From positions 1-64,000 of the forward strand of contig FWWN02000685.1 of NCBI GenBank assembly GCA_900175165.2: a stretch of 64,000 nucleotides of DNA, written 5' to 3'. The translations under genes were made by a program, and so were the position numbers. The stretch's first letter is position 1. Each line of letters begins with the position of its first letter. Positions 1-64,000 of the stretch are shown here, piece by piece. Origin of the DNA: Rhizomucor pusillus. Lineage: Eukaryota > Mucoromycota > Mucoromycetes > Mucorales > Lichtheimiaceae. The notes beneath the pieces were generated by a model. That model made no database searches and had not been told where the DNA came from. It was given only the letters and a program-made list of their open reading frames with translations.

Positions 1-177
1 TAGCAAAGAGGAAGCCAAAATGGTCGAAAAAGAACCAGAAGCGATATGAGTTGGATAGGACGTATTGCCAGAACAGACTTAGAGATAACAGGTAGTGTAT
101 GAAGACGGCACGGAAACGCATATACAGGCAAGCCTAGATATCTTTAAATTGACTACGAAATTCGGCTCCCTCGAGAG

Positions 178-420
178 TTGTATGAAGGAGTAATAAATAG
201 AATCAACGTCTACACGAAGGGAGTCCTTCCACCACCTTTGAGCTATTACCGTGCTAAAAACGGGCTGCGAGGATCATACCCCATCAAACCGGAATTTTAC
301 GATATTTGCCTAGAAGGGTGCAAAATGTATTTCGATGGTGATATGGCGGCAACGTGCGAACATTGTGGCAGCTTACGCTATAAAGATCATAGGAGTATAA
401 TTGCAACCAAAAGAATGTGA
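178..420 (+). pseudogene. Relic of CACTA-like transposase gene (zinc-ribbon fragment)
   Basis: An 80-codon open stretch encodes PEFYDICLEGC, then C-x2-C in CEHCGSLRY. This cysteine-rich N-terminal piece resembles the one before the catalytic domain of Tnp2/CACTA-like transposases in zygomycete genomes (family recognised from memory of the motif layout). The upstream frame (about 60-177) is broken and no catalytic domain follows; the next kilobase has only short unrelated frames. I read it as a decayed transposon fragment that may continue left of the window. It could instead be one exon of a gene cut by the window edge. Confidence 0.5.
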
Positions 421-1572
421 CACCTTCCACTGAAAGAGCAGCTTGGTCTAATGGTCAGTGAAAGAACAGGGTGCGAGCAGCCAAGCTACGTCTTCCAACG
501 TGAATCCGAAATCGACACTAGACCCGATCTGCCGCTCTGGTGACTTGCCTACGCAACATGAGGTTCCACGGAAAATGCAACAGCATACTCGGAAAGATAC
601 CTCCTGCTCACGTCCGAGGAAGGCGAGGTCGACAATGCAACGATGGGTAACATCTTCCTCCCTTCTGTAAACTAGCAACCAACCGCATGCCGCATCCAAA
701 ACTGACGGCGGAGGGAAGTCCTGTACTGCTGTCCATATCGACAACACGCTGAGCGCAGGGTGTGAGCTTCTTCCATGAAATTTGAAAGAGATCGATGAAA
801 TCCAAAAGATTGATAGAAATGCCCATCGCAGCATGAACCATATTGCTTGCCGCTTGCTTGCTGCAAAGCACTCTCTAAAGTTTGAGGCCTTGAGTCTCAT
901 CTATGATCAATTATACGTCCGCAACCAATACGCATATCTAAGTATGCCGACAAATGCAAAGGAGTTGCGCTGCTGGTCAAAAGATATACCCAAGCTATTG
1001 GCATGGCAGAACACGTTTCGAAGATAACAAACAATGGCGTTGCCACTTTTCCCGATTGTACGTACGAAAGGGAATCGGTAGTAAGCACCCCTAACTAATA
1101 ATGTGATGTATCTACTTTTATGCTTGCTTAATATATCATATAATGTCATGTCATTGCCCAGACGCGCATTCCGGTTTCAAGTTACCTTTTAAGTCTCATT
1201 CAAGACTTATCTCAAGTAGATAATTCACTGTCGCATTTTGCACTGTTGTAGTCATCTATCGATTTTTTTTTGCTATGACAGAAGCTTTTGATAGTACAAG
1301 CCAACTATCTCAGCGTCTTATGAGGTAGTCGGGAAATAGTCCAGACACGGCAAACCGACAGTTTTAAAGACAGTCATATGGGAAAAACGGTTGATCAGGA
1401 AACCTAAAGTTGCCAAGTAACGAGTTTAGAGTACTGATAAGTAATCGTTTCGTACTGTGACTTGCTTCTTTTTTTTGAGTTGCAAAATTCAACTGTCCCG
1501 ACCGGCTGTCAAGCGCCGTTTCTGTTTCTGGAAGGTACTCCACGCACGCGCACAACCTTTTCCCCCTTCATC
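421..1572. other. Intergenic / decayed transposon flank
   Basis: No convincing coding exon is visible. Overlapping short frames on both strands between 448 and 1150 show no recognisable motif and probably belong to the decayed element at the left edge. From about 1170 the sequence becomes AT-rich with T runs (for example 1263-1271 and 1469-1477), a likely promoter region for the TCP1 gene starting at 1573. Confidence 0.5.
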
Positions 1573-3652
1573 ATGTTCCAGCGCGAGAAGAATTCATCAC
1601 TTTTCCTCGGAGGAGAACGCACCACCGGTCAAGATGTCCGCTCGAGCAATGGTATTTTATATTGCAATCGTCCCTGGAATGATGCGTACTAATCTACACC
1701 GGCAGTTCTCGCTGCTGCTTCCATCGCCAACATTGTAAAGAGCTCGTTGGGTCCTGTTGGTCTTGACAAGATGCTTGTGGACGAGATTGGCGTAAGTTAG
1801 GGACGGTTACACTCCTGCGTGGCCTTGAATAAGTAACGAGTGACTTAATTTAGGATGTTACGATCAGCAACGATGGTGCTACGATTCTCCAGATGCTCGA
1901 AGTTGAACATCCCGCGGGCAAAGTGCTCGTTGAGCTTGCTCAGCAACAAGATCGCGAAGTTGGTGATGGCACTACATCGGTTGTTGTTATCGCGGCAGAA
2001 CTCTTAAAGCGCGCAAACGAACTTGTAAAGAACAAAATCCATCCTACCACCATCATCACCGGTTTCCGTCTGGCTTCCAAGGTCGCCTGCAAATTCATTG
2101 CGGATCAAATGGCTGTCAAGGTCGATGCTCTGGGTAAAGAATGCTTGGTCAACGCAGCAAAGACTTCTATGAGCAGTAAAATCATTGGATCGTGAGTTTA
2201 CAGCACATGTGTTTGGAAGCGCAGTAACTGATCACTCTTTCTATATTCAGAGACTCTGACTTTTTTGCCAACTTGGCCGTTGAAGCCATGCTGGCTGTCA
2301 AAACCACTAACGTGCGAGGCGAAACCAAATACCCTGTGAAAGCTGTCAACATCCTAAAAGCCCACGGTAAATCTGGCCGTGAATCGATCTTTGTCCGTGG
2401 CTATGCCCTGAACTGCACTGTCGCTTCCCAAGCCATGAAAACTCGTATCCAGAATGCCAAGATTGCTTGCTTGGATATGAACCTCCAAAAAGCTCGCATG
2501 CACCTCGGTGTTAACATTGTAGTAGACGATCCAGACAAGTTGGAGGATATTCGAAAGAGGTAAACCCGTGTCAAATTACACAGGCTGGAAATACTCTTGT
2601 ATTTACAATTGGAACAATAGAGAAATCGAAATCACCACAGAAAGAATTCAAAAGATTTTGGCCACAGGTGCCAACGTTATTCTGACAACTCAAGGCATTG
2701 ACGACCTTTGCTTGAAACTGTTTGTTGAGGCTGGCGCTATGGCAGTTCGTCGTTGCAAGAAGGAAGATCTCAAGAGAATTGCTCGTGCAACTGGAGGTAA
2801 GCTGGCAGACGTGTTGGTGTAAAGAGCCATTGATTGAATTTTTACGTAGCAACATTCATCTCCACGCTGGCAAACTTGGATGGGGAGGAAACCTTCGAAT
2901 CATCATACCTTGGACACGCTGACGAGGTCGTTCAAGAGCGTATATCCGACGACGAGTGCATTTTAATCAAGGGCACTAAGATCCAAAATTCGTCGTCTAT
3001 CATTTTGCGCGGCGCCAACGACTACATGCTGGATGAAATGGAACGTGCTTTACACGATTCACTTTGCGTTGTAAAGCGAACCTTGGAGAGCAACAGCGTT
3101 GTCCCTGGTGGCGGTGCTGTCGAATCCGCACTCAGCATATACCTGGAGAACTTCGCCACCAGTGTGGTACGTAAATGCAGCAGTATCAGTAATGCTCATT
3201 CAATGGAAAAGACTTACATTTCTGAAATAGGGTTCGCGTGAACAATTGGCCATTGCTGAGTATGCAAACGCATTACTAGTTATTCCAAAGACTCTTGCTG
3301 TAAATGCCGCCAAGGACTCTACTGAATTAGTATCGAAGCTCCGTGCCTACCACAACGCTGCATTGAACGAAAATGCAGATGAGCGCAAACGCGCTTTGAA
3401 ATACTACGGTTTGGAGCTTGTTAACGGTTACGTCCGTGACAACTTGAGTGCTGGTGTTTTGGAACCAGCAATGTCCAAGATCAAGTCTCTCAAGAGTGCA
3501 ACCGAAGCTGCCATTGCAATTCTGAGAATTGATGATATGATCAAAGGTGAATTTCTGAGATGCATATAGATATTAAACATGTTCTGACATAAATCACTCC
3601 AGTTACTCCCGAGCAAAAAGGAAACCCAGAGGATGACGGACATGGCCATTAA
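1573..3652 (+). CDS. TCP1: T-complex protein 1 subunit alpha (CCT1/TCP1)
   Basis: Alpha subunit of the cytosolic TRiC/CCT chaperonin, which folds actin, tubulin and many WD-repeat proteins using ATP. Eight exons join in frame: 1573-1651, 1706-1791, 1854-2191, 2251-2559, 2621-2796, 2850-3166, 3231-3546 and 3603-3652, giving 556 residues, the usual length for this subunit. Visible landmarks are the group II chaperonin motifs [16 protein letters not shown] and VGDGTTSVV, the alpha-type stretch [27 protein letters not shown] in the C-terminal equatorial part, and a C-terminal tail ending DDGHGH. The start is the first ATG in frame with [19 protein letters not shown], which aligns with the N-terminus of other TCP1 proteins. 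All introns are GT-AG. It converges with RIB5, leaving 97 bp between the stops. Confidence 0.97.
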
Positions 3653-3749
3653 AAAAGCATGAATGCATAGTAATAAAATAATGACACGATCTCTTACATC
3701 AATATGGAGGATGGAAGGAATTAACAGTTTAATGAGAAAAGAGAGGAGG

Positions 3750-4453
3750 CTAAGATTTGAAAAGAGCAGCTTTTACTGCATATTTTGCCATCATGTCTAC
3801 TTCGAGATTTACGTGATCTCCAACTTTCTTCAAGGGCATAATTACGTGCTGCTGGGTATGAGCAATCATCATGATAGTAAATGTCTGGGCATCGTCGTCA
3901 ACATCGCATACTGTCAAGGATGTTCCATCGAGAGCAATGAAGCCTTTTGGGATGATGTATCTCATCAACTGACGGTCGGGCACGTGGAATTTGAACCAGA
4001 GAGAGTTACCCTCTGGTGTGATAGATGTGATCGTGACAGTGCAGTCAACGTGACCTTGCACGATGTGCCCTCCAAATCGCTTCTGCGCATCCATGGCTCG
4101 TTCGAGGTTGACTTTGCTGCCGACCTTAAGCTCTCCAAGGTTCGTTCGTCGTAAGCTTTCTGGTGCAACGCCGACTTTGAAGGTTTCCTTGTCGAACTCG
4201 GTTACAGTCAAGCAAGTGCCTGCATTCAAGAGAAAACGGCAGAAGGGAATATGTTAAACAGAGAGCTGGGCAGCAGGCAAACACAAGTTCTCTTTTTACC
4301 GTTAATGCAGATACTGTCGCCTATGTGGCAATCAACTAGAATGTCTGCAGCGTCGCCGACGGTCATGCTCCAGCCCTTGCCGCCGGATTCGCTAACATCG
4401 AGTTCTTTAATGTCTGCGACAGTGCCAATCTTTTCAACAAGCCCTGTGAACAT
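3750..4453 (-). CDS. RIB5: Riboflavin synthase alpha chain
   Basis: Last step of riboflavin synthesis: dismutation of two 6,7-dimethyl-8-ribityllumazine molecules. Two exons (4300-4453 and 3750-4219; intron 4220-4299) give 207 residues. The N-terminus MFTGLVEKIG is the family signature. Two lumazine-binding repeats follow: the first contains DSICINGTCLTVT and GGHIVQGHVD, the second IALDGTSLTVCDV followed by HTQQHV. Length and the tandem-repeat layout match the trimeric enzyme. The start is fixed because the signature begins with Met. No riboswitch-like structure is apparent upstream, as expected for a fungal gene. Confidence 0.97.
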
Positions 4454-5027
4454 TGGAGAGTGTATTTGTGGGCAACAAGTCTGCGCAGCTGTTCTCCGCG
4501 AATTGTCAAATGTAACATACAAGCTGACTTATCACTTTGCGAGAGCGCCCAATACATTTTTCGAAGATGAAACTTGCCACTTTTGGCAAGCACGGCGTTG
4601 GGAGATTATTTGAATTGGCAAAGGAATACTGAATACAATGCATCGCTTTTAGGCTGTAAAGTCCACTTGGCAGTGAGAAGATAAAATGCCCGGTACTAGA
4701 CGAATTTCCATCTGCATAGCAACAAATACTTGAATAGATAATTAGCTACTGAATGCAATAATGCCATGAATGGGACGTGTACAGTTCAATTAGCATCTCT
4801 GCAGCTATGAAACTCGGTTGTAATACCATCGTGATCCGTGGCAGGTCCCAGGCAAACGAAGGACGATGTTTACATCAGTGTATTCCGGATTTCCTTCTTT
4901 CTCCCAAATCCGGAAGTTCACGCGGGTTTGCATTTCGCCGATTTCATTGGCTTGTCGGGTCAGCAAAACCAGGGAAAAAACCTTTCTTTGTTCGATATAT
5001 ACCCAAACCACATAACACTCGGTTGCT
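4454..5027. other. Divergent promoter region between RIB5 and the SPX-RING gene
   Basis: Start codons of the two genes point away from each other across this 574 bp. Overlapping frames here are short and unrecognisable. Nothing beyond probable bidirectional promoter sequence is seen. Confidence 0.5.
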
Positions 5028-6495
5028 ATGAAGTTTGCCAAGCAGATAGAAACCGAATCCGTGGACCTCCCGGAAAATTGGAAAGCATCCCTGATCAGAT
5101 ACAAGAGCCTGAAAAAGGTGATACACTCCGTCGTGAACGAGCTCGAGAGTAGAGGTCTTGCAGAAAAACTGCTGCTCGGCAACAAGCTGGACTCTATGGA
5201 ATTGGTATACGAGTTCGACGGTAAGCTGCAGCAAAAGTGGAACGGAGTGCATGGGGCTTTTGAAGGCTCAACGTCTGTATTTAGGCGATGCACAGGACCC
5301 GCAGCCCTGCCTCAAAGTTACCACACTTGATTCGGCAATATCTCGCAATAGCACCACGACCATTAAACTGGAAAAGGATTCCGACTTTTTTCACCTGTTG
5401 TTGAACGGATTATCGCTTGCAGCAGCTGTGAAAGACTCGGAGCAGCGAAAGATCACCAACGACATTGAGCAGCTCGAAAAAGAGCTTGCCATTGCGGTAT
5501 GTCTGCGTGAATAAATTGAAAAAAATCACCAGCTCATATTCGAATGTCATGTATAGGCAGCTCCGAAGAAGCGTGACATGTACACTTGGCGTCACATTTT
5601 CAAGCTCTACTTGGAAGCATCGATTTTGGAAGGCGCACATGACGACAGCGAACAATGTGATATGCAGACTTTTCAGAAAACTCGTGAGCGTTTAAAGTGG
5701 TTTTTGGATGAAGTTTCACGACTCGGTCTGGTATGCACATCACACACTTGGTCCGTGATTGATTGACAAACTAAACCTTGCGTGTAGGACAAGAAAATGG
5801 GTTCCAAAAAATCAAAGCAAGCCCTAGCACAGTTTCTTGCTATGAACAAGGAGATTATGGACTTTAAACGATTTCACTTGCTCAATAGAATGGCATTGGT
5901 AAAAATATTGAAGAAGCACGATAAACACAGCGGGTTAAGGTTGGTAACCTGCTGAAATCAACAATTGATTGCCATTAATGCTTTGCGGGGCGACAGGGCG
6001 AAAACTGTCTTTCCGGCGTTTGCAGGAAAGAACGCTATCTTGTTGGATGGTGTTCTGCTCTCTCTGTATACCGTTATTTCGAACAAGGTTATCACTATCG
6101 TACCTCAAATTGATAGCTACACTTGTCCAATCTGCTATGGTAAGCTACTCGCAGTCTGATGTGAAATCCATTGCCTTACATGGATAATCTATGTAGCTCT
6201 TGCATGGAGACCGATAAGATTGCAATGTGGACACGTTTACTGCGTGCGCTGCGTAATTAAAGCAAATCGCAAAAAGATGTACGACTGTCCTATGTGTCGC
6301 TGCGACTTTGCTGTTGGAAACGCCGATGCCGGCAATCTCGACAGAGGTCTGCAAAACTTTATGATGCTCTATTTCCCAAAGGAGATCAAACAGAAGAAGC
6401 GAGATGACGAGCAGGAGCAAGCAATGATGGATATGGAAGCAATTACGGGACGAGCGTGGACTCAAACCTCAAACGACGCATGTTGTATCATGTAG
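5028..6495 (+). CDS. SPX-RING E3 ubiquitin ligase with C-terminal CaaX box
   Basis: Six exons (5028-5220, 5285-5496, 5557-5730, 5788-5939, 5997-6139, 6197-6495) give 390 residues. The N-terminus MKFAKQIE and the later KILKKHDKHSGL define a split SPX domain, which senses inositol pyrophosphates and so phosphate status. A C3HC4 RING near residues 285-335 contains CPIC, CGHVYCVRC and CPMC, so ubiquitin ligase activity is expected. The layout resembles plant NLA and fungal SPX-RING proteins; substrates are unknown, with phosphate transporters one possibility by analogy. The protein ends DACCIM, a good CaaX prenylation signal. The donor at 5940 (gttggt) is weak but is the one that keeps the SPX frame, and the sulfate permease gene uses the same donor form. 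Confidence 0.92.
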
Positions 6496-6653
6496 ATATA
6501 TATATACCTTGCCATATACCCATATAAATGAATACTACTTATATTCCTATTTACATACTATTTACATGTACTTTATATGCCACTGAATATTTCGGCAAAC
6601 TATCGAGTGATATATCCTGTTCGCGCAGAAGCTGCATTGACATCGGGTATAGT
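6496..6653. terminator. Shared 3' region of SPX-RING gene and APC11
   Basis: Only 158 AT-rich bases (tatata-rich from 6496) separate the converging stop codons, so both transcripts must end inside or overlap. No specific poly(A) signal is called. Confidence 0.4.
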
Positions 6654-6911
6654 TTACGGACCATCTCGTGCAATATCCCAAAGTTTTCGACAAAGAGGAC
6701 AGTTTTCTGAAGTCCTGATCCATTCTTCGATGCAGTGAATGTGGAAGGTATGACCGCAGGAACCCGTGAGCAAAGCACAATCGTCGCCTGGCATAATGCA
6801 TTGGTTGCAAGCATGTTCGTAAGCTTGTTGGCAGATAGTGCATTTGTCTGCTTCTTGCACATCCCAGCGCCAATACGCTGCTAAGCACATTGACTTGATC
6901 TGTACTTTCAT
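6654..6911 (-). CDS. APC11: Anaphase-promoting complex subunit 11 (RING-H2)
   Basis: Catalytic RING-H2 subunit of the anaphase-promoting complex, which recruits the E2 enzyme to ubiquitinate securin and cyclins. It is intronless and 85 residues long, the normal size. Motifs: MKVQIK start, AYWRWDV, CTIC, CNQCIMPGDDC (the APC11-specific insertion with PGDDC), CGHTFHIHCI, and CPLCRKLW. The frame opens six codons upstream at 6929, but homologues begin at the MKV methionine, so 6911 is chosen. A motif such as PGDDC separates it from the related cullin partner Rbx1. Confidence 0.96.
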   Translation of the reverse strand: MKVQIKSMCLAAYWRWDVQEADKCTICQQAYEHACNQCIMPGDDCALLTGSCGHTFHIHCIEEWIRTSENCPLCRKLWDIARDGP

Positions 6912-8021
6912 GGGGACACGTTGGGACAAGTTGGGAAAAAATCAAAGTTACAGGCAGCAGGAACCCAAGGGCTCTCTCGTTTTGAAGGTCAGAACCAAAA
7001 GGTTCAAAGAAAGAATTACTCGAACTTACGCACAGTAGACTAAGCTCTAGAGAGTAGTAAGAAAAAAGGTAATTGTATTGAAATCCTCAAGAGTTGATAT
7101 ATTTGCCAGTATCAGCTGAACTATGGATGGAGTGGGCATTATCCATGACAAGACACAGCTCCAACTCATTCATTGTAGAGTCCCTGCTGTGCTTCCGTAA
7201 TCAGGCTGATCTGCAGTCTTCTTGTTCTTCTGGAGGGGTTTTAGAACAATTGATGAGCCTGAGGCAGAGAAAGACCGCGCCCAAAATGGTATTTGTCTCC
7301 GGTAGGCCCTGTGACCACTGCTGTAAAAGAGCCTTTTCTTTGATCACGCCTCATTGACGTGAAATGAAATTGACTCCTCAGTTCTCATATAGGGGAAATA
7401 TCGGTTTGGGGAAAGCGAGGGGTCTCGGTCGTGTATGGAATTTAAACGTTTATCCAGGTTTGCGCGGTCTTGTACGTTCCTTTTTAGCGGTCTGAATACG
7501 ATGCATATCAACAACGATACCAGCCAGACGTCATCTCCGAAAAACGTGGCAAGCAGTGCTGTTAGAAAGCTGTTCAATTCTGGAGAACTTAAAGCTAGTC
7601 ATCTATCGCACGAGACCTAAATGCTTTGGAAAAGCACAGCATAGAGGCGATTGCTGTGCTGGCAGGGAGGGAGGGATTGCTCGTACCACCAGTGCTGTGA
7701 GAGTCAGTGCGGAGGAAACAATATGCAAAAAAATAAGCCAATCATCTGTAAAGAAAATTACTTATAAAGCGCAAACGTGACCAATAACCAAAAGAAACCG
7801 AGGTTGAATGGTACACAAGGGACCCCTTCCCTTTAGCAACTGAGCGAATCTGGTATCATGGAGACGAATCTTCCGCCTGCCCATGAGGTTTCAAGTCTGA
7901 GATCAATTTTCTGATTCCTGTTCTGGAACAGACCGCCTGTTTTTGCTGCCCTGATACCACGTTTTTGCAATATCGTGCGTGAGGCTCGCATAAAGATCTT
8001 TAAGTGGAAACGCAATTCCGA
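6912..8021. other. Intergenic, no gene recognised
   Basis: 1.1 kb with only short frames on both strands and no motif. A frame at 7094-7357 (+) and one at 7344-7577 (-) look random. The final 200 bp should hold the HSF-type gene's promoter. Confidence 0.5.
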
Positions 8022-9339
8022 ATGACTTCACAGCAGCCACAACCACAGCCTCCTACTTCTTCTTCCTCTTCTTCCTTACTGCATTCGTCTACCATGTTGA
8101 CAAACACTTTGCCCACTCCTCCCACATTACCGCCGCCGTCGCAGCAACAAAAACCATCCCAAGGAAACACTTTCGTGCACAAATTATACAAGTAGGTTGC
8201 TTTCCCGGCGCATCTTGTTCCAAATGAGAGAGCAGACATAACCGAAAGTACTTAGCATGGTCGTCGATAACCAATACCAACATCTCATTGCATGGGCATA
8301 TACCGGATCGTCCTTCATTGTTTGCAACATTATGGAATTCTCAAGGGACGTCCTACCAAAACATTTCAAACACAATAATTTTTCGAGTTTTGTACGGCAA
8401 CTTAACATGTAAGACAAGGGCTGTTTATAGCTTTTGACGATTTGGTGGTTTTGACGAAACTACCTATTTAGGTATGGCTTTCACAAAGTGAACAAATCGC
8501 CTCGAGGCCACCGCACCATGGCTGAAAATCAGATATGGGAATTTTCACATCCAAAGTTTTTACGGGACCGGCCTGATCTGCTCGACGATATCAAGCGCAA
8601 AACCATGGAAACAGATACTTCTCGACGCGACACGCGAGATCTCCACGGGCAAATGGCAATGATGCAAGTAACTCACTCGGACATGATGCAGCGGATAAAT
8701 CACCTTTGCGAAAACTTTAATGAGTTGGTCAAAGAGCTTGCTGAGACAAAACAACGACAGGAGTCACAGGAGCAAATGATGAAACAAATGATGCAGATCA
8801 TCGCTCAGCAAAATGGTGGTATGTTAATTTTTTAATGAACCGTCTGCTCCTCATTCGTAGTTCGTCGCATTAACGAATAATGCGCAGGCCATTTGCCTTC
8901 GGAAATAAACTGTCAACAGTTTCAAGATCCATCCACACCGTCTATTTTTATCACAACTCCTGATCAACAGCAAGCGCCACCGCAGCCACCAACCAGCATG
9001 ATGCAGCAGATGCATTCTCGTGCGCCAGGCCTCACAGTACAGACACAAAATCTCTCACCGCACTACGGCGCTACTGCTACCTCTCCGCTTTCCCCTCTAT
9101 CTCTAAGTCCGTATGGCACAAGCCCAAGCCCAATGTTCTCTGACGATGAAAGTTCTCTCTATTCCCCCCACACGCCACACACCCCGCGAAGCTCCATCTC
9201 TCAAAGTTCTCCGTCTCACTTTGTCATGGATCCGCCGACTCCACAGCCCACAGGGACAACGACCAGCGAAAGCGACTCGTCTGCTCCAGCTGCGTTTGTA
9301 GTAAATTCATCATCCTACGATGCTCTTTCCCATGGATGA
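8022..9339 (+). CDS. HSF-type DNA-binding transcription factor
   Basis: Four exons (8022-8191, 8256-8408, 8472-8818, 8888-9339) give 373 residues. A low-complexity N-terminus (poly-Gln/Pro/Ser) precedes a winged-helix HSF domain at about residues 45-150: FVHKLYN, FSRDVLPKHFKHNNFSSF, VRQLNMYGFHKV and WEFSHPKFLRDRPDLL. A Met/Gln-rich heptad region (about 165-225) is a likely trimerising coiled coil. The C-terminus is Pro/Ser/Thr-rich with SPHTPHTP-type phosphorylation sites. Binding to inverted nGAAn repeats is expected from the family. It may be a classical heat-shock factor or an Sfl1-type repressor; I cannot decide. The first in-frame ATG is 8022. Confidence 0.93.
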
Positions 9340-9354
9340 ATGAATGAATGAATG
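9337..9354 (+). repeat. (TGAA)n microsatellite over a stop codon
   Basis: Four tandem tgaa units begin exactly at the TGA stop of the HSF-type gene. Every unit offers a TGA in one frame, so slippage here would rarely extend the protein. Confidence 0.85.
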
Positions 9355-10842
9355 CGCTGGCGCATATACCTTTCATTTTTTCCCTTTTCCTTTGTCTTTC
9401 CTTCATCATCGATGTATCATATATTTGCAATCGAAATATAATGTATCTTTTTTTCTGTTATCCTCTCTTTTGTCCTAAAGAATCATCTTTTTTGTCTATG
9501 TACATGCGTGGAAATCTGCCAAACAAAGGAAAAAGCTCTTTTTGCGAATAGGATCAATTTCCGAGACGGTCATCCATTCACATATGAGCGGCTTGGCATC
9601 TCTCTGATTTTGTAGGACAGAGCTGGGTTCAATAGGGTAAGTGCAGCTTACATGACAACCACCACTCCAAAAGCTCAATAAGCCCCCAGGATGGTCCATT
9701 TTAAGTATCGCATCTAGAATAAAATACTCTTGCCATCATTGTAGTAAAGATCAGTTCAGATACCCAAATTTGCCTTCAGTAACAAAACAGGTTGTGAGCG
9801 GCAAAGATCTGTTAGCAAAGAAGCGGGGTAAACGTCTAGCCGCCAGCATAAAGTCGGATTGCAACTCACATCACGGCTCCAATGAGTCGCCAAACGATTT
9901 TCTGGGGACATTTGACTATATATCTAGTCTGCTACTGCTATAGAGCTACGAAGCTTCCTAATTGAGCGTGATAACAATTGATGTCGATCTTTGTAGCTTT
10001 TCCATAATAAATGCATAGCCATCAGTAAAAGGATGTTGGGATTTTGGCAACAAGTCGTTTTACAACTGCTGTTTCTAGTAGATGCATCAACTGTTTTCTT
10101 TTGTAAAGACTCATCATCTGCAATCGACTCCAAAATATAAGGATTATCAACACGATTAACAAAGCTATTACTCAAGGGGTGACATTCCTTTTTCTTCCAA
10201 AACTTGCACATGAGTCTACATAGTTGGCACAGTTGCTATGGAGACTGCGGTCTAAAGTCACGTAATTCATGATACGGGGCTGTAGTTTGAAGGGTTCGTA
10301 ACACATGCAAGATCAGTGGGACTTTATATGATGCTCTGATCTCTGATAAAAACAATAATATCATCTCCACTAGAGCGAATGTTGTGGATTCTCAAGTGTA
10401 CTCGAAGAAAATAGCTACTACTTTCAGAGCGTGACAATCATCGGAAGAATAAGGGTATCTTCGGCTCACATGGAAATTGTCGCAATACCTCTTCAAAGTT
10501 CATGTGAAAAAATCGAATTATGGCATAAAGCAGGGAGCGGATTCGGAACTGCGGAAACTACAGTTCATCGTTCGAGGACCAGATATGCAAACAAACGTAC
10601 TGTTCAGGAAAGAAAAAAGACAGTTCGGTGCATAGATTGAATATGGTACACAGAGCGGTCGATTCTTTTACATAGAGACTCTGGCGTTTGAGATGTGGGA
10701 TGATGACGATGGGCAAACTCGATAGTAGGAGTCTGAATTTTGGGTTTCCATATCTGTGAAGCTCAAGCACAAAAGGGACGGGTGCCCTGCTGCTACCCAC
10801 GCGTCTCACACTCTCTCTTTCTTCTTCCCCTACTCTGTCAAA
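9355..10842. other. Intergenic, no gene recognised
   Basis: About 1.5 kb upstream of malate dehydrogenase. Short frames (for example 9924-10211, minus) show no family motif. The stretch just before 10843 is CT-rich (tctctctttcttcttcccc), typical of fungal promoters or 5' leaders. Confidence 0.5.
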
Positions 10843-12033
10843 ATGGTCAAAGTAACAGTTTGCGGTGCCGCCGGCGGTATTGGTCAACCCTTGTCGCTTC
10901 TCTTGAAGCAATCTGAGCTCATCACCCACTTGTCCCTCTACGATATTGTCAACACACCTGGCGTTGCCGCTGATCTTAGGCAAGTCCTACTTTTCTCGCG
11001 TTCTGTAACTTGGGGCTAACATAGATGCTCTGTATAGCCACATCAATACCAAGTCCAAGGTCACAGGCCATGTCGGCAACGACCAGCTCGAGGAAGCTAT
11101 CAAGGACTCTGACGTTGGTAAGTAAACTATACTTTTTTGGGGAGAAGTATGGTGGTTCCATCGTTGTATTCCATTCATCCCCAACACATTTATCTGTGCA
11201 CTGCTAGTTGTCATCCCTGCTGGTGTGCCACGAAAGCCTGGTATGACCCGCGACGACCTCTTCAAAATCAACGCCGGCATTGTCCGTGATCTTGCTACTG
11301 CTGCTGCCAAGTTCGCACCCAAGGCATTTATGTGCATCATCTCCAACCCTGTCAACTCTACTGTCCCTATCGTCGCCGAAGTCTTCAAGAAGCACAATGT
11401 ATACGATCCCCGCAGGTAAGTAAGGTTTCGGCACGGTGCATATCGAACGGGCGCTAAACTGATGCTGCATTTAGAATTTTCGGTGTGACCACGCTTGATC
11501 TTGTTCGAGCCTCCACATTCGTGGCAGAATTGATTGGCGGCGAGCCAAACTCTCTTCGCGTCCCCGTCGTTGGTGGCCACAGCGGTGTAACCATCTTGCC
11601 CTTGCTCTCTCAGGTTCCTGGCACTGAAAAGTTGGATCAGGAGACCATTGAAAAGGTTACCCACCGCATCCAGTTTGGTGGCGACGAAGTCGTAAAGGCC
11701 AAGGACGGCGCTGGCAGCGCTACCTTGTCCATGGCATACGCCGGCGCTCGCTTCGCTCTTAACATCATCGAGGCTGCTGTCAAGGGCACCAAGAACATTG
11801 TCGAATGCACCTATATCAACTTGGAAGCCGCTGACGCTGAAGCTGTCAAGTCTGTCAAGGAAGCTGCTGGCGATGACTCCCTCGAATACTTCTCCGTTCC
11901 CGTCGAATTGGGTCCCAATGGTGTTGAAAAGGTTCATCCCATCGGCGCTATCAACGAATACGAGAAGAAACTCTTTGCTGCTGCCGCCCCTGAGCTCAAG
12001 GGCAACATTGTCAAGGGCACAAGCTTTGTTTAA
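10843..12033 (+). CDS. MDH: Malate dehydrogenase, NAD-dependent, without a mitochondrial presequence
   Basis: Interconverts malate and oxaloacetate. Four exons (10843-10979, 11038-11117, 11208-11415, 11475-12033) give 327 residues. The protein begins directly at the Rossmann fold ([16 protein letters not shown]), so there is no presequence, and it ends GTSFV, without a peroxisomal SKL; a cytosolic enzyme is likely. Catalytic features: [16 protein letters not shown] (substrate-binding arginines), [19 protein letters not shown], and the active-site histidine in GGHSG. Intron 1 starts with GC rather than GT (exon end 10979, then gcaagtcc), and only that junction restores VAADLSHIN. The upstream leader is pyrimidine-rich. 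Confidence 0.97.
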
Positions 12034-12279
12034 AGTAGATAACCGTTTTTTTTCACTTATGTTGTAGATGTATATCGAATCGAAGAAAACAACGATTTGG
12101 CAAAAAAGAGAAAGGAAAAACCGTAGTAGAGACTTATATACAAAACAGATAGGCAATAAAAAAGGAGTACGAAAACAAAAAGGGGGCGATGAAAAAGAAA
12201 AGGAAGACATGGTGATAGAGCGAGAGAAGACGGTCGAAGAGAGATAGTGACTAAGGGAGAGTGAGGAAGCAAACAAGCA
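12034..12279. other. Convergent 3' region of MDH and the GATA gene
   Basis: 246 bp, purine-rich on the plus strand. Both upstream genes must terminate here. No defined signal is seen. Confidence 0.4.
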
Positions 12280-13894
12280 TTAGTCTTGGCCGCGTTTAAG
12301 CAGCGTGAGGACAGCAGCGGCTTCCACAGCATCCACGCCCGCGGACATGGTGACAGACTCTGTGCTGAAACCTATCTTCTCTATAATAGATATGTCAAGA
12401 GATTGGCGAGTGCGATGGTCCTGATCGTGGACCAAGAGCGGCGGTGATGAGTTTGGTGATGAGTCGAGCGGACTGCATGAATCAGAAACCGAGTGCGATG
12501 ACACATGACCGGATCGCGCCTTGTCGTTTAATGAAAGATTCCGAGCTGCATCGATGCTTTTCAGCATATCTTCGTCTTCAGACTCGATCGCCACTGAACG
12601 CTTTTTCTCCTTGACCTTTGTGCGTTTATCCTTTTTAACTGCCGTTTGTCCTCCTTTCTTTCGTCTCTTTTCAGCTTTCGAGTTCCTTCGCTGCTGCTCC
12701 TTTGTGGGCATGGACTGCGCGGCATCTGCACCGCATAAGATTTTACCGTGTTTCCACTTTACACCGCACGCATTGCAAAGCGTTCCCGCTCCCTGCGGTC
12801 CTCGACGCCACATGGGCGTTGACTTTGATCCACAATACAGGCACTTTTTTAAACTTCCATTGGTACCGTTAGACCTTGAGTGCTTTGAACTGCCTGCTGG
12901 GGCGGACATCGTGGTCGAAGGCGGAGATGACTGCCGTTTACTGTGTGGCGAGTCTATGTAACTGTCCATTGTCGTATCATCATCAAACATGTTGGATTCT
13001 ATGGATATTAAAATCTTTCTGGTTAGATATCATTGTGAAGATGTTCACAAAAAAGAAGATGTACCTTTATCCCAGCTATTCTCATCGCTGCTCCATGAAT
13101 GCTTGTCATACATATCATCGTCTTGTGATTGGATTTCCATTTTAGTCAGCGACATTTCTTCCTTGACAAGCTCTTTCTCACTCGCAACTCGTTCTGTATG
13201 CAGACGGACCTGGGTGGGGTCAAGCAACAGCAAGAAAGAAAAAAGATCAGGAGGATGTCGAGCCTTACATGTTACCCTTTACACAATAAAACATACCAAG
13301 TCCATCATTCGCTGGCACACTGCTTCGAAACCGGATACAGCCTGTTTCAACGCAATATACAGATCTTTCGAAACACCAGATATCTGCATATTCAAGACAT
13401 GCGACTCTGACCTCCATACATTTTGTATCTGTAAGCCGGGATCTGTAAACCGACGTTGCGAAAGATTCCGTGACCGGAAAGAATGACTAGAGCATACGGC
13501 GGCAAATTCTTCCAGTTTAGATTCATACTTTGGCTGCTGTGTCGCGCAAGAGCATATGGCGTGAAGTGTTGAAAGGGTTGCAGAGGACTCGGATGATTTC
13601 GGGAGATGAAACGAAAAAAGAACCTTTTAAAAGACAAAAGTGTGTGTATGTGCGTGGTTAGCGAAGCCGGCAAAGCAGTAGCAGCAGTAACGTTTTTCGA
13701 TGGAAGCAGATTGTCATTACCTCGAAAGGTGAAACGTCATTGACGGCTTCGACTACAGCGTCGCGAGGAAACAAGAAATATTCACGATCAGGAGCAGGTA
13801 CCTGGTATTCTTCTCGATGCTCATCCAATATACAAAACACAACATCGTGTCGTATCACTCGGCGTCGCTTTCTCTTCTTGGGCGGCAGCGCCAT
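12280..13894 (-). CDS. GATA-type zinc-finger protein with an uncharacterised N-terminal region
   Basis: Four exons (13721-13894, 13297-13623, 13065-13209, 12280-12998) join in frame to 454 residues. Near the start lies the basic patch KKRKRRR, then the block DVVFCILDEHREEYQVPAPD and PRDAVVEAVNDVSPFE, which I cannot assign to a named domain. The single zinc finger (about residues 265-295) is C-x2-C-x18-C-x2-C: CLYCGSKSTPMWRRGPQG, then LCNACGVKW. It is followed by a lysine-rich nuclear-localisation stretch and a Ser-rich tail. A GATA-motif transcription factor role is inferred. The start at 13894 has a good context (tctcccATGg); the frame stays open upstream to 14311, so a longer N-terminus is possible. 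Confidence 0.85.
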
Positions 13895-16004
13895 GGGAGA
13901 TCGACTGACGGCGGCGTTGGTGGTATTGCATAGCAAGCTGCTGGGAAAGGCGGCGGCTAGACTGCTATCATTCACAGGACTCTCCGCGAGCGATAACAGT
14001 GCATCGGCACACTCGGGTGACTCGTCCGCACTGTCAGCAGTGAACGCGATCTCTGAAATTTCCGACTCTGTGATCTCGTAGAATGCAGTGTTAGAGAAGC
14101 AGCAGGCCCCGAGCTTGAGCGAGGACCAGCCGAGGAACCGGGATTGAAATCGGTGGGTATGGCCATCTGCTGGATCTACAGCGTCTTGTCCTAAAAGACT
14201 AGGCAACTGGTACTGTTGGAAAGCTTCCGAAACCCAGTTTCTAGATACTTGTGAGCTTCCTGCGCAGGAGCAGATCAGTGTAACTGGAAGCAACCATGTA
14301 CCGGTATTCAAGTCTTGCTCCTGGTAAGACTTCGCTGTTGGACCGTAGTCTTGACACCGATGTCATTGCGTGATGGGGTAGATCTGATAAAGGGGTGAGG
14401 TGAAGCGGAATCAGGGTAAGGGCTAGTGGGAAAGCGATTGTGATCGGGCAGGAGGGATGGAGATGAAAGGTTGCAAGAGAGCAAAGTGAGCAAGTTGAGC
14501 CGGAGAAAGTAGCGCTCTTTGGTCCGATCTTTCTCTGGCGCCAAGGGCAAGCAGCAGCCAAACATGCAGCTCGCGATTTTTTTGGGGCACCATCCAAAAT
14601 CTCATTTCCTGCATCAGCAACACTTTTAGCTGACCATCGTCCTAGCTATATGGCTAACCTTCCATCCGTTCCTTCTCATGCGGGGCCGCCTACTCCAATG
14701 CTGCCATGCTATTCAACGATGCGATGCTGAGATACCGACTTTTGAAACGATCCCAAAAAACTGTTTTTTCAACTTTCTACTAGGCCCATAAAACAGTTGC
14801 TATGTTTATCATTCTCATGTGTGCTATCTCTGACACCATCTTTATGTCTTTACGCTCGTTGGAGTTAAATGTTACGAAACCTTGATAAGCTCTTCTGCTT
14901 TTAGCAACGAAAAAAAAGTCAGACGTCATTTCAAACGACCGTGCGAACACATGCAAAGCAGGCTTCCCCACAGACGTAAAACTAGGTATAGTTCTAGTCT
15001 TCTCATCAACAAGGCCTAAATATAGGCGAGAATAACAGTGCAATTTTTTCTAACCTTCGTCTACCTCCATTATTGCATATTCACCTTACACGCATTTACT
15101 CACATCATTTAGGTTCTTGTTTTGTACAAGTACCTTATCCTTTCCATAAAAATGTATCTACTCTGGCTACTGTACAGCTTAAAATACTCTGCCCAAGGTC
15201 ACCATTTTTGGCCAAGGTTTTACTTGAGCCACTGTGCACGTGCTGTCGAGATCAATTCAGATTTTTGAGTATATTACAGTTATCGCTCTGATATATGCAA
15301 AATGTATTTTCGCATACTTTTGAAATATTTATACGAAGGCATACTCTCCACATATGCTGTATATCGTCTTGCTAATAAATTACACCTACGGCGCGGGCAA
15401 TTATGAGTGTTGGCCTTTAGCTATCGCTTCTATGCAGTATTCTGAGACTTTGCAGTGCAGCTGAGCGGTTTAACGATGGAGCAGCTGGATGACGCTGGAT
15501 GCTAAGGATAAGCAACGCCAGCGAGCGTTCAAGACAGGAAAAGAAAGAATCCATGAACGATCTCGGATCGTGGTTGCCGAGTTACACTGGCAAATGGCGT
15601 CTGTGCGTGTTTGTCGGAAAAAAGGTGACCAGACAGTCTAGTTAATATATTGCGTGCACAAGAGGAGAGGCTTCTTTTCTCTTTTCTGGTTTTGCCGCCG
15701 GCGGAAAGTCGACAGCAAATGTTTTTTCGAAATACTAAAAAGGAGGAGAAGAAGGATGGAAACAGCACTTTTCGGCCCACGCGGGAGAGAAGATGCACAC
15801 AAATGAAAGCATGGACCGTCATCCCCTCGGCCCCTTCCAACCCGGGCTCTTTTTTTATTGAAGCGCCTTGCTCGAGTATACATAATACATAAATACACTG
15901 TTTTTATTCCATCCATTGACTTCCTCCTTACCTTCTCATCAGTTTTGAATTATTTTTTAACCCTCCCTCTCATTTTACCCGCCATAGCCACTTTTGCCCT
16001 GACG
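13895..16004. other. Intergenic, promoter-like and otherwise empty
   Basis: About 2.1 kb between divergent genes. The 13.9-14.6 kb part may be the GATA gene's long leader (CT-rich on the minus strand). From 14.6 to 15.5 kb the DNA is AT-rich with no coding potential recognised. 15.84-16.0 kb is T-rich and should be the promoter of the next gene. Confidence 0.5.
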
Positions 16005-16445
16005 ATGCTACCGGTTTGGGCCTGGGTTTTGATAGCGCTCTGCATTGTATTCTTGATCGTCCTCGTTGCAGCAATCGTGTTCCTGCTAGGAAGACGGCGG
16101 AGTGGCAGTTTAACGCAGAAGCAGCAGCAGTCATCATCGTCATCCAAGAAAGACTTGGAAGCTGGTCCTTCTTCTCCTCCACAAAATGATGACACATCTT
16201 CGATAAAGTCTTCTTTCAAAGGTGATGAAATAAGCATCAAAATACCCACACCGTCGCCGGACGAACTGTTCAAACCACTACCTGCGCCGCCGCGGAAACC
16301 GCGTCAAAACAGTGCTACAACATTGTCGACAAACAATCTTACCACTTTGATTGTCCAAGCACGTCAACTCTCCCTCTCCCCTTTCGCCGCTGCTGGATCG
16401 CCGGTACCTTCTGTTGAAGAAAGCGCAGCAAGCAATCCTGTGTAA
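16005..16445 (+). CDS. Small single-pass membrane protein, unknown function
   Basis: A 146-residue intronless frame. The N-terminus MLPVWAWVLIALCIVFLIVL continues into one hydrophobic helix (about residues 2-30) ending in RRR, so a type III or signal-anchor topology with a cytosolic tail is likely. The tail is Ser/Pro/Gln-rich with KPLPAPPRKPRQ, a possible SH3-binding stretch. The frame opens further upstream, but the ATG at 16005 starts the hydrophobic helix and has a reasonable context. No family is recognised. Similar short membrane proteins with SH3 ligands occur at fungal cell tips, but this is only a suggestion. Confidence 0.65.
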   Translation: MLPVWAWVLIALCIVFLIVLVAAIVFLLGRRRSGSLTQKQQQSSSSSKKDLEAGPSSPPQNDDTSSIKSSFKGDEISIKIPTPSPDELFKPLPAPPRKPRQNSATTLSTNNLTTLIVQARQLSLSPFAAAGSPVPSVEESAASNPV

Positions 16446-16578
16446 ATTTATTCCGAGAAACTTTTCTTTGTATATTCAATTTTTGTGTGCATTACATATA
16501 TAAAGATGAAAAAGACATCAACGCTTACACCCCCTTCTTATCTATACTGCTACTACTTAATTTAATGACAACAACAAC

Positions 16579-17524
<946 letters not shown>

Positions 17525-17644
17525 CATGCCAATTTTGGATAGATGGGTGCTTGGCATGTTCGTTGAGTGTGATCACCACCATCTTTCTTTTTTTTCCTTT
17601 TCTTCGTTTCCTTTTCTCATTTGCAAAATAAACAAGTAAACCGG

Positions 17645-19696
17645 ATGGGTTTGCGTCCTAGATACCGGCATCTGCTGCAAAACTGGCACGTGCTTGTCTT
17701 GACGGCAGTTATCCTGCTCGTGCTCTTGCTTGGATATCAGTCCACCACCCCCTATGAAAGAAACAACACCTTGCAGCAGCAACAGCTCGACCGTAACAAC
17801 AACGACAGCAGCGATCTCGCTCTGCAAGACGCGATCGCCTCCGATCTGTATGCGATCGAGGAAGCAGCTGCGCAGCTTTTCCCAGCATACGCGCAGGATA
17901 TTCTGGAAATGTTGGAGCAGCAGCGGGAGAAGGAAAATATCCCAAAGTGGCAAAAATGGCTGCTTCCAAGTGACAACGAACGGCAACCTATCATTGAGTT
18001 CCTAGATGCGTTTTCCACTGACGGTAACTGCGAAAACGAGCCGTTGCCACTTCCAGTGCTGCGCAGAGTCATTGCAGACAGCCAAGATATCAAAGACGAT
18101 CAAACCTTTCCTGAACCAATTCTACTTATTCCCAGAGCGGCACGATTCATGTGCATACGCGCTGTTATACCCCCTCTTTTGGAGCTATCGTCCACGTCGG
18201 TATCAAGTGTACAAGAGAATCCATACCACTATCTGTATCAACCCTTTTTACTGCATCAAAGGAATCTCACGTCGCCCTGGTGGGACTCGCTTCTAGTGTC
18301 AGCTCAACACATCGAAACGGGATCGTCGCTGCCACTGCGCATGCAACCGTGGAGCGGCCACAAAACGCTTCGCGATGAATGGCGGAAACGCACGCTAGAT
18401 AACAACAAACCTGCCTGGGTGCATGATCGCGAACAATGGATGCATGAACGGCTTATGCTACATGTCTACGAAGCTAGCGTCACGCTGCACGATCCAGGAC
18501 ACTACAAATTTGAAGGTAGACTGGAATACCAAGACGGCTTGTGGAATTTCGAAAAAGGTCCTATCGTGCCGTACAAACCTCAGATGATGCAAATCATATC
18601 CGCGCAGGAGCTGCCTATCACTGTAGGCGAGCCTCATGGTACGCTGGAAGATATCGTGCAGCAACATTTACAGCTTCCTCTGTGCGCCGGAGCAGACCAT
18701 CCTGGGCGATGGTTACCTGCTCCTCCTGGGTTGCCAGACTTGGTCACCGACAAAGATGGCAAATTCTGGGCTCCCTTTGACTGCCGTTACCAGCGTATCA
18801 GCTACAGCGACTTTGCAGAGTGCCTGGCAGAAAAATATCCAGCTGGCATCGATATGTACGGAGACTCGAATACGCGTCGATCGATCAAGAAAATGGTGAC
18901 GGGCGGTCGGTGGTGTGACGGATGGCACGGCCGAATGGTGGCAGCAATGGCAGCTAGCAGCAGTGCTGAACGCGAACAACAGCGGCAGAAACAAGACGAC
19001 AAAGAAACACCTATCAACAATAACCTTAGCAGTGATCCATACGATTGGTCGTTACTGGATGATGATAACAAGATTCAACAGCTGCGCAGTTGTCACTGCG
19101 AAGATTTTCACGAACCCGGTTGGAACCCGTCGTGGTTTGACGCGCAAGATCGAAGAAACGCAGTCAGGCTCAGGAATAGCACCGGGCACGAGCGTGCATT
19201 GCTCCGAAGCTACAAGTGGGATGGACTGACGTACCTAAACGACCCATCCTGGACGACAGCTTTCACGACCATCAATGCGACGTTTGATATCTCGCATCCA
19301 AGCGACGTCGTTATTTTCTCGCTAGGCAACTGGGACGCGGCGTACATGTCTTTGTATGAGTTTAACAAGGAGCTCGATAAGCTTTTGAACTACGTAGCAA
19401 CTACGTATGCAAACAAGCAGATTATATATCGAACACCCCAGTATTACTGCTGTCGAGCTGACAATACTAAGAGAAACAGATTACTCAGCAGCTCCAGAGT
19501 CCAAGCATTCAACGACCTAGCAAAGTCAAAATTTGTTCGAGTGCTAGGTGCTCGAGTGTGGGACACGATGGTCCTGGGCGAGTCAAGGACGTGGCACGAG
19601 AAACTGCAAGCAAGAGACTGTCCCTCCAATCATGCCACGCCGGACGTGGTAGAAATAGAAAATCAAATTCTAATGAATGCACTGTGCAATGCATGA
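17645..19696 (+). CDS. Type II membrane PC-esterase/SGNH-like protein (glycan O-acyl transferase or esterase)
   Basis: A 683-residue intronless gene. The N-terminus MGLRPRYRHLLQNWHVLVLT leads into one signal-anchor helix (about residues 15-36), so the bulk is luminal (Golgi). The C-terminal half has the SGNH layout: MYGDSNTRRS with the block I Gly-Asp-Ser, VVIFSLGNWD, and a final DCPSNHATPDVVEIENQIL carrying the block V Asp-x-x-x-x-His. This layout matches PC-esterase/NXPE/TBL-type proteins, several of which acylate or deacylate cell-surface glycans. The substrate is unknown. The first ATG in frame is 17645. A Gln/Asn-rich loop follows the GDS block. Confidence 0.8.
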   Translation: MGLRPRYRHLLQNWHVLVLTAVILLVLLLGYQSTTPYERNNTLQQQQLDRNNNDSSDLALQDAIASDLYAIEEAAAQLFPAYAQDILEMLEQQREKENIPKWQKWLLPSDNERQPIIEFLDAFSTDGNCENEPLPLPVLRRVIADSQDIKDDQTFPEPILLIPRAARFMCIRAVIPPLLELSSTSVSSVQENPYHYLYQPFLLHQRNLTSPWWDSLLVSAQHIETGSSLPLRMQPWSGHKTLRDEWRKRTLDNNKPAWVHDREQWMHERLMLHVYEASVTLHDPGHYKFEGRLEYQDGLWNFEKGPIVPYKPQMMQIISAQELPITVGEPHGTLEDIVQQHLQLPLCAGADHPGRWLPAPPGLPDLVTDKDGKFWAPFDCRYQRISYSDFAECLAEKYPAGIDMYGDSNTRRSIKKMVTGGRWCDGWHGRMVAAMAASSSAEREQQRQKQDDKETPINNNLSSDPYDWSLLDDDNKIQQLRSCHCEDFHEPGWNPSWFDAQDRRNAVRLRNSTGHERALLRSYKWDGLTYLNDPSWTTAFTTINATFDISHPSDVVIFSLGNWDAAYMSLYEFNKELDKLLNYVATTYANKQIIYRTPQYYCCRADNTKRNRLLSSSRVQAFNDLAKSKFVRVLGARVWDTMVLGESRTWHEKLQARDCPSNHATPDVVEIENQILMNALCNA

Positions 19697-20059
19697 TCCT
19701 TCTAGCTGGATTTAGCTTAAAAAATATCACATACACATACATTCGCATATATATAGTCATCATAATCAATCGTTTGAATTCATGCTATATCACCTTTAAG
19801 ACCATCTCGACCCAATTTTAGTCCCTGCGGCTCTGAAAACTCAAACCGAAAGGATTTGCTTCGGACAGACAGATAGGAGAATGTTGTTTACGGCACAAAA
19901 GCACGCTCTCACAATGAAAATGCTTTTAAAAGATCCATTCATGCTATATGAGTAAAAGCAAAACAGCTTCTTTATACCCCATCTTTTCTTTGTTCAAGCG
20001 CTGCATAAAGTAGGATTTGATAGTCCCGCGTCATACATTTTTACGTCTTTTCTATTCAT
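19697..20059. other. Intergenic with dispersed repeat copy A
   Basis: 3' region of the PC-esterase gene, then, from about 19854, a copy of the repeat described at 30928-31239: the terminal motif at 19856-19871 is identical over 16 bp to 30932-30947, and 19928-19951 matches 27864-27887. No coding sequence. Confidence 0.6.
19854..20040 (+). repeat. Partial copy A of MITE-like repeat
   Basis: Begins with ttgcttcggacagaca and then cagatagg, matching the terminal inverted repeats of the element at 30928-31239, and shares internal blocks (agatccattc; cagcttctttat; gctgcataaa) in the same order. The right terminus is not found, so this copy is truncated or fused to the relic gene that follows. Confidence 0.6.
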
Positions 20060-21062
20060 GTGTATGAACCGGTGTCAACCTCCTTCATCAGATGGGACAA
20101 GAGTGAGTACGTTGAGACTGAACATCACTTGAGAATCTTTACTGAAGAAGATAAATATCTACGCGACCTGGCCTATGATTTGGGATGGAGTTGCGAAGAA
20201 AGTAGGTTATCCAATTTCGTACTCTTCCATATTGGTCGCTAGACCTGGACACGACACTCCAATCAAAGTATCTTGAAATAATCGGAAATACATGCAAGAT
20301 TATCAAGACCAAGAAACTCTCCACGACCGTCTCTACACGAAAGCAGTGCTTAACGATGTCTTTAATCGTCCAACACCTGAGGACCTTTACGACTTCTGGC
20401 CAGCGCCACCTGGTGAAGGCAGGAAAATATGCCATCGATCTACTTTTTTTCGTGCCGTTCGACATAGGAGGTCTTTCATGTATATGTCCATCGACAGATA
20501 ATCGGGCTACCGTCTCCGTTGCCGATCAACAAGACAGAGATCGCCCCTGAGAAATCTTTGGACGCTTAGGATATCTGTGTCGTCTCAATCTCCGGTTGTC
20601 ATCCCGGATTTCTCTCGTCATTTGGGAGGGGACTATCTCTCAAGGCATCGTGTAGATGTATAGACTGCCAGTGGACAAAAACACATCCGAGATTATAACG
20701 ACGCTGCACGTCCTCCATATCTTGTCCGATTTCAGCTCCAAATCACGACGAAATGCTGCGTTAACAACTAATCACGAAAGAACATTTTTTATTGACCGCG
20801 TTGTGCCCATATTTCAATACATGACTGATCAATGCGGATTGGTTTATTTTCATTGGTAAGGAAGACTGGAGGCTGGGATGCCTCTGTACTCGTTTAACAG
20901 TGTGTTCCCACGGGAGAAGTATCTATGCAATGCCATAGCACCGTCAACATGGATAAAAACACGTGGACATGCAAGCCAACTACATATGCTGACGGCACAG
21001 GGTTCACTACCTCAGTTGGATTTGTAGATGTTGAACGCTTGATAATGCGTCAAATTAGCTGA
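20060..21062 (+). pseudogene. Relic of a multi-copy lineage-specific gene
   Basis: Broken frames in one direction: 20060-20242 (VSTSFIRWDKSEYV), 20292-20501 (DLYDFWPAPPGEGRK), 20656-20859 (SEIITTLHVL, FIDRVVPIFQYMTDQ) and 20932-21062 (KPTTYADGTGFTTSVGFVDVE). The blocks feel like parts of the hypothetical families abundant in Mucoromycota genomes, recognised only by general pattern. Exons do not join cleanly: for example, the frame before 20858 and the frame after 20902 are out of phase with the obvious gtaag/acag junction. A decayed copy is the simplest reading; an intact gene with unusual splicing is not excluded. Confidence 0.4.
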
Positions 21063-21419
21063 TGCGTGTTGTTATACTGTAGAAATAATTTTCACAAAGA
21101 TTCACAAAGATGGCATTGATACTCGATGCAATGGCACATACAGAATTCTCATTTCGTTCTCATCATTCATTCTCATTTCGACATTAATTTTCATAGTAAA
21201 TACTGTATATCTTCGGAAGATCGACGTCGTACTTCACCTGAGATTTTCGTCTCGAATGGCTTTTCTAGCTGAAACCACAGAAGTTTGGGATTTATCTCGT
21301 TTCGTCCTCGAAGCAAAGTGAGAGCGAAACAAGCTTGCATTATTACATCATAAAATTGTTTGTGGCATTTCTTGTCCGTTTCTACTAAAGTACATATATT
21401 ACTATTACTACTACTGCTA
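21063..21419. other. 3' flank, nothing recognised
   Basis: AT-rich, with a small internal duplication (tttcacaaagattcacaaaga near 21090, and cattctcatttcg twice near 21140-21181). No gene. Confidence 0.5.
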
Positions 21420-23796
21420 CTAGTCGTCATCTTCTAGACCGTTCGCTTCTTTCCAGTACGCGGCCAAATTTTCTGCAGTGTCTCTCTTTACAGGATCAGG
21501 CTGAAGCATGCGTTCGAGCAGTACTTGGAACGTGTGATCTACAGCGCCCGCTTCTTGGCACGCAGCAGCGACGAGCGCATCCAGACGTTTCAGATCCATC
21601 TGGAACCGTTTGCCGGTTGCCACCTGGTATACAACGCAGCCTAGCGACCAGATATCCATTGCTTGCGAGACTACTAAGCGGTGGTAGTTGCGGCGTTTAA
21701 CTGACATGGCAGATGTCAGCATTTCCGGCGCGCTGCAAACGTTCAGTCTCGGGTTAGTCGCCGTTTCGCCATTGATCGCTGCCTGATCAAAGTCGCCAAG
21801 CTGCCAATCCGATACCGTCTCAGCGTTCTCAAAGTAGAAACAGAGAGGCGAAATGCTCAAGTGAGCGATCCTCTGAGCGTGGAGATCGCGGACAGCTTCC
21901 AGCATGGCGAAAACCGACCATGCCTTGAATGCAAAGTCGTGCGGGTCGATCGGTGCGTACGTGTTTGGATCGAGTATATGCTCCAGCGAATGGTCTGGTG
22001 TGCACGGTGAAGTAATCCACAGGAATCGATAGCCGCCGCGAGGTGTTGGTGTATTCAAGTCAAAAGCGTCGTATTGCTTAATAAATCGGTTGGAGCGTGC
22101 AACGCCCATCGTTTTGATATTTCGCATGAATGCATCTAGCGCTGTGTACGAAAAGTAATGCAACGTGTAAAGACTGCCGTTCTTTGTAAAATTGCGTCTC
22201 GCATGTCGGTTGTCCTGCTGCTGCAAATTGGCTGGTCCGCTCACTGGCAGATAACCCATTTTCTCTAGAACAGTGCTGCTTGACGTTGCATCCGGCTCCA
22301 GAGATGCTAGCTCGTCGCTGTTTACGTGAAGTTGCTGAACACGAGGTACTGATGACAGCAAGGAAAGCAGCGGCATTTCGCGCTCTCCTTTCTCGCCGTC
22401 GACTATGAGGAAATCTCCAGTGCGATCTGATCGTCGGCGCCGGCGTCTGCAGAAGAGCCATGCGAAGATACCGATAATCAACGCTGCACCGACAATCGAA
22501 CCTACAACGGCGCCGGCAATAACACCTGCTCTGTTGCTTCCACCATTCGATTCATCAGGTGCGTTTGTCGCGCTCGGTTCCGTAGAAGATCCTCCATTGT
22601 TGGATGTGCTCGAGGGTACAAAGTCGCTGGTGTTTCCAGACACTCCTTGGAGGGACGTACCATCGGTCGATCCAACTAGAAAGTACTTTTGTGGGCTGGT
22701 TGGGTTATCCAATACGAGATAGGTCGATCTCCAATGGGTCGAACTTGACACCGGTGCAGTCTGGTTAAGTGGCTGCGTATCTCCAAACTATGTACATTCC
22801 GCCACTTGAGCGAACAACATCTCTCACTCACTTTTCAAGCTGAGCATATATATTGGACATTACCCTGAGATAGCTTAGATACTCGTTCGTACCAACCGCA
22901 AGTTCGGGCTGGCTGCTACCGCGGTCCAGCGGAGCAATGGCTGCTGTGGAAGGCATGGTTCCGGAAAAGTTGCTGGATTGCCACGACCCCAAGTTCTGGA
23001 AACTAACAGATGAGCCCAGCGCTGCTGTCGCTTCGCTTGTCTCTCCAAGCACCATCAGAGAACTTGTATTCGTCCCTGGAAAGCTCACGAGACGTATGGT
23101 AGATGACGATATCGGTACACGTTGCGTCAACGGAGTCGAAAGTGTGTCGCAAAACGCTTTGATGTATGATCCATCTGTCAGTGCGATGCAGTGGCTGTTG
23201 CTGCTTCCGCCATCCTGCACCGTGATCGGTGCAACCGTCGCGAACCTGGTAGCGTCTGTCTCGCCCGACAGTATAATGTCGGCAACCGGCTGGCCAGGAC
23301 TGCTAAAATCATTCACCTTGCTCAAATCGTAGATACGGACTATCGGTATAGGCTCTTTTTGCGTATTGCATATCAATATCTATCTCTGATTATTATTGCA
23401 AGCCCCTTTCTTTTTCACATTACCCGCTCTTTTGTTAAGACTGGTTCCAGTGGAAACAGTCGTCACGCTTGACGACGGTGAGGGCGAGGCGGAACTTGTT
23501 GAGACAACATGCTGCTGCGTATCTCCTCCAGTGGAAGCAGATGACGTTATTGCAGTGCCGACAAGATATACGTATGGACTGTAAAATGCGCATGCCTGTC
23601 CCAAGACAAAATCTGTAAGGTTTGCCGAGCCATCGAATCTGATATCTATGCTGCTGTGACTAGCTGTATAGATGGGTGTGGATCTGCTGTCACTAGATGA
23701 ATTGAAGAACACTAGGTACGAGTCTGTGTATGCAAGGCATCCTTGCGGCATGGTGGGTGTGGAAGAAAGGGAGGAGAAAAAGAAATAAAATAGCAT
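21420..23796 (-). CDS. Receptor-like transmembrane pseudokinase
   Basis: Three exons (23424-23796, 22832-23354, 21420-22743) join in frame to 739 residues. A short hydrophobic N-terminus (MLFYFFFSSL) may be a signal sequence. An ectodomain of about 370 residues, rich in Ser/Thr, follows. A Gly/Ala-rich helix VIAGAVVGSIVGAALIIGIF ends in WLFCRRRRRR, a clear single membrane span. The cytosolic part has a protein-kinase fold with SAPEML and DIWSLGCVVYQVATGKRF (APE and helix F Asp), but HRD is replaced by IAHLSISPLCF and DFG by GDFDQA, and the beta-3 lysine position reads TLHYF. Catalysis is therefore unlikely. The frame also opens upstream to 23928, so the exact start is uncertain. Confidence 0.85.
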
Positions 23797-24171
23797 GATG
23801 GCGCTGGCGGCCGAACTCTCGTTTGGGGCTGAGCGCACACTGTTGCTGCTACGAGCAGGCAGCAGGGCTTGGGCTAGGATTGTGGAACGTTTCACGCGGT
23901 GAATACAAAAAGCTCCTAAACTGTACATACAAACTTTGTGCCAATATGCGAAGCCATTCCTTTGCTGCTACTTTTTTAATGTTCTAGGATTACATAACGG
24001 TAAATTTTGGGCAACATCGTCGTCGTATCACAGAGACTAGTCCATTTGGCAACATTTGTTTGTGAAATAGAGAGTTGAATGAAAATTGCTTAGAATCCAA
24101 TAACTGATGCAAGTTTTCATTACTATTTTCAGGTATGTACAAGGGTGAGGGGAAAAAAGCGTCAAGTATAT
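23797..24171. other. Intergenic promoter region of the pseudokinase gene
   Basis: 375 bp between two minus-strand genes; no coding sequence recognised. Confidence 0.5.
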
Positions 24172-25729
24172 CTATTGCGATGCACGAAGAACAAAGTTGA
24201 GGAACCGAGAAAGCAAGGTTTGAGGTGTCTCAAAGAAGGAATAAGCTAAAAAAAAAATATGCTAGAGTCTCAGCAAAAACAAATTTGAATGCAATGCATT
24301 GCAAATACGTTACCTTTTGAAGCTACAAGGATATCCAACATGGGCGACAGCAATGCTTCGTAGTCGACGTTTGGATCCGAGAGAATATCAGAATGTTTTG
24401 CCCAGGATTTGTCCAACACGCCAATGCTGTACATATCTTGCTTTGTGAATAAGCACGGCAGTGCTTCAAACAGTGGTTTGAATAGCTCCGGACGACTTTG
24501 CAGCGGGTCAGATTCTAGTTCGTTGACAAGGTAATACATAGGATACTTGTTGTCTGTCTTGGAACGGTAATCGATGCACGTCGCAAGCATTTCCTTCTTT
24601 TTGTTATTCTGAAGGATACTGGTCAGACGAGCTTTATCATCTTCTGGGATGGACGCTGCTACAGCTTGGTTGATGGGCATGTCGCCAAAGATCTCGGTTA
24701 TAACGCCTGCCATGAGATCTTTGCTATCTTGCTTGCTCATTTCATTGATGGGCACGGGATCCAGTTTATCCAGCTCGTTAAAGTAAGTAAGATTCAGATA
24801 CAGCCAGTTGTATGCTTTGCGACCACCCAGCGTCATTGTTATCTTTTCAGCTGCAGCTGTGAGGGGCGGCAGACGGTCTGGCAGTATAAACAGTCGAGAT
24901 GAAATGTCCTTGTTCAGCGCGCTCAAGCCTTTGCTTTCTCCTGTTGGGTATCGGGCCGCTGAAGCCAGCGACCCAAACTGTATAAGACGCTGTTGGATCT
25001 TTTGGATTTGACTCGTACGCATCAGTCTCGGTAGCGGCAACGTGCTGGACGCTGCTGTTGCTGCATTTTCGTCGATCAGCGATCCATTTTTCGGGAAACT
25101 CATAGGATCCACAACGACCACATCCGCTGGGTCGACGCTGCCTCCCAAAGCCGACTCTGCTGTGCCCCATCCATGTCCCTCGGTTCGTTCGATGATCTGG
25201 ATACCGTATTTTTGCTGCAGCTCGGTGAAATCAAATAGCACAGACCATGGGATTTCTGTCCACTCGTCGATCGTTTCACAAGGCTCGAGGATTGTTTGCC
25301 AATATCTTTTATCAGAACGGCATAGTTGTCTCAAAATCGCTTTATCTTGGGCTTCGTAGCGTCGGGATAACGTGTCGAACGGCGCCCAGTCATAGGATCG
25401 ACCTAGCCGCAGCTTGGGCGCTATTATAGTACGCTTCGTCTCAAACGCAATGCGGATGGCCGTTCTGAATGCTTCGTGTTGTTCCGGGAAACCTCTTGTT
25501 AGAGACTAATGTCAGCATCGCTCCCACTGATCTCAGTAGTCTCTCTTTTTTACCCGTGAGGAAACCATGAGAAATAACCCGTGCCTCCTACGCGTGTCCC
25601 GGCCTCCTTGGATTTATCCAGCGAGGAGCTTAGAGACCGTTCGGGAGTGTACATCATTGATGCATATAGAACAAGACATATTATAACTGTCAAGCCGGCA
25701 AGGACTACTAAGCGTGACGCACGCGGCAT
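24172..25729 (-). CDS. O-fucosyltransferase-like type II membrane protein
   Basis: Three exons (25554-25729, 24314-25494, 24172-24245) join to 476 residues. The N-terminus MPRASRLVVLAGLTVIICLV is a signal anchor, suggesting the Golgi. Across the first intron the protein reads YFSWFPHGGFPEQHEAFR, then NRT-like KRTIIAPKLRLG, and later KYPMYYLVNELESDP, the pattern of fungal membrane proteins related to the GDP-fucose O-fucosyltransferase superfamily. Donor, acceptor and reaction are not shown by the sequence. The last exon (AYSFFETPQTLL, ending LRASQ) is short and preceded by an 11-T tract. The ATG at 25729 directly precedes the anchor. Confidence 0.75.
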
Positions 25730-25931
25730 CGATAAAATGCTTTGATAAACAGAAGAGAGAAAAGGAGAAAGCGAGAAAAAAAAGGAGCTGATCTATATCC
25801 ATGTTAGCTTGGCAACTGTCGGACCTTCCGGACAATAGTGGGGAACATAAGCAGTGGTGGGTAAAACAATCAAATGATGACGATGATGATGGTACAAGGT
25901 ATAGTATATATATATACAAATGTAAAGAAAA

Positions 25932-27447
25932 TTACTCCTGCTTTTTCATCTTCTTCTTACGAATCTTGTTCTCTGGTAGACCGCCACCAGGCTTGTTCCA
26001 TGAGAGATAGCTGGTATCGCCCAATTTCCTGTATTTCAATGTCAGATGCCTCGATGTATTCATGTACTAGCGGTTGCATAAGCTTACCTTGGCTTGATGA
26101 GGTGTACGAGCGTAAATATTAAGCCCAAAAGAACACACAGAGCACCTATCGCCATGTATGCAATACCAATGTAGGGGTTGCGGCCGCCAAGAGAGCTCGT
26201 CGTCGAGAGCACAAGCCATTTCGTACCACCATACTGGAGAGTATCAAAGTCTAACGCATTCAGGAGCTGTGAGCATGCCATTCCCTAAGTTTACCACATT
26301 TTACATACTCATATCAATGTAGACGCGCCATCGTCCAGCCGGTAAATCGTCGTTATCATTCCGAGCCCAAATTTTTCTAAAATCTGGCAAGGCTGCCATG
26401 TGCATCCAGACTTGAAAACGCTCCATATTCTGAAGATCCGGAGGCGGATGTTGTTCATCGTAGCGACCATTAGGATACCGAAGCGCCCAGTTCGGTGGAG
26501 GAACGATCTGTGCAATATCGTACTGCGTCGGTTTGTATTTTTTCTTGTCGGATGGCCAAGCAATGCCTTTGGTGGAAAAGGTGTACTGGTCGTTCGGGAC
26601 ATTGACGGAAGTGAGGTTGGATGCGGTGTCTATCAACAGAGTGTGAGCATGAATCCTGCTCAATGCAGCTTGCTTTTTCCTCTCCTACCATTAAACATGG
26701 AGTTTGCTATGAGCCCACAAGGGTAGATGATATCTGTCCCGCTCACAGCGAGAGGGTCACAGTTGGTACGGTACGTCGATCCGCTTGCAGCGTGGCCGTA
26801 GAGCTGGTTGGCATCAAAGTTCTTAATATACAGACGATGGTTCTGGTAAAAGTTGGTGAGGCGGTAATACATGAAAACAGGCCCATTCATAGTAGTGGGT
26901 ACGGTGAAGTCTAGCACGCATTGCCGGATAGTCAAGTTGTTTGGATTCTGCCACTCTGGGTCGAGGAATTGAGTGCTGTTTTGATAATGAAATGCGGGAG
27001 GTTCCATGTTGCTCGCATTTACGTCTTTCGAGAACTGATAAGCGTACGAGCTGGGTGCGAGGTATACAGGGCTACTGTAGGATCCACAATGAGAATAGTC
27101 AATCATTAACTCATCCACCTGTTAAATTAATTAGCCATCGTTCTTGTTGCCAAGTTCGCCATAATTCTTTCTTTACTTACTCGCCCGCTCGACCAGTACA
27201 ACAGTCCTCCTATTGGCAAAAAGAGTATGCCTACAATGAAAAATGTAGGCAGTACTACTCGAGGCGTCATTACAGGCTGCCATGCTGGTAATCTCTGCTG
27301 TCGAAACGCCCCATCTATCAAATAATAAATTAACCATCGATTGAGAGCTCTTCCAAACAATAAGCGCATACCTTTCGGTCTCCGTGATTCGGGTTTCTCT
27401 TCCTCTTCTTTGCTAGACTGTATTGAATTCAACTCTGGCTCTTGCAT
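25932..27447 (-). CDS. CDC50: CDC50/LEM3 family, P4-ATPase flippase beta subunit
   Basis: Chaperone and regulatory subunit of phospholipid flippases, needed for export from the ER and for aminophospholipid transport. I trace six exons; the last intron junctions give [15 protein letters not shown] and [20 protein letters not shown]. Visible: N-terminal cytosolic tail, first helix [18 protein letters not shown], an ectodomain with conserved cysteine pairs ([29 protein letters not shown]) and N-glycosylation sites, the signature [19 protein letters not shown], second helix [19 protein letters not shown], and a basic C-terminus ending KKKMKKQE. The start ATG at 27447 begins [10 protein letters not shown]. 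Confidence 0.95.
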
Positions 27448-27828
27448 GTGGCAGCTGGGGTGAGGTGGGAGCGATTCTACACAACCGAGAAATTGTTCGG
27501 CCAGCAATTTTGCCGCCGATCCTTTTTATCGTCGGAAAACCCGATAGACCCCGCCCAGGGCAGCCCTATTTTGGGGATATTTGACTGGTTCGGTCGTAGA
27601 TAAAGCGTTATAGATCTCGTACTTACTACGCATCATTTGAAACCATCAGATATTGCAACACCTCTATATATGTACATAGCCGCATCCAGGATTAATAAAC
27701 TCGACCGCTTCCTATGCATGTTCGGTCGTTTGGCTCCATAGTCAATCAGGAGCATAGCATCCATCATATTCCACATAAAACTGCGAATCTAGTTCATGTA
27801 GAGAAGGTGGCCGAGAATATGGTTTACA

Positions 27829-27945
27829 ACACAAGAACATGCTTTCGAATCGATAACATTCATAAAAGATCCATCCATGCTATATGACAACGATAAAAGC
27901 AATATAGCACCCAAATACAGCATCTGAAGATAGAGAAGCAAGGAA
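27829..27945 (+). repeat. Internal fragment C of MITE-like repeat
   Basis: Shares aaaagatccatycatgctat with copy A (19928-19947) and the block acgataaaagcaa with the element at 30928-31239. No terminal inverted repeat is present here, so it is a fragment. Confidence 0.5.
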
Positions 27946-29761
27946 GTCCGTGAGTATATGAACGCGGGCGACTTCCTGTTTAAACGCTAATAATTTTCTT
28001 GTTAGGTATGGATATTTGCACTTCTTTAAGTCGGTGGACGCGACCAAGATTATTATTTCTGTATGAAGACCAAGTAGTTTGCCGAGGACTAAAAGTGAAA
28101 ACAACATACAACGATACAAATGGAAATTGAATTGTGTACGAGATAAGACCATGGATTTCTTGTTGAAGGTCCTCAAGTGTACAAATTTTGCAAAGCAGAA
28201 ACCTGTCCCAACGGCAACTACCATTCACGTCGGTTCAAAAATCCCAATTCGAATGGAAACTTTGTAATACATCTTCCAAGTCATAAATAGAGATACGGAT
28301 GCTCAAGGAAATGAGCGATACCGGACACTGCAGTACGCATCACTTGCTGAAGATTGCTGTGACTCTCCTTGCTCCTCTAATTATTGGTTTTATCACTAGA
28401 CTGCCCTCAGATTCTTGCTGATATGCTTGAATTACCTATAGCCGTGTATGATGGCTCCGGTAAAAACGCTAAAATGTTCTTACCTGTGACAACAGAGTCG
28501 AAATCTTGGCGCGGCCAATAATGCTTCAACTGCTAAGGGGAACCATTTTTCGATCAAGACTCAAAACTTTCCGTGGCGGTCGATCAACTTTCAGCATAAG
28601 CAAGCGTGCATTCACATGGACATAGAAGATAAATGGTCATATCAATCGAAATAAAAGAAATAATAACGGTTTATCATACGCTATCATTCTCCTAGCACCA
28701 GAAAAGAAAAACCCATCCATTTATGCTGTATGGCATATCATTATTCATGTATTGAACTTCCAGAATAGCAATAACGAAATTCTGTGGATATTCCTTGAGT
28801 AAATGGATTGCATATCGATAGTTTAGGTCAAAAGCTCAACATAATCACTCGTTAGCCTAGTGACGACATCGACATTATGTACATAAAGCATACATGATGG
28901 TACCCATTGACTACATATAAACAGGAGAACTCGCAGATTGCAATGTCAAAGGTCACACACTCTGTTGCTTGAAGATAGCTTCATCCTGCCTGTTCCCTGG
29001 TAGCAAAGAACTCGTCTTGTTCCTGTCCTTTTGTGGTCAGGCTGTATTTCCTGTAAGACTTAATCAGAATACATAGCATTTTCTAAACATGTACGTTAGC
29101 TTGAGGAAGTCTATATGTACAGCCTTGCATTGCTAACACATTTTCTCCTTACCAGCATGAATAAACTGTCAATGGTCACTTGATGTTTAGAGATATTCGA
29201 AACACTCTGTGCCTAAAATGAAGGAATACCCGGAGAATTCCTCGTGAATAAGCGGATTTAGTGGATTCTTGTATTGCGAACAAAGGTTTTATTGCAATGC
29301 TATGGTATGTTCTGCTGATGTTTCTTTATCAGGTACATTTACTGCAATGGTGTTTCGGTCACGTCCCCGAACTAGGGTCCCAATAAATCAGAACAACATA
29401 CAAAAGTTTTCCATGGGTAAAATGCAGTTAAGGTTCTGTAAAGTACCGCCATTTGGCAATCCGCCAACGGCAAGTTCTCAATATAGCTTGTATGTACCAA
29501 TTTGTAGTAGCAGCAGCTGCATTGATGCAGTGACGTGAATGCGAGTCGTGCTTGGACTGATTAGTTATGGTTATCTAGCTGCACCTGCAACATTAAAGTT
29601 GCGAAAAATACCGCCCAGGACCTACCCAAAACAAACTGATCTCGGGGAATTCGTGTGGTATCTAATGAAACATGACTTTACCGTAATTAGCAGGCCCGTG
29701 CACTACTGCGCTTTTAGCATATGAGAATTTTTATTTTTTGCAAGGGCGCCACTGGCAGTAG

Positions 29762-29769
29762 TATATAAA
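29762..29769 (+). promoter_or_regulatory. TATA box of inositol oxygenase gene
   Basis: tatataaa, 46 nt before the ATG at 29815, with a short leader between. Such a clear TATA element is common in regulated fungal genes. Confidence 0.7.
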
Positions 29770-29814
29770 GCTAGCTGTCAGGGACGAGCCAAGGAATCAT
29801 TCTCAAACACAACC

Positions 29815-30738
29815 ATGACTGTTTCTGAAGCTGCACGAATCTCTGCATTGTGGGAAGACTTTTTGCGCACAAAGTTCGGAGAGAACAAATCAAACAAGCA
29901 GACCGAGGCGTTTCGCGACTATGTCGAGGCATCAAGCACCGTCGCCGCCTTTTACAAGGAAAACCACGAGAAACAGACTTTGGCCCACGTGGTTACCATG
30001 AAAGAAAAGTACCAGAAACTGGACAAGGCCGAAATGGGTGTATGGGAAGCGCTCGAAGTGCTCAATGGTCTCGTTGACGAGTCGGATCCCGACACTGAGC
30101 TTCCGCAAACCGTGCATGCGCTTCAATCCGCAGAAGCTGCTCGTCGCGATGGTCAGCCTCGGTGGTTGGTCCTGACGGCATTGATCCATGACCTCGGCAA
30201 GTATCTCTTCTTCCTTGGCGAACCGCAATGGACTGTAAGTGCATATTCTTCCTAAAGTATTTGTGAGACACTCAAGCAGGTGTTTTTTTGGCGTGCTTGT
30301 CGTCAGGTGGTAGGTGACACGTTCCCCGTCGGATGCAAACATGCAGGCAAGGTTGTCCATCCCGAGTTCTTTGCTGGCAATCCCGACAGCAAGCATCCAG
30401 TGTATAGCACCAAGTATGGCATCTATGAGCCAAACTGTGGTCTCGAGAATGTGCACATGAGCTTCGGCCACGACGAATATCTCTACACTGTCTGCAAGGA
30501 TTACTTGCCTCCCGAAGCCCTGTACATAATCCGATACCACTCCTTCTACTCTTGCCACACTCAAGGAGAATACTCCTGGCTGCTCAACGAAAAGGATACA
30601 GAAATGATGAAATGGGTCAAGACTTTTAACCAATACGACCTTTACTCCAAGGCCGAAGATGTGCCTAACGTCGACGAACTCAAGTCTTACTACCTTGAAT
30701 TGATCTCAGAATACTTCCCAGACAAGATCCGATGGTAA
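29815..30738 (+). CDS. MIOX: Inositol oxygenase (myo-inositol oxygenase)
   Basis: Di-iron enzyme that cleaves myo-inositol with O2 to D-glucuronate, the first step of inositol catabolism. Two exons (29815-30234, 30307-30738) give 283 residues, the usual length. The metal-ligand motifs are intact: QTVHALQSAEAARRDG, then LTALIHDLGKYL (His-Asp), NVHMSFGHDEYLY and IIRYHSFYSCH; the C-terminus PDKIRW matches the family ending. Cytosolic. The strong TATA box at 29762 suggests regulated expression, perhaps by inositol. Inositol oxygenase is known from animals, plants and some fungi, including zygomycetes. Confidence 0.97.
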
Positions 30739-30927
30739 AATGGAGACATCTTCTTTCAGATACTTATTACCTTATTCCCAACGAGAAATAAAGCCTTCAA
30801 GTTGAGTCTCTTTATGCGAAATATTACACAAAGTACTCTATGGCCAAGATATATTCTGTACGCTTAATCGCTGAAGGTCGATTTGGCCACCTCGTCAAGG
30901 ATGGATCATAACTGCGTTACTTCTTTG

Positions 30928-31239
30928 GGACTTGCTTCGGACAGACAATAGCTGCTTATGTAGTAGTTGATGACAATATGGCTTACAGCATAAACATCTA
31001 CTTTCCAATCGAAAACAATTTTAAGATCCATTCTGGCAACGATAAAAGCAAGGCAGCTTCTTTATTCCCAGCCTTTCATTGGTTAAAATGCTGCATAAAT
31101 TTCCACATTTGTAAGCGCTTTAAACCTCTCCGTCACATTTCCGTAGGGACTGGTGCCAAACATAACCTCGATCTCCTTTTTCTTCAATACGATTAATCTA
31201 TCCAACAGTGACTACCTATCTGTCTATCCGAAGTAAATC
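30928..31239. mobile_element. MITE-like element with terminal inverted repeats
   Basis: The left end reads ggacttgcttcggacagaca then atag; the reverse complement of the right end (31212-31239) reads gatttacttcggatagacag then atag. Over about 24 positions only a few differ. No transposase is encoded in the 312 bp. Copy A (19854) and fragment C (27829) share its interior. A clear target-site duplication is not visible, so the insertion is old or the ends are imprecise. Confidence 0.65.
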
Positions 31240-31921
31240 GCCTTTCAGAAACCATATATTCTACACCCATCTCGGTCTCCTTTATGCATTGATTACATTC
31301 GTCGTAGCAAGGAAGATTTCGCCAACGTGTCTACAGCCCCACCTTAGTTAATGTCCATGCACTGAGATCCAGCCTGACTGGAAATTCGCTGTCGAAGGTT
31401 CCTTGAGACTGCAGGATTGATAACCAAGGCAAAGTCGGACGACAGGTCGGCGGAGACCCTTGCTTCAAGGATCGCCACGAGGAAGCTACATGGGAGGTCG
31501 GGTCTGTTTGCCCTGATGTTTACATTGATCTTCCCATCGATGTGGAAGACGGCTTGTTCTCTTCGGTCAAAAAGTTGTCCAGCTATTGACAACGATTCGC
31601 GTACAGAAACATGTTTACAACATGCTTATAACATTTGATTATAGGCCCTCAAGAACATGGCCATAGCACGTCTCTTGGCTCACGTCACATTGATCAACAT
31701 GATGGAGAAGGCGAAGGCATGTTCCAACCCTAAATGCTTTCGTAAAGCATGGTCAACACGCTCGAATTTTTAGACACAACAACGTAAATAAGCTGCCAAT
31801 ATCAAAGTAGCGCTTACTATCGGCAAGATGGAGCTGATAACTAACTATCTGGATCCTGTTTTGAGTCCAACTACTTCATCAGCCCGATGGACGTCGCCTC
31901 TTCCAATGGTAAGACAAACCA

Positions 31922-32550
31922 GTGCTCTTGGATTACAAAATCGATGGAACAATGGCTGTTAGGCTAAACAGATGCGGTAAGGAGTTTGGCTCAATACAGA
32001 TGAATCAGCGTCCAGATGGAGGCATGACGCTGACAAAGCAGATTCAAGACGTTTACGCCTTGGGATTCTGCGAGGTCAAGCCTGCGAGCGCAGCCATACG
32101 CCATCTGCTAACGCATACTGATACTTTTCGCCTGGCAATGTTCTGCAAGAACGCCTTTGACCGCGAGGAGGTGCAATGCACTTTGGGGATTCAGGCTGTC
32201 GGTAAGTTGATCCAAGGAAAGACAGGATGGAGCTCATTGATGGTGTTATCTACGTAGGTATGAATGTCACTTTCTTCTTGTGTGCCTTACATGCCGAAGC
32301 ATTATACCCTTTCTTGAAAATCGGCCAGATTGAGGTGCCAAACTCACTGGATACACTGAATGTGTTTCTGGGCCATTTGGATACTTGCAAACAAATTATG
32401 TGCACGTACAACAGGTTTTGCGTCCGGAGGCCCTCTGGAGACAAGATTGTCTGCCGGCAAAAACGACTAAGCCTGACACACAACCAAGTTACCGATGTGG
32501 TTCATGATGTTAACGATTCGGTGACACCTTCAGTCTTCTATTCCCAATGA
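31922..32550 (+). pseudogene. PD-(D/E)XK-like protein fragment of a multi-copy family
   Basis: Two open pieces, 31922-32201 and 32258-32550, join through a canonical 56-nt intron into one frame of about 190 residues. The first contains NQRPDGGM and, 19 residues after the Asp, GFCEVKPA: the P-D...E-x-K spacing of restriction-endonuclease-like folds. Then come DTFRLAMFCKNAFD and, after the intron, MNVTFFLCALHAEALYPFLK. I associate this pattern with large hypothetical families of Mucoromycota genomes; a nuclease fold is inference. No start or N-terminal exons can be joined upstream (a candidate ELITNYLDPVLSP lies near 31831-31870, out of register), so I call it partial or decayed. Confidence 0.5.
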
Positions 32551-33786
32551 TTGAAAGGGATATAAATATGATATATGCAACTTTTTCTGACCTATTGCGG
32601 GACGAGATCCAAGTAACCCATAAGTTCTCCCGGCGCAGCGTACAGTTGTTTCTCAAAAATGGCATTGCTGGCCATGGTGAGGGCAAGCACGGTAGAAGGA
32701 AGCCCAGCGGCAGCGCCCGTGAGAGGGCCCCCGTGGAGGTCAACCCTGTGCGAAAGCCCGGTGCCTAAGTGACGGTTGCTGCGTTCGTGCGCGCGCGTGC
32801 TCGCATCCTGAGCAACTGGTAGCGTCGTCGCGTTTGCCTCCCGTCTTTATCGCATCAACGAGAGACAGTGGATTTCAAGAGATCAAGTCTCACAACTCTC
32901 CTTGTAATGCAAGTCTCGACAGTCATGTGAATTGTCCGGCAAACGTAGACGAAGAATACAAGCACCGCCGGATCTGTCAAGGTCTCTTACCAATTCGAAT
33001 GCATGAAGCAAAGCGCCACCACGTACAATAAGTTCTGCACCAGAAGGAAGCCGGAGGACACCAACCAGAGGCATCCAGGCCTGTTACCTATATAGGTTAA
33101 CAACCTGCTCATTTGGTCACAACGGTTGTAGTGCATCATTTTTTCTTGTTCCCAAATCCTCGACAAGCATGTACTGCCAATCCTTAAAGAATGATGCATT
33201 TGATAAATCGCTTTCGCGCTCTGGCAAATCAGACGTTGCATAACCAGAAAGTCTTGTCGCGGACCGTGACGTCCCCACTTGGAAACGTGTAAACTTCGTG
33301 GTGAGAATCAGATCAGAGCTGCTCTCTGTTATGACATTTATCTAAGCACTTATGGGAATGAGAGACAAAGCCTTCGAAATCTCACAACCTTAAGCTAATG
33401 GATTCTTCAGTAATTCTGGTTATCATTGTCTCTTTTTCCAAAAGCCTGTTATATTCAACTTTGCTCTTAACGATTGACCAGAACTCACTCGATGGGTGAG
33501 GGTGAACACGAGGGAAGATAAGCATTATTTCCGAGACTTAATGTACTTTTGAATATATCCTCAGATTTGTGCACCATGTTCACTGACGGCGAGCATTATT
33601 TTAAGATGTAGAAGCAAGTTTCATATGCAGACTGGCTACTATATTTATTCCGGGCGGCGTCCCTGTATGACGTAATTTTCTTGGCCAAAGCGCCCTTATA
33701 TGGAGCAGGATTCTTGCAGATAGTTGCATTAACCCATCTCCTTTTTTATTCGCTTTTCTTTTTTTTCAGTTTGTAAAGCAGCAAAC

Positions 33787-35033
33787 ATGTCACCCGCTCA
33801 CGAGCAGACCGACGTTGAAAAGATCGAGCATGTCCCGCAAGAACAAAAGGGTGCATTCCACTCTTTCTTGAAATCATTGACATCCTTCTCGGGCGACATA
33901 TCCGCACTCACATGTCCGCCGTTCCTGTTGGCACCAGTATCTTTGATTGAATACTCGTAAGTGCTGTAAGCAGCCAGGTATTCGATTCGAGAAGTGGCTA
34001 ACGTTTTATATCAAGAGAATACTGGGCACAGCAGCCAGATTTGTTTACAGCGATCCCCTCTGCTGACGATGAATGCCAACGCATGCTAGCGTTTATCCGT
34101 TGGTACATTTCTGCCTTGAATGCATCTTTTTCAAGCCGTGTCCCGAAGGGTGAATGGGAAAAGAAGCCTTATAACCCAGTACTCGGGGAGCGTTGGTTTG
34201 CAACCTGGGGTGCTGTTGGAGCCAGCGGAGAAACGCAGGTTGTCTGCGAGCAAGTTTCGCACCATCCACCTGTCACCGCATTCTATATCCACAATGATAA
34301 GCATAAAATCACTCTGAACGGACATAGCGGACAAAAAACGCGATTCTCAGGCACTTCGCTCATCTGCGACCAAACCGGACGCGGACTGGTTACTTTGGGA
34401 GCGCGCGATAATGAAACTTACATGTTTACACATCCTTCACTTACAGTCAACGGAATCTGGTATGCCGCACCGTACGTCGAATTAACCGGCACAAACTACA
34501 TCCAGTCATCCACCAATTATTACACCACCATCGAATTCAGCTCGAAGGGATGGATTTCCGGTGAAAAGAATCACTTCAAAGCGCATGTTTACAAGAACGG
34601 CGATAAGAACTATACGTACAAAGTCGAAGGCCAGTGGAGCGGCAAATCTACCCTCACAGCTCACGGCAGCAAGGCGTCGGAACCGTTCTTGGATGTTGCG
34701 GAGCTCAGACCCGCCCAGTTGTATGTCAAACCGCTCGAGGAGCAAGGTCCGCTTGAATCCCGTCGAGTGTGGCAGAAGGTATCAGAGGCCATCCGTGCCG
34801 GAGACGTTCAAACTGCCGGTGAAGAAAAGAGTGCCATAGAAAATGAGCAACGAGCGCAGCGAAAGCAGCGCGAACAAGATGGTATTGAATGGAAACCGGA
34901 GCTCTTTCAATGGGTGGAAAAAGAACCGCACATAGAACAACTTTGCGAAAAGCTCAGTAGCAGCGTCAAGATCAAGCATAATAACGGTGTCTTGGAGACA
35001 GGAAACTGGGTGCACAAACATCATAGACAATGA
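33787..35033 (+). CDS. KES1: Oxysterol-binding protein homologue (OSH4/KES1 type)
   Basis: Sterol/PI4P exchange protein acting at Golgi membranes. Two exons (33787-33956, 34016-35033) give 395 residues, close to yeast Osh4, without PH or ankyrin domains. Family signature EQVSHHPPVTAFY is intact. A lid-like N-terminus precedes the core (LTCPPFLLAPVSLIEYSEYW). KPYNPVLGERW is the conserved PI4P-contacting stretch, and KNGDKNYTYKVEGQWSG lies in the barrel. The Lys/Arg-rich region around EQRAQRKQREQDGIEW matches the C-terminal helix. The ATG follows a T-rich leader (ttttttttcag). Confidence 0.96.
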
Positions 35034-35484
35034 ATAAAGTAGCTGCAATAAATCATGGAAATGCAAGCAGTTGTCGAATGAAAAGTTTGGGTTCTAATAA
35101 CATAAACAGACGCCGTATTGTTCCTTTGGATGCCAACAAAATGCTGTGTAATCCTGCTTCATGAGTGAGATAATACAGGCTATCATAGGGTTACTGTGGA
35201 AAAATCCAAAGATGAAATGAAGTTCTATCAATACGACGATCTCCCGGCAGACAAGAACCTTTCCCAGCTAGTCGACCCATAGATTTTCAAACTGACAGAG
35301 AAGGTGGTGCATGTGCCATGAAGTAATTAAAGGCGAACCGAAGCGTTCTGTAAGCTCCAACAGAGCAAATCCCCTTCCCATCTCGAGTTCTGTTAGGCCC
35401 CCGATTATCCCTACAGCTCGCCCCTCGATCACAACTAGATCTACACCATAAACAAATACAGATGATGGATGTAATAGTAACGAA
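35034..35484. other. Convergent 3' region of KES1 and TIP41
   Basis: 451 bp without recognised coding sequence; both transcripts end here. Confidence 0.5.
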
Positions 35485-36581
35485 TCATGTACATGCAAGC
35501 CGCTCTCGTGTAAAAACTTTGGGTTCTGGTGGCAGTATGGAAGATACCCAGTTGGGATCGTTTAGCATTGAAACATCCTTTTTGGCTGCAGGCAGTTTCT
35601 ATGAGATAGCACGAGTTAAGACACATTATGAGATAGTATAAATCGTGATGTATGTAGCGTACCTTTAATACATTGTAAAATGTCTCCTCTTTGGATGTGT
35701 ATTCTCGCACAACGTACGGCGCACCGAATTCATGGTAAATCCGAGTATCGTTTATCCGAAACAGAACGTCGTCAACGCGAAGAAAAAGGCGTTGTAATAT
35801 CAAAAAGCATGATGGCATGACTCGCTACGTAGGATGGACGAGTAAGAGTTGGGTGTGGAACGTGGCGTTAGAGGCAGTTATCTGTGCTTACCAGCCGTAT
35901 GGACAACATAGTAGTACCGTTATCTGCTAATTCATCTTCATACAAAATGTTTTCATTGTAGAAAAGAATCGGTTCCTTTTGCTTCAATCGTTCGAAATCT
36001 ACTTGAGGTTCCTCTGCTTGTTCAAATTCCCCTCCTCGCAACACAGTGCCTTTGTAAGTCGTTGTGTACGTCCAATCGTACGGTTTGACGACATCCTTGA
36101 TATTTGTATGATTTGCTGTGCTGTCTACACTGTCAGTCTGGCGTCCTTTCTGGCTACTACACGCTGCTGCAAGATATACCTCTTTCGTGTCCACTCATTG
36201 GCATATGCTACCTTGATATACTCGCTGCTCTCTGGACTGGTATCCACATACCGCAAAGCATCGTATGCATTGAACTCGATAGCTACTTTATCCGTTGCGA
36301 ACGTAATCCGGTTGCTTCCAAACACCATTTCTGGAGGAGGAATGCCAATGTCCTTTTGTATGCTACGTTGTTGAACACAACGTCAGCGTGATAAGTTCGA
36401 AGTCTTTCGATGCTGACATTTGAACTTACTTGTCCATTTCGGTAGAGTTGCATATACTCGCTTTCTCGCTCGTGATAGTCCACCCATGGAGACGGATGCC
36501 TTGCTTCATCCCACTCTTGACATTGCCTTGTTGTATTAGCTCGTGAGTTGGTAATCCTCGAGGTGCCGGAGAAGTCTGCAT
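35485..36581 (-). CDS. TIP41: TIP41 family protein, regulator of PP2A/TOR signalling
   Basis: Binds Tap42/alpha4 or PP2A-type catalytic subunits and tunes TORC1 signalling. Five exons (36430-36581, 36180-36362, 35892-36120, 35663-35824, 35485-35598) sum to 279 residues with every phase consistent. Conserved blocks: HGWTITSEKASI, PPPEMVFGSNRITF, IEFNAYDALRYVD, VKPYDW, the Thr-rich TYTTTYKGT, ILYEDELADNG, and RVMPSCFLILQRLFLRVDDV followed by RINDTRIYHE. The acceptors at 36121 and 35825 were chosen because only they keep these blocks in frame. The C-terminus ends FTRERLACT. Confidence 0.95.
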
Positions 36582-36812
36582 ATGAAAAAAGTAAAGAGCC
36601 TGGAATAGATTGCCTGCGACGCGCACACAGGTCAATAATGAACACAGTGTGATTGTGATGATAATAATAATGTAATAGCCATTTATAAGTATTATTACAA
36701 TTGGATATATGAGAAAAAGACTCGAAGCTAAGTATGACAACAAGGGAGGGGTGAAGGAGACAAGAACGGAAAGGAAAAAGGGATATTTACAGAGATCGAC
36801 TCGCGTAAAAAA
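36582..36812. other. Spacer between sulfate permease stop and TIP41 start
   Basis: Both genes are on the minus strand. The 231 bp include AT-rich sequence on the plus strand (gatgataataataatgtaatag near 36656) and likely TIP41 promoter elements. Confidence 0.4.
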
Positions 36813-39358
36813 CTATGAAGATTCCTCTACATCTTGCTGATGTATGCGGTCCAGGGTTGATACAGCTGAGCGTACAGCTTCATCTGCGCTCCAGTGGAAG
36901 AAGGGGTATTTATCCTTTGGCAACAAGATAGCCTTGACGGGATGGCTGTCGATGCTTACTTTGTCGGTGTAACTTGCACTGTGCAAAGATTCGAGATCGT
37001 ATTTCACGGATTCATGTTGATGTTGTTGATGTTCAGGGCCGTCCTTGGAAGCCGGAACAACAGGCAAGATTTCCGCGGGTGATGTAAGCCGCGATGCACC
37101 GTCAGGAGTTACTTGAGCTCTGGGCTGAGTGCCGAAACCAGCGACGATGAGGGATTGGCGAATACCAGGATGGATGATATTGATGAAATGGAATTCAACG
37201 TGATGACCAGCATAGCGGTTGAGTGCATTTTGTACATCAACGATAGCCTGGAGACCGCTCGAATCCAAGTTGTTGACGCTGGCAAAATCGAGGATAAGCG
37301 CGTGCAGTTTTGGCAAACCTGCTCGGGCGGCATCGGTTTTCGCATTTGCGTCGTCGTTCCATGCGCGTTCGCCTTTGCTCAAGGTCTTGCCACCACGTCG
37401 AGTGTGGAGCTTGCAGTATTCGATGATGCGATCAGCAATGTAACCAGAGTTGGGATACGTCATGGATTCGTCCACGCGGCACATCAAGATACCAGCAGGT
37501 AAAGCTTCGACCAATTTGCCGAGTGAAGGATGGTTCTCGGGAACATACAGGTAGCTCTGCTCTGCAGACTTTTCGTTGTTCTCGTCGGATGCAAGCGGAA
37601 TTCGACCGAGTGCTTGGAATCTTGGGCGGGCAATGCGGAAGAGGAGGATAACAAAAGATGCGGCGATGGAGGCATAGATACCATACTCGACAGTGGTGAA
37701 GAATGTGACAATAACTGCAGCAACGAAGATGAAAAGTTCCCAAAGGCTCACTGCAGCCAATCGCTTGACGTAACTAGGGCCAGAGACAAGATCAGCGACG
37801 GCGTGGATGACGACTGCTGCGAGGGTAGCATCGGGAATGTAGTAGAAAGCTGGCGTCAAGGCGTAGAGAGCGAGTACGACAACAGCCGCAGAGAAGACGC
37901 CGGCGATGGGGGTCTTGACACCTGAGCGAGCTTTGATGGCTGTGCGAGAGAACGAACCAGTCGAAGGGTACGCGCCAAAGAACGCTGCCCAGATGTTTGT
38001 GAAGCCGATGGCGATAATTTCCTGGTTAGGGTTGATGCTGTAGTCGTTAATTCTTCCAAAGGATTTGGCAATGGCCACGTGTTCAAGAATAAGAATGATG
38101 ACACCTGAAGGCAAAGAGGAGGCAATGGCACCGATTAAACTGGAATCGATTTGAGGAACAGCCATGGCCTGGAAACCTGGAGGGACGGTCTTCAGGATAC
38201 TGATAGGGCTTGAAGACTTGCCAATGTTGATTAAGAATGCGATTAAGGTTGCAAAAATAACGAGAATGCCGTTGCGCATGATACTCAGGAAGAAGAAAAG
38301 CGTGCTGTGCTTTGGATATCGTCTAGTGAGCCATTGGCAAAGGTATCGAATGCCGTAGAGCCACAGCAAGCCAGTCAATCCGAACGCGACGTCGAGTTTG
38401 GTGTTGGGCAGATTCTTGAAGAAATTTCCAAATATCAAGTACGTAGAATCCTGGGTATTGATGCCCTTTATGCCTGTATATTGCAAGCAATGGATCAATT
38501 TATGTGCGCTCAAAGGTTTTGCATCGAGATTCCCGTGTATTTACCGAAAAGCTTTGGCCATTGGCCGATAGTGATCGTGATAGCTGAACCAGTCATAAAA
38601 CCAGCGATAGCAGGGCCTGCATTGATTTTTTCTCTATTTAGAAAATACACCCATGCAAGTGAAACAGGATGATGCACCACTTACCAGGAATAAGGTCAAC
38701 AAGGATACCCAGTCGGACCAGACCAATGAACATCGCGATAGAGCCCGTCATCAACGAGAAAACAACGGCGATCTGCTCTGCAGTGACGTTGGGGTATTCG
38801 GCAGTGACTCTTGTAACGGTTTGTCCAAGAAGAAGAGACATGACGGCTAATAGATAACCTGTGTAAATAAACCATACTCCTTCTTTTCGCCAAGTTTGTC
38901 GCACACGTTACCAGTTGGACCAATAGAAATATCTTTAGAAGTGGCAAACAAGCAGTAAACACATAGACCAACAAACGCGGTGCTGTGAAACGTGATCAGA
39001 AATTCACATTGCTTTTACTCTTTACCTTTTTCCAGAAACTTACTATAGACCGTATTGTGGCGGAAGTTCGGCGATCTTTGCATAACCCATACTTTGAGGC
39101 ACAACGACGATACCGACAGTTATACCTGCGATAAGATCTCGGAGGAGCCACTGGAACACTCGATAAGTAACTGTGGCAGTCTTAAGATGCGTTCACTGTA
39201 CCAACCTGAAGGTTATAGCGGTGGATCCACTGTGCGATTGGTAAGAGAGCAATGAAATAATCCTTTATGAAGCCAGGGATCTTGCGAAAGAACTCCTCAG
39301 TCTCCCGCCGATAGTCGACTTTATCGTAGTCGATGATAATACTGTCAGCGTTAGGCAT
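36813..39358 (-). CDS. SulP sulfate permease with C-terminal STAS domain
   Basis: High-affinity sulfate/proton symporter of the plasma membrane, SUL1/SutB type. The final exon covers about 566 codons (to about 38.48 kb) and five upstream introns join the rest: RYNLQ-WLLRDLIAGITVG, GYAKIAELPPQYGLY, TSKDISIGPTAVMSLLLG, IPGPAIAGFMTGSAI, KLFGIKGINTQDSTY. SulP hallmarks are VPQSMGYA, GPTAVMS and the FFGAYPSTGSFSRTAI segment. The STAS domain contains LHALILDFASVNNLDSSG. The start MPNADSIII at 39358 precedes a family-typical N-terminal region. The first donor is gttggt. Expression is probably sulfur-controlled (see the palindrome at 39510). Confidence 0.95.
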
Positions 39359-39440
39359 ATCGCTAAACAGCAATGGTATGCGTTGCAAAGGGGGGAAACA
39401 AACAAGGAAAAAAATCTCGAGAAGAGTGAGTTTTGCGCTG

Positions 39441-39448
39441 CTTATATA
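39441..39448 (-). promoter_or_regulatory. Candidate TATA box of the sulfate permease gene
   Basis: The minus strand reads tatataag, 83-90 nt before the ATG at 39358. Confidence 0.5.
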
Positions 39449-39456
39449 GGACCCAA

Positions 39457-39523
39457 GCAATCGCCTGGGCGGTAGTTGCTAAACTAGGAAGTTCGCGCAA
39501 TGGCACAGGCGATTGCGCAATCG
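39457..39523. promoter_or_regulatory. Inverted repeat and perfect C/EBP-type palindrome upstream of the sulfate permease
   Basis: gcaatcgcctg (39457-39467) is repeated inverted as caggcgattgc (39506-39516). Overlapping the second arm, cgattgcgcaatcg (39510-39523) is a perfect 14-bp palindrome with the bZIP core ATTGCGCAAT. Location 100-165 bp before the start suggests an operator. A sulfur-control bZIP of the CYS3/MetR type is the obvious candidate, by inference. Confidence 0.55.
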
Positions 39524-39533
39524 ATGGCTCGTA

Positions 39534-39827
39534 TTACATCTTGCTGCAGATGGGCGACATAAGCACTTGTTTTAGCTTTTTCAACCAGATCAACATCTCT
39601 GTGATCTCGATGGCGCCTATCCCGTGAGTCGAGATAGCATCTTTCTTTACTTGATCTAGGAACTTTGAAAGTGACAGACGTGTCCAATGTGTAAAGTCCA
39701 TCTTTGGAAACACAAAGCCGCTTCTATCGGAGATTCGTTTCATGACAACATGCCGTAAAGGGATCGTGCAATTTGGGTCAAGTGCGAAAAGAGCAAAAAA
39801 CATCGATTTCCCTTTTCTGATGGACAA
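39534..39827 (-). pseudogene. Possible relic ORF, unknown
   Basis: An open minus-strand frame extends to 39872. It includes DRSGFVFPKMDFTHWTRLSL and IGAIEITEMLIWLKKLKQV. Composition is protein-like, but I recognise no family, and it sits in the promoter side of the sulfate permease. It may be a fragment of a lineage-specific multi-copy gene. Confidence 0.25.
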
Positions 39828-39872
39828 GATATGCTTATTTCTGTACCACCACCTCATCCAGCCTCCTTTCAA

Positions 39873-41349
39873 GTACGATGCGAATACGCTTGGATAACAT
39901 TCTGCTCGTGACTTCGGGATATGTATTTTTATTTCTCGAGTTTCTCTCCAGTAGTTTGGAGCCCAGCAGGAGGGAGGATCTTACGCCATTCGAAGCGTCA
40001 GTGAATGGCTGCTTAAAGTTCTGGAGTTTTCGTCAATTTCGATCGGAAGCGGCGGGGAGCCGTCTCCGTCTATGATGATCCAGTGAGGATATTACAACAA
40101 AGTGATAAACCTTTACAAACATCCAGGATGATCGAGATTTCTCCTATCTCTGAAAACATCACGTTGTATGTATTCTTTGTTGATATTTGTTTCAGAGTGA
40201 CCTGCAGTCGTGCACATGATTTACAGAAACCGTAAACGCCAATGTCATCTCTAAGAAAGCGACATCAAAAGCAAATAAGCGATATGCGGCGCCCCCTCCC
40301 CGCAAACGAGTCAATGTCATCGAAAGATGTGCATTAGTAGGCAGGATAGTGCGGACATGTTTTTTAGTTTATCAAAAAACCCATCAGCCACATTCGATCT
40401 GTCTACATGATATTTCCAACCTCAAAAACGAGTGAAATTTAGCTGAACCATTGCGGGTTGTTATCTGGATACTGTCAATAACACCATCGCAGCTATGTAG
40501 AGTGGATGACAGATTTACAAGCCAAACTATGTGTGTTTTTTATGAAACGTGACAACACGAGTATGTAAACAAGAATACGGCCATGTCTGCTGATTTGCAA
40601 CAGTTACACAATATCTCTCAGGATTGCGACCAAATGATGGATATCACACCAATTCCTAGATGAAAAGAACATGAAGAAAAGTCAAAAGGGAAGATGGCCA
40701 TCTCGTGGAAAACGAATTGTATGATCTCTTATGTAATTTTTAAACGGGTAGCAGGTATTCTACTTTACACAAGACATACCGCGGTATTCACCATCCAAAC
40801 AAAGTTTTCCGTGTCGTCAGGGAGCACGTGTTATAACTTTCTTTTCGCGGTACTTTCGTTGATTTGCCAAAACGTAGGCTCTGCTCGTTTCAAATTATAT
40901 TATTCTATCATTATTTACAATTAATTCGACTGCTTGTGCTGACTAGTCAGGGCTCTAGCAAAATAGAAATATCAGATCTTCTGTGAGATACCAAGTTGCC
41001 TACATCCAAACAGCGTATTTTTCAGGGCCAGCGCATCAGATCAATTACTCGCTTCTAAACTGCTGCGGACAGCAGCAGAGGGGATATCCTGATTGCTTCA
41101 TCGGGTATAGGATAGTAGTTAGGAGCGTCAACTTTAATAGCTTGGGCCAAGCCAAGGAACAAGCTCATCCAGTCAGTGCAGCGGTATGTGCAGTTGGGTT
41201 ATCGGAAAGTGACAAGTAAAGCCCATTCAATAACCGCCATACGTTTATGCATGCATACCATCCACCAAAAGCTGTGCAACAGGAGCTGCTGGTTGATACG
41301 CGGAAAAAGGTTCATAGACCTCCTCCTTTCACCAGTGCTCATCTTTCAA
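39873..41349. other. Intergenic, nothing recognised
   Basis: About 1.5 kb of AT-rich DNA with only short frames. No repeats shared with the rest of the window were seen. Confidence 0.5.
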
Positions 41350-41826
41350 ATGACTGAGCGATGTAACACAAGCTTAACCAATAGCAAGGATACATGCATG
41401 CTGCCGCCAGATATCTTTGCTGACAAGAAGGAGACGATCGAAACTCTTGAAGCTCTCTTGTCGCTAGCAGCAGAATGCGGTGACGACCATGATTACTACT
41501 ATTACCACGACCACTTTCGTCATGGCAAACGTCGCAGACATGACAATGTCGATGCCCAATTCAGCGCCCAAGAAGGATCAACTGCAAGTCAAGATTCCGA
41601 TGAAGACGATGACGACGATTACCTGGTAGACGGGTACTGGACTGAAGAGGAATATCTCGCCATCAAAGTTTACTACGAAAACGAGGAGCACGTTGACCGC
41701 GACGTTATGGCGGTCTTTACACACGGATTTCACAAAGTAATGGAACAACGCGAGACGAGCACGGCTAAGCGTGCTGCAGCAAAGCAACAGCAAACGTTGT
41801 CAGCAACTACTATGCAGGATGATTGA
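41350..41826 (+). CDS. Acidic hypothetical protein with His/Tyr run
   Basis: Intronless, 158 residues. The sequence contains ECGDDHDYYYYHDHFRHGKR, a nuclear-localisation-like KRRRHD, the acidic run SDEDDDDDYLVDGYW, EEEYLAIKVYYENEEHVDRD, and a basic Gln/Ala-rich C-terminus. No family is recognised. The frame opens upstream to 41176, but the methionine at 41350 starts the hydrophilic, low-complexity part. The composition suggests a nuclear or chromatin-associated protein; this is a guess. It could also be a chance frame, though consistent acidic coding bias favours a gene. Confidence 0.5.
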   Translation: MTERCNTSLTNSKDTCMLPPDIFADKKETIETLEALLSLAAECGDDHDYYYYHDHFRHGKRRRHDNVDAQFSAQEGSTASQDSDEDDDDDYLVDGYWTEEEYLAIKVYYENEEHVDRDVMAVFTHGFHKVMEQRETSTAKRAAAKQQQTLSATTMQDD

Positions 41827-42438
41827 TGTCAAGTAGTCAGATTCGCAGAAGGATTACAGTTCGCACAATCCAGTAAATATGTTTACTATTTAAATTTGAC
41901 ATTTGCATTCATGCATGTGCCAAGTGGTGGGGAGGCTCCTGCTCCACACGTGAAAGGTCCAATCGTATCCATTTAAACTTGCATATACTATTGCAGGATA
42001 TACTCTTTTTTTTCACGGCCGGCAGTTTGCCGTGTCACAAGTGGCAGAGCTGCTGCAAGCTTGAGTTTGAATGGGCGTCGGTAGGAACATGATGAGAACA
42101 GTAACGACAAGGCGTGCGCCCTGGGCGTTTGTTCTGGCATTATGATTATCATTTCAGCCATCTGCAAGTCTAACAATGGCTTGTACATACATGGAATTGT
42201 CCAGATTTTTGGCAAAGCAACCGGCATGTCATAGGAATATATTTTGTTGTAAAGGCAAAGCTTGGAACCAATCACGAAGTTTCAATACATTTTTACATAG
42301 AAATTTGAAAAAAGAAAAAAGGAGAAGAAAAGAATTGGAATTACATGCAACAAGAGAGAGAGATGAGAGGGAGAGTAAAAGGGGGGGTGTAAAGACTGTT
42401 GTTGAAGGATAATGCACGGGAGACGACGAATATGCTTT
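41827..42438. other. Convergent 3' region
   Basis: 612 bp between the acidic protein and the Myb-like gene. Purine-rich near 42300-42400 (gagagagagatgagaggg). No gene. Confidence 0.5.
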
Positions 42439-43655
42439 TTACATGATAGACCTTAATAGTTCGGCTATTTCTTCCTTAGAGCTTCCAGACTTGACGAGGC
42501 GCTTGACGAGATCAACTCGAGCTCGTACCCGGCGAGTTTTCTCCCGCTCTTCAGCCAAGAGTCGTTCGTAATTTTGCCCATCCTCCGGCATTAACGGATC
42601 AGGGGAAAATTCTTCGTCAAGTCGCCGCTTTCGCAACAGAGCTGCATCGTTGCTGCCTTCGTTCGAATAGCTGCTGCTGCCGCTGCGGCTGGAGCACGCA
42701 TCCTCTTCTTCATACATTGGAGGCATGGCATTATCGGTGGTAGTTGCGGTGGAAACAATGACTGCTTGGCTATTATTTGATAATGAAATGATGCTGGTCG
42801 TAGTAGCGGTTGCAGTTGCCGCAGTTGCTTGCGCCGTAGCAGCTGCCACAGCAGCGGTCGCGGCTGCTTGCTGCTGCTGGTGAGTTTTAACTAGCGTTGT
42901 ATCTTGTGGTTGAAAAGCATAGTACGGCGATGAAGGAGGGTATCCATCATCTTCCTCGTCGACGGAGTGGATAATGCTGCGGATCGACATGGGCCATCCG
43001 GCAATGTTGCTGTTATGTGTTGTCATAGTAGTCATAGTAGAAGTGCTCGAAACATTGCCCTCGGCGGTTTTGGTTGTTGTCGTAGTAGTGGTGGTTGTGA
43101 TAGTTGTGTGCGTGGAATGTGTTGTTCCCGTGGCACCAAACACTTCGTGTAGCTCATCCCAGTAAGGAAATCGCCTCAAGACCTCCTCTGGAAAATAGAA
43201 AAAAATACCAAGTGGTTAGGTGACACAGAGTCGTTGAACAGGTTTCCAAAAACCTTACTTTTCACATCCGTCTCCAAGGCACCAGCTTTGCGCCACTGCG
43301 AGCCGATCACATCGTACCATTCCCGCGCAGTTCTGTAGTTACTTTGCAGAGTCGAAATTTTGCTAGCGACATCTTTTGCGAGGCGATGGTGGATCCCAAC
43401 CTGCTGCAATTGGTCAAGGATCTCTTGTAGGAGCAACTTTTTAGGCATGCGGTTGTCGCTATCATCGCGCCACTTTGTTGTATAGTTTGCAGATAACCAT
43501 CGCACCACGACCTGCATGGAGCAGGGACCACCGTTGACGCCATCCTTGAGCCAGCTTTTGTAGGGCTTTTTTCTGTGCCGTCGGGATGATGAAGAAGAGC
43601 CCTCCGACGGCGATGGCTGGTCGGTGTTGGTGGAGGAGCAAGTGGCCAAGATCAT
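42439..43655 (-). CDS. Myb/SANT-like DNA-binding protein with Thr/Ala-rich low-complexity middle
   Basis: Two exons (43259-43655, 42439-43187) give 381 residues. A Ser-rich N-terminus leads to a SANT/MADF-like domain (about residues 30-145): YKSWLKDGVNGGPCSMQVVV, DVASKISTLQSNYRTAREWY, and LRRFPYWDELHEVFG after the intron. A Myb/SANT-like fold used by transposon-derived regulators is likely. Then come a Thr run (TTITTTTTTTTTK), an Ala/Thr-rich stretch, and a C-terminal helical segment ending KEEIAELLRSIM. I infer a nuclear DNA-binding protein; the target is unknown. Confidence 0.75.
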
Positions 43656-44555
43656 TGCGCTGCGGAAGACGTTTTTGTTGTCAGCTGAGCAAGAAGAAGA
43701 AAAGAAAAAAAGGCAGAAGAAGTTGGAAAAGGACAGAGCAAGGGAAGAGAGGGAAGAAAAAGGGAGCCGGAGGATGCAGCAAGCTTATTGGAGGAGGAGG
43801 CGCAAGAAGATGCGCAAAAAAAGGAATTTCGGGTTTGAGCACTACCAATGGGCTACCTGTGGACCCATCGTCCACATTCATATCCTTCCAGTAAATTCTG
43901 GAGCTGACATGATTGGCGGTCCAAGTCAGGTCACTGGGCTTCTTGCAGCACAGCTGCGTGGCAGGTCATATGCCATTTCCATTCAATTGGAAAAGAAAAA
44001 TTTGGATACACGTACGTACATGTGTCCAGACCCGCCCAAGGACCCTATCCTCTCCCTTGGACGTGGCATTTTTCGCTTTGCAGCCCATCATCGTAAGATG
44101 ATGCCTTCCATCTTGCCGTCTCCATGGTGCTTATTTGCTCGTTTTGAAATTGCCAAGACAACGCACGATCAAATTGTTTTCTGTCGTTATTTCCTTTTCA
44201 TTATTTTTACGAGATCATAAGAACCAGTGAAGCCACAATACCGAGCGGTATGCGCCACGTTTTTCTCAAGTAACAAAGCAGCCATGGCACGACTTTTTGA
44301 TCTCGCATACTTGTTATGGATACCGAGTTTTTGTTCTAGCCATCTTAAGGAGGTGTCAGTGCACTCCCCCGTTCCTCAACTGTCTTTTGGCACCTGCCAC
44401 GCCATGCTGCTGCTCAAAATCAGGCGTGATGCATAATCAATGCGCATTCCTCAATGCAACTTTCTTTCTTCTTCTCCTTTGCTTGCTTTGTTCATGACCT
44501 GCCTGGGATCGATATTGTTCCTGGTGGGGTAGCACACGGGCGGGCGGAGGAGGGC

Positions 44556-44580
44556 TGTGTGTGTGTGTGCGTGTGCGTGT
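44556..44580 (+). repeat. (GT)n microsatellite
   Basis: Alternating tg/gc dinucleotides, about 25 bp. Confidence 0.85.
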
Positions 44581-45671
44581 GATTTGATTCGTACAGCGGC
44601 GACGATCGTGGTTTTCAGCGCCCCCACTTTTTTGCTGGACAAAAGATCGATGGGCGCTGGCTGCTAAAAGACTTCTTTCTTTGACCAAATTAGTAGGTGG
44701 GGCCAGACCGTTGGACCAGGCCCAATAATCCGCGCAAACAAGGGGGCGAGTCTTGGGCGGTACAGCTTAATAAGGAAACACTGTAGGCTGCTGCCTGAAA
44801 AAAAAAAATGCAGCCGCCGCCGACGACGACGATGGACGACGGAAAATGTGCGGTTTGCCCGGTGTTTGCCGTGCTACCTACCTTGATGTCCCACGCTTGC
44901 GCCGAAGCACCGTTGCCCCGCACATGGACATATGTTTCTAATAGACAGGTGACTTATTGCTGCTAATGCCTCGGATCATTTACACCGTGGTTATCTGCAC
45001 TGTTTTCGCTCCCCCTAATCCCAGCACACACTCGATTTAATATTTTCTCAATTGACGTGAAATGAAAACTGTCGGAGCACATGGGCCGTATGTATTAAAC
45101 GGCGATGCTGCATCTTCATTTATGTAGCAGAAAATAGACGGCAAGCAACAGTCGTACACAATTGAGAAATTTCTGAAAGAAATATATAGTGTCCAATAGG
45201 AACGATTTGAAACCAGCGCAGCGGCGTGAAGTGTACATGTGTAGATAACAGCGAGTTTATGGATGCTGAGATCGAGACTTGTCAGTTAACAAAACATTAC
45301 AAGATTCATTCGCTTCTCCAAAATCATTCACGTTGTTCCAAAATATCCGAGGAACTCCTGCGCCAGCTGTCTTCCTTGAAAAAGATCGGCAAGGCTCGTC
45401 AGACCATAGAGAGCAAGTGAACGTGATACGTGGTAGAGTACGTACCAATCTAGAAATAAACTTACAGAAAGGTCAGTCTGGTGTCAATAATCTGCTGAGC
45501 TCAGAGCAAGCTTGGTCCTTTTTAATCTAACGCTTCTAATTGCGGGAAGGCATGTGGTACGCGAGTGTCTTTTTGGAAACTGATTCTGTACTTAGCAATC
45601 AACAACAGAAATCAATTATCTCGCTTTCTCCTCTCCGAAAACTGTCAAGTACGTAAATGTTATCCCAAGTT

Positions 45672-45960
45672 GAATGACTGTCACAATGAGTTATTAATGG
45701 GATCGATGCGTGAATCCCATACTCAAACGAATGGTTTATGGTTATTTCAATCTATTCCATCGATAGGTAAATATGATGAACTTAAAACATTTTCATGTCA
45801 CTATGTTTCTTTTTCATCAAATTCTTACAGCCCTTCTCTGCTTGATTTCGATTTTCATCCCCACATTCACTCATTTTCTGCCCCAAAGATGATGCCTCTG
45901 AGCACCATGATGGTTCTTGTTTATTCCTTGGATAATTCTACAATGTAAGCGAATATTCCG
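45672..45960 (+). repeat. Dispersed repeat R, copy 1
   Basis: Aligns through its length with copy 3 at 63655-63940 and with the reverse complement of 46740-47015. Shared blocks include gaatgactg, tatggttatttcaat, ttccatcgata, cttacagcccttctctgc/ctttctatgcc and ctctgagcaccatgatg. Identity looks like roughly 70-80% by eye. No known family. Confidence 0.75.
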
Positions 45961-46320
45961 CGAGGCGTTCTTTCTTGCAAGCTTGCTTTTTGAAGCATTT
46001 TGGCTGAGACCGATTGACATGAATGGCAGGGGCTCCAACCCCTCTGCTGCGGTCGTGGGACTTCCTCCAGACTTGGCACCGATATCTGGCCCTGACGTGA
46101 CACCTTCAAAGACAACTCCCGGGACGTACATAGTCGTATAGATTTACTCGTGATATTACATATGTAAGGGCCATGTGTAGCTAGAAATTATATGTCAGTA
46201 TGCTTACTTGTTTAGTATCATTTCGGACTGGCTTTTTGGATGTGCGCACTATAAATGAAACTGAGCATTGCCTGCAAAGTGGAACAGACTGTGCTGGTGC
46301 TGGAGCAGCTTCTTGCGTAG

Positions 46321-46600
46321 TTAATCGGCGTTGCAGTCGGGAAACGCTTCAGTTGCCAAGACTCTCAGCGCGTTGCTAAACCGGGCAATACGATCACGGT
46401 GGTGCACGACCAGGTAGTAGTAGCCGCCATTTTCAAAGACCTTCTCCGCTATGCGCTCGACTGCGTTGGAATACAGTAGTGAAACTCCAGGCATGCTCGA
46501 AAGCAGCTGGGTCTATGCAGAGAGTCTGGTGATCTGCCGCAGTTTGTGACACTACAAACCTTGAAAAGTCTATGTAAACGTTTGCGAATCTATAAAACCA
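46321..46600 (-). pseudogene. Orphan coding exons between inverted repeats
   Basis: The exon 46321-46512 reads 63 codons without a stop: TQLLSSMPGVSLLYSNAVER, then GGYYYLVVHHRDRIARFSNA, ending FPDCNAD and TAA. Coding quality is much better than the surroundings, and an acceptor (gcatag) precedes it. A likely upstream mini-exon (about 46563-46592) gives IRKRLHRLFK in phase. No N-terminal exons are found further up, where repeat copy 2 begins at 46740. It may be the 3' end of a gene truncated by repeats. The family is not recognised. Confidence 0.4.
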
Positions 46601-46739
46601 ATCGCATGTCTATATTGAACCGCACGCTTGGCTTTGCTTACTAACGCGAGTAAAAAAAGTGTTTCTTTTTGGGTTACCTTCTATAAGAGTTTTGATCTAT
46701 GTAGTATCGCACCTGCTATCAGGCCGCCTGACGGAAAGT

Positions 46740-47015
46740 TGGCTTACACTGTAGCAATACCAAGGGAATAAACCAAGAATCATCATGGTGCTCAGAGTGC
46801 GCAGAAAAGTGTGAATGGGTATGCAGATGGAAATAAAGGATAAGAGAAGGATTGTAAGAATTTGACACGAAAGAGACTTAGTCAATAACGTGGAAATGTT
46901 ACATCCATCATAGTCCATTATATATCTGGATGGTGTATGTTGAAGAGACTACATCCATTGATTTGAGTGGGATTTACGCGGTGCGTTGATGTCATTAACA
47001 CCGTGCCCTTACATT
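46740..47015 (-). repeat. Dispersed repeat R, copy 2 (inverted)
   Basis: Reverse complement contains cgcgtaaatcccactc, as in copy 3 (63698-63713), ttcttacaatccttctctta and ctctgagcaccatgatgatt, matching copy 1 in order. With copy 1 it forms an inverted pair enclosing about 0.8 kb. Confidence 0.7.
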
Positions 47016-47224
47016 GCATGTGGCCCACTAACAGAAAGAAAGTGACAGGGCAAGCTGCACCTTAAACTTCATATATTTTCAGATAAGAAGTAGCCCCTTA
47101 GAATTGGACGAAGTCCTTGCAGTCACGTGCACCAAATCGGTATCGATAGCATTTCCCTCACCGACCCCGCCGCCGCTTAAGTATACCACGTTGCTTAACC
47201 TCAGCACGAGCCGATTAAGACCCA

Positions 47225-49486
47225 ATGCCGTCCAGAGCTCTGGCCACTGCAGAGGACAAGAACAAGGTCCGAAGAGCTCTCCCGAATACTGTAGGTCTTT
47301 CTTGCTTTACAGCCAGCTTGCATCGTCTAACATGCCCACCTTAGAAAATCTTTGCGGCAACGGTTGCGCGTCTGTACGTTGCATACCCGAATCCTCAGAA
47401 ATGGGCTTACACAAATATATGGGGAGCCCTCGTATTCATGAAGGACAAGAAGGACCGCTCGCTCTACTTTAGAATAATTGATTTGATCGTGAGTCTGAAC
47501 GATCTACCAGTACCTGTTTATGCAGCTGACTGATAATCGTTCAATGCAGCATCATCCTACCGTCCTGTGGGAGCAAGAACTTTACGATGGATTCGAGTTA
47601 AAGATGGAAACACCGTTCTTCTTTACATTCCCGGGCGATGTAAGTCTGGAGCTAATGTTTAAATAGTTTCGGTGGTCAAGAACTAACAATGGATGTTCAG
47701 GAATACATGATTGGATTATCCTTTGCTGATACAACAGATTCGTCCATGTTTTACGATAAAGTTACCACGAGAGAAAGATTCCACAAGAAACCGAAAAAGA
47801 AGAAGGGTAATATGCATAGTATCATGCTAACTACCTAAGCTAACAACCGCTAAAAGATACAAACAAGAAGAACAAAGGCAAAGTGGACAAGACTCAAATC
47901 GGATTACCATCCGGATTCAGGTAAGCGGGCTTTTAGATGAAAACGACTCTCTAGCAAGTCTGACTAAACCCATGATAAAGGCATTTAGGACATATTGGAT
48001 ATACACCAGAAAAAGGCTTCAGTGTAGAGAATAACGATCCTGAATGGGATGGAATTTTCGAAAAACTACAATCGTTGGGAATTTCTGCAGAGGAGATTCA
48101 TGAAAACAGAGGATTCATCCAGAACTTTGTCAAAGAATGGAACGAGCCTCCTAGGCAATCACCTAGACGTCAGGAAATTCGGCCTATTACCAAGTCAAGG
48201 CCGCCGCCTCCACCGCCTCCACCTCGACGGACCGCTCCTCCCCCGCCGCCTATTGGAGGTAACATTTACAACATTATAATACTTTACTGAATTGAATGTT
48301 AATGGTATTGTGAACAGGCCGACGTCCTCCTCCACCACCTCCACCGTCTTCTCGACGCGGTGCACCCCCACCTCCTCCAGCTCCTCGACCTAGAACCTCC
48401 CAAGCACCGCCTCCACCTCCACCACCTGCGCGCCCGACATCGTATGCAGCACCGCCGCCGCCACCACCACCTGCACGTCCGTTGTCGATATCTAATAGTC
48501 GTCCTACTCCCCCGCCACCACCGCGTTCTGTTCCTGCGGTTCCTTCGACGTCATCGCCGGTATCAACCCTTCCACCAGCTCCAGTGCAGCAATTGAAATC
48601 AAACAATCCTTATCGAATGTCCTTGGCGAACTCGGCAGCGCCCGAGCTTCCACAGCGTTCACCACCTTCCCCTCTATCTACAGCCTATAAGGATGATATC
48701 TATCGCTCTTCAGAACCAAGCACTCAAACTCAGCCATACTCTCAAGGTCACGTAGACGATTCACATACTTCCAGCAGCGATGAAGAATATGCGGAACCCG
48801 AGTACTCGCCTCCTTCTTCACCGTTGGAGTCATCTCCAGCTGTTACGCCACAAAGACCGGCGCCTCCACCACCACCGCCTCCTGTTTTGCCGATGCGAAC
48901 TGGTAGACGTGAGCCTCCACCACCTCCACCAGTTTCTTCATGTTCTCAAAGAGCTGCACCTACTGAAACTGAGGTTGTGACATCTGATGATGCCCCTGTG
49001 GCAACTTCGGCTCCACTGCCACCGCCGTCGCCTCCACCACCACCACCACCATTAGCTCCTCCTTCAGGTCCTTCAGCTCCAGCACCACCACCACCCCCTC
49101 CTCCTCCTCCTCCAGCTCCTCCAGCAGCTCCTCCAGCAGCTCCTCCAGCACCATCTCCCGTGGCAGCAACTCCTTCGCCAAAGATGTTAGGTGACGCTAA
49201 CGAAGGCCGAGGAGCATTGATGGATGCTATTAGGAATGCTGGCGGTATCAGCTCACTGCGTAGCACTCCCAAGGAACTACAAAAGGACAAAAACACACCA
49301 TTTGCCTCGCCATCCATGTCTCACGCAGCAGCTGGTGCAGCGGCGAGCGGTGCAGCGGCGGCAGCTGGCGGCAACGATCTAGCTTCCAGCTTGATTGCTG
49401 CTCTCCAAGACCGAAAGAAAGCTTTGCAATCTGACGACTCAGACAACAGCAGCGACGATGACAGTGAATGGGATGATGATATATAG
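47225..49486 (+). CDS. LAS17: WASP/LAS17 homologue with WH1, CRIB, poly-proline, WH2 and acidic domains
   Basis: Activates the Arp2/3 complex for actin assembly at endocytic sites and cell tips. Seven exons (47225-47290, 47345-47488, 47550-47639, 47701-47806, 47857-47920, 47981-48258, 48318-49486) join to 638 residues. The WH1 domain spans about residues 15-135 (ATVARLYVAYPNPQKWAYTN; LYFRIIDL). Then follow a basic patch and a CRIB motif, IGLPSGFRHLGHIGYTPEKG, made only when the acceptor at 47980 is used. A long proline-rich region (about 220-540) has runs of 5-9 Pro for SH3 and profilin. WH2: RGALMDAIRNAGGISSLRS. The C-terminus has the central helix and an acidic tail with the key tryptophan (DSEWDDDI). 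Confidence 0.96.
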
Positions 49487-49723
49487 GAATATAGCAGCTT
49501 CTAAATTACTGTTGGATATAAAGCATATATGGCTACTACTATGAAAACCGTTACCGCTGGTTAAGCAGTATCTGACTAGTGTTATGCAAGCACGTGCTTG
49601 TGTAAATTCCAAATTCGTATAAATGGAGACGCTCCGAACGATGTAACCTCCTCCTCCCACGCCTGCTTCCCAACAAAAAGTGCGCAATAGCTAGATAAAG
49701 AGACCCGATCCTCCATTATGTGT

Positions 49724-50189
49724 TTATTGCTTGCTCTTAAGTTCCTCGACGAAAGCAATGTACTGCTTCTCAGCTTCCTCTTGGCTCATGCCTAATAAAA
49801 CACAGTAAATGAGCATCATCTCGTTACTTTTCAAAGAGCACTTGTCTTTTTTTTCCTTGCTTGCTTACCCTTGTTGGCAGTCCAGGCATCCCATTTTGCG
49901 CGGCCCTTCAGGTCAAAGGTGGGCTTGGCTGTTTTAAAGAAAAAAAATGTTAACAACAACCAGAGGTCAGATTCGTATTTCTCTTCTTTATGACATACAG
50001 GTGTTGTTGTCACCAACGGTGGCCTGCTTGAAGAGACCATACAACTTCAGCAACTCGTCGTTGGAGGGCTTGGAAGCCAACTGTTGGACTTCGTCGGCAG
50101 CTTTTTGGAATTCCTTTTGGACCCATTGTCAGTGAGTCAGATGTCGAGATTGCGTGCCCAAGGGCAAGGCAACTTACAGCAGAGGGCAT
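49724..50189 (-). CDS. ACB1: Acyl-CoA-binding protein
   Basis: Cytosolic carrier of long-chain acyl-CoA esters. Four exons (50178-50189, 49999-50113, 49869-49928, 49724-49791) give 84 residues, the normal size. The first coding exon is only 12 nt (MPSA). Family motifs: [36 protein letters not shown] (acyl-CoA contacts) and [17 protein letters not shown]. All introns are GT-AG, and the acceptor at 50114 is chosen because it gives MPSAEFQKAA, as in other family members. Confidence 0.97.
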
Positions 50190-50765
50190 TGTGATTAGCA
50201 GTAAAGAAGAAGAAACAAGGAGAAAAGGGAAACAAACTTTGGCGCGTTGCTGCTGCTTTTGAATGTTTTCCAACCTTTGTGTGGTCACACAAAAACTTGT
50301 GTGGAGCTTTGTCATTCAAAACTCGTCAGTCTGTGAACAAAACTATACTTATAGGTTCCTCGTTGTTCTTGCTAATATCAAATTGTCTTTTGTTTACTAT
50401 TTTGGAAAAGAGTCCCTTAGTTTCATCGCTATCCAGTGCAAAGAACGACTGCGTGAGAGAGTGTGTGTGGTGACAGGAGAAGCTGTTTCTTAGCAAGTTT
50501 GTCGGGTGGATCAGGCACGGAATCCTGCGTTCTGCGGTTATGTTATAAAGTGAAGTGCTGATGTATATAAGTTTTGCACAGGGTTTCCCACTTATGCAAG
50601 TCGCTGCGCAGGTCTCTGATCAATTTCACGTGTCCCACACTCACGCGCAGGAAGGTACGCAGCACCCCAGAGCAAAAACGCGAGAGAGAGAGAAAAAAAT
50701 TTAATGGGTTTTGGCTTGCTTATCGCTTTCTTTTTTCCCTTCTTCTCTCTTCCTCTTCTGCAAAC
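50190..50765. other. Divergent promoter of ACB1 and epoxide hydrolase
   Basis: 576 bp. Purine/pyrimidine-rich leaders flank both starts (tcttctctcttcctcttctg before 50766). No other gene. Confidence 0.5.
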
Positions 50766-52345
50766 ATGGATTTCGAACCGTTCACAGTCCCCGGATTCAC
50801 TTCTCAGCAGCTCGAGCTCTTGAAAGACAAGCTGAGCAAAACACAATATCCGAATGAGCTTGAAAAGGACGTCGGGTGGAAATACGGAGCACCAACTTGG
50901 GCAGTGCAACCCATGGTCAAAGAGTGGCTCGAAAGTTACGACTGGGAGATAGCTCGCAATGAAATGAATAGATGGCACCATTATCACACTACCATTGATG
51001 GCCTCGCGATCCACTTTGTACATGAACCTTCCTCGAACCCAGACGCTGTGCCCATCGTATTGGTCCACGGGTGGCCTTCGTCGTTCTATGAGTTTCACAA
51101 GATTATAGAGCCGCTGCGCGATGGTCTGCATGGCAACCAGGTATTATGTAACAAATAACGACGATCTTCCTTTCAGGCAAGCTCATTATCTTCCGCAAAG
51201 TCGTTCCACGTCGTGGTGCCAAGCCTACCGGGCTTTGGCTTCTCTGAAGCACCTAAAACACCTGGCTATGGTGTTGCGAAAAACGCAGAAATAATCAACA
51301 CGCTGATGGTTAAGCTTGGTTACACCAAATATGGTAAGAGGAAAAGGGAAGGAAAAGGAAAGAGGAGGGGCAAGGCGAAAGTTGTCAACTTACAACAAAA
51401 CTGTCAGTATTACACGGTGGTGATTGGGGAGCAATTATTGGCAAATACATCGCCACGAGATACAAGGATAACTGCCGCGCGTTCCATACATGTCTACCAT
51501 TCTGCTTACCACCGTTGCCAACACCCCGGAACATCATCTTTTATCCATTCAAGATTGCCAAATTCGTCGGTAGCTTGTTACTCGGCTTTGATCGAGTGTA
51601 TGGACCGGGAAAGATCATTTTGAATGGTCCAACGTTTGCGAATGCTGAGCTATATGACGGATGCGGTTACCGAGCTATTCAAGGTACAAGACCATATACC
51701 TTGGCATATGGCCTTACCGACAGCCCGGTGGGCCTCATGGGTAAGAAAACAGTGAACGGAATCCAGTGGCCCCCCCTCCATTGATGCTTCAATTACTCAA
51801 GCATGGTCATATTAAATTACTACAGCCTGGATGCTGGAGAAATACCACGAATGGACTTACCACCCACCAGAACGACAAGATACAGAGGCGTTACCAGAGA
51901 CTATCACGCCGCACGAGTTTTTGACGCAAGTGTCGCTTTATTGGCTTACAAACACAATGTCTTCGTCTATTCGCATCTACTATGAATGTTTGCACCAGAA
52001 AGAAATGTACAAGGTCATCTTCCCCCGCGTCCAAATTCCAGTAGCCGTCTGCGCGTTTGCACATGATATTTCAAAGGTATGGTAGTTCTCAGACACACAA
52101 ATAAATGGCGCGGGCTCACTCGTGGGGTTAAAGCTACCAAAGGATTGGCTGGAGGTAGCCACCGATCTGCATCAGTACACGGAATACATCTCGGTAAAGT
52201 GTTGCAGGGCGGGCGGAAATATATTTTATTTTACTGATCACCGAGTTAGGGCGGCCATTTTCCGTCGTTGGAGGAATCGGAATTGTTGCTGGATGACTTG
52301 CAGCGTTTCGGTAAAAGACTCCACCAAAAGAATCTCTTAAAGTAA
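50766..52345 (+). CDS. Epoxide hydrolase (microsomal-type alpha/beta hydrolase)
   Basis: Six exons (50766-51140, 51177-51333, 51408-51740, 51826-52076, 52134-52193, 52250-52345) join in phase to 423 residues. An EH N-terminal region (FTSQQLELLKDKLSKTQYP, GWKYG) precedes the hydrolase core: LVHGWPSSFYEF (oxyanion HGWP), nucleophile Asp in HGGDWGAIIG, conserved lid tyrosines (YHEWTYHPPE), and the catalytic His in GGHFPSLEES, which appears only with the acceptor at 52249. It opens epoxides to diols; the physiological substrate is unknown. There is no N-terminal membrane anchor, so a cytosolic form is likely. Confidence 0.93.
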
Positions 52346-53054
52346 AAATTACAGCGCGTAACACTGTACTTTATATCTACATAAAACCTGCAAAGATATA
52401 TCTCATCGTCGGATATATCCTAAAATGGACATTTGACATTTAGATCAATCCGACAGGCTTGCAGTTGCAGCAGCAGCAGCTGGCAGAGAGAGTTATGTAT
52501 GTAGATTATTCTCACAAATAATTCTTGCCTTTTTCTTTTCTTTCCTTCCTTTCTAACATAACTCTTTTCTGCCCATTCAATACCGGCAGCAATGTCCCTG
52601 AAGAAGGAGTATATGAACAGAAAAAAAATGCACAACATCAGGATTGTCTCAAGCCAAGGTGTTCCACATGTTGACAAGTATGGAATGGGGGCATTCTGTT
52701 TTTCCGATCGTCCGGCGTCCCAGATCCTTGGTTGCAGAATCCATCAAATAGCATAGGGCCCGCCGCCGCTATGTGGGTAAATATGGATAAATGTCATAGG
52801 CCTGCATCCTCCCGAACTCCTTGTTAGTGAGATATGCGTTCAAAATTTTTACAAAAATTAGTTAGCATTCAATGTATGACAAAAAGACTGTACCTGCCCA
52901 CTAAATAGCGACTAACCATGCACATGGACGGTACATTTGCCGTCTCACATCAATGGAACCGCGGTTCGCATTCAGGCACTATGCATATGTCATCAGCATG
53001 TTGAAGAGCACGGACAGTAGGGGGATCCAGATCGTGCAGGAGACAGCCTGTATG

Positions 53055-53072
53055 TATATATATATATATATA
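53055..53072 (+). repeat. (TA)9 microsatellite
   Basis: 18 bp of alternating TA, 23 bp before the TATA box of the next gene. Confidence 0.85.
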
Positions 53073-53094
53073 TGTACGACGGAATTTCATAAGG

Positions 53095-53100
53095 TATAAA
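53095..53100 (+). promoter_or_regulatory. TATA box of the secreted phosphatase gene
   Basis: tataaa, 56 nt before the ATG at 53156. Phosphate-repressible acid phosphatases commonly have such TATA promoters. Confidence 0.65.
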
Positions 53101-53155
53101 TTTCGGGGGCTTGCTCGTTCATCCTTCTCCTCCTTGATAGATTTCACAAACAAGT

Positions 53156-54475
53156 ATGAAAAGCCCAAGCGTTTCCTTGCTCGCCGTCGCCTCTGTCACG
53201 CTCCTAAGCACTTTTGTATCGGGTTTTCACCACGATGTTGATTGGATCAAGCAGCATCTGGCAAGCAAGGCCCCGTACCCAGTTACCGGTACAAACAGAC
53301 TGGATAACATCACCAAGGACGGCTACCAAGTCGATCAATTGCAGCTTGTTGTGCGCCACGGAAGTCGTTATCCCTCGGACGGTGACACTGAAGATATTGC
53401 CGATGCCCTTGCATTGTTGAAGAGCAGTACCAATAAGGATGCACTTAGCTGGCTCCATGACTATGAGAATATCTACACCGATGAGAGAAGCGGAAGACTC
53501 GATGAGAATGGTCAGCTGGAAGAGTACCTCCACGGGCGCCGTGTTGCAAAGAGCTATCCTGCCCTTCTCCAGTCTATTTTCGATCAAGGCACCGTTAAGC
53601 GTATATCCGCCTATGCAACCGATTCTCCTCGAGTGTCCCAATCGGCACAGGCTTTCCTCTTGGGCTTGCTGGAAGGACATGGTCCTCTTGGTTCCTCAAA
53701 GCAGATCACTGTTCCCATGTTTACCTTGCCAGACGACAACAATACTGTTATCAGCTTCTATGAAAGATGCCCTGCCTATGACAAGGAGGTCGATGATAAC
53801 GATAAAACAAATGAACAGTCTAAACTATATGAAGAAATGGCTGAATCGCCCATTGCCGAGCGGCTCTCAAAAGAACTCCACATCAACGTAACCGCCAAGG
53901 ATGTCACAAAGATCTACACCGGCTGCTCCTTTGAAGTCTCCCACCGCAACAACGTAGACACTTTCTGTTCCTTGTTGTCAAGAAACGATATCCTGGTGAA
54001 CGAATACCGCGAAGATTTGTCTTACTTCTACAAGGATGCGTACGCCTATGAAATCAATAAGCATATGGCATGTGACCTCATGAAGGATGTCATGGCTAAC
54101 ATCAACGCAGCTATCAGTGGAACTGAAGACTACGACAAGATCTCCCTTAAGTTTGGTCACACGCAATCCATCCTCTTTTCCGAGACATTCTTGGGACTTT
54201 TTGACGACCATAAATTGTTGCTGGCCAACATGACACAGTCCGAAATCAACAACCGTGCCTTTAGAACTTCAAAGATCGCTACCTTTGCATCCAATGTCGC
54301 TTTCCAGGTGCTCACCAAAAAGTCAGCCGATCAAAAGTTTGTACGTGTGCTTGTTTCCGAAGAACCAGTTGTAATTCCTGGCTGCAAGGATATCGTCTGC
54401 CCTATCGAAACATTCCGCAAAATCATGGAGCCGCGTCTCCAGTGCGATTTCAACAAGCTTTGTGCATTAGAATAG
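53156..54475 (+). CDS. Secreted histidine acid phosphatase, MINPP/phytase-like
   Basis: Intronless, 439 residues. A cleavable signal peptide is clear (MKSPSVSLLAVASVTLLSTF, likely cut after VSG). The histidine phosphatase motif QLVVRHGSRYPSDG provides the nucleophilic His; the second catalytic region is LKFGHTQSILFSE, with His but a Thr where many acid phosphatases have Asp, as in part of the MINPP group. C-terminal cysteines (GCKDIVCP) fit the extracellular fold. Several Asn-x-Ser/Thr sites are present. It probably releases phosphate from inositol phosphates or phytate outside the cell. Confidence 0.9.
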   Translation: MKSPSVSLLAVASVTLLSTFVSGFHHDVDWIKQHLASKAPYPVTGTNRLDNITKDGYQVDQLQLVVRHGSRYPSDGDTEDIADALALLKSSTNKDALSWLHDYENIYTDERSGRLDENGQLEEYLHGRRVAKSYPALLQSIFDQGTVKRISAYATDSPRVSQSAQAFLLGLLEGHGPLGSSKQITVPMFTLPDDNNTVISFYERCPAYDKEVDDNDKTNEQSKLYEEMAESPIAERLSKELHINVTAKDVTKIYTGCSFEVSHRNNVDTFCSLLSRNDILVNEYREDLSYFYKDAYAYEINKHMACDLMKDVMANINAAISGTEDYDKISLKFGHTQSILFSETFLGLFDDHKLLLANMTQSEINNRAFRTSKIATFASNVAFQVLTKKSADQKFVRVLVSEEPVVIPGCKDIVCPIETFRKIMEPRLQCDFNKLCALE

Positions 54476-54829
54476 AACAAGAGTCATTTTCATTGTCTAC
54501 TTGCAAAATCATACTATAGACTTTATATATTTTCTCTTATTGTTATATACCAGTATATGAATACAAACCACACCACCGCATATTCATCGGCACAGCGTGC
54601 GCTCTCTCTTTCTCTTTCTTTTGTCTTTCCTTGTTTTTCTGGATCCCAGTGCAAAACAATTGATGGCATCTACCAGGTTAGCGTAACATGCATCGTTCCT
54701 CTACAGCATCTCTGACACGCGCAGTTTTTTGCTTAGACGACGTTCTCGGACCTCTGAATCGCATGAAAAGGTATGCACAGTGTGGCCACATTGGCGATCA
54801 CGGATTCTTTGACTGGGTATTAGCAACCC
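54476..54829. other. Intergenic, promoter of TDP1
   Basis: 354 bp, CT-rich at 54600-54640. A short upstream frame starts at 54688 (MHRSST) but is not required. Confidence 0.4.
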
Positions 54830-56892
54830 ATGAAACGAGCAAAGTTGAAGAACAAAATCAACTACCTTGATCCCTGCACTCGATTGCTAGCATCGCCAGC
54901 AGTTAAGCCAGAGGAAAATGTTGGATGCGGTAGGAGCGGCATCGTGAGGAATTTCAGAAATGAGGTTACACTAAAGCTGGCAGTTGCTGTACCACCACCA
55001 GTGACACTGCGTGATCTGCTTTACAATGCAGGTAGACTGTCAGGCACTCAATGTACCAAAGTTAACATTTCCGCCTTTGATAGATACATCTCGAACGTGT
55101 TGTCCAGTTCAATTTCACGGTTGATTTAGATTTTCTAATGCTGAACATACATCCACAAATAAGAGATAGTATCCCTGTAACCGTTATCCACGGTCACCGT
55201 CGCCCCGAAAGCCTGTCGACTATTAGCGCAAGTTGATTGGCCAGCCGCACCTAGCGGTAGAAAATGCTCACCAACACTGATAGATGCAAGCAAGTCAGTG
55301 GCCCAACGTAAACCTCATCCGGCCCAATTTACCGCATAAATTTGGTAAGTCTGGTATTGATATCATCATATGTAATTACTTGCGCAGCATTAAATGTAAG
55401 CATGCTCAAAGGCACACACCACACCAAGGTCTGTGATATTTGGCCATCTCTCTCTTTTTCTTTTACTGACCATAGTAACAGGCTATGCTTCTCTTCAGTA
55501 ACGATAGAGGAACCAAAAGCGTACGGCTGGTTGTAGCCACAGCCAACCTGTGTCGCGATGATTGGGAGTATGTACATATCCGTAAGGCTTTTGAGTATAT
55601 ATGCCCCTGACAAGAAGCAATTCAATAGAAATATGACGCAAGGCATATATCTGTCACCACGCTGTTATGTCAAGACAACTCCTCCCGTGCCTGGAACAAT
55701 CACCGGTGCAGAGTACGAATCTCCCTTTGAAAGGGATTTATTGACCTACTTGGAAGCATATGGACATAGTCTGCGGGATGTCTACGATATGGTGCGAAAA
55801 TATGACTGGTCACCCTGCAAGGTACAACCAATCCGCATTCTTCACGACTTTTACAGAAAAGTCTGCAACATTTTCCTGCCGCTTTCTAGGCTATTCTTAT
55901 AGGATCCGTCCCAGGCTATCATCGAGGCGAAAACTTTGCAAAGTGGGGCCTGCAAAGATTGAAAACTGTCCTTCACAACCACGTCAAGCTATCAGAAGTG
56001 TGTTGCCGCAAATCGGTTGTCGTTGCCCAGGTAATTAGAAACCGGATATGTATTACTACTTGGCATCCTATTTAGACTTGACTGTGGCAATGCAGTGTTC
56101 AAGCGTCGCGAGTTTCTCTCAGAGATGGTTCGAAAATGATTTTTCGCCGGTCATGAAATGCGCAGAAAACGCTTCCAAAGCATCTCGAACTGATATAAAG
56201 TTTATATATCCCACCGTAGACGACGTGAAGAAAAGGTAATAATACTTTCATAGATTCAAGGTCACCACAAGCTATTCACGTAAAAACAGTCATACAGGAA
56301 TCATTGACAGCTCTGGATTTCTTCGAATGGACCACGCAGTGTATGAAAAATGCCGTTCCTGGTTTGATAGTTATCTGTGTCGATGGAAGAGCGAAGCAGC
56401 TGGTCGGCAAGTATTGATGCCCCACATCAAAACGTACACCAGGATATACGGCGACGAATACAAAATGATCGCGTGGCATTTGTTGACTTCAGCAAATCTT
56501 AGCCGCGCTGCGTGGGGAGAATATCAAAAGGATCGGACTCAGCTTCACATTAAAAGCTACGAGCTGGGTGTATTCCTGTGTCCATCCTTGTTCCAAGTAC
56601 GTTATATTTCTTATCCTCATGCTGTCCTGATTACAGACCAACCCAGTCACTGTTGTAGGACTCTACATACCCGGACGTGTATTTGATGGCTTCGACGGTG
56701 CCAGATCCTCACCCAGTGCCCAGCGAATCAGTATCAGCAGCGAAAGATGTAACAGTAGTGCCTGTTAGATTACCATATGACGTGCCTGTCACTAGTCATG
56801 AACATCCAGGAAGCTGCTACACACGACAATACGCTCTAGACGCCGTAAATGACTTTATTGGCAAAACATCGACAGAGGATACAGAAGATTAA
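54830..56892 (+). CDS. TDP1: Tyrosyl-DNA phosphodiesterase 1
   Basis: Removes stalled topoisomerase I peptides and other adducts from DNA 3' ends. Eleven exons (54830-54929, 55002-55027, 55084-55227, 55284-55344, 55412-55428, 55482-55567, 55629-55821, 55890-56030, 56096-56235, 56290-56596, 56659-56892) sum to 482 residues with all phases matching. First HKN motif: GTHHTKAMLLFSNDRG, its HHTK encoded by a 17-nt exon; then VVATANLCRDDWE. Second: MPHIKTYTRIYG and LLTSANLSRAAWG. SYELGVFLCPS and a final VPVRLPYDVPV complete the fold. The intron at 55228 has a GC donor (gcaagt), and that at 55028 probably does (gcaggt). The N-terminus is short (MKRAKLKNKI). Confidence 0.93.
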
Positions 56893-57128
56893 ATTATAAT
56901 TCCCACGAAATATAGAAAAGTAGCTTTTATGCTCAGTTGATGGCAAGCTGCATATTCACGTCTTCTTTTCTTTGGGAATCATGTTGCTGCTGTACGACAT
57001 ACCTTTGATGGAAATGCAGAATTTGAGTTCGTTTCATTTGAATATCGTTTTCCCTTTCTTTTTCCTTTTCTCCTCCTTTTTTTTTTCATTCACCTGCATT
57101 CTTTTCTAGCTTTGGACAGAAACAAAAG
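56893..57128. other. Spacer TDP1 / coiled-coil gene
   Basis: 236 bp with a pyrimidine-rich promoter (tttccctttctttttccttttctcctcc). Confidence 0.4.
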
Positions 57129-58349
57129 ATGATGTCTGGGCGTACACGTCGTCAAAATTCCACTGGGAGGCACAGTGATAGACGCAACGAGAGAGCCAGG
57201 CGACCTACTCTTCCTCCCACACCGCCGTCATCATTTCGACAATCCTTTTCATCTATCGACTCGTCACAGGAACAGTCTTCAATGCTAGAAGAGGAAGTAC
57301 CAACATCTATCTCGTGGCCTATAGCTCTAGCCGTCATACCAACGCTCGGTGCCTTCTTTGCCGGCAGTGCAGAGATATGGAGCGACTTTGTGATTAGTCT
57401 CTTGATTCTATACTATGTCTACAAATGGATGACAGGCAAGTATACACTTCATATGATTGCCACCGAACAAGCGATCTTAAATTTTTTTCTCACTGATATT
57501 TGTAGTTCCCTGGTCCCAATACGAGGAAGCACGTTCACGACGCATAATTCATCAAAATGCCACAGCCAGCAGACGTTCGTCAACAAAGCAATCGTCTGTC
57601 GCCGACGAGCTACGCCGCCATGAACGAGTTGGACTGTTTTGGGTCATTGCGTCGCCCTGCATCGTTGCTTACACGCTGCGGTTTAGCCGCTACCTGTTGA
57701 CAAATCACGAGCGGTATACCACATACTTTAACGTCGGCATTTTCGTACTGGCCGCGCTGATCAAACCGTTTGAGCACGTCGTTTCCCATCTCCGAGAGAG
57801 CGCCGAGCAGCTTCAAGCTCAAGCCAAAGAGCTGGGTCTCGAGAAGCGAGAAATCGATGTTTTGCAGGAGAAAACAGATGCGCTTGCCGCCGAGATAGAC
57901 GAGCTTCACGAGGCCATGGCAACCAAGCAAGATCTGGGTCAGGTAACTGCGGCACAAAAAGAAATTAATTAAACTGGGAAGGGCCCATTGTTGTTAATTA
58001 ACATGTGAATATATGCATTTAGATCACCGGCGAACTTGATCCGATGCTGCAAAAGCTCGCAAAAGCCTCGCAACGAGCCGAAACAAAGGAAAAGTCGTTC
58101 CAAAAATGGTCGGAGGAAAGATTCCAGGCACTGGATACCAAATTCAACGAGCTCGACGATATCATCACACGTTCGATCGAAGAGGACCAACGAAGGTCGA
58201 TGCAGCGCACCTTTGTCACGCTCATGTTTGTCCCGGTCAACATCCTATTTTGGATCGCTAATCTGGTAACAAGCATTCTGCCCGCTGCGCTCTCCCTTCA
58301 ACAGTCAGCGATCCCTTCGTCTGCCTTGCCCTCATCTTCTACTACGTGA
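57129..58349 (+). CDS. Membrane protein with a central coiled coil, conserved fungal type
   Basis: Three exons (57129-57435, 57506-57942, 58023-58349) give 356 residues. A basic Ser/Pro-rich N-terminus is followed by two close hydrophobic helices (ISWPIALAVIPTLGAFFAGS and DFVISLLILYYVYKW), a further hydrophobic part (VGLFWVIASPCIVAYTL), a long heptad region (SHLRESAEQLQAQAKELGLE and on to about residue 300), and a C-terminal hydrophobic segment (LMFVPVNILFWIANLV). Intron 1 has a GC donor (exon end 57435, then gcaagtat); the overlapping gt at 57440 would break the frame. Function unknown; an organelle-membrane tether or ER protein is possible. Confidence 0.8.
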
Positions 58350-58506
58350 TCAGCCGCCGTTATGTGATGCCACATTCGGGTCAGCAATCTGGAACAGAAC
58401 CATATATTTTGGACATATGTATTATACAAAGCATTCTTGGCCATTTTAATTTTGTATATTGATATAGTACAAGCATCAAGATATCATTAAATATTTACAA
58501 TATTGA

Positions 58507-59301
58507 TTATTCATCGAGATCAGAATATGTTTCCTCCCAGTTGTCGCTGCTGCCGACGAGGCTGGATTCGGTGGATATCCAGTCCTCATGGTCAAATTGC
58601 TCAGAGATTCGATCGTCCAGCATTTGCGGATCAACGTCTGAAAGCGATCTATTTTCCTCATCCGTTGTCTCTTCTGCATCCTCGTCAAATGCATCCTCCT
58701 GTGTCGTCAACTGTGTTTGATATTCCTGCGTATTTGAGTCGTCGTAAAAGGTCTCAGAACCCTTTGTTACTGATGCATCGTGCGATTGTGGTATAACTAT
58801 TTCGAACGGATACATGTCCTTTCAATGAATCATTAGCATAATCCCATTTTCTCAACGGTATCCTGAACACGCACCGGAACCAGATTGATCATGTCGCCGT
58901 CGCTGACTTCGACTTCCTTTTTCATAGGGAGCAGTTGGCCGCGCAGCAGTGACGGATTCGCAGCAAGCTTTTTGTTTGGAATATACAGCAACGTCAGTCC
59001 ACCCGTAACTTTGCTATCAAAAAGTAGCAGTAGCAGCAGCAGCAGCAGCAGCAGCATACATACTCTTTCTACAAAACATCGACCATCTTCAAGCAAGGTG
59101 ATCTTGACTGTACGAGAGGGCACGCGTTAAACTGGTTTGCATAAATAACGCTCCAAGACACGATAGAAATTGCTTCAAACCTTGTTGCTTGCTTACAAAC
59201 CGATTGTTAATCTTGAACTTTCCTCCGCGGCCTAGAATGAAGGGCTTCTCAGGCTCTAGGGTAATCTCCTCTCCTGTTGTCACATTTCGCAAAAGGGCCA
59301 T
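58507..59301 (-). CDS. FHA-domain protein related to aprataxin/PNKP/APLF N-termini
   Basis: Four exons (59181-59301, 59064-59107, 58875-58967, 58507-58818) join to 189 residues. The forkhead-associated fold reads PFILGRGGKFKI, RFVSKQQVKITLLEDGRCFV, ERLAANPSLLRG, GDMINLVPDMYPFEIVI. The SKQQV block corresponds to the SRQQV of aprataxin and SRTQV of PNKP, where FHA binds CK2-phosphorylated XRCC1/XRCC4. The C-terminus (about residues 90-189) is acidic (EEENRSLSDVDP-like, DEDAEETTDEENRS), with no nuclease or phosphatase domain. A repair scaffold or APLF-like role is plausible but inferred. Intron 58968-59063 holds a (CTG)7 repeat and is stop-free in frame. Confidence 0.85.
59034..59054 (+). repeat. 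(CAG)7 trinucleotide repeat inside an intron
   Basis: Seven perfect cag units on the plus strand (ctg in the transcript), plus degenerate units to 59024, inside intron 2 of the FHA gene. Confidence 0.8.
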
Positions 59302-59760
59302 GACACACACAGACGCGGACAAGAATTGAAAACCTGCCACGAGAAATTCCGGTTTTGCATGATAACAGCTTTTCTCGCAAATTGTCAAGACGAAATATGA
59401 ATTGCTAGAAAAGCTGATGTTTGCTTCATGTATGCTTTACATGGCCGTGATCATGCATAGTGGTAGTACACCATAACAGTACAAAAAAATATTTCGAAAA
59501 CAGAAGACCTGGACTAGGATGAACGTACTGTATATAGGTATCAGACTGTTGAATAGATGTGTAGAACGCCACGCAAATTCCACGAATTTATCATTGTTCA
59601 GTATGCCATGTACTGTACACAATGAAGTCTACCACCGCGGTGTAGACAATCATGCACCTACTCTGTGCGCGCGGACTGATGTCAACGACGAGCCCTCTCC
59701 TCCTGGAGCGGCAGCTCCGCTTTGTTCCCCGTTCCTGACCCCTCATAACGAAAAGAAGCA
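59302..59760. other. Divergent promoter, FHA gene / ceramide glucosyltransferase
   Basis: 459 bp, no gene recognised. Confidence 0.5.
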
Positions 59761-61184
59761 ATGGAGCTTGGCACCGCGGCGACGGGCATTGGCTACTTTC
59801 TAGTGGCCTGGTATACGTTCATGTTCCTTCTCAGTCTTCTGGGACAATACGTCTGGTAAGGAATTGATGTTGGCCTCTTCTCATTTGCAAAGACCTTACA
59901 TGAACCGGGGCTCTTAGCCAGACGCGGTATACTCGAAAGCCCAAACCTGTTTCGCCAAAGCTTGGTGCTGATGCTCCAGGCGTGTCCATTATACGACCTC
60001 TCAAGGGTGTTGACCTGGAGCTAGCAGACAATCTTCGGTCTTCATTTGAACAGCAGTACCCAAAGTTTGAAATAATATTCTCAGTTGCTTCCGCGGACGA
60101 CCCAGCCGTTCCTATTGTCGAGCAGCTTATGAAAGAATACAAATCAGTGGGTTCTCGACTGATTATTGGTACGCTTCAGAAAAGATGGATGAGGAATAAT
60201 ATGTATATATTGATTACTCCAACAAAAAAAGGCGATCAACCTGTAGGAATCAACCCCAAAATAAACAACATTGTCACGTCATACAAGACTGCAAAGTATG
60301 ATATCCTATGGGTCCTCGATTCAAACGTGCATGTCGACAGCAATACTCTTGGACGCTCGGTAGATCAGTTGTTGGAACCAGGCATTGGTCTAGTGCATCA
60401 CCTTCCAGTTGCTATGCAACCCGCCAGCTACGCGGCCGAACTCGAACATATTTTCCTGGACACGAACCACGCAAAGATGTATCTCGCTATCAACCAAGTT
60501 GCCGTCGCATCATGCATCATGGGCAAGTCAAATCTATACAGACGCTCTGATCTCGATCGCGTGGGCGGGCTGGCTGCATTTGCTCAGTACATGGCGGAAG
60601 ACAATATCATTGGTGAAGCATTGTGGCACCAAGGACTTCGACATCGCATGAGCGCAGATACAGCGTGCCAAATGTTGGGAGATATCTCACCCATGGAATA
60701 CTGCCGGCGAAGAGCACGATGGGTTCGTCTTCGCAAATACATTGTCACGGCTGCTACATTGACGGAGCCCTTCACTGAATCAATCGTGTGCGGGCTCATG
60801 GGAGCAACTGGCGCTCATATCCTTTTCGGTTGGCCCGTCGCTCGTTTCTTCGCATTGCACTGGTTACTTTGGTTCATCAATGACTACTTTATATACAAGA
60901 CTTTGGTTTCCTCCGCATCGTATTCTAAGCGCCGAGGTCGTCCGCACTCACGACTAGATCTGTGGAGATTTATCCGTGCATGGCTATCCAGAGAAATCCT
61001 TGCATTGCCACTGTATCTTTACGCAATGTTTGGAACAGAAATAACCTGGCGCGGACAAAAATACCGGTGCCTACGTGATGGCACGGCTGCCGCCATCTCA
61101 AAAGATCTATCCCCTGATGCCGCTTGCGAATACACTCAAGTATCCGTCGCAGTATCACCGAACGACAAAGACAAGGCTCATTAG
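59761..61184 (+). CDS. UGCG: Ceramide glucosyltransferase (GT21)
   Basis: Transfers glucose from UDP-glucose to ceramide in the Golgi to make glucosylceramide. Three exons (59761-59855, 59918-60168, 60232-61184) give 432 residues. An N-terminal membrane helix (FLVAWYTFMFLLSLLGQYV) precedes the GT-A domain: VSIIRPLKGVD, PVGINPKINN, LWVLDSNVHVD (D1/D2), AYMAEDNIIGEALW (D3) and RRRARWVRLRKY carrying the (Q/R)XXRW motif. Two or three C-terminal helices follow. The second intron (60169-60231) is 63 nt and stop-free; without splicing it adds 21 residues in the conserved IIG-DQPVGINP turn, so splicing is expected. Confidence 0.95.
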
Positions 61185-61505
61185 ATAGTACCCCTTATCT
61201 TAATCTACATAGAAACCATTTGTACAGTGTAAACCAAATTCAGCATAATATCCTCATCCATGTTAATTCACATCCTATTAAATGATCGGGTCCAGAGTGC
61301 AGTGTGTGACCCCAGCTCACGAATTCTCACGAGATGCAAGTTGGTAAATAATACCTTCAGTAAACATAGGTTTTCTGCTGACGATATCTATCAACGCGAC
61401 ATCGTGAAAATGATGACACTACTGCAATCAAGCTTTACATAGTTTATGAATTTCAACTTTTTATTTGGAATACACTAGGATAACAGAGAGTACAGGGTTT
61501 TCAGT
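61185..61505. other. Convergent 3' region
   Basis: 321 bp between the stops of the glucosyltransferase and the C2 gene; nothing recognised. Confidence 0.5.
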
Positions 61506-62045
61506 TTACTCGTCGCGGTTGAAGGAGATGCCAACGTGGATTTGACCGTGGCTGGAGAGATGGAGGTGCTTGGGGAGGTCTACCAGGGTATCGATTTGCT
61601 CGCCTTCGTAGACGGAGGTGAAGTCGACCTTGCCTTCGCCGATATCATCAGCGCCAGCTGTGTCCTTGTCAAGGACGCGAAGGTAAAGCTTGTGGTGCTT
61701 GGAGCCCTCTTCGATGGGGAAGGTGAAGGTCTGGTTCCAGACCGGGGATTCTTGGTCCTTCAAGACTTCAGTCCTTTGCTTGTAGTCCTTGTCCAACCAG
61801 AGTTCGACGAAAGCGTCGTTCTATGTACATAGATTGCATGTTACTTGAATTATTCGTTATCGCGCTTGCTCTTCAGTAGCAACTTACTTTGCCAAAGGTA
61901 TCTTCACGTTCCAAGTTTACACCTTCGTCTATAGATACGAGCATCATCAAGTGTTAGAGGAGCTAGATGCATCGAGATTTACAAGCAAACACTTACAGAC
62001 AGTAACAACAAGGGTACCGCGGGGAGCAGAAACAGAGGACAACAT
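61506..62045 (-). CDS. Single C2-domain protein
   Basis: A C2 domain of about 135 residues and nothing else: LVVTV, NLEREDTFGKNDAFVELWLD (calcium-loop Asp), SPVWNQTFTF, LYLRVLDKDTAGADDIGEGK and a final IHVGISFNRDE. Small C2 proteins of this kind bind phospholipids with or without Ca2+. Exon 3 is 61506-61820 and exon 2 ends at 61888. The first junction is unclear: the obvious gtaagt donor at 61996 puts a stop in exon 2, whereas a donor four bases later (gtgttt) keeps the frame. A TATA box lies at 62099-62106. Confidence 0.85.
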
Positions 62046-62098
62046 ATTTACAGAAATTGAGAAAAGGTAGAGAACAGCGTCGCTTAATGCGAGCAGCC

Positions 62099-62106
62099 TT
62101 TATATA
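62099..62106 (-). promoter_or_regulatory. TATA box of the C2-domain gene
   Basis: The minus strand reads tatataaa, 54 nt before the ATG at 62045. Confidence 0.65.
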
Positions 62107-63654
62107 TGTTCGCACAATGTATCATGACGTATGAAAATTGAATCTGTAACTCGGCAAAATATTTCGTGTCGGTGTTATGACCGTTTGGCCTTGGCAGTAG
62201 TATATGCTGGTGCTGGTCGATTGAATAACTAGTTTTGTCTGACTCTTGCACTCAAACTTGTTTTATTCTTCAATCACGCTACGTTCTTGTTCAAACTAAA
62301 CCAGGAATAAATGTACGTAGATTTGGCATCATTTGATTACGCGATGGGACCTTCTTGGTTGAATTCTGCGTCTTTTTTCACGATTACGAAATAATTGGGG
62401 TCAACGAGCTCATTGGCGTCCAGCCACAGAGGTAAACTTATCGGCTATACAGATGATCCTTGGCTAACGATTCGTCCGGGCGAGAGTATCGAATTGGGCG
62501 ATATGTGGCGGACAGTAGTAACAGCTAGTCTGGCGCCGCTGTTGTTGAACAAAATGCTGAATTTGACAGACTACACTGTGAAACGGGAATCTGCAATCCC
62601 ATTTTCCGTAATTTGGCCGTGTACGCAGGGAAGAATGCATGATTTTCATTGGGGGCTGCTTTTCTCGAATGATCAACATACGCTCGGAGCATCCCCGAGC
62701 TTTACGCGCTATTATTGAACGACGACCTGTATAGTCTTTCTTATTTGGCTCGCGCGTATATGCACGTCCCCCTTTCTAGATTTTCCATGTGGACACAGAC
62801 ACCATGCCCAAATTTTCATAGAGCCCCTAAAAATAGTCTGCGTCGCCGTGCGCTGCTGCTGCTGCTCAAGATGGTTTTACTCGGTGGCGACAGCGGCGGT
62901 CACTTGACGGGGAGGCGACGGTAAGAGTCCAATACCCAATGTGCAACCGTAGTCTCCGATACAATCCGTGTGTGTTTTGACGCGTCATTATAAACATGTA
63001 AACATCTAGTGCATGCACACTAGGCAATTTGGAGTACTAGTTTATTCGGGATATCTGGTGAAACGCGCGTAGTTATTCAGCCACACTTTTGCCGAGACCC
63101 AATTGAGTGTTTCATCCCATGCATGAATATATAGTTGTATTGAGAAGGATTCGCCTGCAGCGACGTGTCATTGACAAGTAGGATTTCAGTTGTTGACAAG
63201 CCAAGATATAAAATTTGCAATCTCTTCTCTGTACGTTTGACTTGCTTTATCGTCCTTCGTGTGAACTTATCGTGACACTACGCGTCTCTTCCTGGAACGT
63301 ACTTTCAGATATCACCTCGGCTGACGCTACTCGATTTCGCTATTGACACAGACAGCGGCTAGTAATCCAATTTCCAGTTCTGGATGGCTCACGCTATCTG
63401 TCATAAGAATTTCATGAAAACCCGAGAAGCAGACCAAAGCAAAGGACGTGAAGAGCGAGCGATGAAGAGAGAAAACATTAAAAACTCAGTCATCCTCTAT
63501 CAAAGCAAAAATATCAAAGAAAAATTACGAATGACCCACTTTGACTTACTGAATAGGAGCATTCATTCCATCAAAAAAATATTCTTCTCATATAATGCTG
63601 ATATGCTAACGCTGCAATAGCGAGGTATCTTTGGATTACCGAAATTTCAGCAAG

Positions 63655-63940
63655 CCAAACTGAATGACTGCCACAGTGACATACTGATGGGACCAACGCG
63701 TAAATCCCACTCCACAGATAGTTATGGTTATTTCAATATATTCCATCGATAGCTAAATATAATGAACTTAAACATTTTCATGTCTCCAATTATGCTTCCT
63801 TTATATCAAAACTTTACAACCTTTCTATGCCTGATTTGCATCTTCATCCCCATATTCATATTTTCTTGCGCAAAGACGATACCTCTGAGTATGATGATGA
63901 TTCTTCGCCCGGCCCAGTTAGATGTCTTATTCCTTGAAAA
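63655..63940 (+). repeat. Dispersed repeat R, copy 3
   Basis: Same block order as copy 1 (45672-45960): gaatgactgccacagtgac, tatggttatttcaatatatt, ccatcgatagctaaatat, catcttcatccccatattca, and acctctgagtatgatgatga. Continues near the window edge, where similarity is lost around 63940. Confidence 0.75.
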
Positions 63941-64000
63941 TTACTATACATCTTGGACCGACAGATATTGTCAATTATTGGACAGAGTAATTGCATTGCT

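Follow-up and report, generated by a model that had tools for sequence, protein, structure and literature searches.

A probable receptor-like pseudokinase of Rhizomucor pusillus and its relatives in Mucorales

The gene located at positions 21420..23796 of the Rhizomucor pusillus DNA analyzed here (the window, i.e., the whole stretch of 64,000 nucleotides) raises the question of whether a mould may sense its surroundings by means of a membrane receptor, the kinase domain of which no longer transfers phosphate. Receptor kinases are generally regarded as absent from fungi, the sensing of which is ascribed mainly to GPCRs, two-component kinases and mechanosensors. The preliminary description had proposed a receptor-like pseudokinase at this locus, and the underlying observation was confirmed: three open stretches, joined via two short introns, gave a single frame of 743 residues on the minus strand, running from 23796 to 21420. 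Both introns, which were inferred from frame continuity alone, carry an identical GTAATG donor. The features of the gene are as follows.

23424..23796, minus strand: exon 1, N-terminal part, starting with MLFYFFF (gene model; alternative start MPQGC at 23751)
23355..23423, minus strand: intron 1, 69 nt, GTAATG...CAAAAAG
22864..23354, minus strand: exon 2, outer domain (gene model)
22788..22863, minus strand: intron 2, 76 nt, GTAATG...TACATAG
21420..22787, minus strand: exon 3, comprising the stalk, membrane helix, juxtamembrane part, pseudokinase domain and stop (gene model)
22452..22523, minus strand: membrane helix VIAGAVVGSIVGAALIIGIFAWLF, then CRRRRRR (Kyte-Doolittle mean 2.52 over 19 residues)
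21435..22205, minus strand: pseudokinase domain (by sequence; fold from the relative P0010)
22152..22166, minus strand: TLHYF, likely beta-3 strand, His standing where the ATP-binding Lys is expected (placing uncertain)
21855..21863, minus strand: HLS replacing HRD, catalytic Asp lost
21786..21794, minus strand: DFD replacing DFG, Asp kept, Gly changed
21723..21731, minus strand: APE motif, retained
21636..21656, minus strand: DIWSLGC of helix F, retained
21423..21458, minus strand: C-terminal YWKEANGLEDDD, with YW and an acidic tail (YW invariant, acidic tail in 10/10 family members)

The encoded protein begins with an N-terminal region of ~370 residues (30% Ser/Thr, six N-x-S/T sequons), which is followed by a strongly hydrophobic helix (residues 377-400), RRRRRR, a linker of ~75 residues, the kinase-like domain and YWKEANGLEDDD. 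We are highly confident of this anatomy. No second close copy of the gene was seen in the 24.45-Mb genome of R. pusillus, the remaining matches of the protein in this genome falling on the stalk and membrane segment only. An open frame of 354 aa without a Pfam match at 1e-5 lies upstream on the same strand (24270-25334, minus). The Pfam scan of the neighboring ORFs of the window (5/10 matched at 1e-5) recognized ordinary neighbors, namely a GATA factor (12280-12990, minus), an oxysterol-binding protein (34041-35033, plus), a sulfate permease (36813-38513, minus), a histidine phosphatase (53156-54475, plus) and a family 21 glycosyltransferase (59982-61184, plus). Elsewhere in the genome, the only 5.8S match found (L012, C334:156276-156395) adjoins sequence that, as judged by eye, looks coding, carries a motif similar to a zinc knuckle and includes an LSU-like piece; these are perhaps fragments of rRNA inside or flanking a retroelement.

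Three protein searches revealed nine relatives, so that the family comprises ten members including the window protein itself (P0001). The relatives originate from Chlamydoabsidia padenii, Absidia repens, Absidia cylindrospora (two proteins), Halteromyces radiatus, Cunninghamella echinulata, Dichotomocladium elegans and two further assemblies; they are those detected among the scored candidates, since searches 1 and 3 scored roughly 8000 candidates with the most shared words. Two other hits, P0011 (E 4e-8) and P0012 (E 1.3e-4), were excluded as ordinary kinase proteins according to Pfam. The five named species other than A. cylindrospora belong to Mucorales, four of them to Cunninghamellaceae and one to Lichtheimiaceae. 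In the tree of the kinase parts, the window protein and that of Dichotomocladium were separated from the Cunninghamellaceae and the two sequences of further assemblies (99/99), the branch placement being uncertain because two branches are very long. The window gene probably belongs to a family of single-pass receptor-like pseudokinases found in Mucorales; this moderately confident judgement covers the reading as a whole, including the partner-based mode of action proposed below.

Affiliation of the C-terminal domain with the protein kinase superfamily follows from its sequence homology to kinase domains and from the structural model of the Dichotomocladium relative (P0010), which is two-lobed with recognizable C-lobe helices; the AF2 model of the window protein itself was too poor to read. 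No sign of a non-kinase fold was seen, in line with the initial assignment. The best PDB match of the domain was TTK, while the NCBIfam matches to bacterial kinases (MADS6, LanL) were far below their cut-offs and were discarded.

The preliminary description had listed three altered catalytic positions, and their placing was assessed by aligning the family profile to 15 kinase domains encoded in the R. pusillus genome (14 chosen ones, at least two of them degenerate, and the kinase of contig C285 described below). The replacement of HRD by HLS held: the HRD Asp was aligned to Ser in 13/15 domains and the catalytic Asn to Cys in 13/15. The DFG Asp fell on the D of DFD in 10/15 domains and on that of DWQ in 3/15; two of the 15 rows were shifted by two, which at least for the C285 row is a parsing fault, as this row was correct in a separate alignment. 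The HMMER alignment to TTK favors DWQ over DFD as the DFG site, and in the P0010 model a short strand (603-604) directly precedes GFE (606-608), as expected for beta-8. The claimed change of DFG to DFD stands with regard to Gly, but it does not remove the DFG aspartate. The least certain catalytic site is that of the beta-3 Lys, for which the proposed Lys-to-His substitution is one of two candidate placings. The Lys position was aligned to His once and three times to an Arg located 12 residues upstream or to its vicinity; eight alignments fell short of the site and three targets had no Lys. Both the T-[IL]-H-Y-F segment and this Arg are invariant in the family; the segment forms a strand in the P0010 model, the strand order of which favors His. 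The odds of a pseudokinase are unaffected by this choice, since neither placing offers a Lys.

Comparison of the ten members revealed that catalytic residues were lost differently in different lineages, contrary to the expectation that orthologs would share the same substitutions. The catalytic loop reads HLS in the window protein, HLD in Dichotomocladium, HRK in six members and HCK in two; the Asn position is occupied by C, H or S and never by N (0/10); the DFG position reads DFD in the window protein, GFE in Dichotomocladium, GFY in seven members and GFF in one. None of the nine relatives found has intact HRD and DFG, and the set of an active kinase (beta-3 Lys, HRD Asp, catalytic Asn and DFG Asp) is complete in 0/10 members, the window protein and its relatives alike thus combining a kinase fold with the absence of at least one residue among Lys, HRD Asp and DFG Asp. 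Since Asn and the beta-3 Lys are absent from all ten, while each Asp was lost in different lineages, the simplest account would be that the ancestor was already a pseudokinase, further losses following later as a mosaic. A kinase which is unusual yet active by means of a different residue set, as exemplified by WNK and other atypical kinases, has to be weighed here; ATP binding or action on substrates is known for some proteins that lack the canonical residues. Such a kinase would agree with the retention of one aspartate in DFD of the window protein and of the other, HRD-type one in HLD of Dichotomocladium, as well as with the DFE of the C285 kinase, which has a non-Gly residue at the same position while its remaining catalytic residues are intact; DF followed by an acidic residue is accordingly no sign of inactivity by itself. 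Nevertheless, both aspartates occur together in 0/10 members, Lys at either beta-3 site is present in 0/10, and the P0010 model has no strand between 390 and 467 (mostly pLDDT <50), where the Gly-rich loop is expected. We consider activity of this kind quite unlikely, and favor the pseudokinase.

Loss of catalysis could also mean that the domain is decaying or under relaxed constraint, being retained as a passenger of a useful outer domain, and the lineage-specific combinations (HLS/DFD, HLD/GFE, HRK or HCK with GFY or GFF) are such as drift after the loss of catalysis would give. However, the frames are open in all ten proteins, and DIWSLG, YW and the WITS segment preceding helix D are each kept in 10/10 members. 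The APE motif is present in 8/10 and replaced by PPE in 2/10, which agrees with the retention of APE and helix F noted earlier. Moreover, similarity is higher in the kinase part than in the outer part for 36/36 pairs in alignment A2 and for 36/36 in A5, i.e., in all 44 pairs compared of the 45 possible, although these pairs are non-independent and the window row comprises the last ORF only, with ~70 outer columns; kinase/outer values are, for example, 93/83, 87/73, 66/40 and 50/20 percent. Decay therefore appears very improbable, and the earlier suggestion that selection seems to preserve the fold rather than catalysis is supported.

The receptor-like layout, with one helix between the N-terminal and the kinase-like domains and a basic kinase side, is present in 10/10 members, and to this extent the proposed topology was upheld; the "ectodomain" rests on charge asymmetry and on weak sequon data, a clear signal peptide being absent. 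The 15 residues before the helix contain 0-1 K/R and the 18 residues after it 5-7 in all ten members (1 and 7 in the window protein). According to the positive-inside rule, the basic flank of a helix marks the cytosolic side, so the kinase side is predicted to be cytosolic. The outer parts of the seven full-length members carry 4-8 N-glycosylation sequons, and inner parts have some too; sequon density is higher outside in 9/10 members (near equal in P0003) and lower outside in P0008, which lends weak support to an external N-terminal part. By N-terminal hydropathy, no strong signal peptide was found in the window protein or its six full-length relatives, the best 10-residue values being 1.78 (MLFYFFFSSL) and 0.65-1.39, respectively; among the ATGs at 24600-23700, none had a start above 1.80, and the ATG with this value shares its frame with the upstream ORF. 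The six relatives start with M-x(2-16)-C right at the onset of the shared domain, and two near-start Cys positions align in 7/7 full-length members (the first residues of three rows being trimmed). These starts and the lack of a strong signal peptide would suit a protein of an inner membrane or one with a cytosolic N-terminal domain, not a surface receptor; given the charge asymmetry in every member and, to a lesser degree, the outer sequons, such a location seems rather unlikely. For a surface receptor, export would proceed either via the membrane helix itself or by means of a short first exon missed in all members.

The outer domain has a pLDDT of about 20-30 in the P0010 model, and Pfam scored neither leucine-rich nor any other recognized outer domain in the window ORFs and P0010; a nitrogenase match of the first ORF (E 0.19) was regarded as noise. 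A kelch propeller was considered and gained no significant support: Pfam gave no kelch match in the window ORFs and only a sub-threshold Kelch_2 match (E 0.11) in P0010, and in the profile comparison the outer domains of the window protein and P0010 scored against the others at the level of shuffles, that of Cunninghamella scoring above them.

Taken as a whole, the sequence and modelling data make it reasonably probable that the protein is a receptor-like pseudokinase with an external sensing domain and a cytosolic kinase fold which acts via partners without phosphotransfer. Since a comparable catalytically dead kinase is retained in related moulds, signaling by partner binding and not by phosphate addition is probable. 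The Ser/Thr-rich, fast-changing N-terminal domain would serve in sensing or binding at the surface of the cell or at its wall. The pseudokinase would switch through conformation or dimerization and, via the conserved C-lobe and the YW/acidic tail, would assist an active kinase or another effector either allosterically or as a docking platform. This tail and the WITS segment are candidate interaction surfaces.

A second locus of the same genome was reached through similarity in the stalk and membrane segment, namely L020 on contig C285 (about 42305-46340, minus), with kelch repeats (Kelch_3, E 2.9e-8), a membrane helix, a long linker and a kinase domain (Pkinase, 8.1e-33), the exons being joined by eye. 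Its AVIK, helix-C Glu, FCDLKPSN and WKLIDFEAS motifs provide K, E, D, N and the DFx Asp, and its sequence makes it a candidate active fungal receptor kinase. A stretch which reads by eye as a signal peptide (MLPHSSVWLGSIIIFLAQLADAQ) is located upstream of the kinase gene (L020, 6951-7340), and no close second copy was found in the genome. As kelch, a membrane helix and a kinase are combined in C285, receptor-like kinases seem to exist in R. pusillus, which must be allowed for in the earlier statement that this topology is rare in fungi. C285 resembles the window protein in the stalk and membrane helix (45% over query residues 43-110, E 2.3e-6) and in WKLIDFEAS, similar to WQLGDFDQA, but differs from it in the full set of catalytic residues and detectable kelch repeats. 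Direct descent from the C285 kinase, suggested by the shared beta-8/DFx motif, was kept only as a lead because overall similarity does not single C285 out: hhalign ranked it second of 15, after the CDK-like L024, and the HMM score placed it third of 15. Two other kinase-like loci deserve mention: L035 (C300:10060-12392, plus), perhaps GCN2 with its pseudokinase domain, has a degenerate kinase domain (CRE for HRD, DIS for DFG) followed by further kinase matches, and L033 (C106:20213-20896, minus) has HKD, AIR at beta-3 and GFE for DFG, being a possible further pseudokinase.

Pseudokinases and receptor pseudokinases are already known from animals and plants. Neither a receptor pseudokinase nor a kelch receptor kinase was found described for fungi in the openly licensed literature, including passages of PMC6989107, PMC8778642, PMC12394161, PMC12881547 and PMC2838846; this absence is weak evidence, because the search covered openly licensed papers only. 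That a conserved membrane pseudokinase and a separate kelch receptor kinase occur in a single mould suggests receptor-kinase signaling peculiar to the early-diverging fungi, for the testing of which the family offers a concrete gene set.

Among known systems, the animal receptor pseudokinases ErbB3/HER3, ROR, PTK7 and RYK resemble the window protein in having an outer domain, one membrane helix and a kinase fold without the full catalytic set, whereas the latter is fungal and has another outer domain and a C-lobe which by sequence is Ser/Thr-kinase-like. ErbB3 pairs with an active ErbB; a comparable two-part system, in which C285 would be the active receptor and the pseudokinase its co-receptor, paired via their similar membrane/stalk segments, might have evolved in Mucorales independently of animals and plants, but we regard this as a long shot. 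Plant receptor-like pseudokinases, reportedly including DRIK1, likewise have a membrane-anchored kinase fold without ATP-site residues, and plant receptor-like kinases differ from the window protein by other outer domains. PAN3 is a known fungal pseudokinase, and neither it nor GCN2 is known to have the membrane layout of the window protein. Another known fungal case is the pseudokinase domain of GCN2 (PMC12394161). What this domain and PAN3 have in common with the window protein is an inactive kinase fold in fungi.
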